DNA of 64,000 bases from Pseudolabrys sp. (GTDB taxonomy: Bacteria; Pseudomonadota; Alphaproteobacteria; Rhizobiales; Xanthobacteraceae): assembly GCA_009694265.1 (NCBI GenBank), contig SHVM01000002.1, positions 1 to 64,000 on the forward strand, written 5' to 3'. Each line of letters opens with the position of its first letter. Positions within the stretch are counted from its first letter, which is position 1. Position numbers and translations under genes: made by a program. Shown here piece after piece: positions 1 through 64,000 of the stretch. A model generated the notes under the pieces. The model ran no database searches. It worked only from the letters and a program-made list of their open reading frames with translations, and was not told where the DNA came from.

Positions 1-85
1 GCGCAGCTTTGCCCTGTGCCATCGACACTTCAATCTGACGAAGCAGCGTCACAATCTGCTCTGCACCAAACCTCTTCTTCGGCAT
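1..85 (-). mobile_element. IS3-family transposase OrfA, N-terminal fragment (element continues off the left edge)
   Basis: Reverse-strand translation from the ATG at 85 is MPKKRFGAEQIVTLLRQIEVSMAQGKAA, the typical start of IS3-family OrfA (HTH_Tnp_1). Truncated by the window edge. Confidence 0.8.
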
Positions 86-148
86 GACCAAGCTCCTTTC
101 CAAGCTATTCTCTCACAACGCTTGGTCCAAAAAAGCCAGGTCAGGTCA

Positions 149-289
149 TTAGGTTCCCGTCTCGGTCGAGCGCGGTTTGAAGCCGGTCCCGCCGCAGCGC
201 TGACATTTCACTTTCTTGTCGCCCAGCTTGATCAGCCCTTTGCCTTCGCAATTAGCGCATTTTTCTTTTTTCTTACCGAGCTTCTGCAT
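149..289 (-). CDS. 46-aa zinc-ribbon / DnaJ-type CxxCxGxG small protein
   Basis: Manual translation: MQKLGKKKEKCANCEGKGLIKLGDKKVKCQRCGGTGFKPRSTETGT*. Two CxxC knuckles (CANCEGKG and CQRCGGTG). Shorter than the ORF-track cutoff. Confidence 0.65.
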   Translation of the reverse strand: MQKLGKKKEKCANCEGKGLIKLGDKKVKCQRCGGTGFKPRSTETGT

Positions 290-319
290 GGTTTCTCCAA
301 ATCCAAGACCGAATTAAAT

Positions 320-760
320 TTATTGTAGTTTGATGTCTTTCGCGCCCATGAAAAAGCCCTTGCCGTCGGCGCGCTTGCAGGTCACCCCGGCCGCGGCTGA
401 ATCGCAGGTGAACGGGCCATGCGACCAGCCCAAGCCATGCGCGAAAACATTATCGGCACCGCAGCAACTTGGATCGCCGACATTATTGAACCGGCGAACG
501 TTTTTCGGCGTCAGCACCACGCGCACGTATTTCGACTCGCTGCGATCACACGACAGTTCCGGGCCGCCATCGAAAGGCTTATAGACCGGCGCGCCGCCCT
601 TCGGTGTGAAGGTACACTCGATGGTTTTCGAGGGCATGACGAAATTGATCTGGCCGTTTGCGCCGGCGGGAAAAACCGCGGGCGTCTGCGCGAACGCCAT
701 GCCGTTGGCCACGGCAAGCATGAAACAGCATGAGGTCAAGCCAGTCAGCAAGGTTTTCAT
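320..760 (-). CDS. Secreted DUF6636-like protein
   Basis: Signal peptide, then IECTFTPKGG...LSCDRSESKYVRVVL...GVTCKRADGKGFFMGAKDIKLQ with several Cys, matching DUF6636-type proteins. Confidence 0.6.
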   Translation of the reverse strand: MKTLLTGLTSCCFMLAVANGMAFAQTPAVFPAGANGQINFVMPSKTIECTFTPKGGAPVYKPFDGGPELSCDRSESKYVRVVLTPKNVRRFNNVGDPSCCGADNVFAHGLGWSHGPFTCDSAAAGVTCKRADGKGFFMGAKDIKLQ

Positions 761-892
761 GTAAATCCTCTTTGAAAAAATGACTTCGCGCGGGGATGCT
801 ACACCGTTTCATGCCCAAGGCGCCATGCGGGGACGGCCGTTCAGCCTGAATATGATCCCGGATTTCGCTTCGTTCCATCCGGGCTACGCTTG

Positions 893-1351
893 CTAGGATC
901 GCGCAGTGCTCGCTCTAACATGCGAGAGCGCCGCGACGAAGAGCAGAAGGGTCGTGACCGCGGAGACGAGACAATAAATGCAGAAGGCGTGGATGAAGGC
1001 GATCTGCAAGTAGCCAAAATAGATCGAGAAGCACACACCCAAGGCGGCGTAGGCCAGCGCGCCGTAACGCAGCCCGCGCGAGAATGGATCGAATGCCAAC
1101 AGCGCCGCCAAGCCGAACATGTAAAGGTAATAGACGACGCCGAAATACCCCACCGGCAGTTTGTAGATGCGCGCATAGGGGCTGTTGGCGACCTCGTTGC
1201 AGCCATTGATCGGCGGCGGGCACCACAGCTCCAAGCCGTTATAGAGCTGGTAGACATCATAGAATGCGACACTGGTCCCCAGCAGCGCGAGCGCGAGCAT
1301 GATAATGGGAGCGTAGAAACCTTTTTTCATGATTGACCCATTTGCGGGCAA
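893..1351 (-). CDS. Vitamin K epoxide reductase (VKOR) family membrane protein
   Basis: Multi-TM protein with NGCNEVANSPYARIYKLPVGYFGVVYY and C-terminal CIYC redox motif. The start may be the internal Met at 1330. Confidence 0.8.
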   Translation of the reverse strand: MPANGSIMKKGFYAPIIMLALALLGTSVAFYDVYQLYNGLELWCPPPINGCNEVANSPYARIYKLPVGYFGVVYYLYMFGLAALLAFDPFSRGLRYGALAYAALGVCFSIYFGYLQIAFIHAFCIYCLVSAVTTLLLFVAALSHVRASTARS

Positions 1352-1642
1352 AATAGGTCGAATTTACTTTTCTCTTCGAAAGCCAATGTGAATGCTGGCA
1401 ATAAACCAGACGCCGCGCTTTGCGATGCATCAAACGAACGCGCTTCCCCTGCTCCCCTTGGAGTAGAGGGAAGCGGGAATGGCTCATCGTTGTCGGCGCC
1501 AAACTTTCATTTGTCATCACTGGGCTTGTCCCGTTGATCCCGCTTAGGATGGCAATGCGAGTCCTTAAGCGAGATGCCCGGGTCAAGCCCGGGCATGACA
1601 ACAAATGGAGTTATCAGCGAAAGTAAAACCAGGACAGCACCC

Positions 1643-1687
1643 TACTTCCCCTACTTCCCCTACTTCCCCTACTTCCCCTACTTCCCC
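1643..1687. repeat. Tandem repeat, 5 x 9 bp (tacttcccc), overlapping the parB stop codon
   Basis: Direct reading: tacttcccc repeated five times. Confidence 0.95.
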
Positions 1688-2556
1688 AACTTCCTAATCA
1701 CCCCATCCAGCTGATCCAAATCGCGATACTTGATATGCAGCGTGCCGCCCTGGCCGCGGTGATCGACGCTCACCGCCAGCCCCAAAGCATCGGATAATTT
1801 TTTCTCCAGCGCCTTGGTGTCGGGGTCCTTGGCGCCGCTGGTATAGCCCTTGGCCGTGTTGCGCAGATCGCGCGCCTGCATGGTGCCGTCCTTGCGCGCG
1901 GCCGCTTCGACCTGGCGCACGTTCAAGCCACGCTTGATGATTTCCTGCGCGACTTCAAGCGCGTTCGGCTGGCCGACCAGCTGGCGCGCGTGACCGGCCG
2001 AAAGCTGGCCGGATGAAATGAGCGCCTTCACCGGCTCCGACAGCTTCAAGAGCCGCACGAGATTGGCCACATGCGAACGGCTCTTGCCGACGATCTGCGC
2101 GACGTCATCCTGGCTGCGATCGAATTTTTCCATCAACGCCTGATAGCCGGCCGCTTCTTCGATCGGATTCAAATCGGCGCGCTGCACATTTTCGATGATG
2201 GCGAATTCGAGCGCCTGCGCGTCGGTCGCTTCCACAATGGCAATCGGCACGTCGTGCAGGCCGGCGCGCTGCGCGGCGCGCCATCGCCGCTCGCCGGCGA
2301 TGATTTCGAAATGATCGGCCTTAGCCCGCGCGGGCCGCACCACGATCGGCTGGATGATGCCGTGCTCTTTGATCGAGGCGGCGAGTTCGTTGAGTTCAGC
2401 TTCGGTGAAATTGCGGCGCGGGTTGTGCGGATTGGCGGTGAGGTTTTCGACCGGCGCGCGCCGCGGTTTGCGCGCGCTGTCTACCGAGGGCGACTCTTCG
2501 CTCACCTCGCCCATCAGCGAGGCCAGGCCGCGTCCCAATCGCGAGTGATCCACCAT
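1678..2556 (-). CDS. parB: Chromosome partitioning protein ParB
   Basis: RGLASLMGE, NPHNPRRNFTEAELNELAASIKEHGIIQPIVVRP, EIIAGERRWRAAQRAG, and HTH KSRSHVANLVRLLKL. Confidence 0.97.
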   Translation of the reverse strand: MVDHSRLGRGLASLMGEVSEESPSVDSARKPRRAPVENLTANPHNPRRNFTEAELNELAASIKEHGIIQPIVVRPARAKADHFEIIAGERRWRAAQRAGLHDVPIAIVEATDAQALEFAIIENVQRADLNPIEEAAGYQALMEKFDRSQDDVAQIVGKSRSHVANLVRLLKLSEPVKALISSGQLSAGHARQLVGQPNALEVAQEIIKRGLNVRQVEAAARKDGTMQARDLRNTAKGYTSGAKDPDTKALEKKLSDALGLAVSVDHRGQGGTLHIKYRDLDQLDGVIRKLGK

Positions 2557-2626
2557 CGCCGCCGCTCCCGAATGTCTCGCTACGCTTGCCTCTTAAGTGT
2601 TTTCGTTTCGCTGCGTTATTTTCTTT

Positions 2627-2701
2627 GTCATTGCCGGACTTAATCCGGCAATCCATCTTCTTTCAAAAAAGATGGATGCGCGGGTCAAGCCCGCGCATGA
2701 C
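2627..2701. repeat. Compound palindromic repeat between parA and parB
   Basis: gtcattgccggacttaatccggcaat...catcttctttcaaaaaagatg...cgcgggtcaagcccgcgcatgac; three nested or adjacent hairpins. Confidence 0.75.
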
Positions 2702-2713
2702 GGTTGTGATCGC

Positions 2714-3580
2714 CTACCCCGCCTTCAATTCCTTCTCACGCTGAATGATCTCGGTGGCGAGGCGCAAGTAAGCTTCACTGCCGACGCATTTCAAATCATA
2801 GACCAGCACCGGCTTGCCGTAGGACGGCGCTTCCGAAATGCGCACGTTACGCGGGATCATCGTCTCGTAAACCTTGCGGCCCATGAACTGACGCACGTCG
2901 GCGACAACCTGGTTGGCGAGATTGTTGCGTGAGTCGTACATGGTGAGCACGATGCCGTGGATGGTAAGATTCGGATTGAGCGTGGTCTTGACCTGCTCGA
3001 CGGTCTTGAGCAATTGCGACAATCCTTCGAGCGCGAAGAATTCGCATTGCAGCGGAACGAGAATTGAATCCGCCGCGGCCATGGCGTTGACCGTGATCAG
3101 ATTGAGCGACGGCGGGCAGTCGACCAGCACATAGGTGAAGTCGTAGCTGCGCGTGCCGGTGTTGAGATTGGCGAGCGCGCTGCGCAAACGGAACGCGCGG
3201 TCGCGCGACTGGCCGATTTCGAGTTCCAAACCTGAGAGGTCCATGGTCGAGGGCGCGATGAAAAGTTGCGGCACCGCCGTCGGGATCACCGCATCGCGCA
3301 TCGGCGCCGCGCCCGTGAGCACGTCATAGGTCGAAGTGCGGCGCGCCTTGCGCTCAATGCCGAGCCCGGTCGAGGCGTTGCCCTGCGGGTCGAGATCGAC
3401 GATCAGCACGTGCTCGCCGATGGCGGCCAAGGCGGTGCCGAGATTGATCGCCGTGGTGGTCTTGCCAACGCCGCCCTTCTGGTTGGCGATCGCCAGCACC
3501 CGCGGGCGGCCGGCCGGGGCCTTGGCATCCAGTTTGGCGAAGGGGACGAGCTGCGGGTCGGATGTCGGGGTATCAGTCAT
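2714..3580 (-). CDS. parA: Chromosome partitioning ATPase ParA
   Basis: Deviant Walker A KGGVGKTTTAINLGTALA, VLIVDLDPQGNASTGLG; adjacent to parB. Confidence 0.97.
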   Translation of the reverse strand: MTDTPTSDPQLVPFAKLDAKAPAGRPRVLAIANQKGGVGKTTTAINLGTALAAIGEHVLIVDLDPQGNASTGLGIERKARRTSTYDVLTGAAPMRDAVIPTAVPQLFIAPSTMDLSGLELEIGQSRDRAFRLRSALANLNTGTRSYDFTYVLVDCPPSLNLITVNAMAAADSILVPLQCEFFALEGLSQLLKTVEQVKTTLNPNLTIHGIVLTMYDSRNNLANQVVADVRQFMGRKVYETMIPRNVRISEAPSYGKPVLVYDLKCVGSEAYLRLATEIIQREKELKAG

Positions 3581-3657
3581 GACGGCGTTTCTATCGGTTG
3601 TTCTGGACCTGGCAGCTCATGCACTCGGAGGCGAGGAATACGTCCTCACAGGCGAGC

Positions 3658-4326
3658 TTAGGGGCGTCTATGAGCCTTAAGACCGCGAATGAGGAGGATA
3701 TTGCCCTCCGGGCTGGTCTTGCTGGGCACTTTCGAGCTCTCAAGTGTCCAATATTTAGCGGCTTCGGTCAATTCAGCGTCTACATCTTGACCCTTGGGGA
3801 AGATTCCGAGCGCTCCCCGCTCGATCAGTGGAAAGCTCTGATCGCAAAGGGTTTTCAACGGGGATAACGCGCGCGCCGTCACGACATCCACGTTGTCCCC
3901 GTAGCTGTCCCCAAAATTCTCCGCCCTAATCTGGTGGACCACCGCCGGAATCCGCGTCACGCGCACCGCCTCGCGCAAAAAATTGGCTTTTTTGCCTACG
4001 CTTTCAATCAGATGGACCAGAGCGCCGGGCTTATCCGCCAGCGCGCAAGCGATCGGAATGCCGGGAAATCCGGCGCCGGATCCGTAATCCGCCCAGACCA
4101 ACGCATCCGGCGCATGATCGATGAGCTGGAGCGAGTCGGAGATGTGGCGAGACCACAGCAGAGGAAGCGTTGATTCTGCCACGAGGTTGATCTTCTTCTG
4201 CCAAAGCAACAGCAGAGCAACGAAGATCTCGAGACGTTCTTGTGTTTCACATGAAACAGGTGTGAGCGAAAACGCACGTTTTTTATCGGCGTCGCGCTCG
4301 AAATCGCCCTGCCCGCGCTTGCTCAC
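3658..4326 (-). CDS. rsmG: 16S rRNA (guanine527-N7)-methyltransferase RsmG
   Basis: [18 protein letters not shown] motif, [10 protein letters not shown]; conserved synteny mnmG-rsmG-parA-parB. Confidence 0.93.
4243..4258. promoter_or_regulatory. Near-consensus parS-like site inside rsmG
   Basis: tgtttcacatgaaaca, one mismatch to TGTTTCACGTGAAACA. Confidence 0.6.
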
Positions 4327-6188
4327 GCGCTTTTCTTGGTGCGGCCGCGTTTCACATGCGCGACAAGCAGCGTCAGCGCCGCCGGCGTCATGCCATCGAT
4401 CTTGCTCGCATGTCCGATCGTGCGCGGCCGATGCGATTGCAGTTTTTGTTTTGCTTCGTTCGACAGTCCCGGCAACGCGGCGTAATCGAAATCGTCGGGC
4501 AAAGCGAAACTTTCATCGCGCCGGTACGACGCGACATCCGCCGCCTGGCGCGACAGATAAACATCGTACTTGGCATCGATCTCGATCTGCTCGGCGATTT
4601 TTGGCGCGAGGGTACCGAAGCGCGGCCAGATTTTCGCAAGATCCGATATCGCAATGTTGGGGTATGACAACATTTCAAACGCCGTGCGCCGGTGCCCGTC
4701 TTTGTTGAGCGTAATGCCGTGGCGCTCCGCTTCTTTCGGCGTGAGCGAAACTGAATTTGCAAATTCTCGCGCAGCATTTATGGCCGATGATTTTTCGCCA
4801 TAGGCGCGCGCACGTTCAGACCCGATGCAGCCGATTGCATTTCCCATATCGGTCAAACGCTGATCCGCATTGTCAGCGCGCAGCTTCAAACGATACTCCG
4901 CGCGCGACGTAAACATTCGGTACGGTTCGCTAACACCGCGCGTCACCAAATCGTCGATCATCACGCCGATATAGGCTTGCGCGCGATCAAAAATAATATC
5001 AGCCCCGCCGGAGGCTTTTGCCGCCGCGTTGAGACCTGCAAGAAGTCCCTGTGCCGCAGCCTCTTCGTAGCCGGTGGTGCCGTTGATCTGGCCCGCGAGA
5101 TAAAGGCCGTGCAGCCGTTTTGTCTCTAGCGTCGGATTGAGCTCGCGCGGATCGACGTAATCATATTCGATCGCATAACCTGGCCGCACGAAGCGCGCAT
5201 TTTCCAAACCGGGTATCGTCGCGACCAGCGCGTGCTGAACTTCTTCCGGCAGTGATGTGGAAATTCCATTCGGATAAACGGTGGTGTCGTCGAGACCTTC
5301 CGGCTCCAGAAATATCTGGTGTCCGTCGCGCTCGCCGAACTTCACGATCTTGTCTTCGATCGATGGACAATAGCGCGGACCGCGGCTGGCGATCTGGCCG
5401 GAATACATCGGCGAGCGATGCACATTGGCGCGGATGATTTCATGTGTTGCTGCAACGGTGCGCGTGATGCCGCATTCGATTTGGCGGTTTTGAATGCACT
5501 CGGTGAGCATTGAGAATGGCTCGGGCACGTCGTCGCCGGGCTGCATCTCAAGGCTTTGCCAATCGATGCTGCGGCCATCGAGACGCGGCGGCGTGCCAGT
5601 TTTTAAACGGCCAAGCGTGAAACCGAATTTTTCCAGCGTATTTGACAAACCAATTGCCGGCGCTTCGCCGGCGCGGCCGGCGGGAATTTGTTTTTCGCCG
5701 ATATGGATGAGGCCGCGCAAAAAAGTGCCGGTGGTCAAAACCACCGCGCCCGTTGCGATCTCACGGCCATCGATGAATTTCACCCCGCAAACGCGGGCGT
5801 TTTCGACTACCAGGTCATCGGCCTCAGCTTCAATGACCTCAAGGTTGGGCGTAGCTCGGATCGCTTCCTGCATCGCGGCCGCATAGAGCTTGCGGTCGGC
5901 CTGGGCGCGCGGACCCCTAACAGCAGGCCCTTTGCGACGATTGAGAACGCGGAATTGAATGCCGCCTTTGTCGGTGACATGGCCCATGAGGCCGTCCAGG
6001 GCATCGATTTCCCGCACCAGATGGCCCTTTCCGAGCCCACCGATGGCCGGATTGCAGGACATGGCGCCAATGGTCGCGAAGCGATGGGTCACCAGGGCCG
6101 TCCGCGCGCCCATACGGGCGCTAGCGGCCGCGGCCTCACAGCCGGCATGACCGCCGCCAATCACGACGACATCGAAATGCGTGCGCAT
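4323..6188 (-). CDS. mnmG: tRNA uridine-5-carboxymethylaminomethyl modification enzyme MnmG (GidA)
   Basis: [81 protein letters not shown]. Confidence 0.97.
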
Positions 6189-6244
6189 TTGCGCCTTGTA
6201 GCGGAGGGCCGCTGGCGGGTCAAAAACATCCCGTTTTTGCGGAA

Positions 6245-6260
6245 TGTTTCACGTGAAACA
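6245..6260. promoter_or_regulatory. parS: parS centromere site (perfect palindrome)
   Basis: tgtttcacgtgaaaca is identical to the conserved bacterial parS consensus. It lies between mnmG and mnmE, about 3 kb from parAB. Confidence 0.93.
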
Positions 6261-6442
6261 CTGTCAAATAGGTATCAAATTACTGTTGATCTGCTTGTTC
6301 TTAGGCTCGAACTGCGCATCCTCGGGGCAGAATATCCGCTGCTCGTGGCCGAGCCAAATTACTCTTCTGGGTGCGCTTCGTGGCAGAACACTTGGTCCGA
6401 CCTCTTTGACGCCATTCGGCCAGCTATTTGCCCAAAAACTGG

Positions 6443-7918
6443 CTACTTGCCAATGCAGAAGTCACGGAAGATCACGTCCAGGATATCCTCGACATCCACA
6501 CGGCCGGTCAGCCGCCCGAGCGCGCGAGCGGCGATACGCAGCTCCTCTGCCAGCAAATCCTCATGCCCCGCTACTTCGCGCGCCAGCGCCCGGCGCAGGG
6601 CCGCCAGGACCTCCTCGAGCGCGTAGCGATGACGCACGCGGGTGACCAGCGAGGATTCGGCACCGGCCAGGAAAGCCTCGGCGTGACGGGCCAACCGATC
6701 CAACAGCAGGTCAAATCCCTCACCTGTTGTGGCCGATAAATTGAACTCCAAGTCATTATTATAGGATATAGATTCATTTTTATTGCTTAACGGAGCATTA
6801 ACCAAGCTTCTCAAGGGTTTATTAGATCGTAAAGGTAATTCACTCTTATTGATATTATGCTTTTGATGTTCATTCTTTGATCTAACCTGTTGAATCAGAT
6901 CAATTTTGTTACGGATTAGCCAGGTCGCCGGTGCCGACAGGCTTTGCTCCACCAGCACAGTGCGATCCGGCAGTCCGGGGCCGCTGGCCTCGCCCGCATC
7001 CACCACCCACAGCACGAGGTCGGCGCCGTCCGCTCGCTCACGTGCGCGGCGCACGCCTTCCAGCTCGACCGGGTCGTCCGTTTCGCGAATGCCGGCGGTA
7101 TCGAGCAGAGTCACCGGCAGGCCGCCGAGATCGAGATGCACCTCGATCACGTCGCGGGTGGTCCCGGCATAGGGCGAGACAATCGCCGCCTCACGCTTGG
7201 CGATCCGGTTGAGCAGCGTCGACTTGCCGGCATTGGGCGGGCCTGCAATCGCCACCACCAGGCCTTCGCGCAGCCGCTCGCCACGGCCGCCATCGGCCAG
7301 CGCGGCCGCGATCTCGTCCGCCAGTTCGCGCGCGATTGTCAGCGCCGGCTGAACTAGATTTTCCGGCACGTCGCCCTCGTCGGAAAAATCGATCCTCGCT
7401 TCGACCAGCGCCAGCGCCTGGATCAGCCTTTGTCGCCAGGTCTCCGCGCGGCCCCCAAGCAAGCCCTTCATCTGGCGGAACGCCTGCCGGCGCTGGCCTT
7501 GCGTCTCAGCAGCCACCAGGTCGGCGAGGCCTTCGACCGCGGTCAGATCGAGCTTGCCATTCTCGAAGGCGCGGCGGGTGAACTCGCCGGCCTCGGCCGG
7601 ACGCAGGCCCTCGATGCGCCCGAGCGCCGTTAGCACCGCGCCAATCACCGCGCGGCCGCCGTGCAGCTGCAGCTCGGCTGTGTCCTCGCCGGTCTCGCTG
7701 TGCGGCGCGGGAAACCACAGGATGAGCGCCTCGTCGATGATCTCGTTTGTTAGCGGGTCGCGAATGCGGGCCAGCGCAGCCTGGCGCGGCTCGGGACTTT
7801 TGCCGGTGAGAGCCTGCAACGCCGCGCCCGCGCGCGGGCCGGAAATGCGGATGACGGCAATGGCCGCTGGCGGGCGGCCGGAACTGAGGGCGAAGATCGT
7901 GGGGCGGGTGGGGGGCAT
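6443..7918 (-). CDS. mnmE: tRNA modification GTPase MnmE (TrmE), with an unusual insertion in the G domain
   Basis: GPPNAGKSTLLNRI (G1), GTTRDVIEV, DTAGIRETDDPVE, NKID (G4), C-terminal FCIGK. Confidence 0.96.
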   Translation of the reverse strand: MPPTRPTIFALSSGRPPAAIAVIRISGPRAGAALQALTGKSPEPRQAALARIRDPLTNEIIDEALILWFPAPHSETGEDTAELQLHGGRAVIGAVLTALGRIEGLRPAEAGEFTRRAFENGKLDLTAVEGLADLVAAETQGQRRQAFRQMKGLLGGRAETWRQRLIQALALVEARIDFSDEGDVPENLVQPALTIARELADEIAAALADGGRGERLREGLVVAIAGPPNAGKSTLLNRIAKREAAIVSPYAGTTRDVIEVHLDLGGLPVTLLDTAGIRETDDPVELEGVRRARERADGADLVLWVVDAGEASGPGLPDRTVLVEQSLSAPATWLIRNKIDLIQQVRSKNEHQKHNINKSELPLRSNKPLRSLVNAPLSNKNESISYNNDLEFNLSATTGEGFDLLLDRLARHAEAFLAGAESSLVTRVRHRYALEEVLAALRRALAREVAGHEDLLAEELRIAARALGRLTGRVDVEDILDVIFRDFCIGK

Positions 7919-7954
7919 TGCGGGGGTATATATGCCGATGACAAGTCAGAGCGC

Positions 7955-8371
7955 CTACACGCAATCCATCTCGATGTCGAACAGTCCCGGCCACGAGTGG
8001 ATGAACATGAAAATCCGCGACGGCGCGTCTTTCGGGAAATAGCGGTCATAGGCGGCGTTGAAGGTTGCGAAGTGCGCTGGTCCCGGCACGCAATAGACAT
8101 TGCACTTGATCACCTGCGAGAGCGACGAGCCGGCGGCCTCCAGGCAATGCTTGAGCTGGCCCAATATAAGCTCGCATTGCCGCTCGAAGGCGACCTGCTT
8201 GATCTCGCCGGTTTCCGGATCGAACGGCGGCAGGCCCGACAGATAGACGAAGCCGTTGGCAATGGTGACCGGGTGCGCCACGCCGCCTTTTCTATAGCGC
8301 TCCAGATAAGTCGAAAACGGCTCACCCGCATGCGTTTGATCATGAGTGTTCCTCTTAAGTGAGACCGCCAT
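7955..8371 (-). CDS. RidA (YjgF/YER057c/UK114) family protein
   Basis: FVYLSGLPPFDPETGEIKQVAFERQCELILGQLKHCLEAAGSSLSQVIKCNVYC. Start chosen at MAVSLKRN. Confidence 0.85.
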   Translation of the reverse strand: MAVSLKRNTHDQTHAGEPFSTYLERYRKGGVAHPVTIANGFVYLSGLPPFDPETGEIKQVAFERQCELILGQLKHCLEAAGSSLSQVIKCNVYCVPGPAHFATFNAAYDRYFPKDAPSRIFMFIHSWPGLFDIEMDCV

Positions 8372-8593
8372 TCTAGCACGCGGCTTTGGCTGTTCGACTA
8401 TCGTGTCCCGGGCGCAGCGCAGCGTGAGCAATAAGCGCGTTTACGCGCATCTTCGACGCGCTATGGCGAACGGTGCGCTGCAGACCCGAGACCCAGCTTG
8501 AGCAAGAAGCTGGACCCCAGATCAGCGTCGCACCACTCCGCTTCGCTACGTGCTGCGCCGCTTCGGGGGAACACCGATTTCCAACTCTCCGCA

Positions 8594-8630
8594 GTCATTC
8601 CGGGGCACGCGAAGCCGAACCCGGAATGAC
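8594..8630. repeat. Dispersed palindromic repeat (gtcattccgggg...acccggaatgac)
   Basis: Inverted arms gtcattccgg / ccggaatgac; near-identical copy at 19991-20029. Confidence 0.85.
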
Positions 8631-8660
8631 GGCAAGATGATTCCGCGTTAGGTTGCGGCA

Positions 8661-10694
8661 ATGTCCGCACCTCAAAACACCACCCACACCAACCGCCTCG
8701 CATCCGCGACCTCGCCCTATCTGCTGCAGCACAAGCACAATCCGGTGGACTGGTGGCAGTGGGGGCCGGACGCCTTGGCCGAGGCCAAGCGTTCAAACCG
8801 GCCGATCATGCTGTCGGTCGGCTATGCCGCCTGCCACTGGTGCCATGTTATGGCGCATGAAAGTTTCGAGGACGAGGCGACCGCGCAGGTGATGAACGAG
8901 CTGTTCGTCAACATCAAAGTCGATCGCGAGGAACGCCCCGACATCGACCAGATCTACATGAGCGCGCTGCATGCATTGGGCGAGCAGGGCGGCTGGCCGC
9001 TCACCATGTTTCTGACGCCCGAGGCCGAGCCGGTATGGGGCGGCACATATTTTCCCAAAGACACACGCTACGGCAGGCCGGCCTTCACCGATATTCTGCG
9101 CGAAGTGTCGCGCATGTTCCGCGAGGAGCCCGGCAAGATCGAGCAGAACCGCGCAGCGCTTTTGGCGCGGCTGGCCGACAAGGCGCGGCCCAAGGGCAAG
9201 GCGACCATCGGGCTGAAGGAGCTCGATGCTGCGGCGGCACAGCTCGGCAATATGTTCGACAAGGTTCACGGCGGCTTGCGCGGCGCGCCGAAATTTCCGC
9301 AGCCGGGCATTCTCGAAATGCTCTGGCGCGCGGGAATCAGAACGGGCGACGCAAAGTTCTTCGACACCGTCGCGCATTCATTGGAGCGCATGAGCGAGGG
9401 CGGCATCTACGATCATCTCGGCGGCGGCTTCTCGCGCTATTCGGTCGACGAGCGCTGGCTGGTGCCGCATTTCGAAAAGATGCTGTACGACAATGCGCAA
9501 CTTTTGGAATTGCTGGTGCTGGCGTTTCAGCGCAGTGGCACGCCGCTGTTCCGGACGCGCGCTGCTGAGACGATCGCGTGGCTGAGCCGCGAGATGACCA
9601 CGGGCGAGGGCGCGTTTGCCGCTTCGCTCGATGCCGATAGCGAGGACGAGGAGGGCAAGTTCTATGTCTGGTCGAAAAACGAGATCGTCGAGCTGATCGG
9701 GCCGGAGGCCGGTGAATTCTTTGCGCGCCATTACGATGTGAGCGACGGGGGAAATTTTGAGGGCCACAATATTCTCAACCGGCTCGCGGGCATTGCACGC
9801 AGCGAGGCCGACGAGGCGCGGCTGGCGAGCTTGCGCGCCATTCTGCTGGAGGCGCGCGCCAGCCGCGTGCGGCCGGGGCTCGACGACAAGGTGCTGGCCG
9901 ACTGGAACGGGCTGACCATCGCGGCGCTGGTCAACGCCGGCATTATCTTCGGCGAGCCGTCGTGGATCGCGATGGCGCGGCGCGCCTTCGATTTCATCAC
10001 CAAAACGATGACCAAGGGCGACCGGCTGGGACATTCCTGGCGCAGCGGCAAACTGCTGTTTCCGGGGCTGGCGTCGGACTTCGCCGCCATGATCCGCGCG
10101 GCGCTCGCGCTGCATGAGGCGACTGGCGACCGCGCGCTGCTCGAGCAGGCGCTACTCTGGCAGCACGCGATGGATGCGCATTACGCCGATCCCGACACCG
10201 GCGGCTATTACTGGAGCGCCGACGACGCCACTGATCTCTTGTTGCGGCCGCATTCCACGTCCGATGATGCAACGCCCAATCCCAACGCGGTGGCGGCGCA
10301 AAATCTGGTGCGACTGGCCGTGCTGGCCGGCGACGACAAATGGCGTGCGCGAGCCGACCGGTTGTTCGACGGCATTCTGTCGGCGGCCGAGCGCAATCTG
10401 TTCGGCCATGTGGCGCTGCTCAATGCGCTCGACCTGCGCCTGCGCGGCGCCGAGATCGTGGTGACCGGCTCGAATTCCGATGCGCTGTTGCAAGCGGCGC
10501 TCAAGCTGCCGTTCATTGGCCGCATCGTGCTGCGCGCGCCCACGCCTGCTGCGCTGCCCATTTCGCATCCGGCGCGCGACAAAATCACAGCGGCGCCCCA
10601 AGGCGCCGCTTTCGTCTGCGTGGGAGAGCGATGCTCGTTGCCGGTTGCGGCACCGATTCAACTTGCCAGCGCAGTCGCGGCGATGCGACTATAA
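8661..10694 (+). CDS. Thioredoxin domain-containing protein, DUF255 / YyaL (spermatogenesis-associated 20-like) family
   Basis: [55 protein letters not shown]. Confidence 0.93.
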
Positions 10695-10711
10695 CGTTTG
10701 CGCGCGGGGCC

Positions 10712-11719
10712 ATGCCGCAGGAAATTCAATATTGCACGTCGCCGGACGGCGTTCGTCTGGCCTATGCCACCCTCGGCAAAGGTCCGCCGATCGTGCGCGC
10801 ATTGCATTGGTTCTCCCACCTTGAACACGATCTGAAAAGCCCGGTGTTGAGTCACTTGGTGCTTGGGCTTTCGAAGGGGCATCGGTTGCTGCGTTATGAC
10901 GGACGCGGCAACGGCCTGTCGCAACGAGATGTCGACGACATATCCTTTGAACGCTGGGTGTCCGATTTGGAAACCGTGGCCAACGCCACCGGCTACGATC
11001 GATTTATTCTGGTTGGCATCTCACAAGGGGCCTCGGTCGCCATCGCCTATGCCGCGCGCCATCCGGAGCGGGTGTCGCATCTGATCATCTATGGCGGCTA
11101 TGCCCGCGGTCTGTTGCAACGCGACGGCGGCTTGGAAAAACAGCAGCAGGCCCTGGGCCTTTCGCGCGCTTTGGTGCGCGAAGGCTGGGGCAGCGAGGAA
11201 GAAAGTCACCGGCAATTTTTCACCTCGCAGTTTATCCCGGACGGCAATGCCGAACAGCAGCATTCGCTCAACGAGCTGGAACGCGTCAGCGCCGCGCCGG
11301 CCATGGCCGAGCGCACTCTGGTCGAGCTCGCCAATGTCAATGTCGCCGATCTGCTGTCAAAGGTGAAGGCGCCGACGCTGGTGCTGCATGTGCGCGGCGA
11401 CGTGCGCGTGCCGTTCGCGCTCGGTCAGGAAATCGCCGCCGGAATTCCGGGGGCTAAATTCGTGCCGCTGGAGGGCCGCAATCACATGTTCTTGCCGAAT
11501 GAGCCGGCACATCGCGAATTCCACAATGCGGTGGCGGTTTTTCTCGGCGGCAAGCCGACGCGTGGCGCGCTGCCGGGCACCGCCACACTCTGGCAGCGTC
11601 TGGAATCGGCAATCGGCAGCGTCGAGCGCAACTGGTTCATCAAGCTGGTCGTGATTTTCGCGGCACTCACCGGTGTGGCGATTTTCTTCCTGGAAATATG
11701 GCGCTTACTGCACCACTGA
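10712..11719 (+). CDS. Alpha/beta hydrolase with C-terminal transmembrane anchor
   Basis: YCTSPDGVRLAYATLGKGPPIV, nucleophile elbow VGISQGAS, HPERVSHLIIYGGYARG, C-terminal TM VVIFAALTGVAIFFLEIW. The track ORF start (10340) overlaps the previous gene; start moved to MPQEIQY. Confidence 0.8.
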   Translation: MPQEIQYCTSPDGVRLAYATLGKGPPIVRALHWFSHLEHDLKSPVLSHLVLGLSKGHRLLRYDGRGNGLSQRDVDDISFERWVSDLETVANATGYDRFILVGISQGASVAIAYAARHPERVSHLIIYGGYARGLLQRDGGLEKQQQALGLSRALVREGWGSEEESHRQFFTSQFIPDGNAEQQHSLNELERVSAAPAMAERTLVELANVNVADLLSKVKAPTLVLHVRGDVRVPFALGQEIAAGIPGAKFVPLEGRNHMFLPNEPAHREFHNAVAVFLGGKPTRGALPGTATLWQRLESAIGSVERNWFIKLVVIFAALTGVAIFFLEIWRLLHH

Positions 11720-11791
11720 GTTTGTTGGTACTCATGGAAACGGCCGGGACGAACCCGGCCGTTTGCATTTCGAGCCCGGTGTTTCCCCGGC

Positions 11792-13057
11792 TCAGGTATT
11801 CATACTCTCGAAGAACTCGTCGTTGTTCTTGGTGTTGCGCAGCTTGTCGAGTAGAAAGTCGATGGCGTCCATGGTGCCCATCGGGTTCAAGATTCGGCGC
11901 AGCACATACATCTTCTTGAGCACGGCCGGATCCACCAGCAATTCTTCCTTGCGGGTGCCGGAGCGCGTGATGTCGATGGCCGGGAAGGTGCGCTTGTCGG
12001 CAACCTTGCGGTCGAGGATGAGCTCGGAATTGCCGGTGCCCTTGAACTCTTCGAAAATCACTTCGTCCATGCGGCTGCCGGTATCGATCAGCGCGGTGGC
12101 GATGATGGTGAGCGAGCCGCCTTCCTCGATGTTGCGCGCGGCGCCAAAGAAGCGTTTCGGCCGTTGCAGCGCGTTGGCATCGACGCCGCCGGTCAGCACC
12201 TTGCCGGACGACGGCACCACGGTGTTGTAGGCGCGCCCGAGCCGCGTGATCGAATCGAGCAGGATCACCACGTCGCGCGAATGTTCGACCAGGCGCTTGG
12301 CTTTCTCGATCACCATTTCGGCGACCTGCACATGGCGCGAGGCCGGCTCGTCGAAGGTCGAGGAGATCACCTCGCCCTTGACCGAGCGCTGCATGTCGGT
12401 GACTTCCTCCGGCCGCTCGTCGATCAGCAGAACGATCAAATAGCATTCCGGGTGATTGGCGGTGATGGCGTGCGCGATGTTCTGCAGTAGCACGGTTTTG
12501 CCGGTGCGCGGCGGCGAAACGATGAGCGCGCGCTGGCCCTTGCCGATCGGCGAAACGATGTCGATGACGCGGGCCGAGAGATCCTTCTTGGTCGGATCTT
12601 CGTGCTCCATCTTCAAACGTTCATCCGGATAAAGCGGCGTCAGGTTGTCGAAATTTATTTTGTGGCGCGCCTTCTCGGGGTCCTCGAAATTAATAGTGTT
12701 TACCTTGAGCAGCGCGAAGTAGCGTTCGCCTTCTTTCGGGCTACGGATATGGCCTTCGACGGTGTCGCCGGTGCGCAGGCCGAAGCGGCGGATTTGCGAG
12801 GGCGAGACATAGATGTCGTCGGGGCCGGAGAGATAATTCGATTCCGGCGAGCGCAAAAAGCCGAAGCCGTCGGAGAGAACTTCGACCACGCCTTCGCCGA
12901 TAATGTCGATCTCGGCGGTTGCGAGCTGTTTGAGGATGGCGAACATCAGCTCCTGCTTGCGCAGGGTGCTGGCGTTTTCGACCTGGTGTTCTTCAGCAAA
13001 GGCGGTGAGTTCGGCCGGAGTCTTGGCCTTGAGGTCTTGGAGTTTCATTTCCCGCAT
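11792..13057 (-). CDS. rho: Transcription termination factor Rho
   Basis: [61 protein letters not shown]. Confidence 0.98.
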
Positions 13058-13326
13058 GGGGGGTTTACGTCCTTGGGAGAGTAACCGGTGGAGTCCAAAA
13101 AATAAAAAGACTCAAAACCGAGTGACTTAAGGGAGAGAGATCGCAGGTCTGGGGTGGCGAGGGAGTTTTTGGAAAAACGCCCGGGACCCGATGTTGTCGC
13201 CGGCCCTTAATCTCGGGAGCCGGAACGCGACTGCATCCGCCTGCGTTCGGTGGGAAAGACAAACATATGCGGAACATGCGATTTGCGCAAGGGCGGCGCG
13301 CCGCTGTGCACGAATTAATGCTTATT

Positions 13327-13749
13327 TTAGAAGGGTTTGAGCACCGCCAGCAGCACAATCGCGATCATCAAGACCGTCGGTATCTCGTTGACGATACGAT
13401 AGAATTTCTGAGTGTGCCGGTTGCGGTCGAAGCTGAATTCGACCACCCAATGGCTCAACAAGACGTGGGCGGCCGACAAGGCTATGACCAGCGCGAACTT
13501 GATGTGAAACCAGGTGGCGCCGATCCACTGGCCCTGCAACACCAGGACGATGCCGAAGATCCAGGTCAGCGCCATCGCCGGGTTCATGATGAAGTTGAGC
13601 AGCCGGCGTTCCATCGCCTTGAAGGTCTCCGAGGCGTCGGAGCCGGGTTTTGCCGCTGCGTGATAGACGAACAGCCGCGGCAGATAGAGCAGGCCGGCCA
13701 TCCATGCAATGACCGCGATGATGTGTAAGGCTTTCAGCCAGAGGTACAT
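13327..13749 (-). CDS. hemJ: Protoporphyrinogen IX oxidase HemJ
   Basis: WLKALHIIAVIAWMAGLLYLPRLFVYH...; HemJ family between rho and hemE. Confidence 0.88.
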   Translation of the reverse strand: MYLWLKALHIIAVIAWMAGLLYLPRLFVYHAAAKPGSDASETFKAMERRLLNFIMNPAMALTWIFGIVLVLQGQWIGATWFHIKFALVIALSAAHVLLSHWVVEFSFDRNRHTQKFYRIVNEIPTVLMIAIVLLAVLKPF

Positions 13750-13770
13750 GGTGTAGTCCCGTCGTGGGGC

Positions 13771-13869
13771 GATCCTTCGAGACGCGGTCCTTCGGCCCGC
13801 TCCTCAGGATGAGGCCTCATGGTTAGGAGCGCAGCAACGCTGCGCGTCTCGAACCATGACTCAGGATAC
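13771..13869. repeat. Palindromic repeat (ccttcgagacgcgg...tcctcaggatgagg; ggttaggagcgcagcaacgctgcgcgtctcgaacc)
   Basis: Direct inspection; same family as part of 51819-51938. Confidence 0.7.
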
Positions 13870-13886
13870 GTTCGGCGGCAATCTGA

Positions 13887-14912
13887 TCAACCCCGCACTC
13901 TTTTCAGCATCCGCTCAACATGCGCGATTGGCGTGTCGGGAAGAATACCATGGCCGAGATTGAAAATGAGCGGGCCGTTCGACAGCGCCGCCATCACATC
14001 ATCGACTTCGCGGTCGAGCGCGGCGCCACCGGCGAGCAAGGCGAGCGGATCGACATTGCCTTGCACCGTAACGCGCGGCTGAAGAATGTCATGCGCGAGG
14101 CTGCGCAGAAATGTCCAGTCGAGCCCGATCCCATCGACGCCAGTCGCGATCGCATAGGGTAGCGCCATAGCGCCGGCCCCACGTGGAAAGCCGATAATTT
14201 TTGCGCCTGGCACCTGACGCCGCACGCCGGCCACGATTTTCTCGGTCGGCTGAATGCACCAGCGATCGAATTGTTCCGGCGACAGCACGCCCGCCCAGGT
14301 GTCGAAGATCTGCACCACTTCGGCGCCGGCCTTGAGCTGGCCGGCCAGATATTCGATCGAGCCTTGCACCAACAGGTCGATCAACGTTGAAAAATTTTCC
14401 GGATCGCGCAGCGCAAACAGTCGCGCCGGCGCCTGGTCGGGCGTCGCCTCGCCGGCCACCATATAGGTCGCCACCGTCCAGGGCGCGCCGCAAAATCCGA
14501 TCAATGCCGTCTTGCTATCGAGCGCGGATTTGACACGGGCCACCGTCTCATAAACAGGCGCCAGGATTTTTCCATCGATGGTCTCGCGCAAACTCGCCAG
14601 CGCCGCGGCATCGGTGAGCGGTTCGAGTTTGGGCCCCTCGCCAGCCAAAAATTCAACCTTTCGACCAAGTGCTAGCGGCACAATTAAAATGTCGGAAAAT
14701 AAAATAGCGGCATCGAAACCGAACCGACACACGGGTTGCAGCGTCACCTCGGCTGCAAGTTTCGGATTAAAACAGAGATCGAGAAAGCCGCCTGCTTTCT
14801 CCCGCACCGCACGATATTCCGGTAAATACCGCCCGGCCTGCCGCATCATCCAGACCGGCGGCACAGCTTCCCGTTCTCGTGCAAGCACACGAAGTAGTGG
14901 TTTTATCCCCAT
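13887..14912 (-). CDS. hemE: Uroporphyrinogen decarboxylase
   Basis: KPLLRVLA...[46 protein letters not shown]. Start at MGIKPLL (14912) preferred over the track start at 14993. Confidence 0.95.
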
Positions 14913-15292
14913 GCTCTCAGCTTTCCGGACTTCTTTTCTAAAAACTCTAATTAGATTCTTTGTAGTGTTTATTAGGTCGTTGATTGGACTCATGACTTGC
15001 GATCGTGTTTCTGTCCACTGGATGGCAATCCCGGATTCAGATGTGGGCTTAAACCAGCATCTAATCGTTCACCGCGGAAAGCGTAGTTTTATGGGGCTTT
15101 TATAGCGTTATCCCCTACTGTCCCCAGAGCGCTGTCCACATCCCCACATCAAGACCTGATAGACGCCCGTAAGATTGTCCCGCGGGCCAGCCATGTGGAC
15201 GGAAATTGCACTCGCTCTCCGTGTTAGCTTGCGTGGCGGTTAAAGCCGTGGCCTGCTCCCTTGTATCCACAATCCATCCTGCAGCTATACAG
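14880..15292. other. Putative chromosomal replication origin (oriC)
   Basis: hemE/ppsR intergenic region, the position of Caulobacter and Rhizobiales origins. DnaA-box-like 9-mers: TTATCCCCA 14903-14911, TTATCCCCT 15108-15116, CTGTCCACA 15132-15140, GTATCCACA 15263-15271. AT-rich stretch about 14930-14985; divergent flanking genes. Confidence 0.75.
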
Positions 15293-16126
15293 ATGTCGAA
15301 CACCGGTTATTTTCATCTCCATCTGGTTTCCGACGCCACCGGCGAGACCCTGATTATGGTCGCGCGTGCTGCTGCGGCGCAATACGCCAATGTGTCTCCG
15401 GTCGAGCATCTCTACCCGATGGTGCGCTCGAAGAAGCAACTCGATCACGCGCTGGCCGAAATTACCGAGGCGCCCGGCCTCGTGCTTTATACCTTGCTTG
15501 AAGAAGACCTGATTCAACTGTTGGAAGATAAATGCCGCGAGCTCGGCCTGCCCTGCATGTCGGTGCTGGGTCCGGTGCTGCGGCTGTTTCAGTCTTATCT
15601 CGGCGCCGAGACCATCCACCGCGTCGGCGCCCAGCACGTGCTCAATGCGGAATATTTCCAGCGCATCGACGCGCTCAACTACACGATGTTTCATGACGAC
15701 GGCCAGCATATCGAAGGGCTGGAGGAGGCCGATGTGGTGCTGATCGGCGTCTCGCGCACATCGAAAACGCCGACTTCGATCTATCTCGCCAATCGCGGCG
15801 TCAAAACGGGCAACGTGCCGCTGGTGCCGGGCGTGCCGCTGGCGCCGCAAGTCGAGGCGCTGACGCGGCCGCTGGTGATCGGGCTTTATGCGAGCCCCGA
15901 GCGCATCGTGCAAATCCGCGAGAACCGGCTGCTCGGCCTCAATGCCCATCGCGACGACGATCAATATATCGACAAGACCGCGGTCGCCGAGGAGGTGGCT
16001 TATTCGCGGAGGCTTTGCGCCAAACATAACTGGCCGAGCATCGACGTGACGCGGCGCTCGATCGAGGAAACCGCCGCCGGCGTCATGAAGCTGTTGACCG
16101 AGCGCCGCCGCGCGCCGGGGAAATAG
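15293..16126 (+). CDS. Pyruvate, phosphate dikinase regulatory protein (PPSR/DUF299)
   Basis: [51 protein letters not shown]-like [10 protein letters not shown]. Start at MSNTGYF. Confidence 0.93.
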
Positions 16127-16128
16127 CC

Positions 16129-16737
16129 ATGCCGCTCTGGCTCGCCCGTCAGCCGCTGGTGCTCGCCTCGAAAAGCGACGTGCGCGGTAAGATTCTTGGC
16201 GCCGCGGGTCTGCGCTTCGAGACCAGGCCGGCGCAGATCGACGAGCGCGCGGTTGAAGCCAAAGCAGGCGCGTCCGATGCCGCCGCCGCGGCGAGCCTTC
16301 TGGCGCGCGCCAAGGCCGATGCCGTGGCGGCCTCGCAGCCCGGCCGTGTGGTGCTCGGCGCCGATCAGACACTGGCGCTGGGGGCTGAGCGCTTCAGCAA
16401 ACCGGCGAACCGCGCCGCGGCGATTGAGCAGTTGCGCACGCTTCGCGGCAAAACCCATGCGCTGCATTCGGCGCTCGCGCTGGTGCGCGACGGCGTCGAG
16501 CTGTTTTCCTATGCCGACACCGCGCGGCTGACCATGCGCGATGTCTCCGACCGTTTCGTCGACGATTATCTCGACATGGCGGGGGATGCCGCGCTGAGCA
16601 GCGTCGGCGGCTATCAGCTCGAAGGCGTCGGCATTCATCTGTTCGAGCGGGTCGAGGGCGACTATTTCACCATTCTCGGCCTGCCGCTGTTGCCGCTGCT
16701 GGCGTTTTTGCGGCAGAACAAGTTCGTCGATGGTTGA
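16129..16737 (+). CDS. Maf-like nucleotide pyrophosphatase
   Basis: [75 protein letters not shown]. Confidence 0.92.
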
Positions 16738-17338
16738 AAAAATGTTTGTGCTTGGCCTGACCGGCTCGATCGGCATGGGAAAATCCACCACGGCGAAAAT
16801 GTTCGCCGCGGAAGGCGTGCCCGTGCAGGATGCCGATGCCGTCGTGCACCGGCTCTATGAAGGCGAGGCGACGGGCGAGATCGAGGCCGCGTTTCCAGGC
16901 AGCACCGCGAACGGCAGGGTGAACCGTGAAAAGCTGTCGCGCGTGCTCGGCGACCCGGCCGCCATCAAAAAGCTCGAGCAAATCGTGCATCCATTGGTGG
17001 CTCGGGCGCGCGATAAGTTCCTGGCGGAGGCCGAGCGCGGCGGCGCCAAGGTGGCGGTGCTCGATATTCCGCTGCTGTTCGAGACCGGCGGGGAAGCTCG
17101 CTGCGACGCGGTGGCCGTGGTATCGGCGCCCGCCGATATGCAGCGCGCGCGCGCCTTCGAGCGTTCCGGCATGACCGATGGCAAGCTTGCCGCCATCATG
17201 GCCAAGCAGATGCCGGACGCAGAAAAGCGCCGGCGCGCCGATTTTGTGGTGGATACGTCGAAAGGATTCGACGCTGCTCGCGCCCAGGTGCGTGAAATTC
17301 TCGCCCGCATTGCTACAATGCCGAATCGAAAGAAATAG
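16730..17338 (+). CDS. coaE: Dephospho-CoA kinase
   Basis: [44 protein letters not shown]. Confidence 0.95.
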
Positions 17339-17344
17339 CGGCAC

Positions 17345-18034
17345 ATGCGCGAAATCGTCCTCGACACCGAAACCACCGGCCTCGATCCCGGCCAGGGCCA
17401 CCGCCTGGTCGAGCTCGGCTGCATCGAGCTGCTCAACCGGATTCCGACCGGCGCGGTGTTTCACAGCTATCTCAATCCGGAACGCGACATGCCGGCGGAA
17501 GCCTTCGCCATTCACGGGCTGGCGACGGATTTCTTGAAAGATAAGCCGCGTTTTTCCGACATCGCCGATGACTTTCTTGCCTTCATCGGCGACGCGCCGC
17601 TGGTGATCCACAATGCCGGCTTCGACCACGGCTTTCTCAATGCCGAGCTCAAGCGGATCGCGCGCGCGCTGATCGCGCGCGAGCGGCTGGTCGACACGCT
17701 TCTGCTGGCGCGCCGCAAGCATCCGGCCGGACCCAACCGGCTCGACGATCTCTGCGCGCGCTACGCAATCGACAATTCGCGCCGTACCAAGCATGGCGCG
17801 CTGCTCGATGCCGAGATCCTGGCCGAGGTCTATCTGGAGCTGATTGGCGCGCGTCAGGCGCAGCTTGGTCTCGCCGAAAGCGTCGAGCGCCGCGCCAAGG
17901 GAAACGACGGCGTCGTGATGCGGCGCGAACGCAGCGTGGCGCTGGAGCCGCGCATCTGCAATGCCGATCGCGCGGCGCACCGTAAATTCGTGGCGACGCT
18001 GGGCGAGAATGCCGTATGGCGGGATTATTTGTAG
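17345..18034 (+). CDS. dnaQ: DNA polymerase III epsilon subunit (3'-5' exonuclease)
   Basis: [63 protein letters not shown]. Confidence 0.96.
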
Positions 18035-18041
18035 GAAGGGG

Positions 18042-18551
18042 TTAGCTTTGCGCGGGCGGCGCTTCGGCCTGCGCTTGCGCCAATTTCTGGCGGTACAGCC
18101 CGACGAAATCCACCGGATCGAGCAGCAGCGGCGGGAAGCCGCCATTGCGCACGGCATTAGCAATGATCTCGCGCGCGAACGGAAACAACAGGCGCGGGCA
18201 TTCAATCAGCACGACTGCATTCAGGCTTTCCGGCGGCACGTTACGGATGCGGAACACGCCGGCGAATGTCAGCTCGAAGTGGAACATCAAGCTGCCTTTA
18301 AGCTCCGCCTTGCCTTCGAGTTTGAGCATCACCTCGATGTCGGTGTCGGTCATCGGCGCGGCGGCGACGTTGATCTGGATGCCAATCTGCGGCGGCTCCT
18401 GGCCGGGGGCCAAGGACTGCGGCGAATTCGGATTCTCGAACGAGAAATCCTTGATGTATTGCACCACCACATTGAGTTGCGGCTGCAGCTCCTCGGACGG
18501 GCCGCCATTGGTCATCGACATGAATTCTCCTTTTCGGCGGTTGGCTAACAT
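18042..18551 (-). CDS. secB: Protein-export chaperone SecB
   Basis: [68 protein letters not shown]. Confidence 0.95.
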
Positions 18552-18582
18552 GGCGTCCTAAGTGGAACAAGGACGCGGTTTT

Positions 18583-19044
18583 TTAGCGGTTACGGTCGTC
18601 TTCGCGTTGGTCGGGCAGCACGGGCCCGGGCACGCGGCGCCATTGCTCGGGCGGCAGGTCCACCACGCCGTCGCCGCGCGGTTGCGGCGGCCCGCGGAAA
18701 AGCAGCGCACCGAGCCCCCGGCGCAGCGGCGCGATGAGTAGCAAAAGCCCCGCGACATCGGTTATAAAGCCTGGAATTAACAGGAGAATCCCGGCCAAAA
18801 GGGTGAGGGCCCCGTGGCCGTCGGCCTGCAGCGAGCTCATGCTGCCTTCGTTGAGTGCGACACGGGCACGGGCGATATGACTGCCGCCGGCATGGCGCAG
18901 CACCAGACCGCCGGCGAGCGAGGTCGCCAGCAGCAGGCTCAAGGCCCACACAAAGCCGATGGTGGCCGCCACCGCGATGAATACCGCCAGTTCCACCAGT
19001 GGCAGCGCCACAATTGCCAATAGCAGCCATTTTGCCACATTCAT
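18583..19044 (-). CDS. fxsA: FxsA family membrane protein
   Basis: WLLLAIVALPLVELAVFIAVAATIGF, ALTLLAGILLLIPGFITDVAGLLLLIAPLR. Start at MNVAKWL. Confidence 0.88.
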   Translation of the reverse strand: MNVAKWLLLAIVALPLVELAVFIAVAATIGFVWALSLLLATSLAGGLVLRHAGGSHIARARVALNEGSMSSLQADGHGALTLLAGILLLIPGFITDVAGLLLLIAPLRRGLGALLFRGPPQPRGDGVVDLPPEQWRRVPGPVLPDQREDDRNR

Positions 19045-19240
19045 CGGCCTGTCTCTTGTCGGCTTATGTTGGCGTCCGCGTCCTGATCGTCTAAGCTTTA
19101 TCCGTGAGGCACGATTGAGCCGGGATGCTGGTGCGAGGCCTATGGAACGGCGCGGCCGCCAGCATACATAGTCCTGGTGGAACCGGCCGCTACGCCGTGT
19201 AGGGGCCGAACGCTGATCTGCCGTTATGGTAGCCGAAAGC

Positions 19241-19954
19241 ATGCGAGACGTGTTCGACATCTACACCATCATATTCCTGGCGCTCGCGGCGTTCATCTTC
19301 CTGCGATTGCGCAGCGTGCTGGGTCAGCGCACCGGGCGGGAACGCCCGCCTTACGATCCCTATGCCGCGCGCGAACCGGCGCGGCCAGCGGCCGAGAAAG
19401 TCGTCGCGCTGCCCAATCGCACGCCGGAAGCTGTTGCACAGAAGCCGGCCGCGCCCGCCGAGCCGGTCGAGCGCTGGAAAGACGTGGCCGAGCCCGGCTC
19501 CGCCGTCGCCAGCGGCCTCGATGCGATCGCCGCCGCCGCTCCCGATTTTGACGCCAAGCATTTTCTGACCGGCGCGCGCGCGGCTTACGAGATGATCGTC
19601 AACGCCTATGCCGAAGGCGACCGCCGCACGCTGAAGAATCTGCTGTCGCGCGAAGTCTATGACGGCCTCGAGGCCGCCATAACCGAGCGCGAAAAACGCG
19701 GCGACACGGTGGAGAGCCGCTTTGTGTCGATCGACAATGCCGAAATCGCCGCCGCCGAAGTGCGCGCCCGCAATGCGCAGGTGACCGTGCGCTTCCAATC
19801 CAAGCTGGTGTCGGTGACGCGCGACAAGAGCGGCAACGTCATCGACGGCAATGCCGAGAAGGTCACCGACGTCACCGACGTGTGGACCTTCGCCCGGGAT
19901 GCATCGTCGCGCGATCCGAACTGGAAATTGGTCGCCACCGAAGCCGGGCAATAA
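19241..19954 (+). CDS. Tim44/TimA family protein
   Basis: DVFDIYTIIFLALAAFIFLRLRSVLGQRTG; C-terminal Tim44 domain FLTGARAAYEMIVNAYAEGDRRTLKNLLSREVYDGL. Confidence 0.92.
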   Translation: MRDVFDIYTIIFLALAAFIFLRLRSVLGQRTGRERPPYDPYAAREPARPAAEKVVALPNRTPEAVAQKPAAPAEPVERWKDVAEPGSAVASGLDAIAAAAPDFDAKHFLTGARAAYEMIVNAYAEGDRRTLKNLLSREVYDGLEAAITEREKRGDTVESRFVSIDNAEIAAAEVRARNAQVTVRFQSKLVSVTRDKSGNVIDGNAEKVTDVTDVWTFARDASSRDPNWKLVATEAGQ

Positions 19955-19990
19955 GCGGATGGCGCCGCCGCATTCACGGTCTCCCATTTT

Positions 19991-20029
19991 GTCATTCCGG
20001 GGCGAGCGTCAGCGCGAACCCGGAATGAC
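19991..20029. repeat. Dispersed palindromic repeat overlapping the mltA start codon
   Basis: gtcattccggggcgagcgtcagcgcgaacccggaatgac; same family as 8594-8630. Confidence 0.85.
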
Positions 20030-21212
20030 GATAATTTTTGTGGCGCTTGGCCTCGGTCTGATGGCGGCGCTCAGCGCATCGGCACCGGCGAAGGAGAGCA
20101 TGAAGCTCCGCAACGCACAGGTCGAAAACCTCAATTTCGCGTCCCTCGAAGGCTGGAAAGACGACGACCACACCGCCGCCTTCGGCGCATATCTGAAAAG
20201 CTGCAGCGCCATCCTCAACGGCACCAAAGCCATGCGGGCGGCGCGGCCGGTCTATGGCGCGCTGTTCAAGGTGTGCGAACGCGCGATCGCCGCGGGCAAG
20301 CTCGACCGCGAGCAGGCGCGCATTTTCTTTGAGGACAATTTCAACCCGGTGCGGCTTGCGCCGCCCGGCCAGACCGAGGGTTTTTACACCGGCTACTATG
20401 AGACCGAGGTGATCGGCTCGCGTCATCCGAGCGACGAATTTAATGTGCCGATCTATACCGCGCCGGCGAGCACGGTGAAGAACAAGAAAAGCAAGGTATT
20501 TGCCGATCTCGACCGCACCAAGATCGAAGACGGCGCGCTGGCGGGAAAGAATCTGGAAATCTGCTGGGTGAGAAATCCGATCGACCTGTTCTTCGCGCAG
20601 ATCCAGGGCTCTACCCGGGTGAAACTCGATAACGGCAGCCTGCTGCGGCTCAATTATATCGCCAGCAACGGCCAGCCTTACACGCCGGTCGGCAAATTCC
20701 TGATCGATCGCGGCATCATCTCGAAAGAAGATATGTCGATGGACCGCATTCGCGATTGGATGCAAGCCAATCCGAACGAGGGCAAGGAGCTGCGCCGCAA
20801 GAATCGCTCCTTTGTATTCTTCCGCGAAACCGGCCTTGCCGAACACGATGAATGCATTGGCGCGCAAGGCATCCCGCTCACCGCCGGACGCTCGCTGGCG
20901 GTCGACAAGAAAATCCACGTCTACGGCACGCCGATCTGGATCGATGCCGATTTGCCGATCATGAGTGAGACGCCGGACACCAAATTCCGCCGCCTGCTGG
21001 TGGCGCAGGATACCGGCTCGGCCATTATCGGGCCGGCGCGCGCCGATATCTATTTTGGCTCCGGCGAGGAGATTGGCCGTGTGGCCGGCCGCATCAAGCA
21101 GAACGGGAAATTCGTCATGCTGGTGCCGCGCAGCGTGGCGGTGAAGGGCAGTATCGACATTCCGATTCCGAAGCCGCGGCCGAAAGACATCGTCGCCGAC
21201 GCCCGTCCTTGA
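20025..21212 (+). CDS. mltA: Membrane-bound lytic murein transglycosylase A (MltA)
   Basis: FEDNFNPVRL...EGFYTGYYETEVIGSRHPSDEFNVPIY, IQGSTRVKLDNG, AQDTGSAIIGPARADIYFG. Confidence 0.92.
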   Translation: MTIIFVALGLGLMAALSASAPAKESMKLRNAQVENLNFASLEGWKDDDHTAAFGAYLKSCSAILNGTKAMRAARPVYGALFKVCERAIAAGKLDREQARIFFEDNFNPVRLAPPGQTEGFYTGYYETEVIGSRHPSDEFNVPIYTAPASTVKNKKSKVFADLDRTKIEDGALAGKNLEICWVRNPIDLFFAQIQGSTRVKLDNGSLLRLNYIASNGQPYTPVGKFLIDRGIISKEDMSMDRIRDWMQANPNEGKELRRKNRSFVFFRETGLAEHDECIGAQGIPLTAGRSLAVDKKIHVYGTPIWIDADLPIMSETPDTKFRRLLVAQDTGSAIIGPARADIYFGSGEEIGRVAGRIKQNGKFVMLVPRSVAVKGSIDIPIPKPRPKDIVADARP

Positions 21213-21222
21213 GACCTGACCC

Positions 21223-21807
21223 ATGAGCCGTGACGGTAAACGGCGCCGCGGTCTTAGTTACGAAGAGCGCGTGCTGTGGACGACCGTGACCAAGGCGATC
21301 AAGCCGCTGCGCGGCTCGTCACCTCTCCCATTGGGAGAGGTCGACGCGCGAAGCGCGTCGGGTGAGGGGTTAAAACCTAACGAGAGTCCTAAACCCTCTC
21401 ACCCCGGCCCTCTCCCCAAAGGGGAGAGGGGGCGTACCGAGGTTGCCGCAAAAGCTTCAAAGTCGGCGCCGCAACCAACAGCCCTTGGCCGCCGCATGAA
21501 GCAACGCGTTGCGCGCGGCAAGGAGAAAATCGACGCCCGCCTCGATCTGCACGGCTTCACGCAAAGCGAGGCGCATGGCGCGCTGTTGCGGTTTTTGCGC
21601 AGTGCCAATGCGCGCGACGCGCGTCTGGTGCTGGTGATTACCGGCAAAGGGCGGGGCGGCGAGATCGGTGTGCTGCGCCGCCAGGTGCCGCAATGGCTCG
21701 GGCTGCCGGAATTCCGCGATCTCGTCATCGGCTTTGAAGACGCGCATGCCGCCCATGGCGGCGAAGGCGCGCTTTATGTGCGCGTGCGCAGAGCGAAAAG
21801 CCGCTGA
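21223..21807 (+). CDS. Smr/MutS2 C-terminal domain protein containing a repeat-derived linker
   Basis: Smr core IDARLDLHGFTQSEAHGALLRFLRSANARDARLVLVITGKGRGG. Linker GSSPLPLGEVDARSASGEGL...SHPGPLPKGERGR is encoded by a palindromic repeat. Confidence 0.9.
   Translation: MSRDGKRRRGLSYEERVLWTTVTKAIKPLRGSSPLPLGEVDARSASGEGLKPNESPKPSHPGPLPKGERGRTEVAAKASKSAPQPTALGRRMKQRVARGKEKIDARLDLHGFTQSEAHGALLRFLRSANARDARLVLVITGKGRGGEIGVLRRQVPQWLGLPEFRDLVIGFEDAHAAHGGEGALYVRVRRAKSR
21319..21432. repeat. Palindromic repeat inserted in frame within the smr-like gene
   Basis: acctctcccattgggagaggtcgacgcgcgaagcgcgtcgggtgaggg ... accctctcaccccggccctctccccaaaggggagaggg; related to 25661-25778. Confidence 0.9.
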
Positions 21808-21826
21808 CGCGCCGGCCGGCGGCAGA

Positions 21827-23002
21827 TCAAAATGGAATTTGCAAACCGACGCGCGGGATCGCTGTCACGGCCCAGCCGAGCGCCAGGTCCCGCCTTGCGC
21901 TTGCGCTACGCGCGAAGGAAGGCGCGGGGGCGCCGGCACGCGCCTGCAATTGCGCCATGGCATGCATCAACAAGATCATGCAGACAGCCGCGCTCGAGAA
22001 CCACCGGGCATAATCATAGACAAAGATGAAGATCACGATGTAACCGGCCGCGATGCCGGCCAAGCCAAGCCCGATCGCCATGCGGTGCGCGGGCGCGCCG
22101 ATCCCCGCATAGAGCGAGCCAATGAAGCGGATCAACGGCCAATGCAGCGCGAACAGCGCGGCAAACACCGGCAGGCGCGGCAGGTTCTTTGGCAGCGACG
22201 CGATCGTCTTTGCCAATTCCCCGGCGGGCGAGGTGTACCAAATTGTGATGTTGACGAAGGTCAGCGGATCGAGCGCGCGCGCCCGCATGTAATTCAACAA
22301 CTCATCGGGCGGCACCGACGCATTGCCGAAGGCGGCTGAGGCCAGCATTGCGGCGCAGGGCGGCACCGCTGCCAGCACGCTATAGACGAGATCGATGCGC
22401 GACAGCGGCCGCAGGAAATGAAAGCGGATCGTCGCGATGACGGCGATGGTCGGCAGATAGAGCAGAAAGTGCAGGTGATGGATGAGCACGAGCGCGGTGC
22501 AGCCGGCGCTCACGATCAGCGGGAAGAGCCGGTTGACCGGGATTAACAGCACCACGATGGCGAACAGGCAGCCATAGATGTCGAAGAATCCGAATGTGTG
22601 AAAGAAATTCTTGAAGAAGAACGGCGAGCCGAAAGTGAAGATGAAAAGGGCGAGGCGGTCACCGGCTAATCCGAAGGTTCGCTTGAACAGCGCAACGAAC
22701 AGCACCATCGTCACCAGCCATACCGATAGCGCGATGATGAAAACGCTGGCTATCCGCATTTTGTCGTCGAACAGCGCGAGGATGGTCCCGAGTAGTGCGC
22801 GCTTCATGAATCCGAAATGGTAGGTCGCCAGCAGATACGAATATTGAATGACCGGATAATCGGTATTGTATTTGTAGATCACCAATGCCGCCATCAGCGC
22901 GGCATTCACCGCGAGCATGATGGCCCAAGGCTTCTGGCGAAACGCCGGCGCGAGGCCGTCGGGCATTCGTGCAGGCGATGTTGGATCGCTGAGGGATTTC
23001 AT
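21827..23002 (-). CDS. Polytopic inner-membrane protein of unknown function (about 9-11 predicted TM helices)
   Basis: Long hydrophobic segments throughout; motif YHFGFMKRALLGTILALF after TM1. No family recognised with confidence. Confidence 0.75.
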   Translation of the reverse strand: MKSLSDPTSPARMPDGLAPAFRQKPWAIMLAVNAALMAALVIYKYNTDYPVIQYSYLLATYHFGFMKRALLGTILALFDDKMRIASVFIIALSVWLVTMVLFVALFKRTFGLAGDRLALFIFTFGSPFFFKNFFHTFGFFDIYGCLFAIVVLLIPVNRLFPLIVSAGCTALVLIHHLHFLLYLPTIAVIATIRFHFLRPLSRIDLVYSVLAAVPPCAAMLASAAFGNASVPPDELLNYMRARALDPLTFVNITIWYTSPAGELAKTIASLPKNLPRLPVFAALFALHWPLIRFIGSLYAGIGAPAHRMAIGLGLAGIAAGYIVIFIFVYDYARWFSSAAVCMILLMHAMAQLQARAGAPAPSFARSASARRDLALGWAVTAIPRVGLQIPF

Positions 23003-23045
23003 GGGATGCGCGGATGAATAATTCGACGATCCTATCCGAGGCCGG

Positions 23046-24353
23046 CTACAAGATAAACCGGCTCAGATCCGTGTTCTTGGCAAGATCGCCGATATGTTTT
23101 TCGACGTAAGCAGCGTCGATCTTGACCGTCTCGCCGGAGCGGTCGGTGGCGGCAAACGAAATTTCGTCGAGCACGCGCTCCATCACCGTCTGCAAGCGGC
23201 GCGCGCCGATATTCTCGATCGAGGAATTTACCGCGACCGCGATGTCGGCGATGGCGTCGATGGCATCTTCGCTGAAATCCAGCGTGACGCCTTCAGTCGC
23301 AAGCAGCGCGACATATTGCTTGATCAGCGAGGCTTCCGGTTCGGTCAGGATACGGCGCATGTCGTCGCGCGTGAGCGCGTTCAATTCGACGCGGATCGGC
23401 AATCGGCCTTGCAGCTCGGGCAACAGGTCGGACGGCTTGGAGATGTGGAACGCGCCCGACGCGATGAACAGAATATGATCGGTCTTCACCGGACCGTGTT
23501 TGGTGTTGACGGTGGTGCCCTCGATCAGCGGCAGCAGATCGCGCTGCACGCCTTCTCGCGACACATCGGCGCCCATGCGGCCTTCGCGTCCGGCGATCTT
23601 GTCGATCTCGTCGAGGAAGACGATGCCGTTCTGTTCGACCGCCTTGATCGATTCCTGAACGAGCTGCTCGCTGTCCAATAACTTGTCGGATTCCTCGTTG
23701 ACCAGGATGTTGTGGGATTCCAGCACGGTGACTTTGCGCGTCTTAGTGCGGCCGCCGCCGAGCTTGCCGAAAATATCACCAATATTGATGGCGCCCATCT
23801 GCGCGCCCGGCATGCCGGGAATTTCAAACATCGGCATGCCGGCGCCGCCGCCTTGCACTTCGATTTCGATTTCCTTGTCGTTGATCTCGCCGGCGCGCAG
23901 CTTCTTGCGGAAGCTTTCGCGCGTGCCGGGGCTTGAAGCGGGCCCGACCAGCGCGTCAACCACGCGCTCCTCGGCCGCCTGTTCGGCGCGCGCTTGCACG
24001 TCTTTTCGCTTGCGTTCGCGGGTGAGTGCGATGGAAATCTCCACCAGGTCGCGGATGATCTGCTCGACGTCGCGGCCGACATAGCCGACTTCGGTGAATT
24101 TGGTGGCTTCCACCTTGAGGAATGGCGCGCCCGCCAGCTTGGCGAGACGGCGCGAGATTTCGGTCTTGCCGACGCCGGTCGGCCCGATCATCAGGATGTT
24201 TTTCGGCAGCACTTCTTCGCGCAATTTGTCGTCGAGCTGCAGCCGCCGCCAGCGGTTGCGCAAAGCGATGGCGACCGCGCGCTTGGCGTCGTTCTGGCCG
24301 ACGATGAAGCGGTCGAGTTCGGAAACGATTTCGCGCGGGGAGAAGTCGGTCAA
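23046..24353 (-). CDS. hslU: ATP-dependent protease ATPase subunit HslU
   Basis: [53 protein letters not shown], terminal DLSRFIL. Confidence 0.98.
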
Positions 24354-24366
24354 CGGATGGTCTCGC

Positions 24367-24927
24367 TTACGATTTCAAGGATTCGATGGTGACATTGCGG
24401 TTGGTGTAGACGCAGATGTCGGCGGCGATATCGAGCGACTTGCGCACGATTTGCTCGGCGTCGAGCGCGCCATCGAGCAGCGCGCGCGCGGAGGCCAGCG
24501 CATAATTGCCGCCGGAACCGATGCCGGCCACGCCCACTTCCGGCTCCAGCACATCGCCGGTGCCGGTCAGCACCAGCGTGACGTTGCTGTCGGCGACGAT
24601 CATCATGGCCTCGAGCCGGCGCAGATAGCGGTCGGTGCGCCAGTCTTTGGCGAGCTCGACCGAGGCGCGCAGCAGTTGGCCGGGGTACTGCTCGAGCTTG
24701 CTTTCCAGCCGCTCGAACAAGGTAAATGCGTCGGCGGTGGCGCCGGCAAAGCCGCCGATCACGTCGCCTTTACCCAGCCTGCGTACTTTTTTGGCATTGG
24801 ATTTGACGATGGTTTGGCCGATCGAAACCTGGCCGTCGCCGCCAATGACCACGGTGCCGCCCTTGCGGACGGTGAGGATGGTGGTGCCGTGCCAAACCGG
24901 ACTTGGCGGAATTTCGTTGGATGACAT
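24367..24927 (-). CDS. hslV: ATP-dependent protease subunit HslV
   Basis: [48 protein letters not shown]. Confidence 0.98.
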
Positions 24928-24950
24928 ACGCCTGAACCCCTGCAATCAGG

Positions 24951-24982
24951 CTCATCTAGGCATGGCGCGGCAGCTTTGCAAA
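24951..24982 (-). promoter_or_regulatory. Candidate RpoH (sigma-32) promoter for hslVU
   Basis: Reverse strand TTTG-N18-CCTAGATGAG, close to the alphaproteobacterial CTTG-N17/18-CYTATNTNNG form. Confidence 0.4.
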
Positions 24983-25062
24983 GCATTCGCAACGCCGGTG
25001 GCGAATCCCGGAAACCCCTGTTAAAAGTCGCGCGGATCAAGGGAATTTGTCAGGAATTAGCG

Positions 25063-25653
25063 ATGCGCAAAGCCGCCGTGACGCGCAAGACCAAGGAAAC
25101 CGAGGTCGTGGTCGAAGTCGATCTCGACGGGGCCGGCCGTGCGCAGGTTGCGACCGGCATCGGCTTCCTCGATCACATGCTCGATTTGCTGGCGCGGCAT
25201 TCGCGCATCGACATCACGGTCAAGGCCAAGGGCGACCTGCATATCGACCACCACCACACGACCGAGGATGTCGGCATCGCGCTCGGCCAGGCGGTGAAAC
25301 AGGCGCTCGGCGACATGAAGGGCATCACCCGCTATGCCGATGTGTACGTGCCGATGGACGAAGCCTTGACGCGCGTGGCGATCGATATTTCCGGGCGGCC
25401 GTTCCTGGTGTTCAAGGCGGAGTTCGTGCGCGACAAGGTCGGCACGTTCGACACCGAGCTGGTGCAGGAATGGTTTCAAGCGTTTGCGATGAATTCCGGC
25501 ATCACGCTGCATGCCGAGACTTTATATGGCAGCAACGATCACCATATTGCCGAGTCCTGCTTCAAGGGCCTGGCGCGCGCGCTGCGGGCGGCGGTGACCA
25601 TCGATCCGCGCGCCAAGGACGAGGTGCCGTCCACCAAGGGTTCGCTCGGCTAA
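25063..25653 (+). CDS. hisB: Imidazoleglycerol-phosphate dehydratase
   Basis: [46 protein letters not shown]. Confidence 0.97.
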
Positions 25654-25660
25654 CTTCTAT

Positions 25661-25778
25661 ACCTCCCCCGCTTGCGGGGGGGAGGTCGGCGCGCGAAGCG
25701 CGACGGGTGGGGGTCAGCGTCGAGGTTGACCCACCCCGGATCGCTACGCGATCCGACCCACCCCTTTCAGGGGAGGGA
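25661..25778. repeat. Palindromic repeat between hisB and the DUF2628 gene
   Basis: acctcccccgcttgcgggggggaggt cggcgcgcgaagcgcgacgggtggggg ... cccaccccggatcgctacgcgatccgacccacccctttcaggggaggg. Confidence 0.85.
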
Positions 25779-25812
25779 TAAGAAGCAAGGACGTTGCGTT
25801 ACAGGAATTGAA

Positions 25813-26319
25813 ATGCCCACTTTCACCGTTCACGCACCGCCGCCGCGCAAAAGCGAAACTGCGTCCACACCGGAGCGCTTCGTGTTCGTGCGTGACGGAT
25901 TCTATTTCTGGGCCTTCGTTTTAGCGCCGCTCTGGCTGTTGCTGCACCGGCTGTGGCTGGCGCTGCTCGGCTATCTCGTTGTGAATGTCGCGCTTAATAC
26001 CGGTCTTACTTTGATCGGTGCGCCGGTGACGGTGAAATTCTTCGTGAATCTGATGCTTGCACTGTTGATCGGCTTCGAGGCGGCAACGCTCTGGCGCTGG
26101 ACGCTGACGCGCCGCCGCAGGAAATTGCTCGGCTTCGTGGTCGCCGACAAATCCGAAATGGCGGAGCGGCGATTCTACGCAGAATGGGCCAAACGCGCGG
26201 ATGCGCCGGCCGCGACGCTCACGCTGCCGGAGCCGAACTATGCTACGCCGGTGCGGCGCGGGGCGCCCAAGCCGTCCGACATCATCGGTCTGTTCCCGGA
26301 GCCGGGGGCGCCGCGATGA
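25813..26319 (+). CDS. DUF2628 family membrane protein
   Basis: [37 protein letters not shown]; located between hisB and hisH. Confidence 0.8.
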
Positions 26320-26966
26320 GCGTCGCCATTGTCGACTACGGCTCGGGCAATTTGCACTCGGCGGCGAAAGCCTTCGAGCGCGCCGCGCGGGAAAGCGGAT
26401 ACGATCAGCCGATTGTGGTGACCAGCGATCCGGCCGCGGTGGCCGCTGCCTCCCGCGTGGTGCTGCCGGGCGTCGGCGCCTTCGCCGATTGCCGGCGCGG
26501 GCTCGACGATATTCCCGGCATGATCGATGCGCTCGAACAAAGCGTGCGCAAGCGCGGCAGGCCGTTCTTCGGCATTTGCGTCGGAATGCAATTGATGGCC
26601 GAGCGCGGCCGCGAATATCAGGTGACGCCGGGACTGGGCTGGATCGCCGGCGAGGTCGATCGCATCGCGCCGTCCGATTCCAATTTGAAAATTCCGCACA
26701 TGGGCTGGAACACGCTGAACGTGAATAAGCCGCACCCGCTGCTCGACGGCATCGCGACCGGTGCGAACGGTTTGCACGCTTATTTCGTGCATTCCTACGC
26801 GCTTAAACCAACGCAGCGTGGCGATCTGGTGGCGCAAGCCGATTATGGCGGGCCGCTCACGGCGATCGTTGGACGCGACAACATGGTCGGCACACAATTT
26901 CACCCGGAGAAGAGCCAGCGGCTTGGGCTAGCGCTGATCGCGAATTTTTTAAAGTGGTCGCCGTGA
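26316..26966 (+). CDS. hisH: Imidazole glycerol phosphate synthase subunit HisH
   Basis: [51 protein letters not shown]. Confidence 0.97.
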
Positions 26967-27703
26967 TTCTGTTTCCCGCCATCGACCTGAAGGAAGGCCT
27001 CGCCGTGCGACTGGAGCAGGGCGACATGGCGCGCGCCACCGTGTTTCATCGCGACCCGGCGGCGCAGGCGCAAGCCTTCGAGACGCAGGGCTTTCAATAT
27101 CTGCACATCGTCGATCTCGACGGCGCGTTTGCCGGCAAGCCGGTGAACGCGGCGGCGGTCGAACGCATCCTCGAAAGCATCGGCATTCCAGTGCAGCTCG
27201 GCGGCGGCGTGCGCGACATGGCGACGGTGGAAGCCTGGCTCGGCAAGGGCGTCGACCGCGTCATCATCGGCACCGCGGCGGTGCGCAATCCGGTGCTGGT
27301 CATGGACGCGGCGAAGAAATTTCCCGGCCAGGTCGCGGTCGGGCTCGACGCGCGCGATGGCCGCGTGGCGGTGCAGGGCTGGGCGGAAATCTCCGAACTG
27401 TCGGCGCTCGATATCGCGCGCCGCTTCGAGGACGCCGGCGTTGCCGCTATCATCTATACAGATGTGTCACGCGACGGCATGCTGAAGGGCATCAACTGGG
27501 AAGCCACCATCGCGCTGGCGGACAGCATTTCAATTCCGGTGATCGCGTCGGGCGGGCTGGCCTCGATCGGCGACATCAAGGCGCTGCTCAGTCCGCGTGC
27601 GAAAAAACTCGCAGGCGCCATCGCCGGCCGCGCGCTCTATGACGGGCGGCTCGATGCGGCGGAAGCGCTCAAGCTTATTCGCGACACAGGAGCAGCGGCA
27701 TAG
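26954..27703 (+). CDS. hisA: HisA, ProFAR isomerase
   Basis: [49 protein letters not shown]. Confidence 0.96.
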
Positions 27704-27705
27704 CC

Positions 27706-28482
27706 ATGTTCAAAGTCCGCGTCATCCCCTGCCTCGACGTGAAAGACGGCCGCGTGGTCAAGGGCGTCAATTTCGTCAATCTGCGCGACGTCGGCGATCC
27801 GGTCGAGACGGCCATCGCCTATGACGCGGCCGGCGCTGACGAGTTGACGTTTCTCGACATTACGGCCAGCCATGAGAACCGCGACACGATCTACGATGTG
27901 GTGACGCGCACGGCGGAGGCTTGCTTCATGCCGCTCACGGTCGGCGGCGGCGTGCGCACCGTCGATGATATTCGCAAGCTGCTGACGTGTGGCGCCGACA
28001 AGGTGTCGATCAATACCGCGGCGGTGAGCCGGCGCGCTTTCGTCAAGGAAGCGGCGGAAAAATTCGGCGACCAATGCATCGTGGTGGCGATCGACGCCAA
28101 GAAAGTGTCGAAACCGGGCGAGAAGGATCGCTGGGAAATCTTCACGCACGGCGGCCGCAACCCGATCGGCATCGATGCGGTCGAATACGCCAGGGAAGTC
28201 GTCGCACTCGGCGCCGGCGAAATCCTGCTCACCTCGATGGACCGCGACGGCACCAAACAGGGCTATGACATCCCGCTCACCCGGGCGATTGCGGATGCCA
28301 TAACGGTGCCGGTGATTGCGTCCGGCGGGGTCGGCACTCTCGAGCACATGGTGGAGGGCATTCGCGACGGCCATGCCACCGCGGTGCTTGCGGCCTCGAT
28401 CTTCCATTTCGGCGAGCACAGCGTGCGGGACGCCAAGGCCTATATGGCGAAAGCGGGTTTGGCTGTAAGGCTCGATCCGTGA
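27706..28482 (+). CDS. hisF: Imidazole glycerol phosphate synthase subunit HisF
   Basis: [45 protein letters not shown]. Confidence 0.98.
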
Positions 28483-28495
28483 GCATAACAATGCT

Positions 28496-28825
28496 ATGGA
28501 CCCGCGCATGAGCAAGTTCACATTGGCCGATCTGGAAAAACGCGTGCATGAGCGCGCCAAGGCGAGCGCGAAGGATTCCTATACGCGTGCGCTGATCGAC
28601 AAGGGCGTCGACCATTGCGTCAAGAAACTGGGCGAGGAGGCCATCGAAACCGCAATAGCTGCCTTGCAGGATGACAAGGGGCGCCTGATCGCTGAAGCCG
28701 CCGACCTGCTCTATCATCTGCTGGTCGTGCTGGAAGCGCGCGGCGTCACGCTGGCGCAAGTCGAGGCCGAGCTGGAAAAGCGCAGCGCGCAAAGCGGCCA
28801 CCAAGAAAAAGCTTCGCGCATTTAA
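28496..28825 (+). CDS. hisE: Phosphoribosyl-ATP diphosphatase
   Basis: [31 protein letters not shown]...[16 protein letters not shown]. Confidence 0.95.
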
Positions 28826-28836
28826 GGAACGGCAGC

Positions 28837-29790
28837 ATGGAGCTGCGCACCGACGACACGCTCTCGCCCTACCGCACGTTCACGCGCGCGGAATGGGCGG
28901 CGTTGCGCGAGGACACGCCGATGACACTGACCTCGGAAGAGGTCACGCGTCTGCGCTCGCTGCACGACCGGCTCGACATCAAGGAAGTCGAGGAAATTTA
29001 TCTGTCGCTGTCGCGGCTGCTCTCGCTTTATGTGGCGGCGACGCAGCGGCTGTTCCGCGCGCAGGAACGCTTCCTCGGCACCGGGGATATGAAGATGCCG
29101 TTCATCATCGGTGTCGCCGGCTCGGTGGCGGTGGGAAAATCCACCACCGCGCGCGTGCTGCAAGCCTTGCTGGCGCGCTGGCCGAACGTGCCGAAGGTCG
29201 ATCTCATCACCACCGACGGGTTTCTTTTTCCGAACGCGATTCTTGAGCGCGAAGGCCTGATGGAGAAGAAAGGCTTCCCGGAAAGCTACGATCTGCCGGC
29301 GCTGCTGCGCTTTCTCACCGACGTGAAAGCCGGCCGCCATCCGGCCAGGGCGCCGGTCTATTCGCATCTCACCTACGACGTGACGCCGAACCGATGGGTG
29401 GAAGTGGACCGGCCGGACATTCTTATCGTCGAGGGCCTGAACGTGTTGCAGACCGGGCGCCTGCCGAAGGACGGCAAGGCGATCCCATTCGTCTCCGACT
29501 TTTTCGATTTCTCGGTCTATCTCGACGCCGACGAGGTGGTGCTCAAGTCCTGGTACGTGGACCGGTTTTTAACGCTGCGCGGCACCGCGTTCCGCGATCC
29601 GAAATCCTATTTCCATCGCTATTCGAGTCTGTCGGATGACGAAGCGGTCGAGACCGCATCGTCGATCTGGGAGCGTATCAATTTTCTTAATCTGCACGAA
29701 AATATTTTGCCGACGCGCCAGCGCGCCGATCTTATTTTGAAGAAAAACGAAAGCCACCTGGTCGACGACGTTTCGCTGCGCAGGTTGTGA
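28837..29790 (+). CDS. coaA: Type I pantothenate kinase
   Basis: [48 protein letters not shown]. Confidence 0.97.
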
Positions 29791-29796
29791 ACTTTT

Positions 29797-30756
29797 TTAC
29801 GCCGCCCTGCGGCTCAGGTTGAAGTGCTCGATGTAGCGTTTCTTGATCGCCGATACCGGCAGCACGATCAGCACGTCGGTGGTGCCGAATTCGTGATCCA
29901 CCACCGCGCCGTCGCCGATGTAAGCGCCCAGCCGCAGATAGCCTTTGATCAACGGCGGCAGCACGCGCAGCGCTTCTTTCGGATCGATGGCTTCCTTCGA
30001 GATGCGGTTCATCTCGACATAGCGTTCGGGCAGCGCTTGTGCGCGCCACGTTTCCGGCGCCCGCGCATAGTGATGCAGGAACGACAGCGGCAGCGCGAGT
30101 TGCTTAGGGTCGGTGCCGTCGAGACTGGCGCAGCCGATCATCACGTCGAGGCGATTCTGCGACACATAGGCCCAGATGCCGTGCCACAGCAGTTCGACCG
30201 TGCGCTTGTTGCGATAAGGCGCCAGCACGCAAGAGCGGCCGAGTTCGAGGAATTGCAATTTGTCGTGAAGCGCGATCAATCCGCCGATGTCGAATTCGCC
30301 CGCGGTGTAGAAGCCGCCATATTCCTCGGCCAGCGGCTGACGCAGCAGCCGGTAGGTGCCGACCACGACCGGTCGATTGGCCTGCTGGCCGTCGGCCGCG
30401 GCATGATCGAGCACCAGCAGGTGGTCGCAGATCGCGTCATAGCTATCGATGTCGCGGCGCGCGAACAGCCGGCCGGGATTGGGGATGGCCGAACCCTCCT
30501 GGTAGAAAACCCGATAGCGCAATTTCTGCGCCTGCCGCACTTCGGCGGCGGTCTGCGCCAGCCGCACTTCCAGTGAGCCGATGCGCCCCAAGCTTTGCGA
30601 TGGCCGGTGTGCGCGCGCCGCCCAGGTTTGCAATCCGCCATAGGCCTGCAGCGTGGAAATCAGATTGGGAACACCGGGGCTGGCAGGCGCCGGGCGGAAC
30701 CGCTCGAGCAAGCCGCGCGGTAGATCGAGATTAGTTCGGCTATCGCGGCTAGCCAT
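29797..30756 (-). CDS. GNAT-type acyltransferase, OlsB (ornithine lipid) / hemolysin-like family
   Basis: LEVRLAQTAAEVRQAQKLRYRVFYQEGSA, VVGTYRLL, LELGRSCVLAPYRNKRTVELLWHGIWAYV, GCASLDGTDP. Confidence 0.75.
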   Translation of the reverse strand: MASRDSRTNLDLPRGLLERFRPAPASPGVPNLISTLQAYGGLQTWAARAHRPSQSLGRIGSLEVRLAQTAAEVRQAQKLRYRVFYQEGSAIPNPGRLFARRDIDSYDAICDHLLVLDHAAADGQQANRPVVVGTYRLLRQPLAEEYGGFYTAGEFDIGGLIALHDKLQFLELGRSCVLAPYRNKRTVELLWHGIWAYVSQNRLDVMIGCASLDGTDPKQLALPLSFLHHYARAPETWRAQALPERYVEMNRISKEAIDPKEALRVLPPLIKGYLRLGAYIGDGAVVDHEFGTTDVLIVLPVSAIKKRYIEHFNLSRRAA

Positions 30757-30892
30757 GGGTATTTGGGTCCTTTTGACGCGAATTTGGAGAGATTGGCCGA
30801 AATTTCAGCGTGAGCCCGAATCAGCGATCAAGTTCCGCCAATCCTACAACATGGGCCGGACACGAATTTATGACAATGTGGGGAAGCTTTGA

Positions 30893-33208
30893 TTAAGCCG
30901 CAAGCGGGGCCCGGCGCGCTACGTTCTCCAGCGCCTCGCGCAAGCGCTCGCGATCCAGCGGTTTAACCAGCAGGGCGTCCATGCCGGCGGCCAGGCAAGC
31001 TTCGCGATCTTCCGCATAGGCATTGGCGGTGAGCGCCACTATCGGTGTCGGCTTGCCGTCTGTTTCGATATTGGTTTGAGCCTCGGCGGCGCGAATGCGG
31101 CGGGCGGCTTCCAGCCCATCCATGATCGGCATCTGCACGTCCATCAAAATCAAATCATAGGGCACGCTGGCAGCGCGCGAGGCTGCCCACGATTCCACCG
31201 CCGCTTCGCCATTGCCGGCGATGGTCGGGCGATGGCCGAGCCGCACCAGCAGCGCGCGCGCCAGCAACGCGTTGATCTCATTGTCCTCGGCCACCAGGAT
31301 CGACAATCCTTTGCTCTTGTCTTTGCCGCTTGCCTCAGCCGCGCTGGCCGTTTCATTGCTTTCGTCGACGGCTTCCGCGACCGAATGTTCAAATTCATTT
31401 TCGGCGCGCATTCTCGCCGCCAGCGACACGGCGCGCACCGGCTTGATCAGATAACCGTTGAAGCCCGCGGCCTTGAGCGCCGGCATTTCATGACGTTCGC
31501 TCGGCCGCATCAGCACGATGCGGCGCGCCACTTTGAGCTGGTTAAGATCGCCATTGGCGATCATCTTCTGGGCCAGCGGAAAATCGACCAGCAGCGCATC
31601 CCAGCACCGCTCCGGCAGCAGCGCGGACGCGATTTGCACGTCGATCACCGCGCAGATTTTGGCGCCCCAGCGGCCAAGCCGCCGCGCCAGCAGCGACGCC
31701 TCGATTTCCGCCGCCGCCACGATCATCACCGCCGCGTCATGCAGAACCGGCGCGGCGAATTCGGATTGGTCCACTTCCGCCGGCGCCGGTTGCAGCGGCA
31801 CGGTGAAACTGAAAGTCGCGCCGTTACCTGGCTCGCTTGCCACCGCGATGCGGCCGTCCATGCGCTCGACGATGCGCTTGGAGATGGCGAGGCCGAGCCC
31901 CGTACCGCCGAATTTGCGCGTCGACGAGCCGTCGGCCTGCTCGAAATCGAGGAAGATGCGCTGCTGATCGCCGGTCTTTAATCCGATGCCGGAATCGCGC
32001 ACCTGGAAACAGATCTCGTTGTCGCGCTCGCCCGGCTCGACGATCACGGCGACGCCGCCACGTTCGGTGAACTTGATGGCGTTGCCGGCGAGGTTGAGCA
32101 GCACCTGGCGCAGGCGGGCGGCATCGCCCACGATGTTCGCGGGTAAGCGTTCGTCCACGAAGGACGCAATCTCGATGCCTTTGGCTTGCGCGCGAGGCGC
32201 CAGCAGCTCGACGGCTTCCTCGACCAGCGAGGCGAGCATGAAGGGGCGCGCTTCCAGATCGAGCTTGCCGGCCTCGATCTTGGAGAAATCGAGAACCTCT
32301 TCGATCAATGAGAGCAGCGTTTCGCCCGAGGTCTTGCCCGCCTTGGCATAGGTCACTTGTTCGGGCGTCAACGGCGTGTCGAGCAACAGATCCGCCATGC
32401 CGAGGATGCCGTTGAGCGGCGTGCGGATTTCATGACTGACCATGGCAAGGAAGCGCGACTTGGCGCGGTTGGCGGTTTCCGACTGGTCGCGGGCAATGCC
32501 AAGCGCGCGCACGGCTTCGACCCGGTCGGTGACGTCGCGGCCGACGCCTTGCACTTCGCTGCCGCTCTCGGTGCGCACCGCGACTTCGCGCCAGGCGATC
32601 CAGCGCGCGGTCGAGCCGCAATTCGTATTATTTTCGATCTTCTGGTCATACACGCGGGTGCCGTCGGCCAGCACGCTCAGCGCGCCAGAATCCAGTATGG
32701 GCAATTCCATGACCTTGCCGATCAGGGCTTCGCGAGTTTTTCCGGCGAGTGCGCAGAAGGCGTCGTTGGCATAGGTGACGCGCTGGCCGGCATCGCGGCG
32801 CACGATCAGGTCGCCTTGCGCTTCCAGCAGGCTACGCGCGCGCTCTTCCGCCTCGCGCAGTTCCCAATTGCGGTCGGATAATTCCTCGAAACGCATTTCG
32901 AGCACGCGCATCTTAAATTTGTTCACGCGTCGGCGCATCAGCAGGAAGGCGATGAAGGCGCAGGCGGCGGCAAACAGCGCGCCGGCACCGATGGCATAGG
33001 CGTGCGGGTCGTAAGTCCCGCTTTGCAAGCGGATGCCAGCGATGAAGCCGAGACTGGCCGATACGATCGACAAGGTGATCACGACCGTGCGGCCGAACAG
33101 CACCAGCGACCGCGTGTTGCGCGAGGCGGCCCTGATGGCGGAAACGTTTTTTGATGCTGATTTTAATTGCATGGGCCCAGTTGCCATTTGGCATTGGGAA
33201 TCTTGCAA
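30893..33208 (-). CDS. Hybrid sensor histidine kinase / response regulator (TM, PAS, HisKA, HATPase_c, REC)
   Basis: [43 protein letters not shown]-terminal receiver [18 protein letters not shown]...[21 protein letters not shown]. Confidence 0.95.
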
Positions 33209-33284
33209 TTTTATTCCACGCCGCGGGCCTTAGGCCGGTGCGCGCGAACATGGTGAATAAGGAGTTAAGGCAGGGAGACAGCGG

Positions 33285-33773
33285 TTAGCGGCGTTCGGCG
33301 AATTCGCGGGCGCCGGCGCCGGTCATCGCCGCGTTTTTGGCGGAGGTTTGCCAGATCACCGCGAACAAAGCGGCGGCATCCTGTTCGGTGTAATGCGCTG
33401 ACCGCACATAGATTTTGGTGTCGGCCGTCGAGCGCGACAGCGCCACAATGAGATCGGGCTTAGGCGCCACCGGATCGATGCGGATGATGTTGATGGCGGC
33501 GGCGCCCTTGCAGGTGGCGCCCTCATCGCCGTCATCGAGCAGCACGAAATTGGCCGCTGCCGGATCGTCCACGATCTGCAGGCGCAGGTTAGGGCTTGGC
33601 GCCATGTTGTCGATGCGGACGGTGTAGTTGGCGGAGGCGTTGCCGGAGATCCGATAGCCGGCATGGCCGGCGATGAAGCAGGGGTTCGCGCTGGACGCAA
33701 AGAACGAGCTGGCGGTTGCCGCCGGTATGGCAACAATCAGAACCATCAGAGAAACAATGTGCGTGCGCGTCAT
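33285..33773 (-). CDS. Secreted hypothetical protein
   Basis: Signal peptide MTRTHIVSLMVLIVAIPAATASS, then a conserved-looking soluble domain; no family recognised. Confidence 0.6.
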   Translation of the reverse strand: MTRTHIVSLMVLIVAIPAATASSFFASSANPCFIAGHAGYRISGNASANYTVRIDNMAPSPNLRLQIVDDPAAANFVLLDDGDEGATCKGAAAINIIRIDPVAPKPDLIVALSRSTADTKIYVRSAHYTEQDAAALFAVIWQTSAKNAAMTGAGAREFAERR

Positions 33774-34058
33774 GTTCGGCCCCCCGGCCGGCGCAGCCAA
33801 ATCGGCGCGCTGCGGCAAGGCTAGGAGCAACCGATTACCGGTTTATTAAATTGCCACCAATCGCGCGCCACGCGGGCGGCGACCTCGCGGCTGCCCTCAG
33901 ACGGCGGCGGCAGGATCAAATCGAGGCTGAGGACGTTGGCGACGAGCTGGAAGAGTTGATCTGGCAGGTGCAGCACCTGGGGTCGCGCCAGCCACGAATC
34001 GCCTACGCGTTCGACGGCTTTGGCCGGGCGCTGGCCGACTGGGCGAATTAGCGCCCGG

Positions 34059-35003
34059 TTACGCCTTCCGCTTCGCCTCGATCTTGTCCCAGACCATCGC
34101 CGCCGCGTTGGGGCCACCGAGGTTCTTCACCGCGCGAATGCCGGTCGGCGAAGTGACGTTGATCTCGGTCAGCCAGTCGCCAATCACATCGATGCCGGCC
34201 AGCAACAGGCCGCGCTCGCGCAAAGCCGGTCCGAGCCGCTTACAAATTTCGCGCTCGCGCTTGGTCAATTCGGTTTCCGCCGGCGCGCCGCCGCGCACCA
34301 TGTTGGAGCGCAGGTCATCGGCGGCCGGAATGCGGTTGACCGCGCCGGCGAACTCGCCGTCCACCAGCAGGATGCGCTTGTCGCCCTGTTTCACGGCCGG
34401 CAGGAATTTCTGCACCACCCATTGCTCGCGGAAGGTGACCGAGAACATGTCGAACAGCGAACCGAAATTGAGGTCGTCTTTGGTGACGCGGAATACCGCG
34501 CCGCCGCCGTGGCCATAGAGCGGCTTCATCACGATGTCGCTGTGCTCGGCGCGGAACGCCTTGATCTCGGCCAGATCGCGCGAAACAAGCGTCGGCGGCA
34601 TCAGGTCGGGAAACAAGGTGACGAAAATCTTCTCCGGCGCGTTGCGCACATGCGCGGGGTCGTTGACTACCAGGGTCTTGGGGTGGATGCACTCAAGCAA
34701 ATGCGTGGTGGTCACATAGGCCAGATCAAAGGGCGGGTCCTGACGCAGCAGCACCACGTCGAATTGGGCCAATTCCACGCGCCGCGGCTCACGAAGCGTG
34801 AAATGGTCGCCCGCCTGGTCGCGCACGGTCAGGCTCTCGACGCTGGCGAAGACGTGCCCGTTGAGCAAAGCCAGCCGGTCGGGGGTGTAGTAGGCGAGCT
34901 GGTGGCCGCGCTGTTGCGCCTCCAGCAGCAGCGCGAAGGTTGAGTCGCCCTTGATGTTGATCCGCTGGATCGGATCCATCTGTACCGCGACTTTTAGGCT
35001 CAT
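34059..35003 (-). CDS. gshB: Glutathione synthetase
   Basis: [70 protein letters not shown]. Confidence 0.96.
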
Positions 35004-35132
35004 GAACGACCTTTATTGCGAGGCGAATTTACGGAGTTTTCAGGCGAACGGGCGATTAAGGCAAATAAACCGTTAACATCTTACCGCCATTATAGCCGCT
35101 CGGGGACCTGTCTGACATGGGTGGGGGCGCTT

Positions 35133-36812
35133 GTGACTTTGCCGAAGCTTTCGATCGCCGCCAAGCTTTATGCGATCTTCGCATTGATGGCCATCACTAC
35201 GGTCGCCTTGTCGGCGGTCGCGGTATCGAATGCGCGCGACCATGCGGCGCTGACCGACGAATTCGAGTCCGCAAACGCCGGGAGCAGGAATGTCGAACGC
35301 ATCAACGGCCTGATTTACGCCGTGATGATGGAATCACGCGGCATCTATTTATCCCACGACCGGGACGCCGCGGCTAAATTCGCCGAGGCTCTGCTCAAGG
35401 CCAACGATCAGATCGGCGCCGTGATCGCCGATTGGCAAGGCAGCGTGCGCAGCGCCGACGCCAGCACTTTCAGCTAGTTCGCGGTTCGTATTGCGGAATT
35501 TCAGAATTTTGCACCCGAGCTCGTGCGCTTCGCCGAGGAATCCGGGCCGCAAGCCGCGCGTGAATGGGCGGAAAAGAATTATCCTGCCGATGTGCGCGAC
35601 GCGCTCAGCCAGGATCTGGAAAAGCTGAGCCTGCTTAACAGCACTCGCGCCGCGCGTATTTACACCCGTCTTGACCAAAGGATCGAACAAACCGGCATTC
35701 TGCTGAGCGTGCTCGCCGTATTCGCGGCCATGCTGGCGACCGCGGGCGCAATGGTGATCTCGCGCAGCGTGGCGAGGCCGCTCGCCGAAATTACCCGCGT
35801 GACCGAACAGGTCGCCGCCGGCGAAGCCGGAGTTTCGATTCCGTTCAGCGCCCGCAGCGACGAGATCGGTGTGCTGGCGCGATCAATCGGCGTGTTCAAT
35901 CAAGCCATGCGTCATAATGAAGAGCTTAATCGAACCGTCGTCGACGATGCCGATAAGCGCGCGCTCCGTCAGGAACAGATGTCCGGCGAGATCTCGCGCT
36001 TCTCGGCCGACGTGGAAGCAACGCTTTCCGAACTCGGCCGCATTTCCGATCAGATGCTGGCGGCGTCGGGCCAGCTCGCCTGCGCCGCCGACGACGCTTC
36101 GGCAAAGACCGCACGCGCGGAAGCGGCATCCTCGGAAGCCTCCTCCAACGTGCGCGACATCGCGTCGGCGGCCGACGAACTGTCGGCGTCGGTCAACGAG
36201 ATCGACCGGCAGGTCGCGCAGTCCAACGCCATCGCCACCAAGGCCGTGAACGAAGCGGGCCGCACCAATCTGGCGGTCAAGGAACTGGACGAAGCAGCCG
36301 CGCGCATCGGCGATGTGGTCAAGCTCATTACCGGTATCGCCGAGCAGACCAATCTGCTCGCGCTCAACGCCACCATCGAGGCGGCGCGCGCCGGCGAGTC
36401 CGGGCGCGGCTTCGCCGTGGTCGCCGGCGAGGTGAAGGCGCTTGCGGGCCAGACCAGCCGGGCGACCGAAGAAATCGGCGCGCAGATTGCCGGCATGCAG
36501 CGCGCCACCATGCGCTCGATCGAGGCGATCACCACGATCGAGCATACCATCCGCGAAATTGGCATTATCAGCAGCGCCATCGCAGCCGCCGTCACCGAGC
36601 AAGGCGCTGCCACAAGTGAAATCGCGCGCAGCGCGGAGACCGCGGCCAGTCGTACGGTCGACACCGCCAAAGAGGTCAATCTGGTGGGCTCCGCCACGCA
36701 GGACACCCGCAATAGTGCCAGCGCGGTGAAAAGCGTGGCCGACGATCTCGGTAACGTCGCCGGCCGCATCCGCGGCCAGGTTGACCTGTTCTTCGAGCGC
36801 CTGAGCGCTTAA
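35133..36812 (+). pseudogene. Methyl-accepting chemotaxis protein gene interrupted by a single in-frame TAG (35475-35477)
   Basis: ORFs 35016-35477 and 35523-36812 are in the same frame and separated only by TAG plus 15 sense codons. The N-part has TM1 and a ligand domain; the C-part has TM2, HAMP and the MCP signalling tip. Confidence 0.8.
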
Positions 36813-37226
36813 TCAACTCGACTCGAACGCGGACAGGATGTGGCGCGGCAATTTTCCGGGTGCGACCAGAATCGCGTCGAAACGCATATCGCGAATGGTA
36901 GGCATGGGGTTAGCCGCCAGCCGGATTTCCGCGGCCGCCGCGATCCGCTGCTTTTGCCGCTCGGTGACCGCTTCAGCCGCGTCGTTCAGTGTCGCGCGCG
37001 CTTTCACTTCGACGAATATTAATGTGTGACGCCGCGCCGCGATGACATCGATTTCGCCGAGCGGGCTTTTCCAGCGCCGCGCCAATATGCGGTAGCCGTG
37101 AGCGATCAGCCAGGCCGCCGCCCGGCTCTCGGCTGAAATGCCAAGTCCGAAGGCTGCGACCAGCTCTGGTCTCGGTGCAGGTTTTGGCGCCGGCTTGTTG
37201 CGCGGCTGCGCTTTACGCCGCGCCAT
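36813..37226 (-). CDS. UPF0102 / YraN family protein
   Basis: [46 protein letters not shown]. Confidence 0.92.
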
Positions 37227-38202
37227 CGCCGCCCTCCTTTTCGAGTTCGAGCGCGCGCCGGTAAACTTCGCGGCGCGGGCGGCCGGTGGCGAGCGCCACT
37301 TCTCCGACCGCGTCCTTGACCGAAACGCGCGCCAGCGCACGGCGCAGCAATTCGTCGAGATCGTCGGCATTGCCATCGTTGTCGGCGGGCGGCGCCACCA
37401 CGATGACGATCTCGCCGCGCGTCTCGTGGCCTGCCGCGTAATCGTGCGCGAGACCGGCCAGATCGCCGCGGCGGATTTCCTCATGCAGCTTGGTGAGCTC
37501 GCGGCAGATCGCGGCGGCACGCGGTCCCAATCCCGCGGCGAGATCGGCGAGCGATGAGGCCAGCCGCGGCCCGCTCTCGAACAGCACGAGCGTTGCCGGT
37601 ATAGCGGCAATCTCGGCGATGCGCTTTTGCCGCCCGGACTGCTTCACCGGCAGAAATCCCTCGAAGAAAAAACGGTCCGTTGGCAGGCCCGCAACGCTGA
37701 GCGCTCCCAGCACCGCGGAGGCTCCCGGCAGCGCAGTGACGGGGTGCCCTGCCTCGCAGGCCGCGCGCACCAGTTTGTAGCCAGGGTCCGAAATCAGCGG
37801 CGTGCCGGCGTCCGACACCAGCGCAACCGCCTGGCCCTCAGCGAGCCGGGCAAGAATCTTCGGCCGTGCCTCGTCAGCATTATGCTCGTGATAGGGCATA
37901 AGCGGGATTTTGATGCCGTAACGCCCGGTGAGCTTGCGGGTGACCCTGGTATCCTCGCAGGCGATGCAATCGGCGGCTGCCAGCAGCTCGAGCGCGCGCA
38001 AACTGATGTCGCCCAGGTTTCCGATCGGGGTGGCGACCAGATAGAGGCCGCCCGCAGGCTTGCCGGCCTCGATCGCGGCGCCGAACGGCGAATACAGGCG
38101 TAGCCGCCTGTCCGCTTCAGTATTTTTGTCCTTGGCCATGCACGGTACTGTAGAGGCTGCACCCGTGGCCGTCATCGGGGACGAATTCTCTTTATTTTTC
38201 AT
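37213..38202 (-). CDS. rsmI: 16S rRNA (cytidine1402-2'-O)-methyltransferase
   Basis: [59 protein letters not shown]. Confidence 0.95.
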
Positions 38203-38279
38203 TGCCTTAATTTTTCCGGGACAAAATCGGCGATAAAAGATAGGACTGACATAATTCGCCTTCGCGTGGGGAGCGGCCA

Positions 38280-39497
38280 TTGCTGGGAACGTCGCTGGAC
38301 GAAGTAGCGATACTGACGCGCGGCCTGCGCCGCGCGCGGTGCGCGCTGTCCGTTGCCGCGGCGGCTCTCGCTCTGGCGGCCTGCGCCAACACCTTCGATC
38401 AATTGGGCGGCGGCACGCCGGTCCAGCAAGGGACCGAGCAGCCGCCCGCTGCCATGATCGGCACCGGGCAGATCCGCGTCGGTTTGATTCTGCCGCTGTC
38501 GGCGCCGGGCAATGCCGGCGTGGCCGCGCTGTCGATGAAGAACGCCGCCGAAATGGCGCTTGCCGAATTTAAGGAACCGAACATCCAGCTGCTGGTGAAG
38601 GACGACACCGGCACGCCGCAGGGCGCGCAACAGGCCGCCCAGCAGGCGCTCGACGAAGGCGCCGAAATCATCGTCGGCCCGCTGTTCGCGCAATCGGTGA
38701 GCGCGGTCGGCAGTGTGGCGCGCACCCGCAATATTCCGGTGATTGCGTTCTCCACCGACTCCAGCGTCGCCGCGCGCGGTGTCTATCTGTTGAGCTTCCT
38801 GCCGGAGTCGGATGTGCGGCGCATCGTCGATTACGCCATCTCCCGGGGCAAGCGCTCATTCGCGGCCCTGCTGCCGGATAACGCCTATGGCGCGGTGGTG
38901 GAGGCGGCGTTCCAGCAGGAGGTGGCGCGGCGCGGCGGGCGCGTACTGGCCATCGAAAAATATCCCCTCGATCCGGGCAAGATGGCCGAGCCGATCCGGC
39001 GCGTGGCGCAGGCGGCAAGCCGGGTCGACAGCATTTTCATTCCCGATGGCGCCGACGCGGTGCCGCAAGTCGTAGCAAGTCTCGCTTCCGCCGGCGTCAA
39101 TCTCAAGCGCGTGCAATTGCTCGGCACCGGATTATGGGACGAGGCGCGCATCTTCCAGACCGCGGCGCTCGACGGCGGCTGGTATGCCGCGCCGGAATCG
39201 ACCGGCTTCCGCAATTTCTCAACCCGCTACCGCGCCCGCTTTGGGCAGGATCCGGTGCGCACGGCGACGCTGACCTATGATGCGGTGGCGCTGGTCGCAG
39301 CCCTGGTGAAGACGCAAGGCCCGCAGCGCTTCAGCGAGCAGACCCTCACCGCCTCTTCGGGCTTTGCCGGCATCGACGGCATATTCCGCTTCCGCGCCGA
39401 CGGCACCAATGAGCGCGGGCTTTCGGTGTTGCGGGTCGCGCCGACGGGCGGCCAGGTGATTGGCCAGGCGCCGCGCTCGTTCGCGCCGGGGACCTGA
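38280..39497 (+). CDS. LpoA-like / periplasmic ligand-binding lipoprotein (penicillin-binding protein activator family)
   Basis: Lipobox-like LALAACANTF; IRVGLILPLSAPGNAGVAALSMKNAAEMAL, IIVGPLFAQSVSAV; downstream of and divergent to rsmI. Confidence 0.85.
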   Translation: MLGTSLDEVAILTRGLRRARCALSVAAAALALAACANTFDQLGGGTPVQQGTEQPPAAMIGTGQIRVGLILPLSAPGNAGVAALSMKNAAEMALAEFKEPNIQLLVKDDTGTPQGAQQAAQQALDEGAEIIVGPLFAQSVSAVGSVARTRNIPVIAFSTDSSVAARGVYLLSFLPESDVRRIVDYAISRGKRSFAALLPDNAYGAVVEAAFQQEVARRGGRVLAIEKYPLDPGKMAEPIRRVAQAASRVDSIFIPDGADAVPQVVASLASAGVNLKRVQLLGTGLWDEARIFQTAALDGGWYAAPESTGFRNFSTRYRARFGQDPVRTATLTYDAVALVAALVKTQGPQRFSEQTLTASSGFAGIDGIFRFRADGTNERGLSVLRVAPTGGQVIGQAPRSFAPGT

Positions 39498-39505
39498 TTT
39501 TAAAG

Positions 39506-40690
39506 TCACGCCGCCAGATCGGCGACCACCGCATCGAGCAACGGAAATCCAGATTGCGTGACGCGCAGGCGGCCGTCCAGCGTGGTCTCCACCGCGCCAC
39601 CTTGGCGCAAGAATGAAACGCGCTCCGGATCAAGGTTACGGCCAGCAAGCTGCGTGAAGCGCTCGGGCTCAATGCCTTCGGCGAGCCGCAGTCCCATCAG
39701 CAGGAATTCGTCGGCCACTTCGCCCGGCTGGAGTTTCTCGTCGACGGTGAGGCCGGTGCCGTGCGCCTCAACGCGCTCGAGCCACGCCTCCGGCCGCTTG
39801 TCGGTTTCGGTCGCGTAGCGGCGGCCGTCGATGTTGAGCCGCCCGTGCGCGCCCGGTCCGATGCCGGCATATTCATGGCCGCGCCAATAAACCAGATTGT
39901 GCCGGCATTCGGCGCCCGGCCGCGCGTGATTGGAAATCTCGTATGCCGGCAGGCCTGCGCCGGCGCAGATCAATTGCGTTAGATCGTAAAGATCGCGGCC
40001 TAGATTGTCGTCGGGGATGGCGATTTTTCCGGCCTTGTGCAGACCGAAGAACGGCGTGCCCGGCTCGATGGTCAATTGATAAAGCGATAAATGCTCGGCC
40101 GCTTCGGCAATCGCGCGCTTGAGCTCGATGCTCCAAGTGTCGAGCGTCTGGCGCGGGCGCGCATAGATGAGATCGAACGAATAACGCTCGAAGATTGAAC
40201 GCGCGACCGCGACCGCGTCGAGCGCTTCCTGCGCGGTATGCAGACGGCCCAGCTCCTTGAGCGCGGCATCGTCGAGAGCCTGCACGCCGAGCGAAACGCG
40301 ATTGACGCCGGCTGAGCGATAGCCGCGGAAGCGCGCGGCTTCGACGCTGGTCGGGTTTGCTTCCAGCGTAACCTCGACGTCGCTCGCGACGCTCCAGTGC
40401 TTGCCGATGGCATCGAGAATGGTTTGCACCGAGGACGGATGCATCAGTGAGGGCGTGCCGCCGCCGAAGAAGATCGTCGACACCGTGCGGCCCGGCACGC
40501 GCGCGGCGGTGACGGCGATTTCGGACTCAAACGCGCGCACGAAGCGCGCCTCGTCGACGCCGCCATGGCGCACATGGCTGTTGAAATCGCAATAGGGGCA
40601 CTTCGACAGGCAGAACGGCCAGTGCACATAGACTGCGAACTGCGGTGGCATGGAAGTGAAGGTCATGTTAACCATTATACGCTCCGCCAT
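39506..40690 (-). CDS. hemW: Radical SAM protein HemW (coproporphyrinogen III oxidase-like)
   Basis: FAVYVHWPFCLSKCPYCDFNSHV, FFGGGTPSLMHPSSV, VNRVSLGVQALDD. Confidence 0.94.
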   Translation of the reverse strand: MAERIMVNMTFTSMPPQFAVYVHWPFCLSKCPYCDFNSHVRHGGVDEARFVRAFESEIAVTAARVPGRTVSTIFFGGGTPSLMHPSSVQTILDAIGKHWSVASDVEVTLEANPTSVEAARFRGYRSAGVNRVSLGVQALDDAALKELGRLHTAQEALDAVAVARSIFERYSFDLIYARPRQTLDTWSIELKRAIAEAAEHLSLYQLTIEPGTPFFGLHKAGKIAIPDDNLGRDLYDLTQLICAGAGLPAYEISNHARPGAECRHNLVYWRGHEYAGIGPGAHGRLNIDGRRYATETDKRPEAWLERVEAHGTGLTVDEKLQPGEVADEFLLMGLRLAEGIEPERFTQLAGRNLDPERVSFLRQGGAVETTLDGRLRVTQSGFPLLDAVVADLAA

Positions 40691-40768
40691 CCTTGGGCCA
40701 CCAGCATCAATTCAATTTCCGTGGCGGATAATTGATTACAATTTTAACGATCTCGCGCAGCGCACCAA

Positions 40769-41398
40769 TTAGCGCAAGCAAGCATCCGCCAGTTTGACGA
40801 AGGCGCGGGCGCGATGCGACAGGCCGTTACCTTTCGGCGGCAAGCCGTGCTTCTCGTCTGCGCTCATCTGGCCGAAAGTGCGATCAAATCCATCGGGCAG
40901 GAACAACGGATCGTAACCAAAGCCCGCATTGCCGCGCGGCGGCCACACCGCGACGCCATCGACGCGGCCTTCGAACTCTTCCACATGGCCGTCCGGCCAG
41001 GCCAGACACAGCGCCGCGATAAAATGCGCGCGCCGTTGCGAAGGCTGCTTGGCGCCGCGCTCGATCAGCAGCGTCTGGATGCGGTTCATGGCGAAGCGGA
41101 AATCTTTGTCAGGGCCGGCCCAGCGCGCCGAGTGAATGCCGGGATCGCCACCGAGCGCATCGAAGACCAAACCTGAATCGTCGGAAAATGCTACGCATCC
41201 GGTGGCAAGCGCCGCGGCCATCGCCTTGATGCGCGCATTCTCGGCGAATGTTTTGCCGGTCTCAACGGGCTCGGCATGCTTAAGTTCGGCTGCCGATTGC
41301 GCGGCGATGCCATAGGGCGCGAGCAAGGCGCGCATTTCCGTGAGCTTGCCCGGATTATGGGTGGCAATCACCACGGGACCTGTGAGTTTTCGGCTCAC
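40769..41398 (-). CDS. rdgB: XTP/dITP diphosphatase RdgB
   Basis: [59 protein letters not shown]. Confidence 0.95.
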
Positions 41399-42108
41399 CC
41401 CACCGCCATTTTTTGCAAACCCACCAGCTTCTCGATGCCCTTGCGCGCCAGCGCGAGCAACGTCAGGAACTGCTCCTCGCTGAACGGATCTTTTTCCGCG
41501 GTGGCCTGGACTTCAACAATATTGCCGGAGCCGGTCATGACGAAATTGGCGTCGGTGTCGGCTTCCGAGTCCTCGGCATAGTCCAGGTCAAGCACCGCGG
41601 TGCCTTTGAACACGCCGCAGGACACAGCGGCGATGTGATCGCGCAGCACGGGCGCTTTGAGCATGTCGCGCGACTTCATCCAGGCCAGGCAATCGGACAG
41701 CGCCATCCAGGCGCCGGTGATCGAGGCAGTGCGGGTGCCGCCGTCGGCCTGGATCACGTCGCAGTCGATGGTGATCTGACGCTCGCCGAGCGCCTGCAGG
41801 TCGATCACGGAGCGCAGCGAGCGTCCGATCAGTCGTTGGATCTCGACCGTGCGGCCGCCTTGCTTGCCGGCCGTGGCTTCGCGGCGGGTGCGCTCGGAGG
41901 TAGCGCGCGGCAGCATGCCGTATTCGGCGGTGACCCAGCCGCGCCCTTGACCCTTGAGCCAAGGCGGCAGCCGTTCCTCCAGGCTGGCGGTGACCAGCAC
42001 ATGGGTATCGCCGAACTTCACGAAACAGGAGCCTTCGGCATATTTGACCACGCCGCGTTCGAGGGATACGGCGCGCAACTCATCGACTTGTCGGCGGCTC
42101 GGCCGCAT
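41395..42108 (-). CDS. rph: Ribonuclease PH
   Basis: [84 protein letters not shown]. Confidence 0.97.
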
Positions 42109-42194
42109 CGGGCGCTCCTGTTCGCGGTGAAACTGATGTCCGCTTTCGTTTCAGAGCTTTTACGGAGCGGCTGGAGCCACGGCAAGGCCCAGCC

Positions 42195-42506
42195 TCATTT
42201 GGCCTTCTGGATTGTCGTCACGATGAACTGGCCGTTCACGTGTTCGGCGTCGAATTTCACCTTATCACCGGGCTTAACCGCCGTGAGCATGGCGGGGTCC
42301 TGAGCGCGAAAGACCATTGTCATCCCGTCTTCCATATCGAATTTCTTTATCGGGCCGTGCCTGATCGTGATCTTGCTGGCCGAAGCGTCGATCTTGGTCA
42401 CCTGACCGTCGATGAGCCCGGATTGTGCCCAAACAGTCCGCGGCATCGACACCATCAGCAGCGCGGTGGTGGCAACACCAAGAACGAACTTTTTCATACG
42501 CATCAA
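42195..42506 (-). CDS. CusF-like periplasmic copper-binding protein
   Basis: Signal peptide, GQVTKIDASASKITIRHGPIKKFDMEDGMTMVFRAQDPAMLTAVKPGDKVKFDAEHVNGQFIVTTIQ. Confidence 0.88.
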   Translation of the reverse strand: MMRMKKFVLGVATTALLMVSMPRTVWAQSGLIDGQVTKIDASASKITIRHGPIKKFDMEDGMTMVFRAQDPAMLTAVKPGDKVKFDAEHVNGQFIVTTIQKAK

Positions 42507-42537
42507 CTGTCTCCTTACAACCTGATCGCGTCGGATT

Positions 42538-43020
42538 TCATTTCACGATGATCTTGCCGTGCATCCCGGCTTCGCGATGGCCTGGAATCAGGCAAGCAAA
42601 TTCAAATGAGCCGGACTTGGTGAAGCGCCAAAGGACTTCGCCGGCCTTTTCGGGCGCTAGGCGTTTCGCGTTGGGGTCGTCGTGCTCCATTTCCGGATAT
42701 TTCTTCATCAACTCCGCGTGCTTGAGATTTTCCTTGACAGTAGCCAGCACGAATTCGTGGTCGAGGGCGCCGGTGTTGCGCAGCAAGAATTTGATTTGCT
42801 CGCCTTTGCGGACCTGAATCGTTTCTGGGGCGAATCCCATCTTCCCGTCTGCTTCGTGCATGGCGATCTGGATGGTCCGGGAAGGTTTTTTGGGATTGCC
42901 GGGTTGTCCGGCCGAGAAGCCTCCATGGCTGTGTCCGGGCGTTCCGGAGCCGGCGAAGGCCGCTCCGGATATCAAAGCGCCAGCGAGTGTGACGAGTGCA
43001 AACGAGAAGATAGTCCGCAT
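42538..43020 (-). CDS. Plastocyanin/azurin-like cupredoxin
   Basis: FAPETIQVRKGEQIKFLLRNTGALDHEFVLAT...FEFACLIPGHREAGMHGKIIVK (type 1 Cu site C-x4-H-x4-M). Confidence 0.9.
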   Translation of the reverse strand: MRTIFSFALVTLAGALISGAAFAGSGTPGHSHGGFSAGQPGNPKKPSRTIQIAMHEADGKMGFAPETIQVRKGEQIKFLLRNTGALDHEFVLATVKENLKHAELMKKYPEMEHDDPNAKRLAPEKAGEVLWRFTKSGSFEFACLIPGHREAGMHGKIIVK

Positions 43021-43035
43021 GTGTTGTGCTCCTGA

Positions 43036-44442
43036 TCAGTGTTGTCCGTTGTGGCTGTTCATTCGCGGCTTAACGACCGTGACCTCGATGGTCCGTTTAC
43101 CCGGAGCCGTATCGCTCTTGCGGCTCGGCGCGTCGCGAGTCAGATCGCTGACCTCATAGGCAACCGTGCCGGCCGGGTGCTTAAACCAACCTGGGTCCTT
43201 GTAATCGTTGCGGTCGAGGCCATCGCGAACCTTGACGACCGAGAACATGCCGCCCATTTCGAGCGGTCCGAACTGCCCGAAGCCGGTCATCATTGGCAGC
43301 GTGTTGTCGGGCATCGGCATTTCCATGGAACCCATCTCGGCCATGCCGGCGGAGCCCATCTGCATGTAGTCGGGCACCAGCCTGCGGATCGGTTTGACGA
43401 GGTCGCGCTGCTCGGCGCCGATAAACGTTTTCACCTCGTGGCCCATGGCGTTCATGGTGTGATGCGACTTGTGGCAATGGATGGCCCAGTCGCCGGGCTC
43501 GTCAGCAACGAATTCATAGGCCCGCATGGCACCAACCGGTATATCGGTCGTCACTTCCGGCCAACGAGCACTCTGCGGTACCCAGCCGCCGTCGGTGCAC
43601 GACACCTCGAAATGATAGCCGTGCATGTGGATTGGGTGGTTGGTCATGGTGAGGTTACCCACCCGCACCCTTACACGATCGCCTTTGCGAACGACCAGAT
43701 GATCGATGCCGGGAAATGCGCGGCTGTTCCAAGTCCACAGATTGAAGTCGGCCATGGTCATCACCTTCGGCACGTAACTGCCCGGGTCGATATCGTAAGA
43801 GTTCAGAAGAAAAACGAAGTCGCGATCGACGCGCATGAACTTGGGGTCGCGCGGATGCACGACGAAAAATCCCATCATCCCCATCGCCATCTGCACCATT
43901 TCGTCGGCATGCGGGTGGTACATGAACGTCCCGCTCTTCTTCAGCGCAAACTCATAGACGAAGGTTTTTCCAGGCTTGATGTGCGGCTGCGTCAAACCGC
44001 CGACGCCGTCCATGCCATTGGGCAGCAGCATTCCGTGCCAATGGATCGTGGTGTGTTCGGGAAGTTTGTTAGTGACGAAGATGCGCAGCTTGTCGCCCTC
44101 GACGCACTCGATGGTCGGCCCTGGCGATTGGCCGTTGTAGCCCCACAGATGCGCTTTCATGCCCGGTGCGATCTCTCTCTCCACCGGCTCAGCGACGAGA
44201 TGGAATTCTTTCCAGTCGCCGTTCATTCGCCACGGCAACGTCCAGCCGTTAAGGGTGACGACCGGCTGGTAGTCGGGGCCGCTTGAGGGAAACAGCGGCG
44301 GCTGCATGGCCGGTGAGGTGGCGAAGGCCGCCTCCGGAATGCCAGCGGCCTGCACGCGGCTGCTGACGGCGGCGGCTCCAGCGAGAATGGCCGAACCGCC
44401 GATGAGATTGCGTCGCGAGATCATGGTCGTTCTCCCAATCAA
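43036..44442 (-). CDS. Multicopper oxidase (CopA-type), Tat-exported
   Basis: Tat-like RRNLIGGSAILAGA; TTIHWHGMLLPNGMDGVGG, TFMYHPHADEMVQMAMGMMGFFVVHPRD, NHPIHMHGYHFEV, WAIHCHKSHHTMNAMGH; Met-rich C-terminal stretch. Confidence 0.94.
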   Translation of the reverse strand: MIGRTTMISRRNLIGGSAILAGAAAVSSRVQAAGIPEAAFATSPAMQPPLFPSSGPDYQPVVTLNGWTLPWRMNGDWKEFHLVAEPVEREIAPGMKAHLWGYNGQSPGPTIECVEGDKLRIFVTNKLPEHTTIHWHGMLLPNGMDGVGGLTQPHIKPGKTFVYEFALKKSGTFMYHPHADEMVQMAMGMMGFFVVHPRDPKFMRVDRDFVFLLNSYDIDPGSYVPKVMTMADFNLWTWNSRAFPGIDHLVVRKGDRVRVRVGNLTMTNHPIHMHGYHFEVSCTDGGWVPQSARWPEVTTDIPVGAMRAYEFVADEPGDWAIHCHKSHHTMNAMGHEVKTFIGAEQRDLVKPIRRLVPDYMQMGSAGMAEMGSMEMPMPDNTLPMMTGFGQFGPLEMGGMFSVVKVRDGLDRNDYKDPGWFKHPAGTVAYEVSDLTRDAPSRKSDTAPGKRTIEVTVVKPRMNSHNGQH

Positions 44443-44444
44443 TT

Positions 44445-45878
44445 TCAGTGGCCCGAGGCGTTGCCCGTCGCGGGCTTTGTCATGGCCGATGTTTCTTCGC
44501 TACTCGCCGCGGCGCCGCCACCGATGATCGCAACCGACAGATCAGTGCTGGCGAGCCAGAAGTTGCGCTGCGCTTCGATAGCTGACGTATTTGCCGCGAT
44601 CCGCTGCCGCGACTCGGCCAGCAAGGCGAACACGTCGACCTGCATGGCGCCGTAACGGAGCATCATTTCGTCCGAAATGATCTTGCGCAGCGGCAACACT
44701 TCGCGCTGGTAGTGGGCCGCGATGTCGTAGCTGGACCGATAGCTGCGATACGCGTCGCGCGCCTGCGAGCGTATATTGATCGCTTTTTCCGCCAAACGGT
44801 TGACCGCCTGCATGTAGGTCTGTTCGGCCGCGCGAAGTCTTGTCTCGCCGAAATCGAACAGCGGCACCTGCAATTCGACTTCGACGCCGCGTTGACGGTC
44901 GCTGGCAGCGTCGGCTGGCCGCGTGGTTTTATCGATGCCGCCGAGTTCGAGCACGTTGATGAATCGTGTCGCTTGTGAAAGTCCGAGCGATTTGGCGAGC
45001 GTTTCGATCTCAATTCGCGCAATTTGAATATCGATGCGCCGGAGCAGCGCGTCGCGTTCGACCGTCGGCCACGACCGCTGGCGCGAGGGCAGCGCAGGCA
45101 GCGCGGCCGGCAGTTTGAATGCTAGATCGTTGCCCCACAGACCCATCACCTGGATCAGTCGCTCGCGCGCGCTGGCCGCGCGCTGGTGCGCGCTGGCGAG
45201 CTGCGCCGTGACCTCGGCATAGAACACTTGTTCGCGCGCCTGATTGAGTTTGTTGAGTGCACCACTCTCGCCAAGGCGGGTGGCGAGCTTGGCTGCGTTG
45301 GCCGCGGCGGTTTGCGCCTCGGCCAGCAGGCCGGCGAGCTGCCGGCTGGCAACCGCGCGGTAGTAAGAATGGCGCGCCTCGGCGGCGACGCGCGTGGTCT
45401 CTCCGGCGGCGCGCAATTGCGCTTGGTGAAAACGGTCCTGTGCAATCTCGGCGCGCGCGGGCAGCGTCGCCAGGCTAAGAATATTGGCGACGATCTTGCG
45501 CTCGATCTCGATGTCGGCCGCACTCGCGATCCGGGAAATCGATATCTTAGGATTGGGCGGAAGACTTTCCGCGACCATGGCGGCCTCGGCAATTCCGAGC
45601 TCGTTATAGGCCGCTTGCAGGCCGCGATTGTTGAGGAGCGCGATCTGCACCGCCGTGTCGGCGGTCAGGGGCCGCTTGAGCAAGTGCTGGACCCTCGCTT
45701 GCGCCGAAGCCGCATCGTCCCGCGTACGTATGGCGATCACGTCCTTGTGGAGCTCTTGGTCGGCGACGTTGGCGGCCACGTTCATCCCGCCGTCTGGTGA
45801 AAAAGTCTGACAGGCTGAAAGCATCAGCGCGCCGGCGAGGACGGCAACGGCGCGGGTGAGGGATGGGGTGTGCATCAT
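44445..45878 (-). CDS. TolC-family outer membrane efflux lipoprotein
   Basis: Lipobox LMLSACQTF; OEP repeats PLTADTAVQIALLNNRGLQAAYNELGIAEAAM..., AEARHSYYRAVASRQ. Confidence 0.9.
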   Translation of the reverse strand: MMHTPSLTRAVAVLAGALMLSACQTFSPDGGMNVAANVADQELHKDVIAIRTRDDAASAQARVQHLLKRPLTADTAVQIALLNNRGLQAAYNELGIAEAAMVAESLPPNPKISISRIASAADIEIERKIVANILSLATLPARAEIAQDRFHQAQLRAAGETTRVAAEARHSYYRAVASRQLAGLLAEAQTAAANAAKLATRLGESGALNKLNQAREQVFYAEVTAQLASAHQRAASARERLIQVMGLWGNDLAFKLPAALPALPSRQRSWPTVERDALLRRIDIQIARIEIETLAKSLGLSQATRFINVLELGGIDKTTRPADAASDRQRGVEVELQVPLFDFGETRLRAAEQTYMQAVNRLAEKAINIRSQARDAYRSYRSSYDIAAHYQREVLPLRKIISDEMMLRYGAMQVDVFALLAESRQRIAANTSAIEAQRNFWLASTDLSVAIIGGGAAASSEETSAMTKPATGNASGH

Positions 45879-46162
45879 TGCCCATCCTTCTTCGGTGCCG
45901 GCGCAACGCGATCATTGCGCTCGCGCCACGGCAACGGTTCGACAGGACGCTGGCTGGAATAATCGCCGAGTACCGGGCGGTAGGCAGCCGGCGGGACGCG
46001 AAAGTCCGGATCGGACACTTTATCGCCGTCGAATGGGCGTGGCGGAGTTGCCGCGCAGCCCTCGATTAAAAAAGCGACTGCCAGAACGGCGGGCAGCCTA
46101 TATCGCCACAGAATCGAACGCAGCATTGCAGCGGCTGGCCGCAGCCAGAATTGTTTGGACAT
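45875..46162 (-). CDS. Small lipoprotein of unknown function
   Basis: AVAFLIEGCAATPPRPFDGDKVSDPDFRVPPAAYRPVLGDYSSQRPVEPLPWRERND; stop overlaps the tolC-like start (45875-45878). Confidence 0.7.
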   Translation of the reverse strand: MSKQFWLRPAAAMLRSILWRYRLPAVLAVAFLIEGCAATPPRPFDGDKVSDPDFRVPPAAYRPVLGDYSSQRPVEPLPWRERNDRVAPAPKKDGQ

Positions 46163-46230
46163 GACGATCCCTCATCCATCGGTTCGATGATGAGCGCGCG
46201 CAGCAAATCAAGCCGCGGTAGCGCAACGGT

Positions 46231-46626
46231 TCAAAGCGACAGAAGGGATCTCGGAGGGCGATCGATACGGTCGGAACTGCGGCCAAAAAGGCTCTCGCTG
46301 GCGGCCGCTACCGTGCCAGAGGCCAGCATTGGCTCCAGGGCAAAGACATCGAAAGCCGGCGCAATGGCGTTGACGCCAAATAGCCCGCAGCACTTGGCGG
46401 GCTGTCCCTGGTCTTCGCCGCCGGTGCTGGAATGCCGATGGCTCGATCCGTCTTGATGGACATGAGCCTGGCTTGCCTGGTGGTGGTCGTCGGTCAGGCA
46501 ATGCGCGGCCGTTATGGCATCGGTGAAGGTCAGGGCGGCCGCCGGCGTCACGACGCAAAGCGCGTATAGGGCGACAAGGAACCACGCCGCTCGCCTACGC
46601 CCTGTCCTGGTTAACGCCTTCAACAT
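46231..46626 (-). CDS. His-rich exported/membrane protein (possible DUF2946-like metal-associated protein)
   Basis: TM/signal [17 protein letters not shown] followed by [43 protein letters not shown]. Confidence 0.6.
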
Positions 46627-46653
46627 AGCGGGGACCGTTGTAACGCACGCATT

Positions 46654-47859
46654 TTGCCGGTGGCAACCGGCCGGATGACAGCGAAAATTGCCATTATGGC
46701 CCGATGCTGGCAAGACCGCCTTGATCAATTAGCTGCGAATGGTCAATTCTCCACAATACAGAAGGAATTGGCATTGGCTTCCCACGACGTCCCGATCGGC
46801 TCTTCGCAGGTCAGTCTCGCGGCGCTCAACGAGCGCTCGCGCGAGATTTTCCGCTCAATCGTCGAGAGCTATCTTACCACCGGCGAGCCGGTCGGCTCAC
46901 GCAATCTGTCGCGCATTCTGCCGATTTCGCTGTCACCGGCCTCGGTGCGCAATGTGATGTCGGACCTTGAGCAGCTCGGCCTGATCTATGCCCCGCATAC
47001 CTCGGCCGGCAGGCTGCCGACAGAACTGGGCTTGCGTTTCTTTGTCGACGCATTGATGCAGGTCGGGGATTTGACCGAGGGCGATCGCCGCTCGATCGAG
47101 GCGCAGGTGGCCAGCGCCAGCACCAGCAAGTCGGTGGAAGCCGTGCTCACTGAAGCCTCGCAGATGCTGTCGGGCTTGACCCGTTCGGCCGGCGTCGTGC
47201 TCACCGCGAAAAACAATGTGCGGCTCAAGCACATCGAATTCGTGCGGCTGGAGCCGGAACGCGCGCTGGCGGTGCTGGTCGCCGAAGACGGCCAGGTGGA
47301 GAACCGCGTTCTCAACGTGCCGTCGGGCCTGCCGACATCGGCGCTCACCGAAGCCGGTAATTTCCTCAACGCCCATATCCGCGGCAAGTCCCTGGCCGAA
47401 CTTCGCGCCGAGATCGAAACCTCGCTGTCGCAGGGCCAGGCCGAGCTCGATCAACTGACGCAGAAAATTATTTCCGCCGGGCTGGCGAGCTGGTCGGGCG
47501 GCGAAAGCAACGATCGCCAGCTGATCGTGCGCGGCCATGCCAATCTGCTGGACGACCTGCACGCGCTCGCCGATCTGGAGCGGGTGCGCTCGCTGTTCGA
47601 TGCGCTGGAGACCAAACGCGGGGTGATCGACCTGCTCGGCCGCGCCGAGCGCGCCGATGGCGTGCGCATCTTCATCGGCTCGGAGAACAAGCTGTTCTCG
47701 CTCTCCGGGTCTTCCACCATCGTCGCGCCCTATCGCGACGCCGAAGGCCGTATTGTCGGTGTTATCGGCGTGATCGGCCCGACCCGGCTGAATTATGCCC
47801 GAGTCATCCCGATGGTCGATTACACGGCCCGCATGGTGAGCCGGCTGCTGGCGACATAG
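46654..47859 (+). CDS. hrcA: Heat-inducible transcription repressor HrcA
   Basis: [75 protein letters not shown]. True start is probably downstream of the track start. Confidence 0.95.
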
Positions 47860-47944
47860 AAATAGCGCTTGGAGCCGGCGCTTGATTTTTTACCCGTGAA
47901 CCCTGATATCCCGGGCATCCGATGAGTTTTGAGGATTTGAGCAC

Positions 47945-48568
47945 ATGACGGACAGGCCCGCCGCGCACGATACGGCTGCCAAATATGAGGGCGTATTGCC
48001 CGAGGGCGAAGCGGCCTCAGCGCCTGAAATGGTGCCGGCCGAGCAGGTGACCGCCGCCTTGGAAGCGGCCGCCGAATTCAAAGACAAGCTGCTGCGCACG
48101 CTGGCCGAGATGGAAAACCTGCGCAAGCGGACCGAGCGCGAGGTCGCCGACGCGCGGCAGTATGGCATTGCCGGTTTTGCCCGCGACGTGGTGGGCGCGG
48201 TCGACAACATGCATCGCGCGCTGACAACTATCGATGCCGAATTGCGCGAGCTGGGCGACGCCAAAGTGATCGCGATGATCGAGGGCGTCGAGCTGACCGA
48301 GCGCGAATTGCTCAAGGCTATCGAGAAACACGGCGTGAAGAAATTTTCTCCCGAGGGCGAAAAGTTCGATCCGAACGTGCATCAGGCGATGTATGAGGTG
48401 CAGGATTCCGATTTTCCGCCCGGCCATATCGCGCAAGTCATCCAGGCCGGCTACATGCTGGGCGACCGGGTGCTGCGCCCGGCCCTGGTCGCGGTGGTGA
48501 AGGCGCCGTCGAAATCGCCGCAGTCTTCCGCCAACGACAATCCGCAGCCGGACAGCGCCGCGGAATAA
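47945..48568 (+). CDS. grpE: Nucleotide exchange factor GrpE
   Basis: FKDKLLRTLAEMENLRKRTEREVADARQYGIAGFARDVVGAVDNMHRAL, FDPNVHQAMYEV. Confidence 0.97.
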   Translation: MTDRPAAHDTAAKYEGVLPEGEAASAPEMVPAEQVTAALEAAAEFKDKLLRTLAEMENLRKRTEREVADARQYGIAGFARDVVGAVDNMHRALTTIDAELRELGDAKVIAMIEGVELTERELLKAIEKHGVKKFSPEGEKFDPNVHQAMYEVQDSDFPPGHIAQVIQAGYMLGDRVLRPALVAVVKAPSKSPQSSANDNPQPDSAAE

Positions 48569-48571
48569 GAT

Positions 48572-49525
48572 TTAGCGCAACTCGACGCCGTCGCGCACGG
48601 CGCGGAAACGGGTGAACAGCGTATCCCAATCGTCCTTGCGGCCCACGCCGACGACACGCAGAAAGCCGCCGGAACCGAAACGCACCCATTGCGCCAGCGA
48701 AATCGGTTCGCCGCTGAGTCCCTTGGCCTGCGCCCTGATCTCGATGCCCTGCAAACCGCCGATCCGCATCGGCTCCAATAACGTCACCGTGAGATCGTGC
48801 AGCGGCGCCGACGACAGCAATTCGCGGGCGAATTTGCCGCGCTCGCTCGCCTCGTTCGGCGCCCCGCGTCCAACCGAAACGATCACATAGGGCTGCGTAC
48901 CGATGTCGTCGCTTGGTCCCTCGGTCAGGATCAATCCGCCCGCCGGCAATGCCTGCATCACCCGGAAGCCGGCGAATTCGTTGAGTTTGAACGGCAACAA
49001 TGCGAGCTGTTCCTCGATCGGCGTTGCCCGGAACGTCACGCTGGCCAGCATCTTGCGAATCACCGTATCGGAATAAACGGCGCGCGCCGCCTCCGGCACC
49101 TCCACATTGATCAGCATTGCGATATTTTTGGCGCCACCGGCCGCGGTTGCCAGCAGAAACCACTTATGCAGCGCGATGCCCTTATCTTTGCCCTGCCCGC
49201 TGATGAGAAACCCGATGCCGCTGGCGAACGGAAAACTTTCCCGTTTCATATCGGCCATGCCGGGCTGCAGCTTGGCGAAGGCCGAGCGCTCGATTTCTTT
49301 ATAAGCCGGCGGCGGCAAATCGAGGATGGTGATGGCGACCTTACGCTCGGCATCCTCGAAACCGGGGAAGCGATTGCTCAGGACGAGGTTGCCCTGTAGC
49401 TCCAGCCCGATCCGCATCCCCGGCGGGAACACCGGCTCGGCGCTCAGCGCGGGACTTAAAATTAACAATCCGGCGCCCAGCACGAGCACGGCTGCGTGCA
49501 AAGCGACCAACAAACGGCGGGGCAT
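48572..49525 (-). CDS. Secreted conserved hypothetical protein
   Basis: Signal peptide MPRRLLVALHAAVLVLGAGLLILSPALSAEP; long uninterrupted ORF with regular codon use. Confidence 0.65.
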   Translation of the reverse strand: MPRRLLVALHAAVLVLGAGLLILSPALSAEPVFPPGMRIGLELQGNLVLSNRFPGFEDAERKVAITILDLPPPAYKEIERSAFAKLQPGMADMKRESFPFASGIGFLISGQGKDKGIALHKWFLLATAAGGAKNIAMLINVEVPEAARAVYSDTVIRKMLASVTFRATPIEEQLALLPFKLNEFAGFRVMQALPAGGLILTEGPSDDIGTQPYVIVSVGRGAPNEASERGKFARELLSSAPLHDLTVTLLEPMRIGGLQGIEIRAQAKGLSGEPISLAQWVRFGSGGFLRVVGVGRKDDWDTLFTRFRAVRDGVELR

Positions 49526-49667
49526 GGGTTCGAACTGCTTTCCAAACGAGATTAAGGGTCTGGACTGCCTAACCGGCCTCGTCCGGTGCGGCAATGGTCA
49601 GATTAACTTTCATCCGGCCATGCGGTCCCGGCCCGGGAGGGCTACTCGCGAATTCGTGACAGCCTGA

Positions 49668-49698
49668 CTTGCGGGCCGGGGGCGCCTTCTTATATGAG
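49668..49698 (+). promoter_or_regulatory. Heat-shock (RpoH/sigma-32-type) promoter upstream of dnaK
   Basis: CTTG (49668-49671) - N17 - CTTATATGAG (49689-49698), a close match to the alphaproteobacterial RpoH consensus. Confidence 0.75.
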
Positions 49699-49790
49699 CC
49701 ACTGAGCCGCAATACTGCTGTAAAACGTGTATCCAGGGGGCTGGATCAGGGGGTCTGCGGATGAGCCGCCGGTATTCCCACTCGGGCGCC

Positions 49791-49824
49791 AAGTGACCTT
49801 CGGGTTCAAGTGACCTTCGGGTTC
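49791..49824 (+). repeat. Tandem 17-bp direct duplication in the dnaK leader
   Basis: aagtgaccttcgggttc repeated twice, back to back. Confidence 0.95.
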
Positions 49825-49865
49825 AAGAGGCCCGGCCAGCCCGCCGCAAATTGAGAGGAATTACC

Positions 49866-51797
<1,932 letters not shown>

Positions 51798-51818
51798 AGA
51801 TTGGGAGCCACAGCATGG

Positions 51819-51938
51819 CCCTCATCCTGAGGAGGCCGAAGGCCGTCTCGAAGGATGAGGGCCAGCGTGTTTGCGGCGAGGGAATCGGGGCCTCGTCCTT
51901 CGAGACGCGATCTTGCAGATCGCTCCTCAGGACGAGGA
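51819..51938. repeat. Two adjacent palindromic hairpins between dnaK and dnaJ
   Basis: gccctcatcctgaggaggccgaaggccgtctcgaaggatgagggc ... cctcgtccttcgagacgcgatcttgcagatcgctcctcaggacgagg. Confidence 0.85.
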
Positions 51939-51946
51939 AATAGGGC

Positions 51947-53104
51947 ATGTCCAAGCGCGACTACTACGAAGTTCTGGGCGTTGGCCGCACCGTCACCGAC
52001 GCCGAGCTCAAGGCCGCATACCGCAAGCTCGCCATGCAGCACCATCCGGATCGCAATCCGGGCGACGCCGACTGCGAACACAAATTCAAAGAGCTCAACG
52101 AGGCCTATGACGTGCTCAAGGACGGCGACAAGCGCGCCGCCTATGACCGTTTCGGCCATGCCGCCTTCGAGCAAGGCGGCGGTGGCGCCGGTGCGCACGG
52201 TTTCGGCGCCGATTTTGCCCACACTTTTTCCGACATTTTCGAAGATCTGTTCGGCATGGGCGGCGGCAGGCGCTCCGGCGGGCGTGGCCAAGGCCGCGAG
52301 CGTGGCTCGGACCTGCGCTACAACATGGAAATCAGCCTGGAAGAAGCCTTCGCCGGCAAAACCGCGCAGATGCGCATTCCGACCTCGGTCACCTGCGAAG
52401 TCTGCTCGGGCTCCGGCGCCAAGGCCGGCACCAAGCCGAAGCCCTGCGCGACTTGCGGCGGCGCCGGCAAGATCAGACACGCCCAGGGTTTCTTTACCCT
52501 CGAGCGGACCTGTCCGGCCTGCAACGGCCGCGGCCAGGTGATCGACGATCCCTGTCCGTCTTGCGCCGGTGCCGGACGGGTCACGCATGAGCGCCAACTG
52601 TCGGTCAATATCCCGGCCGGCGTCGAGGACGGCACCCGCATCCGGCTTGCCGGCGAAGGCGAGGCCGGCATACGCGGCGGCCCACCGGGCGATCTTTATA
52701 TTTTCCTGTCGCTGGCGGCGCACGAGTTATTCCAGCGCGACGGCGCCGACCTGCATTGCCGGGTGCCGATCTCCATGGCGACCGCGGCGCTGGGCGGCGA
52801 ATTCGAGGTGCCGGCCATCGATGGCAGCAAGGTGCGGGTCAAGGTTCCCGCCGGGACCCAAACCGGCCGCCGTTTCCGGCTGTCGGCCAAGGGCATGCCG
52901 GTGCTGCGCGCGAAACAAACCGGCGACATGTACGTTCAAGTAGCGGTGGAAACGCCGCAGAAACTGACCAAACGCCAGCGCGAGCTGCTGGCCGAGTTCG
53001 AAAAGCTGTCGTCGGAGGAGACCCAGCCGGAATCGGTCGGATTCTTCAGTCGAGTCAAAGAGTTTATCAACGGCCTGGGAAATCGCGGCGGTCATTCAGA
53101 GTAG
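51947..53104 (+). CDS. dnaJ: Molecular chaperone DnaJ
   Basis: [38 protein letters not shown]; four CxxCxGxG-type repeats ([32 protein letters not shown]). Confidence 0.98.
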
Positions 53105-53185
53105 CCATCTTGACCCCCTGTCCGCCGCCCTATACCCGTAAAGGTCGCGGCGAAGCCTGCCGCATGCACGCGTGACCCAGCATAA

Positions 53186-53788
53186 ATGCCTTCACACACG
53201 ACTGTCCGCGTTGAAAAGAAGCCTCTGCGTCTCGATGACGAGATGCAGTTCATTCGTTCCTGGTTCGAAAAGCCGCTATCCACCGGCGCGGTGATGCCGT
53301 CGAGCAAGGCGCTCGCGCGCACCATGGCAAACTACGTCGACCCGCAATCGAGCGGTCCGGTGATCGAACTCGGGCCTGGTACCGGCCCGGTGACCGAGGC
53401 GCTGGTCAAGCGCGGTATCGACCCCAAGCGTTTGGTCCTGGTCGAATTCAATCCTGACTTCTGCCGCCTGCTGCGCAAACGCTATCCGGCAGCCACGGTG
53501 GTGCAAGGCGATGCCTATCGGCTGCGCCGCCTGCTGGCGACATCCGCGCTTGAGCCGGCCGCCGCGGTGGTGTCGGGTCTGCCGCTGGTCACCAAGCCGC
53601 TGCGCACGCGGCTGCGCCTGATCTCCGATGCCATGGGGTTGCTGGCGCCGGGCGCGCCCTTCATCCAGTTCACTTATGCGATGGTGCCGCCGATCCCGAA
53701 AGTGCTGTCCGGGATCAAGGCCGAAGCCTCCGAGACGATCTGGATGAACCTGCCGCCGGCACGCGTGTGGGTCTATCGCGGCCGCTGA
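53186..53788 (+). CDS. pmtA: PmtA-type phospholipid N-methyltransferase / SAM methyltransferase
   Basis: FIRSWFEKPLSTGAVMPSSKALARTMA, VIELGPGTGPVTEALV; located downstream of dnaKJ. Confidence 0.8.
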   Translation: MPSHTTVRVEKKPLRLDDEMQFIRSWFEKPLSTGAVMPSSKALARTMANYVDPQSSGPVIELGPGTGPVTEALVKRGIDPKRLVLVEFNPDFCRLLRKRYPAATVVQGDAYRLRRLLATSALEPAAAVVSGLPLVTKPLRTRLRLISDAMGLLAPGAPFIQFTYAMVPPIPKVLSGIKAEASETIWMNLPPARVWVYRGR

Positions 53789-53833
53789 CCTCCGCTTTGT
53801 GATATTGGTGGCCGGCGTTCAACGGAGCCGCCG

Positions 53834-54415
53834 ATGCCCGCGCCCAAGATCCTTGTCCTGCCAGGCTCGACCCGGACCGGTTCGCATAACGTCAAGCTGG
53901 CGGCGCTGGCGGCGAAAGAGCTGACGCTGATCGACGCCGACGTCACGCGCATTTCGCTCGCCGACTATCCGCTGCCGCTTTATGAAGGCGATCTGGAATC
54001 CAAAGGCGGCCCGCCGGCCAATGCGCTGCGGCTCAAGCAGATGATCATGGCGCATCACGGCATATTCATCGCCAGCCCCGAATACAACGCCTCGGTCACG
54101 CCGCTGCTCAAGAATGCCATCGATTGGGTGTCTCGTGTGCGCGAACGCGGCGATCCGACCTATGCCGCCTTCAAGGGCCGGGTATTCGCGATTTCATCGG
54201 CATCGCCGGAAGCGGCCGGCGGGTTGCGCTCGCTGATGGCGCTGCGCCAGATTCTCGAACTTGGCTGCGGCGCGCTGGTGATCCCCGAGCAGGTCGCGAT
54301 CCAGCAGGCCGATCACGCCTTTGACGAGATGGACAATATTGCCGACATCCGCATCGCCAATCTGTTTCGCGCGCAGCTCGCGCGCCTGGTGGATATGGCG
54401 CGGCTGCTAGCTTAA
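53834..54415 (+). CDS. NADPH-dependent FMN reductase family protein
   Basis: [52 protein letters not shown]. Confidence 0.9.
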
Positions 54416-54426
54416 GGAAAAGGCCG

Positions 54427-55128
54427 ATGTCCCTGGACGCGCGCGAACGCCTGATCGTCGCTCTCGATGTGCCCACGGTGGGCGCCGCCGAGGCCATGGT
54501 GTCGCGGCTGGGCGAAGCGGTTTCGTTCTACAAGATCGGCTATCAGCTTGCCTTCGCCGGCGGCTTGCCGTTCGCCGCCGGGCTGATCGCGGCCGGCAAG
54601 CAAGTGTTCCTCGATCTCAAACTGCACGACATCGGCAATGCGGTGAGCAAGGGCGTCGAAAGCGTGGCGCAGATTGGCGCGACCTTTCTCACCGTGCATG
54701 CTTTTCCGCAGACCATGAAGGCGGCGGTGGAGGGCAAGCGCGGATCGAGGCTACGCATCCTCGCCGTCACCGTGCTTACTTCCTATGACGATTCCGATCT
54801 CGCCGCCGCCGGTTACGATATGAGTGTTGGCGAACTCGCCGCCGCGCGCGCCGCCCAAGCGCGTGACACCGGCGTCGATGGGCTGGTCTGCTCGGCGGAG
54901 GAGGCGGCGAATTTACGAAAAATTGTGAGCGCCGGCATGGTGCTGGTGACGCCGGGCATCCGTCCCGCAGGGAGCGCCACCGGCGACCAGAAGCGCATCA
55001 TGACGCCGGCCAAGGCGATTGCTGCCGGCGCCAACTACCTGGTGGTCGGACGCCCGATCGTGGAAGCCGACGATCCGAAGGCCGCCGCCGACGCGATTGT
55101 TGCCGAGATTGAAAACGCAAGAATTTAG
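54427..55128 (+). CDS. pyrF: Orotidine-5'-phosphate decarboxylase
   Basis: [57 protein letters not shown]. Confidence 0.96.
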
Positions 55129-55140
55129 TAGGGGGAAGAA

Positions 55141-55443
55141 ATGGCGAAAGGCTACTGGATCGGCCGCGTCGATGTGGCGAACGAAGAGGGCTACAAGCCC
55201 TATGCCGCGGCCAATGGCGCGATCTTCAGGAAATTCGGCGCTCGCTTCGTTATCCGCGCGGGCAGGTTCGAATGCCCCGAAGGTACCGCGCGTTCGCGCA
55301 ATGTGGTGATCGAATTTCCGGACTATGCAACCGCGCTCGCCTGCTACCGCTCGGTCGAATATCAGCAGAATTTGAAGGTGCGGCTGCCGCATTCGACCGC
55401 CGATATCCTCATCATCGAGGGCTATGACGGCCCGCAGCCGTAG
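55141..55443 (+). CDS. DUF1330 domain protein
   Basis: [46 protein letters not shown]...[21 protein letters not shown]. Confidence 0.9.
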
Positions 55444-55522
55444 AGCCGTTCGGGTTCATGCTCTAGTCGCCTTTTGCCGGGCGGCGCGCTATACCCTCGC
55501 CGTTCGATCCGGGAGAAAGACC

Positions 55523-56338
55523 ATGGCCGAGATGCGGCTCGTGGTCGCCGGTGCCGGCGGGCGGATGGGCCGCACGCTGGTCAAGGCGATCGCCGACAGC
55601 AAGGGATTTGCGCTCGTTGGTGCGCTGGAGGACGCGCGCTCGCCGCTGATCGGCTGGGACGCAGGCGCGCTGGCGGGCCTGGGTGAGAATGGCATCAAGC
55701 TCGTGGGCGACGCCGGCGCTCTCATGGAAAAGGCCGACGGCATCGTGGATTTCACCGCGCCGGCCGCCACGCTGGCCTTTGCGGCGCTGGCGGCGAAGAG
55801 CCACAAGGTCCATATCATCGGCACCACGGGTTTAAGCGCTATCGACGAGGCCAAGATCAAGGACGCGGGCAAGCACGCGGTGATCGTCAAGTCCGGCAAT
55901 ATGAGCCTTGGCGTCAATCTGCTGGCGGCGCTGGCCAAGCGCGTGGCCAAGACGCTCGACAATTCGTTCGACATTGAAATCCTGGAAATGCATCACAATC
56001 AGAAGGTCGACGCGCCGTCCGGCACCGCGCTGCTGCTCGGCCGCGCGGCGGCGGAAGGCCGCGGCATCGAGCTCGACAAGTATTCCGTGAAGAGCCGCGA
56101 CGGTCATACCGGCGCCCGCAAGCCGGGCGACATCGGCTTTGCGGCCTTGCGTGGCGGCAGCGTGGTCGGCGAGCACAGCGTGATATTCGCGGGGCCGGCC
56201 GAGCGTGTCGAACTCGTGCACAAGGCCGAGGATCGCATGATTTTCGCGCGCGGCGCGCTGCATGCGGCGCTGTGGGCGCGCAGCCAGAAGCCGGGGCTTT
56301 ATTCGATGGCCGACGTGCTTGGGCTCGGCAGTATTTAA
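55523..56338 (+). CDS. dapB: 4-hydroxy-tetrahydrodipicolinate reductase
   Basis: [52 protein letters not shown]. Confidence 0.96.
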
Positions 56339-56350
56339 AGGGGCTGAATC

Positions 56351-56578
56351 ATGCCATCCGGCGCGAAAAGCAAAACCGCTAGGAGCAGCGTACATCTACT
56401 GATCGGCATGGCCGTATTCGCGCTGATCGTCGCCGTTGTCGCGGTGCCGGTGATCGCGGAGGCGACCGGAGTTTCGCAGAACCATGTCACCTATGTGGTC
56501 GCCGCCATCTGCTTTGTCTTCGCGATCGTGGCCTCGCGTTGGGCAAGGTCGCTGAACGAGAAAAAATCTGCGGAGTGA
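56351..56578 (+). CDS. Small two-TM membrane protein
   Basis: [28 protein letters not shown] and [20 protein letters not shown]; between dapB and gpmA. Confidence 0.6.
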
Positions 56579-56583
56579 ACGGT

Positions 56584-57213
56584 ATGGCGGAGGCGGAACG
56601 GCTGCTGGTGCTGGTGCGTCACGGCCAGAGCGACTGGAATCTGAAGAATCTGTTCACCGGCTGGCGCGATGTCGACCTGACCGACAAGGGCGTGGCGGAG
56701 GCGCGCGAGGCCGGCCGCAAGCTCAAGGGCCAAGGCATCAAGTTCGACGTCGCCTTCACATCCGTGCTCAAACGCGCGACGCGCACGCTCGATTTGATGC
56801 TGGAGGAGTTGGGCCAGACAAAAATTCCCGTCATCAAGGATCAGGCGCTCAACGAGCGTCACTACGGCGATCTGGTAGGCTTGAACAAGGACGACGCGCG
56901 CAAGAAATGGGGCGAGCAGCAGGTGCACATCTGGCGCCGCTCTTATGACGTGGCGCCGCCGGGCGGCGAGAGCTTGCGCGATACAGCCGCGCGCGTGCTA
57001 CCCTATTACATCCAGGAAATTCTGCCGCGCGTGATGCGCGGTGAGCATGTGCTGGTATCGGCGCATGGCAATTCGCTGCGCGCACTGCTCATGGTGCTCG
57101 ACAAGCATTCGACCGAGAGCATCACCAAGTTGAATTTGGATACCGGCGTGCCGATGATCTACCGGCTCAACGCCGATTCGACGGTTAAATCGAAACTGGA
57201 TCTGGCGGCGTAG
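56584..57213 (+). CDS. gpmA: 2,3-bisphosphoglycerate-dependent phosphoglycerate mutase
   Basis: [47 protein letters not shown]. Confidence 0.96.
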
Positions 57214-57222
57214 TCCGTTTCT

Positions 57223-57251
57223 GTCATGCCCGGGTCAAGGCCGGGCATGAC
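57223..57251. terminator. Hairpin between the convergent gpmA and ada-like genes (bidirectional terminator candidate)
   Basis: gtcatgcccgggtcaaggccgggcatgac. Confidence 0.55.
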
Positions 57252-57263
57252 AGCGTTTTACGC

Positions 57264-58166
57264 TTAAGCCGCCGCCATTCCCGCTTCCCAACCCAGCATC
57301 GCGCGTTTGCGGGTGATGCCCCAGTGATAGCCGGTGATGTCGCCGTTCTTGCCGATAACGCGGTGGCACGGCACCACGAAACAGATCGGATTTTTGCCCA
57401 CGGCAGCGCCGACCGCGCGCGCGGCCTTCGGCGATCCGGCGCGTGCCGCGAGATCGGAATAGGTGGTGAGCCCGCCCATCGGAATGGTGAGCAGTTTTTC
57501 CCACACGCGCACTTCGAAATCGGTGCCGATGAGCACCACGCGCAGCGGCTGTTCGGGACGCCACATCGCCGTATCGAAAATGCGCCGCGCGGTGGCGGCG
57601 GTGGCGGCGAAGTCTTCCACATAACGCGCCTTCGGCCAGCGCCTGCGCATGTCGTTGAGCGCCGAGCGCTCCTTGCCGACGTCGGCGAGCGCGAGACCCG
57701 CCAAGCCGCGCGGCGTGATCATGACCAGCGCCATGCCGAACGGGCAGGGATGAAATCCATAGGTAATGGTGAGGCCTTCGCCGCCGGCCTTCCACTCGCC
57801 CGGCGACATCGCCTCGTGGGTGACGAACAGATCGTGCAAGCGCCCGGGCCCGGACAGGCCGACTTCGTAGGACGTTTCCAGCACGCTCGCCGAGGAGCGC
57901 AACAATTCGCGCGCGTGGTTGAGCGTGAGCGCTTGCAAGAACGCTTTCGGTGTGAGCCCGCACCAGCGGCGGAACAGATGATGCAGATCGGTGGGGGAAA
58001 CGCCGGCCGCTTCCGCGATGGTGTCGATCTCGGGCTGCGCGCGCCAATGGCCGCGGATATGGGCGATGGCGCGGCGCACGATGTCGTAGTCGGCTGCCGC
58101 GGTGGCGAGCGGTGCGATGTTGGGAAATCTGTCGGCCAAGGCCGTTTGTTCCTGGGTCATATTCAT
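57264..58166 (-). CDS. AraC-type HTH / methylated-DNA-protein-cysteine methyltransferase fusion (Ada C-terminal-like)
   Basis: HTH IDTIAEAAGVSPTDLHHLFRRWCGLTPKAFLQALTLNHARELL; active site CFVVPCHRVIGKNGDITGYHWGI. Confidence 0.92.
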   Translation of the reverse strand: MNMTQEQTALADRFPNIAPLATAAADYDIVRRAIAHIRGHWRAQPEIDTIAEAAGVSPTDLHHLFRRWCGLTPKAFLQALTLNHARELLRSSASVLETSYEVGLSGPGRLHDLFVTHEAMSPGEWKAGGEGLTITYGFHPCPFGMALVMITPRGLAGLALADVGKERSALNDMRRRWPKARYVEDFAATAATARRIFDTAMWRPEQPLRVVLIGTDFEVRVWEKLLTIPMGGLTTYSDLAARAGSPKAARAVGAAVGKNPICFVVPCHRVIGKNGDITGYHWGITRKRAMLGWEAGMAAA

Positions 58167-58218
58167 ACCGGCAAACTAGGGCGGCCAATACCGGCAAGCC
58201 ACCCGATTCCTGCTTACT

Positions 58219-58249
58219 TAATCCCTCCCCCTTTCAGGGGGAGGGATTA
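58219..58249. terminator. Hairpin taatccctccccctttcagggggagggatta
   Basis: 13-bp perfect inverted repeat with short loop, in the ada/DUF2244 intergenic region. Confidence 0.5.
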
Positions 58250-58292
58250 AGAGTCACGCCCCCCGCTTGGCTTCGCCGAGCGCGCGCCCTAG

Positions 58293-58748
58293 TTACTTGG
58301 CGAAATTCGCCTTTTCATCCGGCCCCAAAAAGCTCGCGATGGCCAGTTGCTTGCCGCGCGTCACCAGAAACAGCCGTTCGATGCCGTATTCCTCGTGGCT
58401 TATCTTGTCGAGCTTGACCCAGAGCGGATTGAGCACCCATTCGCGCGCGCGGCCGCGATGGCTGACCTTGCGCACGGTGAGCGCGGTCGGTGTGACCTTC
58501 ACCTCTTCGTAGGCGCCGGCGTGGCGATAGTTGAGCCGGAACGCCCAGTACAACAGAACCGCGTCGAGGCCGAAAAATCCGAACACCGGCCAGGCGTCGG
58601 CGATCAGGAACACCATGCCGGCGATAAAGCTCACCGCCCCAAACGCCGCCATCAGCACCAGAAAACCGGTGCGTTGAAGCGAACGGTGCGGCGTGATTAC
58701 CGCGGAAAAGATCGTGGGATCGAGGTTGCTGGCGTTGTCGGCGGTCAT
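58293..58748 (-). CDS. DUF2244 domain membrane protein
   Basis: FSAVITPHRSLQRTGFLVLMAAFGAVSFIAGMVFL...WVKLDKISHEEYGIERLFLVTRGKQLAIASFLGPDEKANFAK. Confidence 0.88.
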   Translation of the reverse strand: MTADNASNLDPTIFSAVITPHRSLQRTGFLVLMAAFGAVSFIAGMVFLIADAWPVFGFFGLDAVLLYWAFRLNYRHAGAYEEVKVTPTALTVRKVSHRGRAREWVLNPLWVKLDKISHEEYGIERLFLVTRGKQLAIASFLGPDEKANFAK

Positions 58749-58769
58749 GCCGCTCACTATACCAAATTC

Positions 58770-59465
58770 ATGGCGAAAACGCGCAGGGGTAAAGCTGCAA
58801 AGCTGGCCGCCGGCGCGCTGTGGCAGATGACTCATGCACAGATCGAAGAGGCATTCCGCCGCTTCAAGCAAGCCAATGCCGAGCCGAAAGGTGAGCTTCT
58901 GCACAGCAATCCGTTCACGCTGCTGGTGGCGGTGGTGCTCTCAGCCCAAGCCACCGATGCCGGCGTCAACAAGGCGACGCCCGCGCTGTTCGCGCTGGCC
59001 GACACGCCCGCGAAGATGGCCGCGCTTGGCGAGGATCGCGTGCGCGACCTGGTCAAGACCATTGGCCTGTTCCGCACCAAGGCGAAGAACGTCGTGGCGC
59101 TGTCGCGCAAACTGATCGCCGAACATGGCGGGCAGGTGCCGCGCTCGCGCGAGGCGCTAGTGGAATTACCCGGCGTCGGCCGCAAGACTGCGAATGTCGT
59201 GCTCAACATGGCTTTCGGCGAGCCGACTATCGCGGTCGACACGCACATTTTCCGCGTCGGCAACCGCACCGGCATGGCGAGCGGAAAAGATCCGTTCGAG
59301 GTCGAGCAAAAATTGGAAGACGTGATCCCGGCACATTACAAACACCACGCCCATCATTGGTTGATCCTGCACGGGCGCTACACGTGCATTGCGCGCAAGC
59401 CATTGTGCGAGAAATGCATCATTGCCGATTTGTGCCAATGGCCGGGAAAGACAGTGGCCGCTTAG
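58770..59465 (+). CDS. nth: Endonuclease III
   Basis: NPFTLLVAVVLSAQATDAGVNKATPALF, LPGVGRKTANVVLNMAFGEPTIAVDTHIFRVGNR, 4Fe-4S CxnCxnC CIARKPLCEKCIIADLC. Confidence 0.96.
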   Translation: MAKTRRGKAAKLAAGALWQMTHAQIEEAFRRFKQANAEPKGELLHSNPFTLLVAVVLSAQATDAGVNKATPALFALADTPAKMAALGEDRVRDLVKTIGLFRTKAKNVVALSRKLIAEHGGQVPRSREALVELPGVGRKTANVVLNMAFGEPTIAVDTHIFRVGNRTGMASGKDPFEVEQKLEDVIPAHYKHHAHHWLILHGRYTCIARKPLCEKCIIADLCQWPGKTVAA

Positions 59466-60193
59466 CGCGCCGGCTCGATCAGTTCGACGCGCTTGCCCGT
59501 CATGCGCTTGTGGATGTGCACCATGAAGGCCATGGCGAAAACCGGCGTTGCCAGATTGAGCACGGGGATCGACACGAATACCGCGATCACCATGCCGGCG
59601 AGGAAAACGTAAGACGCGCGGTCCTTGCGCATCGACTTGGCCTCGGCGGGCGGGCGGAAGCGCATGGCGGCAAGCTCGAAATATTCGCGGCCGAGCAGAT
59701 AGGAATTCGCCAGGAACAAAATGATGACGCCGAGGCCGGCCAGCAGAAGGAACGGCAGCGCGCAGAGATAAACCGCCAGCGCCAGCAACGCGAATTTCAC
59801 GCCTTCGATCAGCGCGCGAAACAGCGGCAGCGCGCGGCCGGGCGGCTCGGCCGGATAATGCACCCGCTCCACCACATCGGCCACTTCGTCGACGAAAAAG
59901 CTGCCGACGAACGCGGTCACCGCCGGCATCAGGAACAAGGCGCCGGTGATGATGCCCAAGCTCGCCATGATCGAGAGCACCCAGGCCAGCGTCGCCCAGG
60001 CCGCATGCGGGGCCATGCCGGAGGACTGCTCCGCCCAGGTGGCGCCGTTTGCCGCCAGCGCCGCCAGCACGCGATGCAGGCCGATGCCGATAATGACGAT
60101 CAGCAGCAGCGCCAGGCCGACGGCTTTGAGCAGCACGCGGCGCAGCGGCTGGGTGAACATCTGCGCGAGGGCTTTGACGGCCGCATCGATCAT
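59462..60193 (-). CDS. EI24 / CysZ-like membrane protein
   Basis: Multi-TM, FLMPAVTAFVGSFFVDEVADVVERVHYP...LFLANSYLLGREYFELAAMR, typical EI24. Confidence 0.85.
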   Translation of the reverse strand: MIDAAVKALAQMFTQPLRRVLLKAVGLALLLIVIIGIGLHRVLAALAANGATWAEQSSGMAPHAAWATLAWVLSIMASLGIITGALFLMPAVTAFVGSFFVDEVADVVERVHYPAEPPGRALPLFRALIEGVKFALLALAVYLCALPFLLLAGLGVIILFLANSYLLGREYFELAAMRFRPPAEAKSMRKDRASYVFLAGMVIAVFVSIPVLNLATPVFAMAFMVHIHKRMTGKRVELIEPAR

Positions 60194-60241
60194 GCGGTCA
60201 GAGGTAATGACCCCAGCTGCAAGGGGCAAGGGTAAGTGCGT

Positions 60242-61066
60242 TTAAATCGCCGGCGACAGCGTCTCGGGCTCGAAAGTCTCAGCCGGCACCAGCGACACGA
60301 TTTCGTCGGCGTCGACGGCCGGCACGTCGGCCCAGGCCATCGCCTTGTAGTCGAAGCCTTTTACGAGGGTCGGCTTGACCACTTCGAAATAGGGCGAGAT
60401 GTCGAAATCACGCGGCGCGTAGAGCGAGGAATGGCGAATTTTCAGGATTTCCTGGCGCGCCGCCTCGCAGTCGCTTCGCGTTACTTTCGGCAGGATCGGA
60501 TAGCGCACGTTCTCGAAAGCTTGCGCAATCAGCGCCGAGCAGATGATGCGCGTCGGATGCCCGGAACCGAGCGACATCATGCGCCTGCGCCAGCGTTGCG
60601 GCACCGGCAGCGGGAACAGATAGCGCAGTAGGTCGATGATGTTTTTCAGATCGTAGTCGAAGCCGATGCGCTCGGCCGCGTAATCGCACACACGCGCGCG
60701 GTCGTCGTCGGTCAGTCCGGTCGGCCGGCAGATGCGCGAATGGAAGCGGGCATATTTTGACAGCGGCGCCGCCACTACGCCCTGGCCGATATTGGCCTCC
60801 ACCAGCACCAGCGGTTCGCCGTCGGCGGTCTCGCGGTCGCCGATCGGCCCGACATAGAGGGCGGCATGCGACCAGGTCGACTGCGTGAGATATTTGATGA
60901 CGCCGGAAATATGGTTGTTGCCTTCGACCAGCAGCACGTCGCCAGGCCGCAGCGTTGCGCGCAAGGCCTCAGCGTCGCTCGGCGTGAAAGGCTCGTAGCC
61001 CTGCACCGGCCTTTCAAGATAATGGGCAAGAAATCGCCCGACCCCGTCTGCCATCCAACTCATCAC
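60242..61066 (-). CDS. YiiX/YebB-like permuted NlpC/P60 cysteine hydrolase
   Basis: LRPGDVLLVEGNNHISGVIKYLTQSTWSHAALYVG ... IGFDYDLKNIIDLLRYL ... TRIICSALIAQAFENV. Confidence 0.8.
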   Translation of the reverse strand: MMSWMADGVGRFLAHYLERPVQGYEPFTPSDAEALRATLRPGDVLLVEGNNHISGVIKYLTQSTWSHAALYVGPIGDRETADGEPLVLVEANIGQGVVAAPLSKYARFHSRICRPTGLTDDDRARVCDYAAERIGFDYDLKNIIDLLRYLFPLPVPQRWRRRMMSLGSGHPTRIICSALIAQAFENVRYPILPKVTRSDCEAARQEILKIRHSSLYAPRDFDISPYFEVVKPTLVKGFDYKAMAWADVPAVDADEIVSLVPAETFEPETLSPAI

Positions 61067-61308
61067 ACGGCCCTTGGCGTCATTTCTTGACGCTCAAATT
61101 GACGCAACGTTCCCCGGGATGCAGTTTTTTTTCCATGTCTTGTTGCCGTGCAATTTAAAGAACACTCATTGCAAATTTGTTCATTGGCAGCGTATCAAAG
61201 TTAAGAACCGTTAGCCATGAAAGTCGCTGCGCCACGTGTATTCGCGCGCTTTGAGCGCATGCAAAGAAAGCATTCGGATACCATGTCAAGAAGAGGCCGC
61301 GCCCTGCG

Positions 61309-63726
61309 TCAGGTGCGCAACACGCCGCCGGTTTTCTTGGCAACCTCGGCGACGATGCGCTGGCCGAGCGCATCGATTTCCGCATCGGTCATGGTCTTGT
61401 CGCGCGGCTGCATGGTCACGGCGATGGCGATCGACTTCTTGCCCGGCTCGATGCCTTTGCCCTCGTAGACATCGAACAAAGTCACATTGGCGATCAACTT
61501 TTTGTCGACACTCTGCGCGGCGCGCAGGATGTCGGCGGCCTTCACGGCGTTGCCGACGACGAACGCAAAATCGCGCTCGACCGGTTGGAACGCCGATAGC
61601 TCCAGCATGGACTTCGCGCGTGTCGCCTTGGCTTTGAATTCGGGAATATTTTCCAGGATCACTTCAAAGCCGACCAGCGGCCCTTCGGCCTTGAGCGCGG
61701 TGATGGCGCGCGGGTGTAATTCACCGAAAGCCCCAAGCACGTTCTGCGGGCCGATCTGGATGGTGCCGCTGCGGCCGGGGTGAAACCAGGCTGGTCCGCC
61801 AGGCACCACTTGCAGCGCCTGCATCGGGCAGCCGGCGGCGGCCAGCACGGCGAAGGCGTCGGCCTTGGCGTCGAAGGCGTCGACCGGCTTTGATGCATCG
61901 GACCAGTGACGGCCGACGCCGTTGCTCTTGGCGAGCGCGCGGCGCAGGCCGGTTGCCGCGGTGAGCTGATCCTCGGGCCGGTCGCCCTTGAAGATTTGCC
62001 CGACCTCGAACAGCGCTACGTCGGCGCTGCCGCGATCGGCATTGCGCTGCGCCGCCATCACCAGCCCGGCAATGAGGCTCGGCCGCATGTCGGACAGTTC
62101 CGCCGCGATCGGATTGGCCAGCGCCAGCTCAGGCTTGCCGCCGCCGAACAATTCGGCTTCGCGTTTGGATACGAATGACCAGGTGACTGCCTCGGTCATG
62201 CCGCACGTGGCGAGCGCGCGCTTGGCCTTGCGGGCGCGGTTCTGGATCGGCGTGAGCACGGGTTTGCGCGCATGCGCGCCGCGCGGGAATGGCGTCGAGG
62301 GTACGCGGTCGACGCCGACAATGCGTACCAGTTCCTCGACGATGTCGGCACGGCCATGCACATCCGGCCGCCAGGATGGCACCGCGACTTTCACGCGCTC
62401 GCTCTGACCGGCGGCGAAGAAGCCGAGTTTTTCGAGCACACGGCGCACATCGGCGAGCGGTAGCTTGAGGCCGGCCAGCCGTTGCAATTCGCTCAACGGG
62501 AAATCGATGATTTTTTCTTTGGGCGTCGGATCGCCGGCGAGCACGATCTCGGAAGCTTGGCCGCCGCACAGCTCGATTACCATTTGGGTGGCGAGTTCCA
62601 GCCCCGGCAGCATGAAATTAGGATCGACGCCGCGCTCGAAACGATAACGCGCGTCGGAATTGATGCCGAGCTTGCGCCCGGTCTGCGCGATGTTGAGGAT
62701 GTCCCACAGTGCCGATTCGATCAGCACGTCGGTGGTGGTCGCCGAGCATCCGGTCTGCTCGCCGCCCATGATGCCGGCGAGCGATTCGACACCTTTCTCG
62801 TCGGCGATCACGCAGGTGGCCTGATCGAGCGCATAGGTTTTTCCGTCAAGCGCCAGCAGCGTCTCGCCGGTCTTGGCGCGGCGCACGGTGAGGTGGCCGT
62901 GCACTTTGGCGGCGTCGAATACATGCAGCGGCCGGCCACGGTCGAAGGTGATGAAGTTGGTGATGTCGACCAGCGCGTTGATGGGCCTGAGGCCGATGGA
63001 GGTGAGCCGCTTCTTCAGCCAGTCGGGCGACGGACCGTTCTTGACGCCCTTCACCAGCCGCAGGCCGAAGGCCGGGCACAGCGACGGCGTCGCGCCGAAA
63101 TCGAGCGTGACTTTCACCGGGCAGGGGAATGTGCCCTTCACCGGCTTCGGCGCTTTGTCTTTGAAGTCGCCGATCAGCGTCGCACCCAGATCGCGGGCGA
63201 TGCCGTTGACGCCGGTGCAGTCCGCCCGGTTGGGCGTGAGGTTGATCTCAATCACCGGCTCGCTGACGCCGGCCCATTCAGCGTAGGATTTTCCGACCGG
63301 CGCGTCGGCCGGCAATTCGATGATGCCGTGATGCTCGTCGGAAATCATCAGTTCCGCCGCCGAGCACAACATGCCGCGGCTTTCGACGCCGCGGATGGTA
63401 CCCACTGTCAGAGTAATGTTCTTGCCGGGGATGAACGTGCCGGGTGCCGAGAACACGCCCTTCATGCCGGCGCGCGCATTGGGCGCGCCGCACACGACCT
63501 GGATGGGCTTGCCGTCGCCGGTATCGACCATGCAGACGCGCAACCGGTCGGCATTTGGGTGCTTCTCGGCGGAGATCACCGAGGCGATGACGAACGGCTT
63601 GAGCAGGCTGGCCTTGTCCTCGACGGTCTCGACCTCGAGCCCGATCATGGTGAGCTTGTCGACGATCTTGGCCAGCGGCGCGACCGTGTCGAGATGCTCT
63701 TTGAGCCAGGGCAGGGTGAATTTCAC
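61309..63726 (-). CDS. pheT: Phenylalanyl-tRNA synthetase beta subunit
   Basis: [46 protein letters not shown]-terminal FDX-ACB domain. Confidence 0.98.
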
Positions 63727-64000
63727 GGGCTCAATCCCCCCGCCAGCGTGGGGAAATCGAGCGGCCGGAATCCGTAATGCGCCAGCCAGCGCACGTCGGC
63801 CTCGAAGAAGGCGCGCAGGTCCGGCATGCCGTATTTCAGCATGGCGATGCGGTCGATGCCTAAGCCCCAGGCGAAGCCCTGATACTCATCGGGGTCGAGG
63901 CCACAATTGCGCAGCACATTCGGGTGCACCATGCCGCAGCCGAGAATTTCCAGCCAATCTTCGCCTTCGCCGAAGCGGATCTCGCCCTTGTCACGCTTGC
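63723..64000 (-). CDS. pheS: Phenylalanyl-tRNA synthetase alpha subunit, C-terminal part (runs off window)
   Basis: [55 protein letters not shown]. Confidence 0.95.

What the first reader, a model, noticed from the sequence alone, without database searches (positions are those of the whole stretch)
6743..6892. AT-rich insertion of about 50 codons inside the MnmE G domain
Between the G4 motif (NKID) and the G5-like motif (SATTGEG) the protein reads QQVRSKNEHQKHNINKSELPLRSNKPLRSLVNAPLSNKNESISYNNDLEFNL. The DNA here is conspicuously AT-rich in an otherwise GC-rich gene, and the segment is Asn/Ser/Lys-rich and low complexity. MnmE G domains normally have only a short spacer here. The frame stays open, so this looks like an in-frame insertion tolerated in a surface loop of an important tRNA-modification GTPase.
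Basis: partly seen in the sequence, partly recalled or inferred. Interest (0 to 1): 0.65.

Follow-up and report, generated by a model that had tools for sequence, protein, structure and literature searches.

The report
Centromere-side DNA signals inside mnmE
In soil bacteria of the genus Pseudolabrys, a floppy, AT-rich stretch of the tRNA-modification enzyme MnmE appears to be shaped by DNA signals for cell-cycle regulators (CtrA, and in some species DnaA) next to the chromosome's centromere, so the protein seems to carry the extra residues because the DNA is needed.

Summary
In detail: the G4-G5 spacer of MnmE is 54 codons at 30% GC in a gene otherwise at 68%. It is neither a recent insertion nor a dispersed element. 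Nearly all sampled species of the genus (Pseudolabrys) carry an open segment there, mostly 29-132 codons. It is AT-rich at synonymous sites too (GC3 about 0.3 against 0.8). Of 344 ORFs in 464 kb, only mnmE has such an interior island.

Nucleotides are conserved beyond the amino acids. TTAA-N7-TTAA, the CtrA box, occurs 19 times in 14 of 33 species against 3.3 expected under synonymous shuffling, and ARTGAAYC 41 against 12.6. The window's box (6787-6801) is its only one in 64 kb. A composite of both motifs occurs in 300 family genomes only here, in 8 species. Species without the box sometimes carry perfect DnaA boxes; one relative has two, 11 bp apart, read in different frames. The segment lies 305-545 bp from a parS centromere site in 31 of 32 species, and a parS lies inside it in the other. 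It is not the replication origin (GC skew).

Best reading: a parS-linked cis-acting DNA platform for CtrA/DnaA, tolerated as a disordered MnmE loop. DNA-level selection is well supported; binding and function are inferred.

The parts
6443..7918 (-). mnmE (trmE), tRNA-modification GTPase, 491 aa, intact, ends in the conserved FCIGK
6737..6898 (-). HV2: AT-rich G4-G5 spacer (54 codons, GC 0.30, GC3 0.31), the segment in question
6787..6801 (.). TTAA-N7-TTAA (CtrA-box consensus); on the + strand TTAACGGAGCATTAACCAAG (6787-6806). The only exact match in the 64-kb window and one of 17 in the genome
6811..6825 (.). degenerate second box CTAATAAACCCTTGA (two mismatches), 24 bp from the first; exact TTAA-N7-TTAA in relatives L003, L018, L028
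6773..6778 (-). ARTGAA motif (AATGAATC), 8 bp from the CtrA box; with the box it forms the composite found only in mnmE
6839..6844 (-). ARTGAA motif (AGTGAA)
6869..6874 (-). ARTGAA motif (AATGAAC)
6923..6997 (-). HV1: second hypervariable but GC-rich segment between G3 and G4 (25 codons, GC 0.75), internal control for HV2
6245..6260 (.). perfect parS (TGTTTCACGTGAAACA) in the mnmE-mnmG intergenic region, 485 bp from HV2
4243..4258 (.). second parS (1 mismatch) near the rsmG-mnmG junction
14950..15330 (.). hemE-PPSR intergenic region with several DnaA-like sites; the position where GC skew turns in three relatives, so the likely oriC

Best explanation
The AT-rich segment of mnmE is a cis-acting DNA platform of the centromere region that happens to be translated. 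In most Pseudolabrys lineages, including this one, it carries one to three exact or near-exact CtrA boxes (TTAA-N7-TTAA, often extended towards TTAACCAT on the antisense strand) and several copies of an unassigned box, AARTGAAYC. In some lineages it carries DnaA boxes instead, and in one a parS site. It lies 0.3-0.5 kb from the parS site between mnmE and mnmG, upstream of mnmG-rsmG-parA-parB. Proposed mechanism (inferred): the cell-cycle regulators CtrA and/or DnaA bind here and couple the cell-cycle state to ParB-parS partitioning or to expression of the par operon, much as DnaA acts at parS in Caulobacter. Because the DNA must be read through, it encodes a disordered loop (peptides such as MVNxxLT and K[N/S]E are read-through of the boxes) at the place of the Ras-like alpha-4 region, where MnmE can bear it. 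Shown: genus-wide presence, AT bias at synonymous sites, nucleotide-level motif conservation, parS proximity, and a CtrA gene. Inferred: that CtrA and DnaA bind, and the consequence of binding.
For: GC3 is about 0.3 in HV2 against 0.8 in the core across synonymous families, while the equally variable HV1 of the same gene is GC-rich. TTAA-N7-TTAA: 19 sites in 14 of 33 species against 3.3 (maximum 9 of 1000) under synonymous shuffling, none at N5, N6, N8 or N10, and 0 in 31 kb of core mnmE; about 6 elsewhere in 1.26 Mb, where N7 also outnumbers other spacings. In the module Leu is TTA in 17 of 17 and Val GTT in 12 of 14, while neighbouring Pro uses four codons. The first TTAA is encoded as VN, VK, FN, LK and, in G021, IN. 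Ser in the [NS]E motif is AGT in 36/47 against 39/221 elsewhere (p 1e-14); Arg before it is AGR in 21/21 against 44/118. The composite CtrA box + ARTGAAY occurs 9 times in 300 family genomes, all in mnmE of this genus, and the reversed control 0 times. Four species left out of the statistics (G019, G021, G334, G035) all carry the exact box. Five of six distinct perfect DnaA boxes in about 1.07 Mb of loci lie in HV2, including two 11 bp apart in different frames. parS is 305-545 bp away in 31 of 32 species and inside HV2 in G007. The own genome encodes CtrA (96% identity) and GapR. Precedent: DnaA binds DnaA boxes at the Caulobacter parS and promotes segregation (PMC6399470, PMC6667618, PMC9945499); the CtrA consensus in Hyphomonas is TTAA-N7-TTAAC (PMC7200025).
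Against: No binding data. ARTGAAYC has no known reader. About half of the genus species have no exact CtrA box: a 7-species subclade has lost it and become GC-rich, and L023, L020 and others are degenerate. In Hyphomonas 211 of 222 CtrA sites are intergenic (PMC7200025). The synonymous-shuffle null does not model shared descent; the internal controls reduce this worry but do not remove it. With one mismatch allowed the excess is weaker (48 sites against 21, maximum 36). No sigma-70-like promoter was found near the box, so a transcriptional role is not evident. GANTC sites are not enriched.
Confidence: 0.6

Rival explanations
1. Purely protein-level: a disordered Asn/Ser/Lys/Glu-rich surface loop that expands and contracts by tandem duplication of a 22-residue (66-nt) unit, with no DNA function; AT-richness is a relic of an AT-rich seed sequence.
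For: Lengths cluster near 32, 54 and 76 residues (steps of 22); recognisable tandem copies in L018; low pLDDT; short AT-rich NE-containing spacers in relatives could be the seed (L084, L085, L096).
Against: Conservation sits in bases, not residues: AGT not TCN, AGR not CGN, TTA in 17 of 17, and one DNA site encoded by different residues and frames. HV1 in the same gene stays GC-rich.
Confidence: 0.2
2. A messenger-level device: the segment is dense in codons read by the tRNAs that MnmE itself modifies (TTA, AGA, AAA, GAA, CAA), so its translation senses MnmE activity and tunes mnmE expression.
For: HV2 has 12 such codons per 40, level with the densest window of 344 ORFs.
Against: The fixed codons include GTT, AAT and AGT, which MnmE does not serve, and the first TTAA straddles a codon boundary. 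Serine AGY rises about as much as the MnmE codons. Another ORF reaches the same density.
Confidence: 0.06
3. HV2 is an internal or antisense CtrA-controlled promoter, for example driving mnmG-rsmG-parA-parB, rather than a centromere element.
For: CtrA boxes usually sit in promoters (PMC7200025); HV2 lies upstream of the par operon, and its box is the only exact one in the window.
Against: No promoter-like site in 6190-7200; the -10-like TATAAT in the window is not conserved in relatives (by eye). Several HV2 versions carry DnaA boxes or parS instead of CtrA boxes.
Confidence: 0.12
4. A mobile or Rickettsia-palindromic-element-like insertion tolerated in frame.
For: In-frame, AT-rich, low-complexity.
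Against: Single copy in the genome by BLAST, and by profile in the own and 22 other genus genomes; no palindromic RNA fold (z 0.08); no match in phages or plasmids.
Confidence: 0.02

Closest known systems
DnaA boxes at the Caulobacter crescentus parS centromere (Mera et al. 2014, as cited in PMC6399470, PMC6667618, PMC9945499)
   Same: Replication-regulator boxes beside parS; DnaA boxes in some relatives
   Different: Here the sites are embedded in the mnmE coding sequence, shape the protein, and in most species are CtrA-type rather than DnaA-type; no binding shown
CtrA boxes in the Caulobacter origin Cori (five CtrA sites, PMC6399470)
   Same: Clustered TTAA-N7-TTAA near the origin and parS
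   Different: HV2 is not the origin: GC skew turns at or near hemE/PPSR, 9-48 kb away in three genomes
Rickettsia palindromic elements in protein-coding genes (named in PMC10969869, found; details from my own knowledge)
   Same: In-frame low-complexity insert in a housekeeping gene
   Different: Not dispersed, not palindromic, single locus, conserved position across a genus
Other MnmE proteins (PDB 9hip, 3geh, 1xzp)
   Same: Same fold, motifs and C-terminal catalytic motif
   Different: About 35 extra residues between G4 and G5

Membership tests
MnmE (TrmE) GTPase | TrmE_N, helical and G domains, C-terminal C[IV]GK | tested here: met
CtrA binding site | TTAA-N7-TTAA(C) sequence | tested here: met
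   Exact match at 6787-6801; enriched over synonymous shuffles
CtrA binding site | CtrA regulator present in the genome | tested here: met
   96% identical ortholog, G000:C37:1385-1987
CtrA binding site | Occupied by CtrA in vivo or in vitro | not testable with these tools
   Needs ChIP-seq or a mobility-shift assay
CtrA binding site | Conserved in every member of the genus | tested here: not met
   Exact box in 14 of 33, plus 4 left-out species; a 7-species subclade lacks it
Chromosomal replication origin (oriC) | GC-skew minimum at the locus | tested here: not met
   Minimum at or near hemE/PPSR in G004, G012, G020
Centromere (parS) region element | Constant proximity to parS | tested here: met
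   305-545 bp in 31 of 32 species; inside HV2 in G007
Centromere (parS) region element | Effect on segregation | not testable with these tools
   Needs imaging of ParB foci after recoding HV2
Dispersed/palindromic coding insertion element | Several copies in the genome | tested here: not met
Dispersed/palindromic coding insertion element | Palindromic fold | tested here: not met
   Fold z-score 0.08

The most novel reading that the evidence does not exclude
A bacterial centromere-control site lives inside the coding sequence of a conserved tRNA-modification GTPase. The site switches between CtrA-type and DnaA-type boxes between lineages, and the protein's disordered loop is a by-product of that DNA code. 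It would be a 'duon' in bacteria that ties the replication/cell-cycle state to chromosome segregation.
Probability: 0.35. Interest if true: 0.88.

Novelty: new variant of a known kind. Interest (0 to 1): 0.74.

Why it matters
Protein-coding sequence is usually read as selected for its protein. Here a housekeeping enzyme seems to have acquired a loop whose residues are dictated by DNA-binding sites for cell-cycle regulators beside the centromere. If true, it gives a natural, lineage-rich experiment on how CtrA and DnaA act at parS (a role known mainly from Caulobacter), shows that cis-regulatory chromosome elements can colonise conserved genes, and explains why an otherwise conserved GTPase domain varies so wildly in one genus. 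It is directly testable by ChIP and by synonymous recoding.

Tried and rejected
Mobile or dispersed element: no second copy by BLAST or profile, none in phages or plasmids. RNA structure or Rfam family: fold z 0.08, no family. Replication origin inside mnmE: GC skew turns at or near hemE/PPSR in three genomes. GANTC methylation cluster: 44 sites against 39 expected. MnmE-dependent codon sensor: not specific. Sigma-70 promoter: none. A large regulon for the palindrome RTGAAY-N4-RTTCAY: 0-4 sites per genus genome. A flanking 24-nt direct repeat (75%), which could have been a target-site duplication, was not followed up in relatives.

Full report
OBSERVATION. mnmE (6443-7918, minus strand) is an intact 491-codon gene. 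Between G4 (NKID) and G5 (SATTGEG) lie 54 codons with 30% GC against 68% in the rest. Aligned with E. coli MnmE (PDB 9hip), about 35 residues are extra, between the E. coli positions of 'GETLGMSEV' and 'ALIRLSARTGEG'. AlphaFold gives pLDDT 39-49 over residues 349-388, followed by a short strand before G5, so the segment is probably a disordered loop in the alpha-4/beta-6 region of the Ras-like fold. That placement rests on general knowledge of the fold, and the model as a whole is of moderate quality (mean pLDDT 74.8, pTM 0.46).

RELATIVES. The genome belongs to a genus whose named members are mostly Pseudolabrys (Xanthobacteraceae). Nearly all sampled species of the genus have an extended open spacer, mostly 29-132 codons; G001 and G017 have only about 15, and G003 about 208. 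Nitrobacteraceae and Pseudorhodoplanes have 9-22 GC-rich codons, with few exceptions. Common lengths of 32, 54 and 76 residues point to a 22-residue (66-nt) unit. The profile of the unit matches only mnmE at significant E-values in the own genome and 22 other genus genomes, so it is not a dispersed element.

WHY AT-RICH? In the 33 distinct HV2 sequences GC3 is around 0.3 in most, against 0.8 in the core, and every synonymous family is shifted. The neighbouring hypervariable segment HV1 (between G3 and G4) is as free in sequence but GC-rich, so relaxed selection or local mutation bias does not explain HV2. Of 344 ORFs in 464 kb, only mnmE (in both species examined) has an interior 120-nt stretch below 42% GC.

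NUCLEOTIDE-LEVEL SELECTION. Within the recurring [NS]E motif, serine is AGT in 36 of 47 cases against 39 of 221 elsewhere in HV2 (p 1e-14), asparagine AAT in 55 of 58 against 85 of 128, glutamate GAA in 93 of 105 against 64 of 108; arginine one codon upstream is AGR in 21 of 21 against 44 of 118. The preserved string is therefore AARTGAAYC, and the peptide K[N/S]E[S/P] is its read-through. In the 17 aligned NKPLxxMVNxxLxxKSE modules the second leucine is TTA 17 of 17, valine GTT 12 of 14, and the codon after that leucine starts with A in 13 of 17, while proline in the same module uses four codons and asparagine both. The preserved string is GTTAAYNNNNNGTTAA, that is TTAA-N7-TTAA. Synonymous shuffling that keeps every amino acid predicts 3.3 such sites; 19 are seen in 14 species, none at neighbouring spacings 5, 6, 8 or 10, and none in 31 kb of core mnmE. 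The same DNA site is encoded as VN, VK, FN, LK and IN peptides. Caveat: this null ignores shared ancestry. The free synonymous positions interleaved with the fixed ones are the better control, and four species omitted from the statistics all carry the exact box (G019, G021, G334; and G035, where an N run breaks the ORF).

WHAT THE BOXES ARE. TTAA-N7-TTAA(C) is the consensus of CtrA, the alphaproteobacterial cell-cycle regulator (PMC7200025). The genome encodes a CtrA 96% identical to the query used (that query was written from memory). In 1.26 Mb of four Pseudolabrys the N7 spacing outnumbers others (8, of which two are HV2 sites, against 0, 2, 0, 3 for N5, N6, N8, N9). Several of the 17 genomic sites carry the extended half-site TTAACCAT (L171, L174, L179). 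In the window the box (6787-6801) is the only one in 64 kb. The composite TTAA-N7-TTAA-N8-ARTGAAY occurs nine times in 300 family genomes, always in mnmE of this genus; the reversed pattern never. HV2s of G005, G022 and G004 hold a perfect DnaA box instead of a CtrA box; a relative outside the main clade (L096) has two, 11 bp apart, read once as VDK and once as LWI. Only one further perfect DnaA box exists in about 1.07 Mb of held loci. G007 has a parS-like palindrome (CGTTTCACGTGAAACA) in frame within HV2.

WHERE IT SITS. The window is the origin-centromere region: parB, parA, rsmG, mnmG, parS, mnmE, rho, hemE. HV2 lies 305-545 bp from parS in 31 of 32 species. It is not the origin: the cumulative GC skew turns at or near hemE/PPSR in G004, G012 and G020, with mnmE about 20, 48 and 9 kb away. 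So HV2 travels with parS, not with oriC.

INTERPRETATION. In Caulobacter, DnaA binds DnaA boxes at parS and promotes centromere movement, CtrA controls the origin, and GapR peaks near parS and the origin (PMC6399470, PMC6667618, PMC9945499). The most economical reading is that Pseudolabrys keeps a parS-side platform for these regulators inside mnmE, and that MnmE tolerates the resulting loop. GapR, which prefers AT-rich DNA (own knowledge), is present too. Steps shown: presence, composition, motif conservation beyond the protein, proximity to parS, presence of CtrA and GapR. Steps inferred: binding, and the effect on segregation or par expression.

EVOLUTION. On a tree of the MnmE core the CtrA-box module marks a clade of 27 sequences (support 100/95). 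More basal lineages have ARTGAA motifs, as a rule without CtrA boxes (L036 has one). One subclade of seven (100/100) has lost the exact boxes, grown to 81-129 codons and acquired GCTGCGCAGC palindromes (6 sites against 0.03 under pooled synonymous shuffling). The loop therefore turns over its boxes, as regulatory DNA does.

Noticed in passing
HV1 of mnmE, e.g. L014, L027, L028: The G3-G4 segment contains in-frame 'VIPGREPSGERARNPE..GFRAR.FGAPRNDGD', which resembles translated GC-rich intergenic repeats common in alphaproteobacteria (from memory).
   Followed up: no
L025, L026, L030, L031 and other members of the 7-species subclade, HV2: Palindromes TGCTGCGCAGCA / TGTGCGCAGC recur in HV2 of this subclade where the CtrA boxes are lost (GCTGCGCAGC 6 against 0.03 expected).
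   Followed up: partly
L037 (G003): mnmE lies in a 977-codon open frame with a 208-codon G4-G5 spacer, mostly GC-rich and ending in an AT-rich KNE-containing piece.
   Followed up: no
L011 (G007), minus strand about 1103: A parS-like palindrome (15 of 16) lies inside the mnmE coding sequence, read as FVSRET, in addition to a parS further downstream.
   Followed up: partly
window 14950-15330: hemE-PPSR intergenic region with several degenerate DnaA boxes but no CtrA box: likely oriC, unlike the CtrA-box-bearing Caulobacter origin.
   Followed up: partly
L096, mnmE codons 353-360: Two perfect DnaA boxes 11 bp apart inside the spacer, encoded in different reading frames.
   Followed up: yes
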